DNA from: Betaproteobacteria bacterium
GTDB taxonomy: Bacteria > Pseudomonadota > Gammaproteobacteria > Burkholderiales > Burkholderiaceae_C
Length of the DNA stretch: 37,889 bases
Assembly: GCA_025360705.1 (NCBI GenBank)
Contig: JANYBQ010000403.1
Location: 1-37,889, forward strand
Reading direction: 5' to 3'
The notes under the pieces were generated by a model. That model made no database searches and was not told where the DNA came from. It was given only the letters and a program-made list of their open reading frames with translations. Within the stretch, counting starts at the first letter, position 1. Every line of letters begins with the position of its first letter. Position numbers and translations under genes: made by a program. Of the stretch, positions 1-37,889 are shown piece by piece.

Positions 1-1113
1 GACGGTGATGCCGCCTTCTTTGACGCCGGTGGCGGCGCTGAGCTGTCCGCCGACCATTTCTGCAAATATGCGCAGCGTGTCCTTCAATGTGTCCACCGTG
101 TCAAACAACGGTTCTTTGTCTTCCTGGTTGTCCTTGTTGTAGGCCAGCGGTTGGGCTTTCATGAGCGTTAGCAGACCCATCAGATGACCGACTACGCGGC
201 CGGTTTTGCCACGCGCGAGCTCGGGTACATCGGGGTTTTTTTTCTGCGGCATGATGGAACTGCCGGTGCAAAAACGATCCGCCAGGTCGATGAAACCAAC
301 ACTCTGGCTCATCCACAACACCAGCTCTTCGCTCAGGCGGCTGGTGTGCACCATGGCCAGGCTGGCGGCGGACGCGAACTCGATCGCGAAGTCGCGGTCG
401 CTTACGGCGTCCAGGCTGTTCTGGCACACGGCTTCCATGCCCAGCGTCGCCGCCACGCGTTCGCGGTCCAGCGGGTAGCTGGTGCCGGCCAGCGCGGCGG
501 CGCCCAGCGGCAGGCGGTTGACGCGTTTGCGCACGTCCTGCAGGCGTTCGGCATCACGCGAGAACATCTCCACGTACGCCAGCATATGGTGGCCGAACGT
601 CACCGGTTGCGCTACCTGCAAATGCGTGAAGCCGGGAAGAATCACGTCGGCGTTTTTGTCGGCGATATCAACCAATGCTTTTTGCAATGCGTTCAGCAGT
701 GCCGTGATGAGGTCGATCTCGTCGCGCAGCCACAACCGAATGTCGGTCGCGATCTGGTCGTTGCGCGAACGTCCGGTGTGCAGGCGTTTTCCGGCGTCAC
801 CGACCAGTTGTGTCAGACGTGCCTCGATATTCAGGTGCACGTCTTCCAGATCCAGCTTCCATTCGAACGCGCCGGCCTCGATCTCTTGCGTGATGGTGGC
901 CATACCGCTCTGAATAGCGACGTAATCCGCCGGGCCGATAATGTTTTGGTGCGACAACATCTCGGCGTGCGCCAGCGAGCCGCGTATGTCCACTTGCCAC
1001 AGCCGCTTGTCGAAGAACACACTGGAGGTGTAGCGCTTGACCAGGTCGCTCATCGGTTCTGAAAACAGCGCCGACCAGGCCGCGGACTTGTTGTCGAGTT
1101 GGTTCTGGGACAT
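1..1113 (-). CDS. argH: argininosuccinate lyase (partial, C-terminus off the window edge)
   Basis: Reverse-strand translation from the cat at 1111-1113: [20 protein letters not shown]..., with [13 protein letters not shown] and [26 protein letters not shown] signatures. Absent from the ORF track because it has no stop in the window. Confidence 0.96.
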
Positions 1114-1198
1114 AGATGAAGAGAAGTAGGAAGACACGCGCCGGACGGCTCGTGTGCAGGATCACCAATAATCAGGCTCCCAAGAGCGCGATGTCGTG

Positions 1199-2233
1199 AT
1201 GAAAGACACTGAAATTTTATCGACCTTTCTCGAACTGGACCCGCAGCCGCAACCGCGGGCTGAACGGGCGCTGGTATTCGATGCCTGCCAGGCGGGCGTG
1301 GTGTTGCGGGCGCTCCTGTTCGTGGAGGTGGTCGTGGGTGTGGGCGCCATGTTCGGCGCCGCCGATTTGCTGAACTGGGTGCTGCGCCTGTCCGTTCTGA
1401 CCGGCGCGGCCTTGCCTGCTACGCTGGTCTGGCTGATCGCGGCCTGCAGTCTGAAGCGGTGGCTTTCCCGATTGCCACCGTTCGGGCAGTATGGAGCTGG
1501 GCTGTTGCTGGGCGCATTGGCCGGCGTGTACGGCTGTGCCATGCTTCTGATGGTGGGGCTTACCGACCAGCCGCCCTGGATTGCATCCGCCAGCACCGGT
1601 GCCGCGTTGGCGGCCGCACTGGTGGCCGCGCTGGTATTGCGCGCCAAAGGCCGCGCACCGGCGGCAACGGCGGCCCGGCTGTCCGAGTTGCAGGCGCGTA
1701 TCCGGCCGCATTTTCTGTTCAACACGCTCAACAGCGCCATCGCGCTGGTGCGCGCCGAACCGGCCAAGGCCGAAACCTTGCTGGAGGATCTGAGTGACCT
1801 GTTCCGCCATGCGCTGATGGACCAGGGCGAGTCGGTAACGCTGAACGACGAGATTGCGTTGGCGCAACGTTATCTGGCGATCGAACAGGTACGTTTTGGC
1901 GAACGATTGCAGATGGAATGGGCGCTGGACCCACAGGCCGGCCAGGCGGTGTTGCCGCCTCTGTTGCTGCAACCGCTGGTCGAGAACGCCGTGCGCCACG
2001 GGGTGGAGCCCAGCGTGGCGGGCGCCACGGTGCGTATCTCCACCCGGCGACGCGGCTCGGTCGTGATTATCAAGGTGACCAATACCGTGCCGGCAGGCGC
2101 AGGCGCGCCCGGCCATGGCGTAGCGCTGGACAACGTGCGCGACCGGCTGCGGCTGCTGCATGACGTGCAAGGACAGTTTCGCTGTGGCCTGGTGGACGGG
2201 GTCTACCAGGTGCGTATGGAGGTGCCGATATGA
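1199..2233 (+). CDS. algZ: LytS/AlgZ(FimS)-type sensor histidine kinase
   Basis: N-terminal hydrophobic segments, then RPHFLFNTLNSAIALVR (H-box) and PPLLLQPLVENAVRHGVEP (N-box), typical of the His_kinase family PF06580; next to argH and a LytTR regulator. Confidence 0.85.
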   Translation: MKDTEILSTFLELDPQPQPRAERALVFDACQAGVVLRALLFVEVVVGVGAMFGAADLLNWVLRLSVLTGAALPATLVWLIAACSLKRWLSRLPPFGQYGAGLLLGALAGVYGCAMLLMVGLTDQPPWIASASTGAALAAALVAALVLRAKGRAPAATAARLSELQARIRPHFLFNTLNSAIALVRAEPAKAETLLEDLSDLFRHALMDQGESVTLNDEIALAQRYLAIEQVRFGERLQMEWALDPQAGQAVLPPLLLQPLVENAVRHGVEPSVAGATVRISTRRRGSVVIIKVTNTVPAGAGAPGHGVALDNVRDRLRLLHDVQGQFRCGLVDGVYQVRMEVPI

Positions 2234-2266
2234 ACGGGCCGGATAGGGACCTCAACAGGTGCTGCG

Positions 2267-3013
2267 ATGGGTCTTAAGGTGTTGATCGTCGACGATGAAA
2301 TGCTGGCGCGCGCTCGCCTGCGCACCTTGCTGGGGGAATGCACCAATCCGCCGACCAGCGTTGCCGGTGAAGCGGCAAGCGCTGCCCAGGCGCTCGAACT
2401 GCTGGCACGCCAGAGTTTCGATGTTGTGCTGCTCGACATCCATATGCCGGGTGCCGATGGCATGGCCCTGGCACAAACGCTGCGTGGCATGCCCGACGCA
2501 CCAGCGGTTGTGTTTGTCACCGCGCACGCCGAACATGCGTTGCAGGCTTTCGAGCTCGACGCGGCGGACTATCTGACCAAGCCGGTACGGCTGTCGCGCT
2601 TGATGGTGGCGCTGCAAAAAATTGAACGCCGCAGGTTGCCGGCGCGTCAGGAGCAGCGCGAAGGACTTGAAGAGTTCCTGGCGATCCAGGATCGCGGACG
2701 GACCGAGCGCGTACCTTTGGCCGAGGTGGTGTACCTCAAGGCCGAGCTCAAATACGTCACCGTGCGGACCGCCGCGCGCAGCTACCTGTTCGACGGATCG
2801 TTAAGCGAGCTGGAGGAAAAATACGCCCCGCAATTCCTGCGTATCCATCGCAACGCGCTGGTTTCCCGACGCGCGGTTCGTGCCGTGGAGAAACACTTCG
2901 ATGACGAAGAAGGCGAGGGTTGGGCGGTCCGTTTGCAAGGGGTGAATGAGGTGTTGGCGATATCGCGGCGGCAACTGCCCGCCGTGCGTGAACTGGTCAG
3001 CGGGAGCGCATGA
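2267..3013 (+). CDS. algR: LytTR-family response regulator (AlgR-like)
   Basis: Receiver domain (LIVDDEMLARARL...VLLDIHMPGADG...LTKPV) and C-terminal LytTR domain (YLKAELKYVTVRT...FLRIHRNALVS). Confidence 0.88.
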   Translation: MGLKVLIVDDEMLARARLRTLLGECTNPPTSVAGEAASAAQALELLARQSFDVVLLDIHMPGADGMALAQTLRGMPDAPAVVFVTAHAEHALQAFELDAADYLTKPVRLSRLMVALQKIERRRLPARQEQREGLEEFLAIQDRGRTERVPLAEVVYLKAELKYVTVRTAARSYLFDGSLSELEEKYAPQFLRIHRNALVSRRAVRAVEKHFDDEEGEGWAVRLQGVNEVLAISRRQLPAVRELVSGSA

Positions 3014-3027
3014 GCTTCATGCGGTCG

Positions 3028-5940
3028 TCATCCGGTATTGCGCAACCCTGCCGCGATCCCATTGATCGAGATATGAATGCCGCGCCGTACGCGTTCATCG
3101 GTTTGCCCGGCGCGAAAGCGGCGCACCAGTTCCACCTGCAGATGGTGCAGCGGGTCGATATACGGAAAGCGATGGCGGATCGAGCGTTGCAGCGCGGCGT
3201 TGTTGGCCAAACGCTGTTTGTGCCCGGTAATCATCGACAACGCGTCCGCCGTCAAGTGCCATTCGGCTTCGATCGCGGCGAGTATCTTTTTGCGCAGACG
3301 GATGTTGCCCACCAGTTCCGCGTAGCGCGAGGCCAGCGCCAGGTCGCTCTTGGCCATGACCATGTCCATGTTGGACAGCAGAGTGCGAAAAAACGGCCAT
3401 TGCCGGTACATCTTTTGCAGCAGCGCAAGTTGTTCCTTGCGGCCTTTGGAATCGGGCGAGGCGAGCAATAGTTGGACGGCCGAACCAAAGCCATACCAGC
3501 CCGGCAATGTAAGCCGGCACTGGCCCCAGCTGAAGCCCCACGGAATGGCACGCAGATCCTCGATTTTTTGCGATGGCTTGCGCGATGCCGGACGCGAGCC
3601 GATGTTGAGTTCGGCGATTTCGCGGATCGGTGTGGACTGAAAAAAGTATTCGGTAAATCCCGGCGTCTCGTAGACCAGCGCGCGGTAGGCCGCCATGCTG
3701 GCATCGGACAGACAAGCCGCGGTGCGCAGGAAGTCCTTGCTGGCCGGCTTGGTGGTCTGCAACAAGGTCGCTTCCAGTGTTGCCGCGACCAGGGTTTCCA
3801 GATTGCGCCGGCCAATTTCGGGGTTGGCATATTTGGAGCCTATGACTTCACCTTGCTCGGTCAGGCGAATCTGTCCGCGTACCGTGCCGGGTGGCTGCGC
3901 CAGGATGGCTTGGTAACTCGGACCACCGCCGCGCCCGACGGTGCCGCCGCGCCCGTGGAACATGCGCAACCGGATCGGTGTAGCTGGGACCCCCACGCTT
4001 GTCACTGCGTGTACTGCGCTGCCCCCCGAGGGGGCGTTCGCGCCTTGGGGCGGCCCGGCGGCGCTCAATCCGCGCTGGGCCAATTCGTCGAACAATTCCA
4101 CCAGCGCGATCTCGGCCAGGTAGAGCTCCCAGTTGCTGGTGAATATGCCGCCGTCCTTGTTGCTGTCCGAGTAGCCCAGCATGATGTCCTGCTCCGCACC
4201 GCTGCGCCGCACCAGCGCGCCCACACCGGGTAACCAATAGAAACCGCGCATGATCGCCGCCGCGTTGCGCAGGTCGGAGATGGTTTCGAACAGCGGCACC
4301 ACGATCAGCTCGGCCCTTGCCTCCGCATCCAGCGTGCCGTGCATCAAACCGGTTTCTTTTTGCAGCAGCAGAACCTCGAGCAGGTCGCTGACGCTCTCGG
4401 TGTGGCTGATGATGTAGTGGCGTATCGCCTGTTCGCCATACTGCGCCAGCATCTGGCGCGCGCATTCGAAAATCGCCAGTTCGGACCGCGCCAGTTCAGA
4501 GTAGGCGTGGCGCATCACGCGCAGCGGCCGGGCGTCGCATAACAGCCGCTGCAGCACCTGGCGTTTGGCGGTCTCATCGAGCTTGGCGTAGTCGGGTTCT
4601 ATACGCGCAACGGCGAGCAACTCGGCCACCACCTCTTCGTGTTTATCCGAGCTTTGACGCAGATCCACCGTGGCCAGATGAAATCCGAACACCTCCGCCG
4701 CGCGCATCAGCGGATGCAGGCGTTGTGTCGCCAGCGCGGCTCCATGGTGGGTCTTGAGCGAGGCGTCGATGGTGCGCAGGTCGGCGCTGAACTCACGCAC
4801 GTGGGCGTAAGGGTTCTGCGGCGCCACCGCATGGCGCGCGGCCTCGCCGCCGGTCAACTGCTTCAGGGTGGCCGCGAGGCGGGCATAAACACCGGTCAGC
4901 GCACGCCGGTAAGGTTCGTCCTCGCGGTGTTCGTTGGTGTCGGGCGACCGATCGGCCAGTTTCTGCATCTCGGGTGAACAACTCACCAGCAGCGCCGATA
5001 CCGACAACTCTCCGCCCAGGTAATGCACTTCGGTCAGGTAGTGGCGCAGCGCGACTTCGGCCTGGCGGCGCAGAGCGTATGACAAGGTCTCGGCGCTTAC
5101 GTTGGGATTGCCGTCGCGGTCGCCGCCGATCCACTGGCCCATGCGCAGGAAACTGTGGATGCCGCTCTGGCCAAGTTCGGCTTCGAGATTGGCGTAAAGC
5201 TTGGGAATTTCGCGCAGAAAAGTGGCTTCGTAATAACTCAACGCGTTTTCGATTTCATCGGCTACCGTGAGTTTGGTGAAGCGTAATAAACGTGTTTGCC
5301 ACAGCTGCATCACGCGCGATCGGATTTGCGCTTCATTGGCGGCCAGTTCCTTGGGCGTCAGCGCGTCCTTGCGTGCCGGGGTGGCACTGGAACGCAGCTT
5401 GATCGCATCACGCGCCACCAGCAGTTGCGCGATGCCGCGCTCCGCATCCAGGATGCTTTTACGCTGCACCTCGGTCGGATGGGCGGTTAGTACCGGGGAA
5501 ACGAAACTGCTGGCCAGCGTCTCCACAATGGCGGCCGGTGTAATGCCGGCCCAGCGCAGGCGCGACAGCGCCACTTCGATGCTGCCTTCCTGCGTTTCGC
5601 CGGCGCGTTCATGGATTGCCCGGCGCCGGATGTGGTGGCGGTCCTCGGCCAGATTGGCCAGGTGGCTGAAATACGTGAAGGCACGGATCACGCTCACCGT
5701 CTGATCGCCGCTCAGCGCCGTCAGCAGCTTCTTGAGCGCACGGTCCGCCTCGGGGTCCGCGTCGCGCCTGAAAGCCACCGACAACTTGCGGATCTGCTCT
5801 ATCAGGTTGAACGCCGCGTCGCCGTCCTGGTCGCGTATTACATCGCCCAGAATTCGGCCAAGCAAACGGATGTCCTCTACCAGAGGGCGTTCGTTTTCGC
5901 GCGAGCGTTGCGGAGATTCGGTAGCGGGGTTTGCGGGCAT
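3028..5940 (-). CDS. ppc: phosphoenolpyruvate carboxylase, with an in-frame inserted segment
   Basis: [57 protein letters not shown] and the C-terminal RNTG are diagnostic. Confidence 0.98.
3981..4066. repeat. GC-rich palindromic repeat element inserted in frame in ppc
   Basis: Three adjacent hairpins: CACGC(3994-3998)/GCGTG(4007-4011); GCCCCC(4021-4026)-CGA-GGGGGC(4030-4035); CGCC(4041-4044)-TTGG-GGCG(4049-4052). It encodes roughly [31 protein letters not shown], which is not expected in PEPC. Confidence 0.75.
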
Positions 5941-6018
5941 GACAATCGTGGCCGGCGGGGCCTGTGGCGGTGTTCGCGCATGCTAGCATCGACCGTGCCA
6001 ACCGATGGACGCCAGCGC

Positions 6019-7002
6019 ATGCCTTTGACCTCTTCCGTTCCACAAACTTCTGTGCGGTCGCTGGTGATTGCAAGCCGTGAAAGCCAGCTGGCCTTGTGGC
6101 AGGCGCGGTATGTGCAGAAACGGCTCGAACAACTGGGCCACAAAGTAACCGTGCTCGGCATGACCACGCGCGGCGACCAGATCCTGGACCGGACGCTGAG
6201 CAAAGTGGGCGGCAAGGGACTCTTCGTCAAGGAGCTTGAATCGGCACTGGAAGACGGCCGTGCCGACCTGGCGGTGCATTCGCTCAAGGACGTGCCGATG
6301 GATTTGCCCGAAGGCTTCACGCTGGGCTGCGTGATGGAGCGAGAGGACCCGCGCGATGCCTGGGTATCCAACCGCTATTCCAGTCTGGCCGACTTGCCGC
6401 CCGGGGCGGTGGTGGGTACTTCGAGTCTGCGCCGTGTGGTTCTGCTGCGCGACTGCTTCGCGCGATTGGGCCGGTCGGACATTCGCATCGAACCACTGCG
6501 CGGCAACGTCAATACGCGGCTGCGCAAACTCGACGAAGGGTTGTTCGACGCGATCGTGCTGGCGGTTGCCGGGCTTAAACGCCTGGGATTCGCGAACCGC
6601 ATAAGCCACGCCTTCGAGCCCGGCCAGATGTTGCCGGCGGCTGGTCAGGGCGCTCTGGCCATAGAGGTGCTGGCGCAGCGCCAGGATCTGTTGCTGGCAT
6701 TGGCTCCATTGGCGCACCAGCCCTCCTGGCTGGCCGTAACGGCGGAGCGCGCGGTCAGCCGCGAAATGGGCGGCAGTTGTTCGATGCCGCTGGCGGCCCA
6801 TGCGGTGTGGCAAGGTCAGACGACGCTGCATATCGATGCGGCTTGGGGTGAGGTCGAGGATGCACCGGGTGCCGGAGTCGTGCCGCCATTGATACGCGCT
6901 GTCGGCAGTGCGGCCGTCTCGACAATCGAAGAGGCGCGCCTGCTCGGGCAGCGGGTGGCGCAGCAGCTTTGCGAACGCGGCGCGCTTCGATTCCGGGCTT
7001 GA
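6019..7002 (+). CDS. hemC: porphobilinogen deaminase (hydroxymethylbilane synthase)
   Basis: [55 protein letters not shown] and GSSLRR-like motifs. Start taken at ATG 6019; the track ORF extends artificially to 5611. Confidence 0.96.
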
Positions 7003-7022
7003 CGCGCGGATTTTTCGCCTCC

Positions 7023-7832
7023 ATGCGTGTCATTGTTACCCGGCCGGAACGCGAAGCGCGCGCCTGGGTCGAGGCGCTGGTCGAACGCGGCCTCGACGCG
7101 CTGGCCCTGCCCTTGATCGACATCCGTCCAGTGTCCGATCCGGCTGACATGCTTGCCGTGTGGCATCGGCTGGGCGACTATGCCGCGCTGATGTTCGTAA
7201 GTGGTATCGCAGTGGAGCATTTTTTTGCGGTGAAAACGCTTGTCCACCGCAGTTCCGATGCGGTAGGGCGCAAGACGCGCTTTTGGGGACCGGGTCCGGG
7301 AACCGCGGCCGCCTTGCGGCGTCATGGTGTTGACGCAAGCCTGATAGACGCACCTCCGCTGGACCGTGGCCAGTTCGATTCGGAAGCCTTATGGGACGTA
7401 GTGCAGACGCAGGTGCAAGCCGGGGACCGGATATTGATCGTGCGCGGCGGCGATGACGCTCAGGACCAAGCAGCTACGCAGGGTGCTGCTACAGCGGGTT
7501 ATGGGCGCGACTGGCTGGCGCGGCGCCTGTTGCAAGCCGGCGCACTGGTTGAATTCGTGCTGGCTTACCGGCGCGCTGCGCCGGTTCTCAGCACTGCGCA
7601 AAGTACCACCCTTCAAGACGCTGCGAATGACGGTTCGATCTGGCTGTTTACCAGTGCCCTGGCGGTGGCCAACCTGCGTGCCTGTTCGCCCCGGCAAAGC
7701 TGGGCGGACGCAAGTGCAATTGCCACCCACCCGCGTATCGCGGACGCCGCGCGCGCGGCTGGTTTCGGTGTTGTATGGGAGTCACGTCCTGGCGTTTCAG
7801 AAGTGGTGGCCTCGATAGAATCCATTCGATGA
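7023..7832 (+). CDS. hemD: uroporphyrinogen-III synthase
   Basis: MRVIVTRPEREARAWVEAL... start, VRGGD motif; sits between hemC and hemX. Confidence 0.9.
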   Translation: MRVIVTRPEREARAWVEALVERGLDALALPLIDIRPVSDPADMLAVWHRLGDYAALMFVSGIAVEHFFAVKTLVHRSSDAVGRKTRFWGPGPGTAAALRRHGVDASLIDAPPLDRGQFDSEALWDVVQTQVQAGDRILIVRGGDDAQDQAATQGAATAGYGRDWLARRLLQAGALVEFVLAYRRAAPVLSTAQSTTLQDAANDGSIWLFTSALAVANLRACSPRQSWADASAIATHPRIADAARAAGFGVVWESRPGVSEVVASIESIR

Positions 7833-8905
7833 ATGCCGACCCACCCGTCCAGATGGCGCCAGATGCTGGCCCGGCGGCTGGTATTTCCGGCGCGACAGGA
7901 CATATCGATCCACCGGCCATCGGGTCAGCGCGTTCATCCGGGTTGGCACTCGCCGCGTTGGTATTGGCACTGGCCGCGCTGGTCGCAACCGGCATGGCCT
8001 GGCAACGGGTGACAGGCATGCGGGAGCAGCTCGCGCGCCAGAGCGCCGAGTCCGCCGCGCTGGCGGTCGAAGCGCGTTCCATCGCGCGGCAGGCGCAAGA
8101 GTTGGCACGCGACACGGCGGCCCGTCTGGCGATATCGGAAATCAAGCTCAGCGAAGTGGCATTGCAGCGGGTGCAACTTGAGGACCTGATCCAGAGCCTG
8201 TCGCGTTCGCGCGATGAAAACCTGGTGGTGGACATCGACTCGGCGGTGCGTCTGGCGCAGCAGCAAGCCCAGCTCACCGGCAGCGTGGAGCCACTCGTGG
8301 CGGCGCTTAAAAGTGCCGATCTGCGCGTGACGCGCGCCGCCCAGCCCCGGCTGGCGCAGCTGCAGCGCGCGATTGCACGCGACCTCGCACGTATCGCCGG
8401 CGCCACAGTGTCCGACACACCGACGCTGCTGGTGCGCATTGACGAGTTACTGCGTATGGCGGACGAACTTCCGCTGGTCAACGCGGTGGCCGCGGTAAGC
8501 GCCAGCGGCATGCTGAAGCGGAGGGACGGCGAGACCATGCCCAAGTGGTGGGAACGCATCCTCCAGCTGGTGGGTCAAGAGGCCAGGAACCTGTTGCGGG
8601 TGAGCCGCATCGAGCAGCCGGAGGCGGCACTTTTATCGCCGGAGCAATCGTTCTTCGTGCGCGAGAATTTCAAGCTCAAGTTGCTCAACGCGCGCCTCGG
8701 CTTGCTGGCGCGCCAGCTTGAATCGGCGCGTGCGGATCTGGCTTCGGCATCGGCATCGCTGAACAAATACTTCGATCCCGCGTCGCGCAAGACACAATCC
8801 GCCGCCAACCTGTTGCAGCAGGTCCAGGGCCAGATGAAAACGATGGAGCTGCCACGCGTGGATGAGACTCTTGCGGCCCTGACCACGGCGGCGGCCGGGC
8901 GATAA
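7829..8905 (+). CDS. hemX: HemX-family membrane protein (uroporphyrinogen-III C-methyltransferase-like annotation)
   Basis: One N-terminal TM helix followed by a coiled-coil-like region; ATGA overlap with hemD; position in the hemCDXY cluster. Confidence 0.85.
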   Translation: MNADPPVQMAPDAGPAAGISGATGHIDPPAIGSARSSGLALAALVLALAALVATGMAWQRVTGMREQLARQSAESAALAVEARSIARQAQELARDTAARLAISEIKLSEVALQRVQLEDLIQSLSRSRDENLVVDIDSAVRLAQQQAQLTGSVEPLVAALKSADLRVTRAAQPRLAQLQRAIARDLARIAGATVSDTPTLLVRIDELLRMADELPLVNAVAAVSASGMLKRRDGETMPKWWERILQLVGQEARNLLRVSRIEQPEAALLSPEQSFFVRENFKLKLLNARLGLLARQLESARADLASASASLNKYFDPASRKTQSAANLLQQVQGQMKTMELPRVDETLAALTTAAAGR

Positions 8906-8920
8906 CGCGGCAAGCCTGCG

Positions 8921-10198
8921 ATGCGTATTGCCCTGTGGTTGCTGGCGCTGTTCGGGATTGCGGTCGCGGCGGCGCTGTTTGCCGGCAACAACCCGGGGTC
9001 AATCACGCTGTTCTGGCCTCCATACCGAATCGACCTTTCACTGAATTTGTTCATGCTCCTGCTGCTGGGCGCTTTCCTGACGCTGCATCTGGCCTGGCGC
9101 GCGCTGTCGGCCTTTTTCGCGCTACCGCGGGAAGCCAGGTTGTGGCGCTTACGGCAACGCGAGCGCAGTATGCAACTGGCTTTGCTGGACGCTTTTTCAC
9201 AGTTGACGGCAGGCCGGTTCGTGCGCGCCCGCAAAGCCGCTGAATCGGTACTGACGCAGGTCCAGTCGCTTGAGACTGGCGGAGACAAGCTGGGTTATGC
9301 GGCGCGCCTGCGCGCGGTGTCGCACCTGTTGGTGGCCGAAGCGGCACACGCCTTGCAGGACCGCGTCGCGCGCGAGCAGCATTACCGCATGGCGCTGGAA
9401 CAGGCCTCGCAGGGCACGGTGCCGGAGACGCGCGAAGGTGTGCAGTTGAGCGCCGCCAGCTGGGCGCTGGACGACCGCGATGCACCGCTGGCCTTGCAGT
9501 TCCTGGACGAGATGGGGCAGGGCGCCGCGCGCCGGACACTGGCCTTGCGGCTGCGCTTGAAGGCGGCGCGCATGGCCCGGCGTACGCTGGCCGCGCTGGA
9601 AACGGCGCGTTTGCTGGCCAAGCACCGCGCCCTGTCGGAGACCGCGGCGCAAGGCGTTCTGCGTGGTATGGCGATTGAATTGATCGACGACGCCCACGAT
9701 CCGGCGCAGTTGCAAAAGGCCTGGGCGCAGCTGGACGCGGCCGAACGCGCCATGCCCGACGTGGCGATCCAGGCGGCGGACCGTCTGCTTTTGCTGGGTG
9801 GCGACCATGCGCTGGGGCGCCAATGGTTATCGCCGACATGGGACCTGATGCAGGAACGCCCAGGCGCTATCAGCCCGCAACAATGCGTGAACCTGGTACG
9901 CGCGCTGGAGCGCGGCTTCGCCAGCGTGGCCGGCGCCCCGGACGTGGAATGGTTGACGCGCATCGAGTCGGCCCAGTTGAAGAATCCGGGCGACGCGGTG
10001 TTGCAGTATCTGGCCGGAGTCACCTGCATGCGGCTGCAACTATGGGGCAAGGCGCGCCAGTTATTGACCCAGTCCCTGACCCGCTTGCAGGACGCAGGCC
10101 TGCGCCGGGATGCGTGGCGTCTGCTGGCCGAACTGGCTCAGGAACAAGGGGACGCCGACGCGGCGACACAAGCCTGGAGAAACGCCGCGCAGGCCTGA
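8921..10198 (+). CDS. hemY: HemY-like protein, TPR-type, heme biosynthesis-associated
   Basis: N-terminal two-TM region (MRIALWLLALFGIAVAAALFAGNNPGSITLFWPPYRIDLSLNLFMLLLLGAFL) typical of HemY_N; operon position. Confidence 0.88.
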   Translation: MRIALWLLALFGIAVAAALFAGNNPGSITLFWPPYRIDLSLNLFMLLLLGAFLTLHLAWRALSAFFALPREARLWRLRQRERSMQLALLDAFSQLTAGRFVRARKAAESVLTQVQSLETGGDKLGYAARLRAVSHLLVAEAAHALQDRVAREQHYRMALEQASQGTVPETREGVQLSAASWALDDRDAPLALQFLDEMGQGAARRTLALRLRLKAARMARRTLAALETARLLAKHRALSETAAQGVLRGMAIELIDDAHDPAQLQKAWAQLDAAERAMPDVAIQAADRLLLLGGDHALGRQWLSPTWDLMQERPGAISPQQCVNLVRALERGFASVAGAPDVEWLTRIESAQLKNPGDAVLQYLAGVTCMRLQLWGKARQLLTQSLTRLQDAGLRRDAWRLLAELAQEQGDADAATQAWRNAAQA

Positions 10199-10220
10199 AA
10201 GGCCGCGAATCTTTCTATTG

Positions 10221-10270
10221 CGCGGGCGAATCTGGCGCCTGCCCGCGGCGCTCACCGTACACCGGTACGG
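10221..10270. terminator. paired hairpins between convergent hemY and rne (possible bidirectional terminator)
   Basis: CGCGGGC(10221-10227)/GCCCGCG(10241-10247) and CCGTAC-ACCG-GTACGG(10255-10270). No clear U-tract in either direction. Confidence 0.4.
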
Positions 10271-10302
10271 TTGCGCGTCCGCGAGGCCACTTGGCACTGC
10301 TC

Positions 10303-13300
10303 CTAGCTGGCGGCCTGCTCGAACGGCAGCGTCATGTTACGCAAGTCGCGTTTGGTCTCTACCAATACCAGCGGACCGTCGTCGATTGCAACTGCCGCGG
10401 CGCGTTCACGCGGCACATGGATGGCCTGGGGCTGAGCTGCCATGGCGGCCTGCGCGGCACTGATTTTGTCGGCATCGGAGTTGACCCAGTTCAGGCCACT
10501 GCTATGGGCCACCTGCGCCAGCTCGTCCATGGGCAGGACAAACTGCTGCACTTTCGGCAGACCGGCGGCGCCGGCCGGTGTTATCAAGCTCGGAACGTTC
10601 ACCGTATGCGCTCCGTTCGCCAGTGGTTTGCTCAGCGCAGGGACGTTTGCAGGGACATTTTCACGGTGATCCTGCTGCACGGTTGGCGAAAAACCTTCCA
10701 GCGCCTGCTGCTCGCGCGCAGGACGTTCCTGGCGTTGTTCTCTCTGGCCCATACCCGCGTGGCGCGTGTCCTCGCCTTCACGCGCCGGACGGTCGTTGCG
10801 CGGACCGCGTTCACGACCGTAGCGGTCGCGCGAACGCTTTTCACGCTGTTCCCCGTTGTCGCCAGGTGTCATCGATTGCCCGGCGCCGGCCGGCGTATTG
10901 CCTTGCTCCGCGTTGTCAGCGCGCGACGGCATGGCCGAGCCATCTGGCTGCGCGGGCGCATCGCTTGCATGGCCCAACGCATCATTGGCCTCAGGCGGGA
11001 CGTTTTGGTCCTGGCGCGGCCGGCGTTCCGGCCGGCGCTCATTGCGTCCTTCCCGGCCTTCGCGATTTTCACGTCCCTCCCGCCCCTCGCGCCCTTCACG
11101 TGCTTCCACGCTGCGTTCCGGGCGAACATCGCCGCCATCATCAAGCCGCTCCGCCGAGCGTTCCGGCCGCGCGGCGCGGTCACTGTTGTCGATACGTTCG
11201 GCACCGCGTTCACCGCGTCCACGTTCGCCTCGCCCACCCCGCTCACTGTTGCGCGCGGGCCGTTCCGAGCGCTGCTCGCCTCTGGACGCATCGCCAGGAG
11301 CGAGGGCTCCTGCTGCGTTTTGGCCGGCGCCGGCGTCTCCCGCCATGGGTGCGCCGTCAGCGTCCATACGTTCCCGTTGTCCTTGCGCGGAACGTTCACC
11401 GCGTCCCCTTCCGCCACGTCCGCCCCGACTACGTCCTTCACCGCGGCCTTCGCCCCTTCCTTCACGACTTTCGGGACGACCATCGGCACGAGGACCGTCG
11501 CGCGACTCCGGACGCCGCGCGTCGCGGGCAGGCCGTGTATCGACTGCATCTTCGGTAGCGATCGGCTGTGGAGCCCTGGCCGGAAAGGGCGTTGAGCCCG
11601 GCGTGACAAACAGGTTCTTGATCCAGCCGAAAAATCCTTTTTCGGCAGTGGCCGGCGTCGACGCGGCTACCACTGTTGCAGGCGCCGGGCGCGGCGCTGG
11701 TGCGGGTGGTGGTTTGACCGCTTCCGGCCGAGGCGCGGCGGCCGGTGCCGGTGCATCGGGCAAGACGCCCTTGATGAGGGGCGTCTGCTTGTTGGTGGGC
11801 TCTTGCGAGCGGCGCGTCACCGAGGGGGAATCTTCCGCCTCTTCGGCCATTTTGTAGCTGACTTCCATGCCGTCCAGGCGCGGATCGTCGTGTTTGAGTC
11901 GCTCAAGTTTGTAGTTGGGCGTTTCCAGCGTCTTGTTCGGCACCATCAGCACGTTGATGCGTTGCTTGAGTTCGATTTTGGCAATCTCGGTGCGTTTTTC
12001 GTTGAGCAGGAAAGATGCCACGTCCACCGGCACCTGGCACAACACCGAAGCCGTGTTGTCCTTGAGCGATTCCTCCTGAATGATGCGCAGAATTTGCAGC
12101 GCCGAACTTTCAGTGTCTCGGATATGGCCCGATCCGCCGCAACGCGGGCAGGGAATCGAAGCCCCTTCGCTGAGCGCCGGGCGCAGGCGTTGGCGGCTCA
12201 TTTCCATCAGGCCGAATTTGCTGATCGAACCGAACTGCACGCGCGCGCGGTCCTGCCGCAAGGCGTCGCGCAGGCGGTTTTCGACGTCGCGCCGGTTGCG
12301 GCTTTCCTCCATGTCGATAAAGTCGATAACTATCAGGCCGCCCAGGTCGCGCAGGCGCATCTGGCGTGCCACTTCTTCAGCCGCTTCCAGGTTGGTACGG
12401 GTGGCGGTTTCTTCGATGTCGCCGCCGCGGATGGCGCGTGCGGAGTTGACGTCCACCGACACCAGCGCCTCGGTGTGGTCGATCACGATCGCGCCGCCGC
12501 TGGGTAGTTGCACCGTGCGGGCGTAAGCCGATTCGATCTGATGTTCGATCTGGAAACGCGAGAACAGCGGGGCGTCGTCGCGGTAACGTTTGACGCGCGC
12601 CGCATGTTCCGGCATCACGTGCGCCATGAATTGCTGCGCCTGGTCGTACACGTCGTCGGTGTCGATCAGGATGTCACCGATGTCATGGTTGAAGTAATCG
12701 CGAATCGCGCGAATCACCAGCGAGGATTCCTGATAAATCAGATAGGCGCCCTTGCCGCCCTTGGCCGCGCCGTCGATGGCGTTCCAGAGCTTGAGCAGGT
12801 AGTTCAAGTCCCATTGCAGTTCCGGCGCCGTGCGGCCGATGCCGGCAGTGCGGGCAATGATGCTCATGCCGTTGGGGTATTCGAGTTGGTCGAGTGCTTC
12901 TTTTAGCTCGGCCCGGTCGTCGCCTTCGATGCGGCGCGATACGCCGCCACCGCGCGGGTTATTGGGCATCAGCACGACGTAGCGGCCGGCCAGCGATACA
13001 AAGGTGGTTAGCGCCGCGCCCTTGTTGCCGCGTTCTTCTTTTTCCACCTGCACCAGCAATTCCTGGCCCTCCCGAATCGCATCCTGGATCCGCGCCTGGT
13101 TGACCTGCACACCGGCGGCGAAATACGTGCGCGATATTTCCTTGAACGGCAGGAAGCCGTGGCGGTCTTCGCCGTAATCGACGAAGCAGGCTTCGAGCGA
13201 GGGCTCGACGCGGGTCACGACCGCTTTATAGATATTGCCCTTGCGCTGCTCGCGCCCTTCGATTTCAATTTCATAGTCGAGCAGTTTTTGCCCGTCGACA

Positions 13301-13353
13301 ATCGCCAACCGGCGTTCCTCTGCCTGGGTGGCGTTGATCAGCATCCGTTTCAT
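10303..13353 (-). CDS. rne: ribonuclease E with a long low-complexity Arg/Glu/Gly C-terminal region
   Basis: [31 protein letters not shown]1-like region, [33 protein letters not shown] zinc-link, RG/RE-rich C-terminus. Start taken at 13353; the track ORF extends to 13434. Confidence 0.96.
10740..11530 (-). repeat. low-complexity region of rne encoding RGE/REG/RPER-rich degenerate repeats
   Basis: Translation includes [30 protein letters not shown] and [30 protein letters not shown]. Confidence 0.8.
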
Positions 13354-13414
13354 GGTGCGTTCCTTTTTGCATGGAGTCCGACAAGCGCGGCCTTTTAGGG
13401 CGCTGCCTTGCTCC

Positions 13415-13428
13415 GGGTCTTGCGACCC
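13415..13428 (-). promoter_or_regulatory. GNRA-tetraloop hairpin in the presumed rne 5' UTR
   Basis: Read on the rne strand: GGGTC-GCAA-GACCC, about 60 nt upstream of the rne start. Confidence 0.5.
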
Positions 13429-13697
13429 CTTCACCTGCTCATGACGAGCAAACGATGCCTGGACGAACGGTTCGAGCCGATGGGAATGCGGGAAGCGCAG
13501 GACTCAAATAGTGAGTCGCGGCGTTGGCGCGGGGATGGGGGCGAGGGGATGCTGCCGTGAATGCGCCACGAGAACCGGGGCGTTTTTGGCGCGCCGTACG
13601 GGCGCCATGGGCCGATTCATGCCAAGAAGCAACGCAACGAAGCGCTGCGATGCGGCAAAAATCAGGCTTATCAACACAAACATTTCGCTTTGATCCG

Positions 13698-13720
13698 TCC
13701 GCCAGCTTAAGGCTGGCGGA
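13698..13720. repeat. perfect inverted repeat in the rne/rluC divergent region
   Basis: TCCGCCAGC-TTAAG-GCTGGCGGA, 9-bp arms and 5-nt loop; no T-tract on either side. Confidence 0.7.
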
Positions 13721-13900
13721 ACTTGGTATTCCATATCGGTGATTCAAATCGTCGGCGTACCGGTTTGCCATGGAGACCACCGCAAACAATTGGCTTGCGG
13801 TCTGTCTTGAAGCATCCCGGTGGCATCGACCTGCCAGCGAGTCTGTTAGTGGACTGTGGACTAAACTCCAGATAAATCAACCACTTGCAGCGCGTCGCTA

Positions 13901-14944
13901 GTGAAATACATTATAGGGGGCAATCCGCTTGCCCAGCCCGCGCAAGTCCGGACGATCATGGTCGATGCCGAAGATGCCGGCCAGCGTCTCGACAACTTCC
14001 TGATGCGCCATCTGAAAGGCGTCCCCAAGACCCACGTCTATCGCATCATTCGCAGCGGCGAGGTGCGTGTCAACAAAGGCCGGGCAACGGTGGACCGGCG
14101 CATTGCCGCCGGAGATGCCATCCGCCTGCCGCCTGTTCGCACCTCCCAACGGGCCGATGCGAAAGCCCAGCTTATTGCCGCGGGCAATGCCGGAAGCGAT
14201 CCAGCAGGCTTACCGGAAAGTTATGTGCCGGCCCGCGAATTCCCGGTACTGTTCGAGGACGATTGCCTGCTTGCGATAGACAAGCCGGCCGGTGTCGCTG
14301 TGCATGGCGGCTCGGGAGTGAGTTTTGGCGTGATCGAGCAGTTGCGCATGGCGCGGCCGCAGGCCCGGTTCCTGGAGCTGGTGCACCGGCTCGACCGCGA
14401 GACCAGCGGCATCTTGCTGGTTGCCAAGAAACGCAGTGCGCTAAAACATCTCCAGGACCAGTTTCGTGAGCGCGAAACCGGCAAAACCTATCTGGCTTTG
14501 GTCGCGGGCCAATGGCCGGAAAAGCTAAAAGTTCTGGACCAGTCTTTGCACAAGTACCTGATGCCGGATGGCGAGCGCCGCGTCGAGGTAGTAGCCAAAG
14601 ACCATCCCGATGCGATGCCGTCCCTTACGCTCGTGAAGGCCACTCGCGCGGGCGCTGGGTTCACGCTGCTGGAAGTGACGATCAAGACCGGCCGCACGCA
14701 CCAGATACGGGTTCATCTTGCCGCTGAAGGCATGCCGATCGCAGGTGACGGAAAATATGGAAATTTCGACCTCAACAAATCTCTCCAGCGCGCTGGTGCC
14801 GTTGTGCCGTTGCGGCGCATGTTTCTGCATGCATGGCGGTTACAGTTCAACCATCCCGTCAGTGGCGAACGCATCCAGTTGCTGGCGAATTTGTCATCGG
14901 ACCTCATGCAATTTCTTGACCATGTCGCGCCTCCTGCCCCCTGA
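13901..14944 (+). CDS. rluC: 23S rRNA pseudouridine synthase, RluC-type
   Basis: S4-like N-terminus (AGQRLDNFLMRHLKGVPKTHVYRIIRSGEVRVNKGR) and LVHRLDRETSGILLVAKK active-site motif. Start is GTG 13901 or ATG 13958. Confidence 0.94.
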   Translation: MKYIIGGNPLAQPAQVRTIMVDAEDAGQRLDNFLMRHLKGVPKTHVYRIIRSGEVRVNKGRATVDRRIAAGDAIRLPPVRTSQRADAKAQLIAAGNAGSDPAGLPESYVPAREFPVLFEDDCLLAIDKPAGVAVHGGSGVSFGVIEQLRMARPQARFLELVHRLDRETSGILLVAKKRSALKHLQDQFRERETGKTYLALVAGQWPEKLKVLDQSLHKYLMPDGERRVEVVAKDHPDAMPSLTLVKATRAGAGFTLLEVTIKTGRTHQIRVHLAAEGMPIAGDGKYGNFDLNKSLQRAGAVVPLRRMFLHAWRLQFNHPVSGERIQLLANLSSDLMQFLDHVAPPAP

Positions 14945-15632
14945 CTCGCGGGATGTTCCAAACCCCGATCGCAAGCGGATAAGGGCATTTGACTTGATCG
15001 CATTCGATTGGGACGGCACCCTGTTCGACTCCACCGCCATCATCGCGCGCTGTATTCAGGCGGCCGTGCGTGATGTCGGTGGCGCGGTTCCCACCGATGC
15101 CGCGGCCTCGCATGTCATCGGCCTTGGATTCGCGCAGGCACTTGCTTACGCTGCGCCGGATGTGCCTAAGGAAAAGTATCCCGAGTTGGGTGCGCGCTAT
15201 CGCCATCACTATCTGGCGCATATCAATGACATCAGCCTGTTCGACGGCGTCTTGCCGATGCTGGCTGAACTCAAGGCGCGCCAGCACTGGCTTGCCGTAG
15301 CCACTGGCAAGAGCCGCCAGGGGCTGGATGCGGCACTGCAAGCGGTGCAGTTACAAGGGCTATTCGATGCGTCGCGTACCGCCGACCGGACTGCCGGCAA
15401 GCCCGATCCACGCATGTTGATCGAATTGATGCGCGAGTTCGGGGTCGACCCGTCCCGTGTATTGATGATCGGCGACACCACGCACGATCTTCAAATGGCG
15501 CTCAATGCCGGATGCGCAAGTGTTGGTGTCAGTTACGGCGCCCACCAGCCGGACGCGTTTGAAGTTTTGCGGCCCCGCTTTATCGCGCATTCGGTAAAGG
15601 AACTGCATGCTTGGCTGGGTGCCAACGCCTGA
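14922..15632 (+). CDS. HAD-family hydrolase, phosphoglycolate phosphatase-like
   Basis: FDLIAFDWDGTLFDSTAII, AVATGKSRQGLD and MIGDTTHDLQMALNAG motifs; overlaps the rluC 3' end. Confidence 0.9.
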   Translation: MSRLLPPDSRDVPNPDRKRIRAFDLIAFDWDGTLFDSTAIIARCIQAAVRDVGGAVPTDAAASHVIGLGFAQALAYAAPDVPKEKYPELGARYRHHYLAHINDISLFDGVLPMLAELKARQHWLAVATGKSRQGLDAALQAVQLQGLFDASRTADRTAGKPDPRMLIELMREFGVDPSRVLMIGDTTHDLQMALNAGCASVGVSYGAHQPDAFEVLRPRFIAHSVKELHAWLGANA

Positions 15633-15641
15633 GCCTGAGCC

Positions 15642-16007
15642 ATGTCCCATGCCATTGCGCTTTGCAGTTCCACCGCTCTGGAAAATAGTGGCTTGGCCGT
15701 GGCTTTTGAGGTGATTTACCACGGCCAAACCTGTCGCGCATTCGCGGTGCGTTACGATGGGCAAGCCTACGCTTATCTCAATCGTTGCGGTCATATTCCG
15801 ATGGAAATGGATTCCCGGCCGGACCGCTTTTTCGACATCACCGGGCATTGGTTGATCTGCGCCATCCACGGCGCCATGTACCAGCCGCGAAGCGGTGCCT
15901 GTTTCGCGGGACCATGCCGCGGCGGCCTGGTCAGGATCGTGCTGGAAGAGCGTGATGGTGTCGTGCACTGGCATACTGCGCACAATCTGAAACCCGTTGA
16001 ACAATGA
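15642..16007 (+). CDS. small Rieske [2Fe-2S] domain protein
   Basis: Cys/His ligand pattern NRCGHIPMEMD...LICAIHGAMYQPRSGACFAGPC (CxH...CxxH). Confidence 0.88.
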   Translation: MSHAIALCSSTALENSGLAVAFEVIYHGQTCRAFAVRYDGQAYAYLNRCGHIPMEMDSRPDRFFDITGHWLICAIHGAMYQPRSGACFAGPCRGGLVRIVLEERDGVVHWHTAHNLKPVEQ

Positions 16008-16008
16008 T

Positions 16009-16992
16009 ATGACCGACCCCACGGAACCCGAAAATTCGCCACTACCCGCGCGCGCCGCACAGGGCAACCCTGGATGGGAACGCGATGTGCTGGAAAAATT
16101 GGCGTTTGCCGCGCTGCAAGAACAACGCGCGGCCCGACGCTGGCGCACTTTTGTGCGGCTGGCCTGGCTGGTGTTTCTGGCGGTGGCGGCCTGGATCGCG
16201 GTGCATCGCAGCGGTGCGGCAACGGATGTGACCACGCCGCACACCGCGCTGGTGGAAATAAAGGGCGAGATAGCCTCCGGCGGTGAAGCCAGTGCGGATG
16301 TGGTCCTGACGGCGGTGCGTGCGGCGTTTGAAGATGAGGGTGCGCAGGCATTGGTGTTGCTGATCAATTCTCCGGGCGGCAGCCCGGTGCAAGCCGGCAT
16401 CATCAACGACGAACTGAGACGGCTCAAGGCCAAATACAACAAGCCGGTTTACGCCGTGGTGGAAGAGACCTGCGCGTCGGCGGCCTACTACATCGCGGTG
16501 GCCGCGGACCGGATATTTGTCGACAAGGCAAGTGTGGTGGGCAGCATCGGTGTGCTGATGGATGGTTTTGGCTTTACCGGCTTGATGGACAAACTGGGAG
16601 TAGAGCGCAGGCTGCTGACGGCGGGCGAAAACAAGGGCTTTCTGGACCCGTTCAGCCCGCAGACCGAGCGCCAGCGCGCCTTCGCATTGGCCATGCTGGA
16701 CCAGATTCACAAGCAGTTCATCGACGCGGTCAAGACCGGAAGAGGCAAACGCCTGAAGGAAACCCCCGAAACCTTCAGCGGTCTGTTCTGGACCGGACAG
16801 CAGGCAGTGGAAATGGGCTTGGCCGACCAGTTGGGCAATCTTGATTTTGTGGCCCGCGAGATCGTCAAGGCGGAAGATATCGTGGATTACACCCGGCGCG
16901 AGAACGTGGCCGAACGCCTGGTCAAGCGTTTTGGCGCGGCTATCGGAGACGGTGCGATCCATGCGCTGAAAGCGATTCCGGCGTTGCGGTAG
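16009..16992 (+). CDS. S49 family peptidase (SppA-like signal peptide peptidase)
   Basis: N-terminal TM, LVLLINSPGGSPVQAG, and CASAAYYIAVAADRIFVDKASVVGSIGVL with the catalytic Ser/Lys regions. Confidence 0.93.
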   Translation: MTDPTEPENSPLPARAAQGNPGWERDVLEKLAFAALQEQRAARRWRTFVRLAWLVFLAVAAWIAVHRSGAATDVTTPHTALVEIKGEIASGGEASADVVLTAVRAAFEDEGAQALVLLINSPGGSPVQAGIINDELRRLKAKYNKPVYAVVEETCASAAYYIAVAADRIFVDKASVVGSIGVLMDGFGFTGLMDKLGVERRLLTAGENKGFLDPFSPQTERQRAFALAMLDQIHKQFIDAVKTGRGKRLKETPETFSGLFWTGQQAVEMGLADQLGNLDFVAREIVKAEDIVDYTRRENVAERLVKRFGAAIGDGAIHALKAIPALR

Positions 16993-17029
16993 CTTTTCGT
17001 CGTTCGCTTCCGCAAATACACGCGCGCCG

Positions 17030-17842
17030 CTATCCGCCGATGGCGAATACGGCTGGCGTGGAATTATCTGGCCCCCAGCCGTGATTGCGCCAGTTGGCAA
17101 CCGTTGCGCTAAAGGAATGCGCGGTTGGCAAAGTCAAACCGCTGTTTACCGAGAGCCGGGTCGAAGGCGCAAGGGTCTGCAGCAAGGTTTGCATCATTGC
17201 GGCGTTGCGGTAAGGCGTTTCAATAAACAACTGGGTCTGACCTTCTTTGAGGCATAAGCCCTCCAGTTCGCGCACGCGTCGTGTACGCGCGCTTGGGTCC
17301 TGGGGCAAATAACCCACGAAAGCAAAGTTCTGGCCGTTCAGGCCGCTGGCAGCCAGTCCCAGCAAAATCGACACCGGTCCTACCAGCGGCACAACCGTCA
17401 GTCCCAGGTCATGCGCGGCGCGCACCACCGACGATCCCGGGTCGGCGATGGCCGGCATACCGGCTTCGCTGACCAATCCGATGTCATGACCTGACAGGGC
17501 AGGCGCCAGCAGCGGCCGCGCGTCGAACTCTCCGTGGTGGTCGCCTTTTTTGTGCACGGCTCGGGGTAGCTCTTGAATGTGCAAGGCCTGAAGCTCAACG
17601 GACAAAGACTGGAAAACATGGACCCGTTTCAGGTAGGCGCGGGTGGTTTTGGCGTTTTCGCAGATCCAGTATTGCAGGCGGGAAGCTGCCAGCAATGTGC
17701 CTGCCGGGATCGCGTCCTGCAACGGAGCCTGCTCGTCGCAGCCGAAGTCCAGGGGTGCCGGAACCAGCAAAAGCCGGCCGGTTTTTGGTGCACGCGCCGA
17801 GTCTGGCTTGGCGCCGGAATTGGATGGACTCGGTGCGCTCAC
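17030..17842 (-). CDS. SAM-dependent methyltransferase, tetrapyrrole methylase fold (RsmI-like)
   Basis: GHDIGLVSEAGMPAIADPGSSVVRAAHDLGLTVVPLVGPVSILLGLAASGLNGQNFAFVGYLP signature. Confidence 0.88.
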   Translation of the reverse strand: MSAPSPSNSGAKPDSARAPKTGRLLLVPAPLDFGCDEQAPLQDAIPAGTLLAASRLQYWICENAKTTRAYLKRVHVFQSLSVELQALHIQELPRAVHKKGDHHGEFDARPLLAPALSGHDIGLVSEAGMPAIADPGSSVVRAAHDLGLTVVPLVGPVSILLGLAASGLNGQNFAFVGYLPQDPSARTRRVRELEGLCLKEGQTQLFIETPYRNAAMMQTLLQTLAPSTRLSVNSGLTLPTAHSFSATVANWRNHGWGPDNSTPAVFAIGG

Positions 17843-18432
17843 AGCAGGATCAGTCCCGCAGCGCGCAACAGGCGGCAGGTCCGGATCAGGGGTAAGCCCA
17901 CCAGAGCGGTCGGGTCGTCGCTGTCGATGGAGTCGAGCAAGGCGATCCCCAAGCCCTCGCTTTTCGCGCTGCCCGCGCAGTCGTAGGGCCGCTCGGCCAG
18001 CAAATAGGCTTCAATTTCAAAGTCTTCAAGCGTGCGGAATAACACCTGCACCTGGGCCAATTCCATTTGCGCGAATTGGGTCGCTTCACAGACCACGGCC
18101 ACCGCGGTCTGAAATACGACGCGCTGTCCACGCATGCGTCGCAGTTGCGCCACCGCGGCCGCATGTTCCAGCGGCTTGCCGATGGTTTCGCCGTTGAGTT
18201 CGGCTACCTGATCGGATCCGATCACGACAGCTTGCGGGAACCGAACCGCGACCGCGCGCGCCTTGGCCATGGCGAGGCGGCGCGCGAGCTGCCGTGGTTC
18301 TTCATTGGCAATCGGAGTCTCGTCAACTTCGGGTGCCACCACGTCGAATGGAATTCGCAGGCGAGCCAGTAATTCGCGCCGATAGGCCGACGTCGAACCC
18401 AGTATCAATGAACGCACGAGAGAGGGACGCAT
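17839..18432 (-). CDS. maf: Maf family nucleotide pyrophosphatase
   Basis: LILGSTSAYRRELLARL, EVDET, VIGSDQVAELNGETIGKP motifs. Confidence 0.93.
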   Translation of the reverse strand: MRPSLVRSLILGSTSAYRRELLARLRIPFDVVAPEVDETPIANEEPRQLARRLAMAKARAVAVRFPQAVVIGSDQVAELNGETIGKPLEHAAAVAQLRRMRGQRVVFQTAVAVVCEATQFAQMELAQVQVLFRTLEDFEIEAYLLAERPYDCAGSAKSEGLGIALLDSIDSDDPTALVGLPLIRTCRLLRAAGLILL

Positions 18433-18457
18433 ACATCGATTCTCTTACACTGCGGGC

Positions 18458-19015
18458 ATGAAACACGAGTTCGCCTCCTTACCTCTTGACCCGCGCGCTT
18501 TTGCGCAGTCGTCCGGACAGTTGACCGGCAAGGAAAGCTTGACCCGTTACCAGCGGATTGCGCAGGATTGCCTGCAACACGGGCAAGGCTCGACGGTCGC
18601 GTGGTCCGCACGTGGCGAGATGCGGGCCGACCACCTGGGTCATGAAGAGATCTGGCTACATTTGCATGCGGATGCGAACGCCCCCATGATTTGTCAGCGC
18701 TGTCTTGAGGTGGTAGACATTCCGTTAGCGGTAGACCGTTGGTTTCGATTTGTGGCGGATGAGGAAACCGCTGCGGCACAGGACGACGACGCAGCTGAAG
18801 ACCTGTTGGTTTTGACGGGAGATTTCGATCTTCAACAATTGATCGAAGACGAATTGGTACTTGAATTGCCTTTAGTCGCGCGCCATGAAGTTTGTCCCAC
18901 GCAGCCACCAAACACCGCAAGCGATGCGGAATTCGGGATCGCGGTGGCCGGGCGGCCGAATCCGTTTGCGGTGCTGGCGCAGTTGCGCCTGGGCAAATCC
19001 AGAATTGAAAAGTAG
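18458..19015 (+). CDS. yceD: YceD/DUF177 family protein
   Basis: CQRCLEVVDIPLAVDRWFRFV core, conserved position upstream of rpmF. Confidence 0.9.
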   Translation: MKHEFASLPLDPRAFAQSSGQLTGKESLTRYQRIAQDCLQHGQGSTVAWSARGEMRADHLGHEEIWLHLHADANAPMICQRCLEVVDIPLAVDRWFRFVADEETAAAQDDDAAEDLLVLTGDFDLQQLIEDELVLELPLVARHEVCPTQPPNTASDAEFGIAVAGRPNPFAVLAQLRLGKSRIEK

Positions 19016-19020
19016 TGGGC

Positions 19021-19026
19021 TATAAT
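19021..19026 (+). promoter_or_regulatory. candidate -10 element upstream of rpmF
   Basis: Perfect TATAAT immediately after the yceD stop codon; the -35 is weak. Confidence 0.45.
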
Positions 19027-19111
19027 CAAAGGCTTGGCGCGATTTTCCCGAAGCGCGCACCGAACAACCCTGTGCGGCAGACACGGCTGCACAAAGCCTT
19101 AGGAGCGGATC

Positions 19112-19294
19112 ATGGCCGTCCAGCAAAATAAAAAATCGCCTTCCAAACGCGGCATGCACCGTTCACACAATGCACTGGTGGTGCCCGGCATCGCCGTCGA
19201 ATCCACCACGGGTGAAGTCCATCTGCGCCATCATGTCAGCCCGACGGGGTTTTACCGTGGCCGCAAGGTAATAAAAACCAAGTCCGAAGCCTGA
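19112..19294 (+). CDS. rpmF: 50S ribosomal protein L32
   Basis: [54 protein letters not shown]. Confidence 0.98.
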
Positions 19295-19311
19295 TAAATC
19301 CCATCATCATC

Positions 19312-19347
19312 GGCCCGTTGCTATCAACCCGGTAGCATCGGGCCTTT
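19312..19347 (+). terminator. hairpin with a short T-stretch between rpmF and plsX (terminator or attenuator)
   Basis: GGCCCG-T-TGCTA / TAGCA-T-CGGGCC, 11 bp with one T:T mismatch, 9-nt loop, followed by TTTGTCTT. Confidence 0.65.
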
Positions 19348-19396
19348 GTCTTGATGGGCGGCTGCGAAACTCCTGTTCCGTTGGTAGTTATTGCCG

Positions 19397-20422
19397 ATGA
19401 CCACAATCGCGGTTGATTGCATGGGGGGCGACCACGGCACGGACGTCACCGTGCCGGCTTGCCGCAACTTTTTGCTGCACCATCCCCAGGCAAAACTGAT
19501 TCTGGTCGGATTGCCGGACAAGCTCAGGCATATCGTCGATCGGCGTATCACTATCGTCGCGGCCAGCGAGGTCGTCGGCATGGACGACCCGATCGAGATA
19601 GCGCTGCGCCGCAAGAAAGATTCCTCCATGCGCGTCGCCGTACAGCAGGTCAGGGACGGAGTGGCGCAAGCTGTCGTGTCCGCCGGCAACACCGGCGCCT
19701 TGATGGCAATTTCCCGTCACCTTTTAAAAACACTGGAGGGAATCGACCGGCCGGCCATTGCCACGCAATTGCCGAATGCCAAAGGCGGCGCCACGACGGT
19801 GCTGGACCTCGGAGCCAATGTGGACTGCACCGCTGGACATTTATTGCAATTCGCGTTCATGGGATCGGCGCTGGTCTCGGTTCTCAAGAACGACCCCAAC
19901 CCGTCGGTTGGCCTGCTCAACATCGGAGAGGAAGTGATCAAGGGTAACGAGATCATCAAGCAGGCCGGTGAATTGCTGCGGCTGGCCGCGGTCGCGGGGC
20001 AGCTCAATTTCCTGGGCAATGTCGAGGGCAACGACATCTTCAAAGGCACGGTGGACATAGTGGTGTGCGACGGTTTCGTCGGTAATGTCGCGCTCAAGGC
20101 GACTGAGGGTGCGGCAGCCATGATTGGCGACTTCCTGCGAACCGAGTTTTCTCGTAACCTTTTTACGCGGTTCGCCGCCGTGATTGCTTATCCTGTTTTG
20201 TCCGCATTCAAGCGTCGCGTGGATCATCGGCGTTACAACGGTGCAGCGCTGCTGGGCTTGCGCGGACTGGTTTTCAAAAGCCACGGATCGGCGGACCAAC
20301 TGGCTTTTGAGTACGCGCTGGAGCGCGCGTATGATGCAGCCCGTAACAACTTGCTGGATCGCGTTCAGGCCCGTATTGCCCACGCAGCCCCCCTTCTCAC
20401 GGGCAACGCGCCGGTTGCGTAA
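19397..20422 (+). CDS. plsX: phosphate acyltransferase PlsX
   Basis: [40 protein letters not shown] motifs. Confidence 0.97.
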
Positions 20423-20444
20423 CGCTTCTGGCACCACAACAACG

Positions 20445-21422
20445 ATGAAACGATATTCCCGCATCACCGGAACCGGCAGCTACCTGCCTCCGCGTCGCCT
20501 GAGCAACGCCGACCTGGTTATTGAGCTGGCTGGTAAAGGTGTCGAGACCAGCGACGACTGGATCGTCGAGAGAACCGGGATTCGGGCGCGCCATTTCGCG
20601 GCGCCCGACGTGTGCAGCAGCGACTTGGCGCTGCATGCGGCAACCAGCGCTCTACAGGCGGCCGGCGTTGAAGCACAGGCCATCGATCTGATCATTGTCG
20701 CCACGTCCACGCCCGACATGGTGTTTCCGTCTACGGCTTGCATTTTGCAGCACAAACTGGGGGTCGGTGGCAGCGCGGCATTCGACGTTCAGGCGGTGTG
20801 TAGCGGCTTTGTGTATGCACTTGCTATTGCCGACGCAATGATCCAGACCGGCGCGGCCAACAAGGCACTGGTAATTGGCTCCGAGGTGTTTTCACGCATC
20901 CTCGATTTCACCGACCGCACGACCTGCGTGTTGTTTGGCGATGGTGCCGGAGCGGTGGTTCTGGAAGCTTCCGACAGGCCGGGAATCCTTGCCACCGACC
21001 TGCATGCTGACGGTAAACACGTAGGCATATTGTGCGTGCCTGGCAACGTGTCGGGTGGGAAGGTCATAGGCAGTCCGCTACTGACGATGGACGGTCAGGC
21101 AGTGTTCAAACTGGCTGTTGGCGTGCTTGAACAATCGGCACGCGCGGTACTTGCGAAAGCGGAGAAATCGACGTCGGAGGTGGACTGGCTGATTCCGCAC
21201 CAGGCCAATATCCGCATCATGCAAAGTACGGCCAAGAGGCTCAAGATGGGCATGGACCACGTAATAGTGACGGTTGACCAACACGGGAATACATCGGCTG
21301 CTTCGATCCCGCTGGCCCTTGATGCCGGAGTGCGTGGTGGCAAAATTTTGCCTGGGCAACTTCTCATGCTGGAAGGCGTGGGCGGTGGATTCACATGGGG
21401 TTCGGTGCTGCTGAACCTGTAG
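20445..21422 (+). CDS. fabH: beta-ketoacyl-ACP synthase III
   Basis: [28 protein letters not shown] (catalytic Cys), [23 protein letters not shown]. Confidence 0.98.
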
Positions 21423-21473
21423 AGTCGCTGGCCTTATGCGCCGAAGAATTGATGATCTATTGACGTTGCCAAG

Positions 21474-22436
21474 ATGAAACCTTTTGCCTTTGTTTTTCCA
21501 GGTCAGGGTTCCCAATCGGTGGGGATGCTCGACGCATGGGGCGACGACCCGGTGGTGGCCGAAACGGTGCTCGAGGCTTCCGATGCGCTGTCCGAGGACA
21601 TAGGCAAACTCATACGCGAGGGCCCCAAGGAGGCGCTTGCCCTGACCAGCAACACCCAGCCTGCAATGTTGGTAGCCGGCGTTGCCGCTTACCGGGCGTG
21701 GATGGCGCGCAGCGGCATTGCGCCGCGCGCGGTTGCGGGACATTCCTTGGGCGAATACTCTGCTATGGTCGCGGCCGGCGTGTTGACGATGGCCCGGGCC
21801 GCGCCTCTGGTGCGCCTGCGCGCACGAGCCATGCAGGATGCAGTGCCGGTGGGCATCGGTGCCATGGCCGCGGTGCTGGGACTGGATGCCGTGAAGGTTG
21901 TTGCGACGTGTGCCGAGGTGACCCGCGGTTTCGGACCCGATTCGCTGGAGGTAGTGGAAGCGGCCAACTTCAACGACCCCGCGCAAACCGTTATCGCCGG
22001 CAGCAAGGCGGCGGTTGAGCGGGCTTGTGAAGTTCTTAAGGCGAATGGCGCCAGACGCGTTTTAACCTTGCCGGTGTCGGCACCCTTTCACTCGAGCCTG
22101 ATGCGGCCGGCGGCTGAAAAACTGCGTGAAGCGCTGGAGGCTGTCGAATTGAACGCGCCCACCACCGTCCTCATCAACAACGTGGACGTCGCCATGGAGG
22201 TGGATGCGGATCGCATCAGGGACGCTTTGTACCGGCAGGCATTCAAGCCGGTTCGCTGGGTTGAGTGCGTACAGGCGCTCCGGGCGCGTGGTCTGGACAC
22301 TCTTGTTGAATGTGGGCCGGGCAAGGTGTTGTCCGGTCTGGTCGGGCGTATCGATCCCAAAATGACCGGTTTGCCCATGTTCGACCTTGCCGGCCTGGTC
22401 CATGTGCAGGCCATTTTGTCGGGTTCCGAAACATGA
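21474..22436 (+). CDS. fabD: malonyl-CoA:ACP transacylase
   Basis: FVFPGQGSQSVGM, AGHSLGEYSA motifs. Confidence 0.98.
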   Translation: MKPFAFVFPGQGSQSVGMLDAWGDDPVVAETVLEASDALSEDIGKLIREGPKEALALTSNTQPAMLVAGVAAYRAWMARSGIAPRAVAGHSLGEYSAMVAAGVLTMARAAPLVRLRARAMQDAVPVGIGAMAAVLGLDAVKVVATCAEVTRGFGPDSLEVVEAANFNDPAQTVIAGSKAAVERACEVLKANGARRVLTLPVSAPFHSSLMRPAAEKLREALEAVELNAPTTVLINNVDVAMEVDADRIRDALYRQAFKPVRWVECVQALRARGLDTLVECGPGKVLSGLVGRIDPKMTGLPMFDLAGLVHVQAILSGSET

Positions 22437-23179
22437 ACGGAAGTGATTCTGAAACCCAACTGGCGCTTGTGACTGGTGCGTCTCGCGGCATCGGACGCGC
22501 GATCGCGCGTGAACTGGCCTCGCAAGGATTCTCGGTTGTGGGTACTGCCACCACGCCAGAGGGCGCCACTGCCATCGGCTCGGAATTGGCCGCGTTCCCC
22601 GGCTGTGCCGGCGAGGTCCTCGATGTCACCGATGCGGCCGCGGCGCAGGCCCTGATCGACCGTATCGTTACGCGACATGGCGGCTTGCAGGTGTTGGTGA
22701 ACAACGCCGGGATCACACGCGACATGTTGGCCATGCGGCTGAAGGACGAGGACTGGGATGCGGTGATCGATACCAATCTCAAGGCCGTGTTCCGGATGAG
22801 CCGTGCCGTGATGCGTCCGATGATGAAGCAACGTTATGGCCGGATCATCAACATCACATCGGTGGTCGGCGCTTCGGGCAACGCGGGACAGAGCAACTAT
22901 GCGGCGGCCAAAGCCGGTGTGGCGGGCATGACGCGCGCTCTGGCGCGGGAACTGGGGTCGCGCAACATCACGGTCAACTGCGTCGCGCCGGGTTTCATCG
23001 AAACCGACATGACGGCAAAGCTCTCAGTGGATCAGCAGCAAGCGCTGCTTAACCAGATTCCGGTTGGCCGCTTGGGCCAGCCGTCGGAAATTGCCCATGC
23101 CGTAGCCTATTTGGCATCCAGGCAGGCCGCCTATATTACGGGCCAGGAACTGCATGTGAACGGCGGTATGTATATGTAG
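22433..23179 (+). CDS. fabG: 3-oxoacyl-ACP reductase
   Basis: LVTGASRGIGRAIA, NNAGITRD, YAAAKAG, NCVAPGFIETDMT. Confidence 0.98.
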   Translation: MNGSDSETQLALVTGASRGIGRAIARELASQGFSVVGTATTPEGATAIGSELAAFPGCAGEVLDVTDAAAAQALIDRIVTRHGGLQVLVNNAGITRDMLAMRLKDEDWDAVIDTNLKAVFRMSRAVMRPMMKQRYGRIINITSVVGASGNAGQSNYAAAKAGVAGMTRALARELGSRNITVNCVAPGFIETDMTAKLSVDQQQALLNQIPVGRLGQPSEIAHAVAYLASRQAAYITGQELHVNGGMYM

Positions 23180-23250
23180 GCGCCGGGGTAAAGCCGGATC
23201 CGGTCAATAGACCGCCGGACACTTTTCGAATTGCTGCGCGAGGCAGCTAA

Positions 23251-23526
<276 letters not shown>

Positions 23527-23574
23527 TGCCTCGCGAGCCTCCGTCTTGATCTAAAGAATGACATACGCAAATCC

Positions 23575-24819
23575 ATGTCCCGCCGCCGTGTTGTCGTAAC
23601 CGGGTTGGGTTGTGTGAGTCCGGTGGGCAACTCAGTTGCCGATGCGTGGGAGAACCTGCTGGCCGGCAGATCTGGCATTGCCACCATTACCAAATTTGAC
23701 CCCGCCGATTTTGCCTGCCGGTTCGCCGGAGAGGTGAAAGGCTTTCAACTTGAAACCTATATGCGCGCCAAAGAAGCGCGCACCATGGATACGTTCATCC
23801 ATTACGGTGTCGCGGCGGCAGTGCAAGCGGTGCAGGATTCCGGGTTGCCAACCGCTGAGAGTCTGGGCGAAGAAGAAGCCGCGCGTATCGGATGCGTGAT
23901 TGGCTCCGGCATCGGTGGTCTGCCGTTGATAGAGGCTACGCACGAGGAGCTGACCAACCGCGGGCCGCGGCGCATCTCTCCGTTTTTCGTGCCTGCTTCG
24001 ATCGTCAATATGATCGCGGGGCATGTGTCCATGCGTTTCGGCTTCAAGGGCCCAAACATCGCGATTGCCACTGCCTGCACAACCGGTCTGCACTGTATCG
24101 GCGAAGGTGGACGCATGATCGAATATGGCGACGCCGATGTCATAGTCGCGGGCGGATCCGAAGCGACCATTTCGCCGCTCGGAATCGGGGGCTTCGCCGC
24201 CATGCGCGCTTTGTCCACGCGCAACGACGATCCCGCAACAGCGTCTCGTCCCTGGGATCGGGACCGCGATGGATTTGTGCTGGGCGAGGGCGCCGGTGTT
24301 CTCGTACTCGAAGAACTTGAGCATGCAAAAGCGCGCGGGGCGAAGATTTACGCGGAACTTGGCGGGTTCGGCATGAGTGCTGACGCCGGTCACATGACCG
24401 CGCCCAATCTGGATGGTCCGCGCCGCGCCATGGTCAATGCCATGCGTAACGCCGGCGTAAACGCCGATCAGGTCGATTACTTGAATGCGCATGGAACATC
24501 CACGCCGCTGGGCGACATAAACGAAACCAACGCGATCAAGGCGGCGTTAGGCGATCACGCGGGGGACGTGGTGGTCAGTTCCACCAAGTCCATGACGGGA
24601 CATTTGCTGGGTGGCGCTGGTGGCATCGAGTCGGTGTTTACCGTGCTGGCAATACACCATCAGAAATGCCCGCCCACCATCAATATCTTCAATCAGGATC
24701 CGCAATGTGACCTGGACTACTGCGCCAACACGGCGCGCGACATGAGGATCGATGTTGCCTTGAAAAACAATTTCGGTTTCGGCGGAACCAACGGAGCGCT
24801 CGTTTTCAAGCGAATCTAG
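23575..24819 (+). CDS. fabF: beta-ketoacyl-ACP synthase II
   Basis: [60 protein letters not shown]. Confidence 0.98.
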
Positions 24820-24871
24820 CAATTGCTGGTTATCTCCGTCACTCGCGCTCTTCTAAAACCATTCTCGAAAA

Positions 24872-25369
24872 ATGCACAAGGCCCCAACGGTTGACTATCC
24901 GGTGGGGCCTTCACGTTTTTATACGCTTGCGCTTTCGGTAATTTGGTCCGGTGTCATCGGTGTCGATGCAATGTGGCTGCTGCGCGCGAGCCGGCTGGAC
25001 TGGAGGCACATGTTGGGGATTGCTGTGTCACTGGCCGCTGGGGTGGTGATGGCGCTTTGCGCCCGGCGTGCGGCACATGCCGGCACGTTGCGCTGGGACG
25101 GCCAGTGCTGGTGGTGGGAAACGAGCGGAGTTCGCGCCAGCGGTGAGGTAAAGCCACGTCTGGATTTGCAAAGCGTGTTGCTGTTGGGATTTCTTCCGCA
25201 TTCTGGCGCGCGACAGTGGTTATGGCTGGAAAAGCGAACCGCGCCAACGCGTTGGAACGCGTTGCGTCGGGCCGTGCATGCGTCTGGACAGGCGGACGCC
25301 GACGTGGGGGGTGGTAGCGCGTCGCCGCCCGCGGAACCGTCTCACGAAGGCGGCACCGTACAGTGGTGA
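24872..25369 (+). CDS. YgfX/CptA-like two-TM membrane protein
   Basis: N-terminal PSR followed by hydrophobic helices, then LRWDGQCWWW...RQWLWLEKRTAPTRWNALRRAVHA, resembling E. coli YgfX (LRWQGQEW...RQHLWLAADSMDEAEWRDLRRIL) as recalled. Stop overlaps the rpoE start. Confidence 0.6.
   Translation: MHKAPTVDYPVGPSRFYTLALSVIWSGVIGVDAMWLLRASRLDWRHMLGIAVSLAAGVVMALCARRAAHAGTLRWDGQCWWWETSGVRASGEVKPRLDLQSVLLLGFLPHSGARQWLWLEKRTAPTRWNALRRAVHASGQADADVGGGSASPPAEPSHEGGTVQW
24878..24920 (+). terminator. terminator-like hairpin downstream of fabF, overlapping the next CDS
   Basis: AAGGCCCC(24878-24885)/GGGGCCTT(24904-24911) with inner CGG/CCG pairs, followed by CACGTTTTT. Confidence 0.7.
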
Positions 25370-26013
25370 CCACGTCCGGACCGACACTGGTTATCCCGGC
25401 GGCAAGCGGTGTCACCGATAGCGACCTGATGCTGGTGGAGCGCACGGTCGCCGGGGACCAGCGTGCATTCGAATTGCTGGTAATCAAATATCAGCGGCGC
25501 ATTCAGCGTTTGATAGGCCGCATGGTGCGCGACGTCGACTTGGTCGAAGACATTGCGCAGGAGACCTTCATACGCGCTTACCGCGCGCTGCACCAGTTTC
25601 GAGGCGATGCGCAGTTCTATACCTGGCTGTACCGGATCGCGGTTAACACGGCCAAAAAGACATTGATGGAACTTAAACACGATCCGACCGTGTCCGAAAG
25701 TTCTTTTCGGTCCTCGGACGATGAGGACGAAACTTCCCGGCCAAGAAATGAACCAACTTCGGATGAGACACCGGAATCGGTGCTGGCCGCCAAGGAAATC
25801 GCGGCTGTAGTGAATGCCGCTATTGAGGCGCTACCTGAGGACCTTCGCCAAGCCGTGAATCTGCGTGAAATTGAAGGGCTGACGTACGAAGAAATCGCGG
25901 TGGCGATGAGTTGTCCGATCGGAACGGTTCGCTCGCGGATTTTTCGCGCGCGGGAGGCGATTTCCGCGAAGATACGACCGATGCTGGAAAACCAGATCGG
26001 AAAACGCTGGTAG
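25363..26013 (+). CDS. rpoE: RNA polymerase sigma-E factor (RpoE/AlgU)
   Basis: QETFIRAYRALHQFRGDAQFYTWLYRIAVNTAKK and EGLTYEEIAVAMSCPIGTVRSRIFRAREAI. Confidence 0.97.
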   Translation: MVTTSGPTLVIPAASGVTDSDLMLVERTVAGDQRAFELLVIKYQRRIQRLIGRMVRDVDLVEDIAQETFIRAYRALHQFRGDAQFYTWLYRIAVNTAKKTLMELKHDPTVSESSFRSSDDEDETSRPRNEPTSDETPESVLAAKEIAAVVNAAIEALPEDLRQAVNLREIEGLTYEEIAVAMSCPIGTVRSRIFRAREAISAKIRPMLENQIGKRW

Positions 26014-26031
26014 GCGTAACGAGGAGTTGAG

Positions 26032-26664
26032 ATGAGTCAAGATAATTTGGTCAATCGTGAATTGATGTCGGCACTGTCCGATGGACAGCTTCGAGGCGAT
26101 GAATTGGCGAGCGCGTTTGCATCGCTGGCCAAATCGGACCAAGCGCTTTCCACTTGGCACGTCTACCACCTGGTTGGGGATGTGCTTCGTGCAGGTGACT
26201 TGGGCGATGTGCGCGGCGACATGGCTTTTGTCTCTCGATTGCGTGCCCAGTTGACATTGCCTGTTGTGACCCGCTTATCCGACGAGCCGGTACTGCTGGA
26301 CGAATTTAGGACCAACCCCCATATTCTTTCGCGTCAGAGCGCCAACGACGCTTCCACGCGCTGGAAGGTGCTTGCGGGCTTTGCCTCCATGGTCGCGGTG
26401 GCAGTGGTCGGATGGCATCTTGCCAGCGGTGAGGCAGGGTTCGGCCTGGACGCCCGGCTCGCCGCTGTGTCCGCGGGCAGTACGACCGCCACGGCTTCAA
26501 AGGCGCAAGCCGGGGCCGCCGGCACGATCGAGCCCCCTGTCATGCTGCGTGATGCGCGGCTGGACGAATTACTGGCCGCGCACAAGCAATTTGGCGGAAC
26601 CTCGGCTTTGCAAATGCCCGCCGGGTTTTTACGCAACGCCACATTCGAGAATCCCGCCCGTTGA
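26032..26664 (+). CDS. rseA: anti-sigma-E factor, RseA/MucA-like
   Basis: RELMSALSDGQLRGDEL...WHVYHLVGDVLR and a central TM; between rpoE and rseB. Confidence 0.9.
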   Translation: MSQDNLVNRELMSALSDGQLRGDELASAFASLAKSDQALSTWHVYHLVGDVLRAGDLGDVRGDMAFVSRLRAQLTLPVVTRLSDEPVLLDEFRTNPHILSRQSANDASTRWKVLAGFASMVAVAVVGWHLASGEAGFGLDARLAAVSAGSTTATASKAQAGAAGTIEPPVMLRDARLDELLAAHKQFGGTSALQMPAGFLRNATFENPAR

Positions 26665-26692
26665 TTTTGCGGCCAACGAAAAGCATCCGACC

Positions 26693-27733
26693 GTGATTTA
26701 CCGAGTTCGTTCCCGTTTTCTGGCATTGGCGGTTGCTGCATTTGCGCCTTGGGTGTCGGCCCAGACCAATGTTGCGCCCGCAGTGCCGCCCGTTATCGAA
26801 ACCCGGCACAGCGAACTTGGAATTTCCGACTGGTTATTGCGTATGCACGAGGCATCGCGCAAACGTGCCTATATCGGCACTTTTGTGGTCTCGTCAGGCT
26901 CCAGTATGTCGAGCGCGCGCATCTGGCATGTCTGCGATGGCGATCTGCAAATGGAACGCGTGGAGTCCTTGAGCGGCGCGCCACGCTCCACCTTTCGCCG
27001 AAATGAACAGGTGATTACGTTTTTGCCGGAAAGCAAGACCGCTCTGTCCGAGACGCGCGAGTCGTTGGGGCTCTTTCCGGATTTGCTGAAAGCCGCCGAC
27101 TCTTCCATCGAGCAGTTTTACGGAGCTAAACAGACCGGGAGCGAACGCGTGGCGGGCTTCGACGCGGACGTGGTGGTACTGCAACCGAAGGACGGCCTGC
27201 GTTTCGGTTATCGCGTCTGGAGCGAAAAAAGAAGTGGCCTGGTTGTGAAGCTGCAGACGCTGGACGTGGATGGACGCGTCGTGGAGCAGGCAGCATTCTC
27301 CGAGCTGCAACTGGACGCACCCGTGAGTATGGGAAAGCTCACGCAGATGATGGCTAACACCGAAGGGTATCGGGTCGAGAAGCCGGAGCTGGTCAAGACT
27401 ACCGCTATAGCCGAAGGTTGGACGATGAAAAGTCCGGTGGCGGGATTCAAGTCCATGAGTTGCTACAAACGGCCGGTTTCCGCGCCTGACGGCGCCAACC
27501 CGGAAAGCACGATGCAGTGGATCTTTTCAGATGGACTGGCCTCGGTATCGCTTTTTGTGGAAGCATTCGATCGCCGCCGTCATGTCCATGAAGGTTCTAT
27601 GACCATGGGCGCTACCAATACGATGACGCGGCGTTTGACCGACAAGACGGGCGACTGGTGGTTAACCGTTGTGGGGGAAGTGCCTCGCAATACGATGATC
27701 GCTTTTTCCCAGGGGCTTGAGCGAAAGAAATAA
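26693..27733 (+). CDS. rseB: MucB/RseB-like regulatory periplasmic protein
   Basis: Signal peptide then WLLRMHEASRKRAYIGTFVVSSGSSMSSARIWH...RVESLSGAPRSTFR. GTG start inferred at 26693; the track ORF extends into rseA. Confidence 0.9.
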   Translation: MIYRVRSRFLALAVAAFAPWVSAQTNVAPAVPPVIETRHSELGISDWLLRMHEASRKRAYIGTFVVSSGSSMSSARIWHVCDGDLQMERVESLSGAPRSTFRRNEQVITFLPESKTALSETRESLGLFPDLLKAADSSIEQFYGAKQTGSERVAGFDADVVVLQPKDGLRFGYRVWSEKRSGLVVKLQTLDVDGRVVEQAAFSELQLDAPVSMGKLTQMMANTEGYRVEKPELVKTTAIAEGWTMKSPVAGFKSMSCYKRPVSAPDGANPESTMQWIFSDGLASVSLFVEAFDRRRHVHEGSMTMGATNTMTRRLTDKTGDWWLTVVGEVPRNTMIAFSQGLERKK

Positions 27734-27837
27734 CGACCAATCTATCCTTGCCGGTAAGGCCACCGCGATGCTTTCCATGTGTCGATGGCACATGCAATAG
27801 CTCAACCATTTCCCATAACATTTTTTAAAAAAGGTCG

Positions 27838-29301
27838 ATGATGATTCAAATCGATTGGAAAAATATCCGCTGCGGCTTCGGAGCACTTGCTCTTTGTAGC
27901 TCGCTCGCCTTCATGCCCGCAGGTCAGGCAATCGCCCAGGCCAGGGCATTGCCCGATTTCACCGACCTGGTTGAACAGGTCGGGCCTTCAGTGGTCAATA
28001 TCCGTACGCTTGAAAAAGTGTCTGCCCGGTCGCGTGCGGGCAATGGCCAGGATGAGGAGATGCTGGAGTTTTTACGCCGCTTCGGCGTCCCGGTTCCGAA
28101 CGCCCCACGCCAGACGCCGCGGCCGAATCGTCCGCAACAACCCGATGAGGAACAGCCACGTGGAGTTGGATCGGGATTCATTCTGACAACCGACGGCTTC
28201 ATCATGACCAATGCCCATGTAGTGGAAGGCGCCGATGAAGTGCTTGTGACCCTCACCGATGAGCGAGAGTTCAAAGCCAGGATCATCGGTGCGGATAAAC
28301 GCTCCGACGTCGCCGTGGTAAAGATCGAGGCTACGGGCCTGCCAGCTATCAAGGTTGGCGATGTGAATCGTCTGAAGGTAGGCGAGTGGGTCATGGCGAT
28401 CGGCTCGCCGTTCGGTTTGAAGAATACGGTGACCGCGGGCATCGTGAGTGCCAAGCAGCGTGACACCGGCGACTATCTTCCGTTCATCCAGACCGACGTG
28501 GCCATCAACCCCGGCAACTCAGGTGGCCCGCTGATCAATATGCGCGGAGAAGTGGTCGGGGTCAATAGCCAGATTTATTCGCGCTCGGGGGGGTTCATGG
28601 GCATCTCGTTCGCTATTCCCATGGATGAGGCGATCCGCGTGAGCGACCAGCTACGCACGTCGGGACGCGTTTCCCGCGGCCGTATTGGCGTACAGATAGA
28701 CCAGGTGACCAAGGACGTCGCCGAGTCGATCGGCCTGGGCAAACCCATGGGAGCGTTGGTGCGTGGCGTGGAAACGGCATCGCCCGCGGACAAGGCGGGT
28801 GTAGAGGCCGGCGACATCATCACCAAGGTGGATGGCAAACCGATTGAAAAACATAGCGACCTGCCGCGGCTGGTGGGTGGCATCAAGCCCGGTACAAAGA
28901 TCGCGATGACGGTTTTCCGGCGCGGCGCAACCAAGGAATTGGTGGTGACGGTGGTTGAAATTGAGCCTGAAAAGACATCGCAGAAAACGCCTGAGCGGGA
29001 GGAGAAGCCCAAGGCGTCGGCAGCCGGTCAAGCGTTGGGCTTGGCTGTGAGCGAGTTGAGCGACGCGCAGAAAAAAGAACTCAAGATAAAAGGGGGCGTC
29101 AAGGTGGACACTTCGGCCGAGGCTGCTGCTCGCGCCGGGCTCCGTGAGGGCGACGTGATCGTTGCCATCGCGAATGTTGAGGTTGGCACCGTGAAAGAGT
29201 TTGAAACGGCGATTGCAAAGGTAGATCGCAGCAAACCAGTCAACGTGCTGTTTCGGCGCGGGGAGTGGGCTCAATACGCTGTAATTCGGGCTGCGCGTTG
29301 A
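27838..29301 (+). CDS. mucD: periplasmic DegP/MucD-like serine protease, two PDZ domains
   Basis: GVGSGFILTTDGFIMTNAHVV, RSDVAVVKI, TDVAINPGNSGGPLINM. Confidence 0.96.
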   Translation: MMIQIDWKNIRCGFGALALCSSLAFMPAGQAIAQARALPDFTDLVEQVGPSVVNIRTLEKVSARSRAGNGQDEEMLEFLRRFGVPVPNAPRQTPRPNRPQQPDEEQPRGVGSGFILTTDGFIMTNAHVVEGADEVLVTLTDEREFKARIIGADKRSDVAVVKIEATGLPAIKVGDVNRLKVGEWVMAIGSPFGLKNTVTAGIVSAKQRDTGDYLPFIQTDVAINPGNSGGPLINMRGEVVGVNSQIYSRSGGFMGISFAIPMDEAIRVSDQLRTSGRVSRGRIGVQIDQVTKDVAESIGLGKPMGALVRGVETASPADKAGVEAGDIITKVDGKPIEKHSDLPRLVGGIKPGTKIAMTVFRRGATKELVVTVVEIEPEKTSQKTPEREEKPKASAAGQALGLAVSELSDAQKKELKIKGGVKVDTSAEAAARAGLREGDVIVAIANVEVGTVKEFETAIAKVDRSKPVNVLFRRGEWAQYAVIRAAR

Positions 29302-29319
29302 CACTGGGAATTGCTATGG

Positions 29320-29349
29320 CTTAACGCGCGCTTATGCAATGGCGTTAAG
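29320..29349. repeat. inverted repeat just downstream of mucD
   Basis: CTTAACGC(29320-29327)/GCGTTAAG(29342-29349), perfect 8-bp arms. Confidence 0.7.
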
Positions 29350-29696
29350 GGACTCTTGTCAGTTTTATGCAAAAGAAAAAGATTTCATCTTATTTTTTGG
29401 GAGATATTCAAACTGTTTAAGTTTGGAATCGCTAACTTAATTATGGCGATCTAAACCTTTAGTTAGAATAGTGGCTGCAAGTCGTGATTTCCCTGCATAT
29501 TAGGGAGTTTAAAGTCCACCATATGGGATAGGATGCTGCGTCTGATAGACATCCACAGATCACCCACATGTTGTCCCTGATGTGCCTATTTAAAATGTTG
29601 ATAAGATGTGCATAAGGTTGTTGTTGCTACCTTGCAACGACAGGATTTTCCTGATTTTGCGCTGTGCCGGGAAGCCTTTTTGCCTACAATGAAGTT

Positions 29697-29762
29697 CCAA
29701 CTAATCGCAGTTGCCAATGATTGTTGGTTCAGGGCGCGTCACTTCTCGACGCGCCCTTTTTT
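29697..29762 (+). ncRNA. candidate small RNA or lepA leader attenuator (two-hairpin structure)
   Basis: TACAAT -10-like box at 29685-29690; stem 1 CCAAC-t-AATC/GATTGTTGG (29697-29706 with 29719-29727); terminator stem 29732-29756; T6. Confidence 0.5.
29732..29762 (+). terminator. strong intrinsic terminator upstream of lepA
   Basis: GGGCGCGTC-ACTTCTC-GACGCGCCC-TTTTTT, perfect 9-bp GC-rich stem. Confidence 0.9.
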
Positions 29763-29806
29763 CTTGCCAGCTTCTTTTTAATTCAAACACTTAAGCGTTC
29801 TCGTTG

Positions 29807-31618
29807 ATGGATCACATCAGAAATTTTTCAATCATTGCGCACATCGATCACGGCAAGTCGACGCTTGCCGACCGTTTGATTCAGCGCTGCGGCGGCCTCG
29901 AAGCGCGCGAGATGGAAGCTCAAGTTCTCGACTCCATGGATATCGAAAAAGAACGTGGGATAACCATCAAGGCGCAGACCGCCGCATTGCATTACAAGGC
30001 ACGTAATGGAGAGACCTACAACCTCAATCTGATAGACACGCCCGGGCATGTCGATTTTTCATACGAGGTGAGTCGTTCGCTATCCGCTTGTGAAGGCGCG
30101 CTGCTGGTGGTAGATGCAAGCCAGGGCGTGGAAGCGCAGACGGTAGCGAACTGCTATACCGCGCTCGACCTCGGCGTAGAGGTGGTACCGGTGCTCAACA
30201 AGATGGATCTGCCCAATGCGGATCCCGACAACGCAAGAATAGAAATTGAAGACGTAATTGGCATAGACGCCACCAACGCGATTGCGTGCTCGGCCAAGAC
30301 CGGAATGGGCATCGAGGAAATTCTCGAAGGGATCGTGGCGCGTATCCCCGCGCCCAAAGGCAATCCAAAAGGCCCGTTGCGCGCAATGATTGTCGATAGC
30401 TGGTTCGATACCTATGTAGGCGTGGTGATGCTGGTGCGCGTGGTCGATGGCCGGCTGGCAAAAGGTGAACGCATCAAGATGATGGCCAGCGAAGCCACTT
30501 ACAACGCGGACAGTCTGGGCGTATTCACGCCCGCAAACGAGCCGCGTGACTCGCTCGAAGCGGGCGAAGTGGGCTACATCATCGCGGGAATCAGGGAACT
30601 GCAGGCCGCGAAAGTGGGCGACACCATTACGCTTATCAAGCCGGGCACGGGCGGGGCCGCGTACACGGCTACCCAGGCGTTGCCGGGGTTCAAGGAAATC
30701 CAGCCACAGGTGTTCGCCGGCTTGTATCCGACCGAAGCCAACCAATATGAAGGATTACGCGATAGTCTGGAAAAACTCAAACTCAACGACTCATCGCTGC
30801 ATTACGAACCCGAGGTTTCGCAGGCGCTGGGTTTTGGTTTTCGCTGCGGGTTCCTCGGCTTGCTGCAGATGGAGATCGTGCAGGAACGCCTGGAACGCGA
30901 ATTCGACCAGGACCTGATTACCACCGCGCCCAGCGTGGTGTACCAAGTGGTCAAGGCCGACGGTGAAGTGGTGATGGTCGAGAACCCTTCCAAGCTCCCG
31001 GACCAGAGCCGGACCGAAGAGATCCGCGAACCCATAGTCACGGTGCGTTTGTACATGCCACAGGAATACGTGGGCGCCGTCATGACGCTGGCCAATCAGA
31101 AGCGCGGTGTGCAATTGAACATGTCCTACCATGGCCGCCAGGTCATGCTGACCTACGAGATACCTTTGGGCGAGATCGTGCTGGACTTTTTCGACAAGCT
31201 TAAATCCGTCAGCCGCGGATACGCGTCGATGGACTACGAGTTCAAGGAGTACCGCGCGGCTGACGTAGTCAAGGTGGACATTTTGCTAAACGGCGAAAAG
31301 GTCGACGCCTTGTCAATCATCGTGCACCGCTCGCAGTCGCAGTACCGCGCCAGGGCGGTGGTGTCCAAAATGCGTGAGATCATTTCGCGCCAGATGTACG
31401 ACGTCGCGATACAGGCCGCGATCGGGGCCAACATCATTGCGCGTGAGACAATCAAAGCCCTGCGCAAGAACGTGCTGGCCAAGTGTTATGGCGGCGATAT
31501 TTCACGCAAACGTAAACTTCTCGAAAAACAAAAAGCGGGCAAAAAAAGAATGAAACAGATCGGCTCGGTTGAGGTGCCCCAAGAGGCCTTTTTGGCGATT
31601 TTGCAGGTGGACGATTGA
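29807..31618 (+). CDS. lepA: elongation factor 4 (LepA)
   Basis: [40 protein letters not shown], full-length LepA architecture. Confidence 0.99.
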
Positions 31619-32583
31619 TGCAGGTCTTAACCTCCCTGATCCTGGCCGCGTTCGCGGCCTATGCCGGAGTCTGGTACCTGGGCAAGTTTGAAGGCAATTT
31701 CGCGCTTCTGCTTTTTTTGGCCACCGTGGTTACCGGCGTTTACTGGGTGGCCGAACGTTTCGTTTTTCTTCCTCAGCGCCAGCGTGCCGCGGCCGAACTT
31801 GAGGCCAGTTCGGCGCGCCGGATCGCCGAATTGGACAAGATGGGTGTCAGCAAAGTGGACGGCGATATAGCGCAGGCCAAATCGCGGCTGCTGCAACAAC
31901 CTTGGTGGCTGGACTGGACGGCTGGATTGTTTCCCGTCATCCTGGTGGTTTTCTTTTTGCGCTCGTTTCTGTTTGAGCCGTTCAAAATTCCGTCCGGCTC
32001 CATGATTCCGACCTTGCTGGTGGGCGACCTGATTCTGGTGAATAAATTCCATTACGGAATACGGTTGCCGGTGGTCAACACCAAGTTGACTGAAGGCACC
32101 CCCCCGCAGCGCGGAGATGTAATGGTGTTTCGGTATCCGCCCAAGCCGAGCCTGGATTACATAAAACGGGTGGTGGGTTTGCCGGGCGATGAGGTGGCAT
32201 ATCTGAACAAGAGGCTTAGCATCAATGGCAAGGCGATAACAACCAAAGCCGTGCCTGAGTTCTTCGATGAAGACTCGATGCGCTACATCAAACAATTTGA
32301 GGAACAGCTGGGCGACAAGTCGCACCGTATGCTGAATGAAGACGACCGCCCCGCGTTTGTTCCAGGCGTGGACAACTTTCCCAATAAGGACAGTTGCCGT
32401 TACAGTGTTGAAGGCGTCGTGTGCAAGGTGCCTGCCGGGCAGTATTTCATGATGGGCGATAACCGCGACAATTCGCTGGATTCGCGTTATTGGGGATTCG
32501 TACCGGATAGAAATATCGTCGGCAAGGCGGTGTTCGTATGGATGAATTTTGGCAGTCTCAAACGAATCGGCCCCTTCAATTGA
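31618..32583 (+). CDS. lepB: signal peptidase I
   Basis: KIPSGSMIPTLLVGDLILVNKF, YIKRVVGLPGD, MMGDNRDNSLDSRYWG. Confidence 0.98.
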   Translation: MQVLTSLILAAFAAYAGVWYLGKFEGNFALLLFLATVVTGVYWVAERFVFLPQRQRAAAELEASSARRIAELDKMGVSKVDGDIAQAKSRLLQQPWWLDWTAGLFPVILVVFFLRSFLFEPFKIPSGSMIPTLLVGDLILVNKFHYGIRLPVVNTKLTEGTPPQRGDVMVFRYPPKPSLDYIKRVVGLPGDEVAYLNKRLSINGKAITTKAVPEFFDEDSMRYIKQFEEQLGDKSHRMLNEDDRPAFVPGVDNFPNKDSCRYSVEGVVCKVPAGQYFMMGDNRDNSLDSRYWGFVPDRNIVGKAVFVWMNFGSLKRIGPFN

Positions 32584-32611
32584 GGTTGATTTTGTCAGCA
32601 AGGGAAAATCT

Positions 32612-32965
32612 ATGAAGGCACGACTCAGATCCCGACAACGCGGCATTTCTTTTATAGGCTTGCTGTTTGTCGGTGTGGTCCTGGCTATCGCCGGTGTCGT
32701 GGGAGCGCAGGTCTTTCCGACATTCATCGAATATGAAGCGGTGACCAAGGCAGTCAATAAGGCTAGCAGCGGGACTTCGGTCGCGGAGGTGCGCACTATC
32801 TTTGACAAGGCCGCGAACGTTGACAACATCAATTCGGTAAAAGGAAGCGACCTCGATGTCACCAAGGACGGCGACAAGATCGTGGTGGCTTTTGCTTATG
32901 AGCGTGAAATTCACCTGGTAGGGCCCGCCTTTTTGACACTCAAGTACGCCGGGCGATCCAAATAG
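32612..32965 (+). CDS. DUF4845 domain membrane protein
   Basis: RSRQRGISFIGLLFVGVVLAIAGVVGAQVFPTFIEYEAVTKAVNKA; position between lepB and rnc. Confidence 0.88.
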   Translation: MKARLRSRQRGISFIGLLFVGVVLAIAGVVGAQVFPTFIEYEAVTKAVNKASSGTSVAEVRTIFDKAANVDNINSVKGSDLDVTKDGDKIVVAFAYEREIHLVGPAFLTLKYAGRSK

Positions 32966-32966
32966 C

Positions 32967-33653
32967 GTGGACCATGGTTTACTGGCTTTGCAACAGCGGT
33001 TGCAGCACGAATTCGCGAATGCCGATTTGCTTGGCCGCGCGCTGACGCATCGCAGCTTCGCGGCGGACCACAACGAACGGCTGGAGTTTTTGGGCGATGC
33101 CGTGCTCAACCTTTCCGTGGCCGACCTCCTGTTTGAAAAACTGCGGCTGCTGCCGGAAGGCGATCTGTCGCGGGTGCGGGCCAATCTTGTCAAGCAGGAG
33201 ACCCTGCACCAGCTGGCCGTGGAGCTCGGTCTGCCGCAGGTGATCCGATTGGGGGAAGGCGAGGTGCGCTCCGGCGGGACGAAGCGGCCGTCGATTCTCG
33301 CGGATGCCTTGGAGGCGATTATTGGGGCGGTGTATCTGGATGGCGGATTTGCCGCGGCGCGAAGTCTGGTGCATCGGCTTTTTAAAGGGCTGGAGATTAA
33401 CCCCACCATGGCAGCCATTGGCAAAGACGCCAAGACCGAGTTGCAGGAGTGGCTGCAAGGCCGCAAGATGAAGCTCCCGCTCTACCGCGTGGTGGGCACC
33501 CTGGGTGCCGCGCATCAGCAGACCTTCGATGTCGAATGCGAAATCGTCGAGTTGAACCTGTCCGAACGTGGCATCGGCGGCTCGCGCCGTGCCGGTGAAC
33601 AGGCCGCCGCGGCGGCCATGTTGCAGACCCTGCGGAATACTCCCCCAAAATGA
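32967..33653 (+). CDS. rnc: ribonuclease III
   Basis: [40 protein letters not shown]-terminal dsRBD. Confidence 0.98.
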
Positions 33654-34636
33654 TTACGCCAACCAAAGCTGGAGATGGAGCGCCCTCCATGGAGGTCCCG
33701 AGTGGGCAGGCAGCGGATCGGCTTGTCCAAACGCCACTGCCGCAGCGCTGCGGGCTGATTGCGATTGTCGGAAAACCCAACGTCGGCAAGTCCACCTTGC
33801 TAAATGCCCTGGTCGGTCAAAAGATCAGCATCACGTCGCGCAAGGCGCAAACCACGCGCCATCGTATTACCGGTATGCGCAGCCTGGGAACTACCCAATT
33901 TGTGTTTGTCGACACGCCCGGATTCCAGACACGCCATGGCAACGCACTCAATCGCTCACTGAACAAAGCGGTGCTCGGTGTCATCAACGAGGTGGATCTG
34001 GTCCTGTTTGTCGCCGAAGCGGGCCGCTTCAATCAGGCCGATGCCAAGGTGTTGTCGCTCTTGAACAAGAGCGTCCCGGCCCTTCTGGTGGCCAACAAAC
34101 TGGATCAGGTCGCGCAGCGCGCCGCAATCGCACCTTGGCTGCAGGAGATGCAGCAGCGCCACGCTTTCGCCGAGTTTGTGCCGATGTCGGCGAAAAACGC
34201 CAAGGACGTGAGCCGGCTGTTTGGCATTTGCGAGAAGTACTTGCCCGAGCAGGCGTGGATGTACGCGCAAGACGAACTCACCGACCGCGGCGAAAAATTC
34301 CTGGCCAGCGAAATGGTGCGCGAAAAACTGTTTCGCCTGACTGGTGATGAGTTGCCGTACACCTCCACGGTGGTGATTGACAAGTTTGAGGAAGAGGCCG
34401 GTCGCAAGGGGCAAAAAAGGCTGCTGAAAATCGCGGCCACGATTGTGGTGGAGCGCGACGGCCATAAGGCCATGGTGATCGGCGACAAAGGTGAACGCAT
34501 CAAACGTATCGGCACCGAGACACGGGTCGAACTCGAAAGGCTGATGGACGCCAAGGTGTTTATCGAGCTGTGGGTCAAGGTGCGTTCAGGATGGGCCGAT
34601 GATGAGGCGCGTGTGCGCAGCTTTGGATACGACTAG
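33650..34636 (+). CDS. era: GTPase Era
   Basis: [43 protein letters not shown]-terminal KH domain. Confidence 0.98.
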
Positions 34637-34668
34637 GTCGTGACAGGTTCTGAACCAGCACCCCGCAC

Positions 34669-35418
34669 GTGGCCAGCAAGCGAATTTCGGATGAGCCGGC
34701 TTATGTCCTGCATCGGCATGACTGGAGCGAGTCCAGCCTGATTCTGGAGATATTCACGCGCAACCATGGCCGTATCGCGCTGGTCGCCAAAGGCGCGAAA
34801 CGTCCGAGTTCCGGTTTGCGGCCTATCCTGTTGCCGATGCAACCCCTGCATCTGGCCTTTGGCGGCGACGCCGAGATCCGCACGCTCAAGAGCGCCGAGT
34901 GGATGGGTGGCCATGTCATGCCGAGTGGCGAAGCCTTGCTGTCCGGTTATTACCTGAATGAACTCGTCCTGTTGCTGTTGGCGCGCGACGACCCGCACCC
35001 GGGTTTGTTCGACATCTATGCCAACGTGGTAGAGGTGGTCGCCTCCGGACACGGCGAAGCCTTGCAGACGGCCCTGCGCGCGTTCGAGTTGCTGCTATTG
35101 CGTGAGATCGGACTATTGCCCATGCTCGACGCCCAAACCATGACGCTGGCCGCGTTGAACCTGAACGCGCGCTACAGCCTTGTGTCGGAGGGCGGGTTGC
35201 GCCAGGCCGGACCGGCGGACCGCGCCAGCCTGGCCGGTGTTCAGTGGCTCGTATTGCAACAGTCGCTGTCCAGCAGCGCGTCATTTACAGAAACCTTGCG
35301 TGCCTGTGCGCCGGTGGTGAACGAACTCAAACCGCAGTTGCGTGCCTTGCTAAATTACCATTGCGGGGTAGGTACGCTGCGTACCCGGCAAATGATGATC
35401 GACATCCAATCGTTATGA
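34669..35418 (+). CDS. recO: DNA repair protein RecO
   Basis: [44 protein letters not shown]; position between era and pdxJ. Confidence 0.94.
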
Positions 35419-36182
35419 AAAATACCGCGCTTTCGGTTAATCTGAACAAGGTTGCGCTGGTGCGCAATACACGCCATCTGGGCATCCCGTCGCTGACGCG
35501 CGCCGCCGAGATATGTTTGCGCTCCGGCGCGAATGGGATAACGGTGCACCCCCGTCCGGACGAACGCCACATTCGGTCCCAAGATGCACACGACCTGTCA
35601 AAACTTCTCGCGTTATGGCCGGGTCGGGAATTCAACATCGAAGGCAACCCGTTCCAGAATTTGATGGGTTTTGTCCGCGCCTTGAGGCCCCAGCAATGCA
35701 CCTTGGTGCCCGATGGTGAAGGCCAGTTCACGAGTGACCAAGGCTGGAACCTCGCGCAAGACGGGGCGCGCCTGAAGCCGCTCATCGCTGAAGCCAAGGC
35801 GCTTGGCGTGCGGGTCAGCCTGTTCATGGACGCGGACCCGGCGGCAATGCGGCAAGCCAAAGCCGTGGGTGCCGATCGGGTGGAGTTGTACACCGAACCC
35901 TACGCCCAAGCCTGGGGCGGACCGCGGCAGCAAGACCAGACCCGGCGCTACGCCGCGACGGCGCAAGCGGCTCTGGACGTCGGTCTGGCTGTCAATGCGG
36001 GCCACGATCTCAACCGGGACAACCTGACCTGGTTTCTGAAATCGGTGTCGGGCGTCGAGGAGGTCTCCATCGGGCATGCGCTTATCTCCGACGCGCTGGA
36101 GCTGGGTTACGCGGCAACCATTGCCGATTACCTGCGTTGCATACGCGAAGCCGGGCCCGGACCAATGGAGCAGGGCGCTTAA
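35415..36182 (+). CDS. pdxJ: pyridoxine 5'-phosphate synthase
   Basis: [44 protein letters not shown] overlap with recO. Confidence 0.98.
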
Positions 36183-36184
36183 CA

Positions 36185-36595
36185 ATGATCTATGGCATAG
36201 GGACTGACATCTGCGACATTCGCCGCATCCGTGCAAGCCTGGAACGTCACGGCGAGCGTTTCGCGCAAAAAATCCTCAGCGATGGTGAACTCGCCGTCTG
36301 GCGCTCCCGCGGCACACGCTGGCCGGAACGTGGCGTGCGTTATCTGGCCACCCGCTTCAGTGCCAAAGAGGCTTTCAGCAAAGCCATCGGACTGGGTATG
36401 CGCATGCCGATGACGTGGCGGCTGTGCGAGATCGCCAAGTTGCCGGCGGAGCATCCGAACGCCGGCAAACCCTGCATCGTGTTGCATGGCGTGCTCAAAA
36501 ACTGGTTCGAGGCGCAGCACTTGCGGGTGCACGTCAGTGTGACCGACGAGACTGATTACGCGGCCAGTTTTTGCGTTGTGGAGAGTGCTGCCTGA
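36185..36595 (+). CDS. acpS: holo-[acyl-carrier-protein] synthase
   Basis: [48 protein letters not shown]. Confidence 0.97.
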
Positions 36596-37677
36596 TGCTG
36601 CAACACGCTCCGCTCATCATCGACGTTGCCGGCCCACGCCTTGCCGCGGTGGACATCACGCGCTTGCGCCATCCGATGGTGGGTGGCGTGATTCTGTTTG
36701 CACGCAACTGGCGCGACCGCAAGCAACTCGGCGCCTTGTGTCGCGAGATAAAAAACGTACGCCGGGATTTGCCCATCATGGTGGATCACGAGGGTGGGCG
36801 CGTGCAGCGCTTCAAGACCGATGGCTTTACGCTTCTGCCGCCCATGCGCGTATTGGGACAGCTCTGGCAGGGAATGGCTCACGACGATCCACCCGCCAGC
36901 GCCATGCGTGCCACCAACGCGGCTACCGCTTGCGGTTTCGTGATGGGCTCCGAACTGCGCGCTTGCGGCGTTGATCTGGCCTTCGCGCCGGTACTCGATC
37001 TGGATCACGGGGCCGGCGGCGTGATTGGAGACCGTGCTTTCGCGCGCGACGCGTCGGTGGTAAGCCTGCTGGCCAAAAGCCTGATGCATGGCATGTTGCA
37101 AAGCGGCATGGCCAACTGTGGCAAACATTTTCCGGGCCATGGTTTTGTGCAAGCCGATTCGCATACTGACATCCCGGTAGACCGGCGTAGCCTGAAAACC
37201 ATTCTTGCCCAGGATGCGGCGCCGTACGGATGGCTCGGCACAACGCTTGCAAGCGTGATGCCGGCACACGTCGTTTACCCCAAGGTCGATTCGCGTCCGG
37301 CTGGCTTCTCTCCCAAATGGCTTAAAGACATCCTGCGCGGGCGCCTGGGTTTTGGCGGCGCGATCTTCAGCGACGACCTCAGCATGGCAGGTGCGCGCCT
37401 GATCGAGGGGCAACTGGTGGACTACACGCAGGCTGCCGCGACGGCGCTGAATGCCGGTTGCGACATGGTGTTGTTGTGCAACCAAAGCCTGCACGGCAAC
37501 ACCGCGATAGACGAATTGCTCGACGGTCTGGAAACAGCCCAGCGCAACGGTCAGTGGCAGGCACAGGAGGCCAGCGAAAAGCGCCGGCTGGCTTTGTTGC
37601 CAACCTCAAAAGCGCTTGCGTGGGATGCACTCATGGCGCATCCTCTGTACCAACGCGCCCTCGACTTGATACCCTGA
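36595..37677 (+). CDS. nagZ: beta-N-acetylhexosaminidase
   Basis: GVILFARNWRDRKQL, DHEGGRVQRF, NCGKHFPGHG, FSDDLSMAGA. Confidence 0.97.
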   Translation: MLQHAPLIIDVAGPRLAAVDITRLRHPMVGGVILFARNWRDRKQLGALCREIKNVRRDLPIMVDHEGGRVQRFKTDGFTLLPPMRVLGQLWQGMAHDDPPASAMRATNAATACGFVMGSELRACGVDLAFAPVLDLDHGAGGVIGDRAFARDASVVSLLAKSLMHGMLQSGMANCGKHFPGHGFVQADSHTDIPVDRRSLKTILAQDAAPYGWLGTTLASVMPAHVVYPKVDSRPAGFSPKWLKDILRGRLGFGGAIFSDDLSMAGARLIEGQLVDYTQAAATALNAGCDMVLLCNQSLHGNTAIDELLDGLETAQRNGQWQAQEASEKRRLALLPTSKALAWDALMAHPLYQRALDLIP

Positions 37678-37709
37678 TCCTGGAGGTTGCAGGCCAGCGG
37701 AGAACCCGG

Positions 37710-37889
<180 letters not shown>

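Follow-up and report, generated by a model that had tools for sequence, protein, structure and literature searches.

A probable in-frame insertion of a BRE-like hairpin repeat in the phosphoenolpyruvate carboxylase gene of a betaproteobacterium

Results

The insert of the ppc gene

The ppc gene examined here, coding for phosphoenolpyruvate carboxylase (PEPC), carries an extra segment that is very probably a copy of a non-autonomous, hairpin-forming repeat of the BRE type, inserted in frame in this lineage and tolerated in a loop of the enzyme. The gene is located in a stretch of 37,889 nucleotides (hereafter, the window). The ppc frame stays open throughout the insert (Table 1), as the preliminary description had stated for about 29 extra residues, and both the intact ORF and the Pfam PEPcase match agree with this; the positions proposed there (3981–4066) lie within 3 bases of ours. 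We inferred the end points from the length of the stem and the composition of the flanks, and an 84-bp net insertion was likewise measured in a uvrD gene (see below). If the element ended at GTGGGGG, the ppc copy would be 78 bp long (3990–4067).

Table 1. Features of the ppc gene and of its repeat copy (positions in the window).
Feature	Position	Strand	Basis or remark
ppc, phosphoenolpyruvate carboxylase	3028..5940	minus	970 aa, intact ORF; Pfam PEPcase PF00311
Conserved strand and catalytic loop, residues 658–669	3934..3969	minus	just past the insert
BRE-like copy in ppc, adding ~28 codons	3984..4067	minus	84 bp; end points inferred from all copies
Left hairpin: arm TGAGCGCC (4067–4060), loop, arm GGCGCGAA (4044–4037)	4037..4067	minus	covariation, 113 copies
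Middle hairpin GCCCCC-TCG-GGGGGC	4021..4035	minus	sequence; predicted in DNA and RNA folds
Right hairpin CACGC-AGTGACAA-GCGTG	3994..4011	minus	sequence; predicted in DNA and RNA folds
Right end, GGGGG and TCCCAG (copy consensus GGGGG-CCAYAT)	3984..3994	minus	base preference

The extra peptide corresponds to PEPC residues ~625–653 and is flanked by a helix ending near DELAQRG and by the strand that runs into FHGRGG. Residues F661–G666 and T667–G669 were invariant in 28 aligned PEPCs. Modelling of the loop, already proposed in the preliminary description, was carried out with AlphaFold on 28 PEPCs and gave a normal enzyme: the insert-bearing protein showed the standard PEPC fold (mean pLDDT 82.7; TM-score against E. 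coli 1jqn of 0.81 by query length and 0.90 by target length), with helix 598–626 and strand 657–662 formed on either side and the insert residues 627–651 predicted as disordered (pLDDT <50). The insert had been placed beside the catalytic loop, which holds along the sequence but probably not in space: it lies in the connection that precedes the strand, and by general topology this connection would be on the barrel face away from the active site. The PEPC protein with its insert would be made and active.

As the draft genome comprises 701 contigs, the repeat might have misjoined two of them within ppc. Such an artefact is highly improbable, since the two flanks together make up a complete PEPC gene in a single frame, and five other assemblies show a like arrangement at this linker.

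Copy number and host range of the repeat

A whole-genome search with the segment recovered about 43 copies, down to 77% identity, among the matches listed. Most of the ppc segment is covered by the copies, at 77–100% identity, so the segment is no chance feature. In particular, the ppc copy shares 93–96% identity over 74–78 bp with others in the same genome, and several copies at unrelated places of the genome are 98–100% identical to each other. The window itself holds a single copy, as initially reported. The repeat is GC-rich and roughly 78–87 bp long, and it forms tandem clusters at about 20 sites, where the commonest period is 84 bp.

Among the matches listed, the repeat was present in 24 out of 25 same-family genomes and in none of the 16 from the rest of the order. 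In a broader sample of 150 genomes, drawn evenly across the order, its occurrence in other families was patchy, at times with many copies. The repeat was also found in seven plasmid records. Its abundance in this genome and its relatives agrees with the preliminary description, which had compared the segment to GC-rich intergenic repeats of Comamonadaceae.

Architecture of the repeat

The ppc segment contains the inverted repeats GCGCC/GGCGC, GCCCCC/GGGGGC and CACGC/GCGTG. The arms of the left hairpin vary among copies yet remain largely complementary; the 113 copies examined contain 65 distinct pairs of arms. At seven further positions, complementarity between the two arms is far more frequent than in partner-shuffled copies (e.g. 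94 out of 113 copies against 36.7, sd 4.8), although kinship among copies inflates such counts, and the pairing ends after the ninth position. Inheritance alone is an unlikely source of this covariation, given arm pairs as unlike as TTTTGC/GCAAAA, CATCGG/CCGATG and CGCTAC/GTAGCG. The folding energy of the ppc copy was no better than that of dinucleotide-matched shuffles (z of -0.3 for DNA and 0.0 for RNA); the structural evidence is therefore the covariation between copies and not the energy. The three inverted repeats first described are thus present; the energy of the ppc copy itself is ordinary for its composition. Hairpin formation looks to be under selection, at the DNA or RNA level. Templating of the left stem by each target is unlikely, as several copies in the genome share one stem with different flanks. 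No known RNA family was detected by Rfam in the window. At the right end, the base preference extends to 6 nt past GGGGG (120 sites).

In-frame copies inside other genes

We sampled 171 copies at 140 sites in this genome and in relatives. Copies were chosen for their similarity, irrespective of context, and their coding frame was judged by applying a codon model to the 240 nt at each side, with the element left out. In 45 out of the 140 sites, a single open frame runs through the element. The in-frame hosts of this genome are ppc, kdpB, a uvrD-type helicase gene, topB, two acyl-CoA ligase genes and hrpA, the last with two copies in opposite orientations. Among the hosts in relatives are valS, murD, holB, ribF, uvrA, recJ, radA, glnD, putA, moeA, cobQ, cysN, and biotin carboxylase-type and acetoacetate-CoA ligase genes. 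Named family matches were found around the insert or on both its sides in about 30 in-frame sites. The uvrD gene shows a net gain of exactly 28 residues (84 bp) against genomes of the same genus, ribF carries the repeat at different places in two genera, and the acetoacetate-CoA ligase site holds from 0 to 3 copies depending on the genome (0 in this one). In-frame copies are also present in the single-contig genomes G010, G011 and G022, which contribute several sites, so that assembly error is not the general cause.

In an unnamed protein family (..VQFHWKN / DFDDFLASL..), three genera (L125, L144 and L158) share the position of the repeat, which is in tandem in two of the three; L125 had no NCBIfam match. 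Separately, at L026:1324-1399 of this genome the coding flanks share a strand but not a frame, and there is neither a start nor a stop codon nearby; this could be a gene disrupted by the repeat.

Frame and length of the in-frame copies

Frames were assigned relative to the right half of the element. Two of the six possible frames account for 42 out of the 45 in-frame sites (24 in one plus-strand frame and 18 in one minus-strand frame, APTLGTGVSSLPPEGA), and the remaining four frames together for 3. Five frames are open in 86–99% of the copies, and three of the four little-used ones in 86–90%. The bias gave a chi-square p of 3e-12 with sites treated as independent, a value weakened by shared ancestry; the pattern was unchanged when recurrent sites were counted once (18 plus, 15 minus and 2 other, i.e. 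33 out of 35). Core length was divisible by three in 23 out of 35 copies in frame and in 28 out of 66 elsewhere, a weak difference (p 0.036).

Our preferred reading of the bias is selection against the other frames, with survival through purifying selection rather than guided insertion. Its chief rival is target choice, where the codon phase of a target motif would set the frames, and the bias would say little about selection on the protein. The 6 nt past GGGGG are indeed biased to CCAYAT, and copies between genes mostly have their GGGGG end close to a convergent stop codon (see below), which suggests target choice. However, both strands are used with one frame each, the right-end bases of in-frame copies are often off the motif, and target choice alone leaves unexplained the tandem copies that keep the frame inside genes. 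We regard it as an unlikely explanation of the frames.

Copies between genes

The contexts of intergenic copies were counted at the sites L001-L030, L061-L069 and L075-L166. In 38 out of 41 cases, a convergent gene had its stop codon 0–10 nt away from the GGGGG end. Where the gene reads away from the element, an in-frame ATG was found within 12 nt of the GGGGG end (mode 4) in 18 out of 42 cases, against 8 out of 42 in a control window, and the GGGGG end may serve as a Shine-Dalgarno sequence. At five sites (L010, L025, L012, L091 and L138), the downstream genes seem to have ATH for the expected ATG at the right end of the element, and there are in-frame GTG codons inside it; the repeat may have replaced the start codons of such genes.

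The PEPC linker among relatives

The linker had no insert in 29 relatives (four of the same genus and 25 others), nor in a fifth genome of the same genus, according to a split match. We then considered 80 further PEPCs of Comamonadaceae type, which are the best matches to the query PEPC and not a random set (Polaromonas, Rhodoferax, Acidovorax, Ramlibacter and MAGs). The repeat was absent from this linker in 75 of them, so the segment is not a conserved part of related PEPCs, and present in frame in the other five: L216, L226, L233, L268 and L251, with two copies in the latter. The junctions of the copies at this shared linker differ. Two further PEPC loops carry in-frame copies, one in L259, L263 and L268 and the other in L233 and L286. 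On a FastTree phylogeny of 91 PEPCs, on which gains are not separable from losses, the linker trait required 5 changes for 6 bearers; the corresponding figures for the two other loops were 3 for 3 and 2 for 2. Copies at the same linker in several genera could partly be old insertions followed by losses. The copies at the loop shared by L259, L263 and L268 are degraded and reverse-oriented, and seem older than the linker insertions.

We give practically no credence to an ordinary inherited PEPC insertion that resembles the repeat by composition only. The helix–strand linker does vary naturally in length among relatives, but the identity of the ppc copy to those elsewhere in its genome and the absence of the segment from same-genus PEPCs refute this explanation.

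An exapted regulatory or structural loop, kept for activity, oligomerisation or effector response, is very unlikely. In its favour, six genomes belonging to different genera have the repeat at this linker, and one of the other insert-bearing PEPC loops (that of L233 and L286) is highly conserved and, to go by the E. coli enzyme, near the active site. On the other hand, the sequence of the insert, its copy number (1 or 2) and its junctions differ by genome, most close relatives have no insert, and the same repeat occurs in unrelated enzymes, besides the loop being disordered in the model. We found nothing in favour of an exapted function, and of the two options first raised, a selfish, tolerated repeat is favoured over an exapted loop.

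Mobilisation

No copy of the repeat was found in 68 kb around 12 Y1 (RAYT-like) transposase genes. Most genomes of the family have a single gene of this type (here G000:C612:27145-27480, L167), and some repeat-bearing genomes had no match to the Y1 transposase family. We rejected the RAYT/Y1 transposase as mobiliser, as it shows no linkage to the repeat. No target duplication was evident in ppc, in uvrD compared to empty relatives, or in flank composition. The motif CCCAGC is duplicated in the ppc flanks; the two copies are in different codon phases, which does not fit a clean in-frame insertion, and we treated them as chance.

Discussion

The element appears to be already known, since it fits the BRE repeat described in 2011. 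Hot et al. 2011 (PMC3110155) describe BREs as GC-rich, chromosomal, mostly intergenic sequences with a full length of 75–91 bp and tandem runs, in Comamonadaceae (including Polaromonas, Acidovorax and Delftia) and a few other betaproteobacterial families, and they mention some copies entirely inside coding sequences. For these intragenic copies, the main text of that paper is silent on function, reading frame, structure and the genes that host them. Our repeat resembles BREs in length, GC-richness, tandem runs, variable copy number per locus and host range, and relatives by PEPC are named Polaromonas, Rhodoferax and Acidovorax. We provisionally assign it to BRE on these shared traits rather than on the published Bordetella sequences. 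In the literature searched we found no later work on BRE copies within coding sequence and, apparently, no description of the scale, the frame rule, the repeated occurrence in PEPC or the variation of the left stem in matched pairs.

By behaviour, the repeat is analogous to the Rickettsia palindromic elements (RPEs), short hairpin repeats that are both intergenic and tolerated in frame in many unrelated conserved genes (PMC2229807, PMC10969869). RPEs measure 105–150 bp and belong to intracellular bacteria, whereas BREs are about 84 bp long, GC-rich, read on both strands, often in tandem, and found in free-living bacteria. The preliminary description had anticipated such a betaproteobacterial counterpart, and the share of in-frame sites gives it a larger scale than was supposed. 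REP elements are also small palindromic repeats with many copies, and the Bordetella repeats have been placed among REP-like families without conserved terminal tags (PMC3733652); REP/RAYT systems differ in that no BRE was near the Y1 transposase genes tested. Intragenic MITEs (ERIC/RU-1, the 107-bp Correia element and YPAL; PMC2229807) are likewise small and non-autonomous, with open frames fused to host genes, but they mostly have terminal inverted repeats and target duplications, neither of which is evident for BRE. MITEs have been reported in Polaromonas, according to a review.

Putting this together, BRE would spread through Comamonadaceae-type genomes by means of an enzyme acting in trans on its hairpins. 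It would have entered ppc in this lineage as ~84 bp, with no evident target duplication, in a loop of variable length. The gene would keep its frame and its fold, with an added disordered loop, because the length is a multiple of three and the strand reads as a small neutral peptide. The repeat would persist at places allowed by selection. Between genes, these would be sites with the GGGGG end by start or stop codons; inside genes, they would be in-frame positions in loops, read in the frame that encodes small residues. A bolder and more doubtful proposal is that BRE is an active, hairpin-guided element whose two preferred frames are shaped for harmless linkers, and whose left-stem pairs point to structure-dependent, possibly single-stranded, insertion. 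If true, BRE would be colonising proteins on a large scale in free-living bacteria.

Rickettsia is the best-known case of palindromic repeats inserted in frame into proteins, and there genome reduction and weak selection make the phenomenon easy to explain away. Here, a different repeat behaves alike in ordinary free-living betaproteobacteria, at about one third of the sampled sites, and its hosts include enzymes that are essential elsewhere, such as ValS, MurD, HolB and RibF. For genome annotation, BRE segments of 25–30 residues (50–85 when in tandem) should not be taken for domains. Finally, these repeats amount to many natural insertion experiments in well-understood enzymes, and they offer a route to testing the origin of protein loops.
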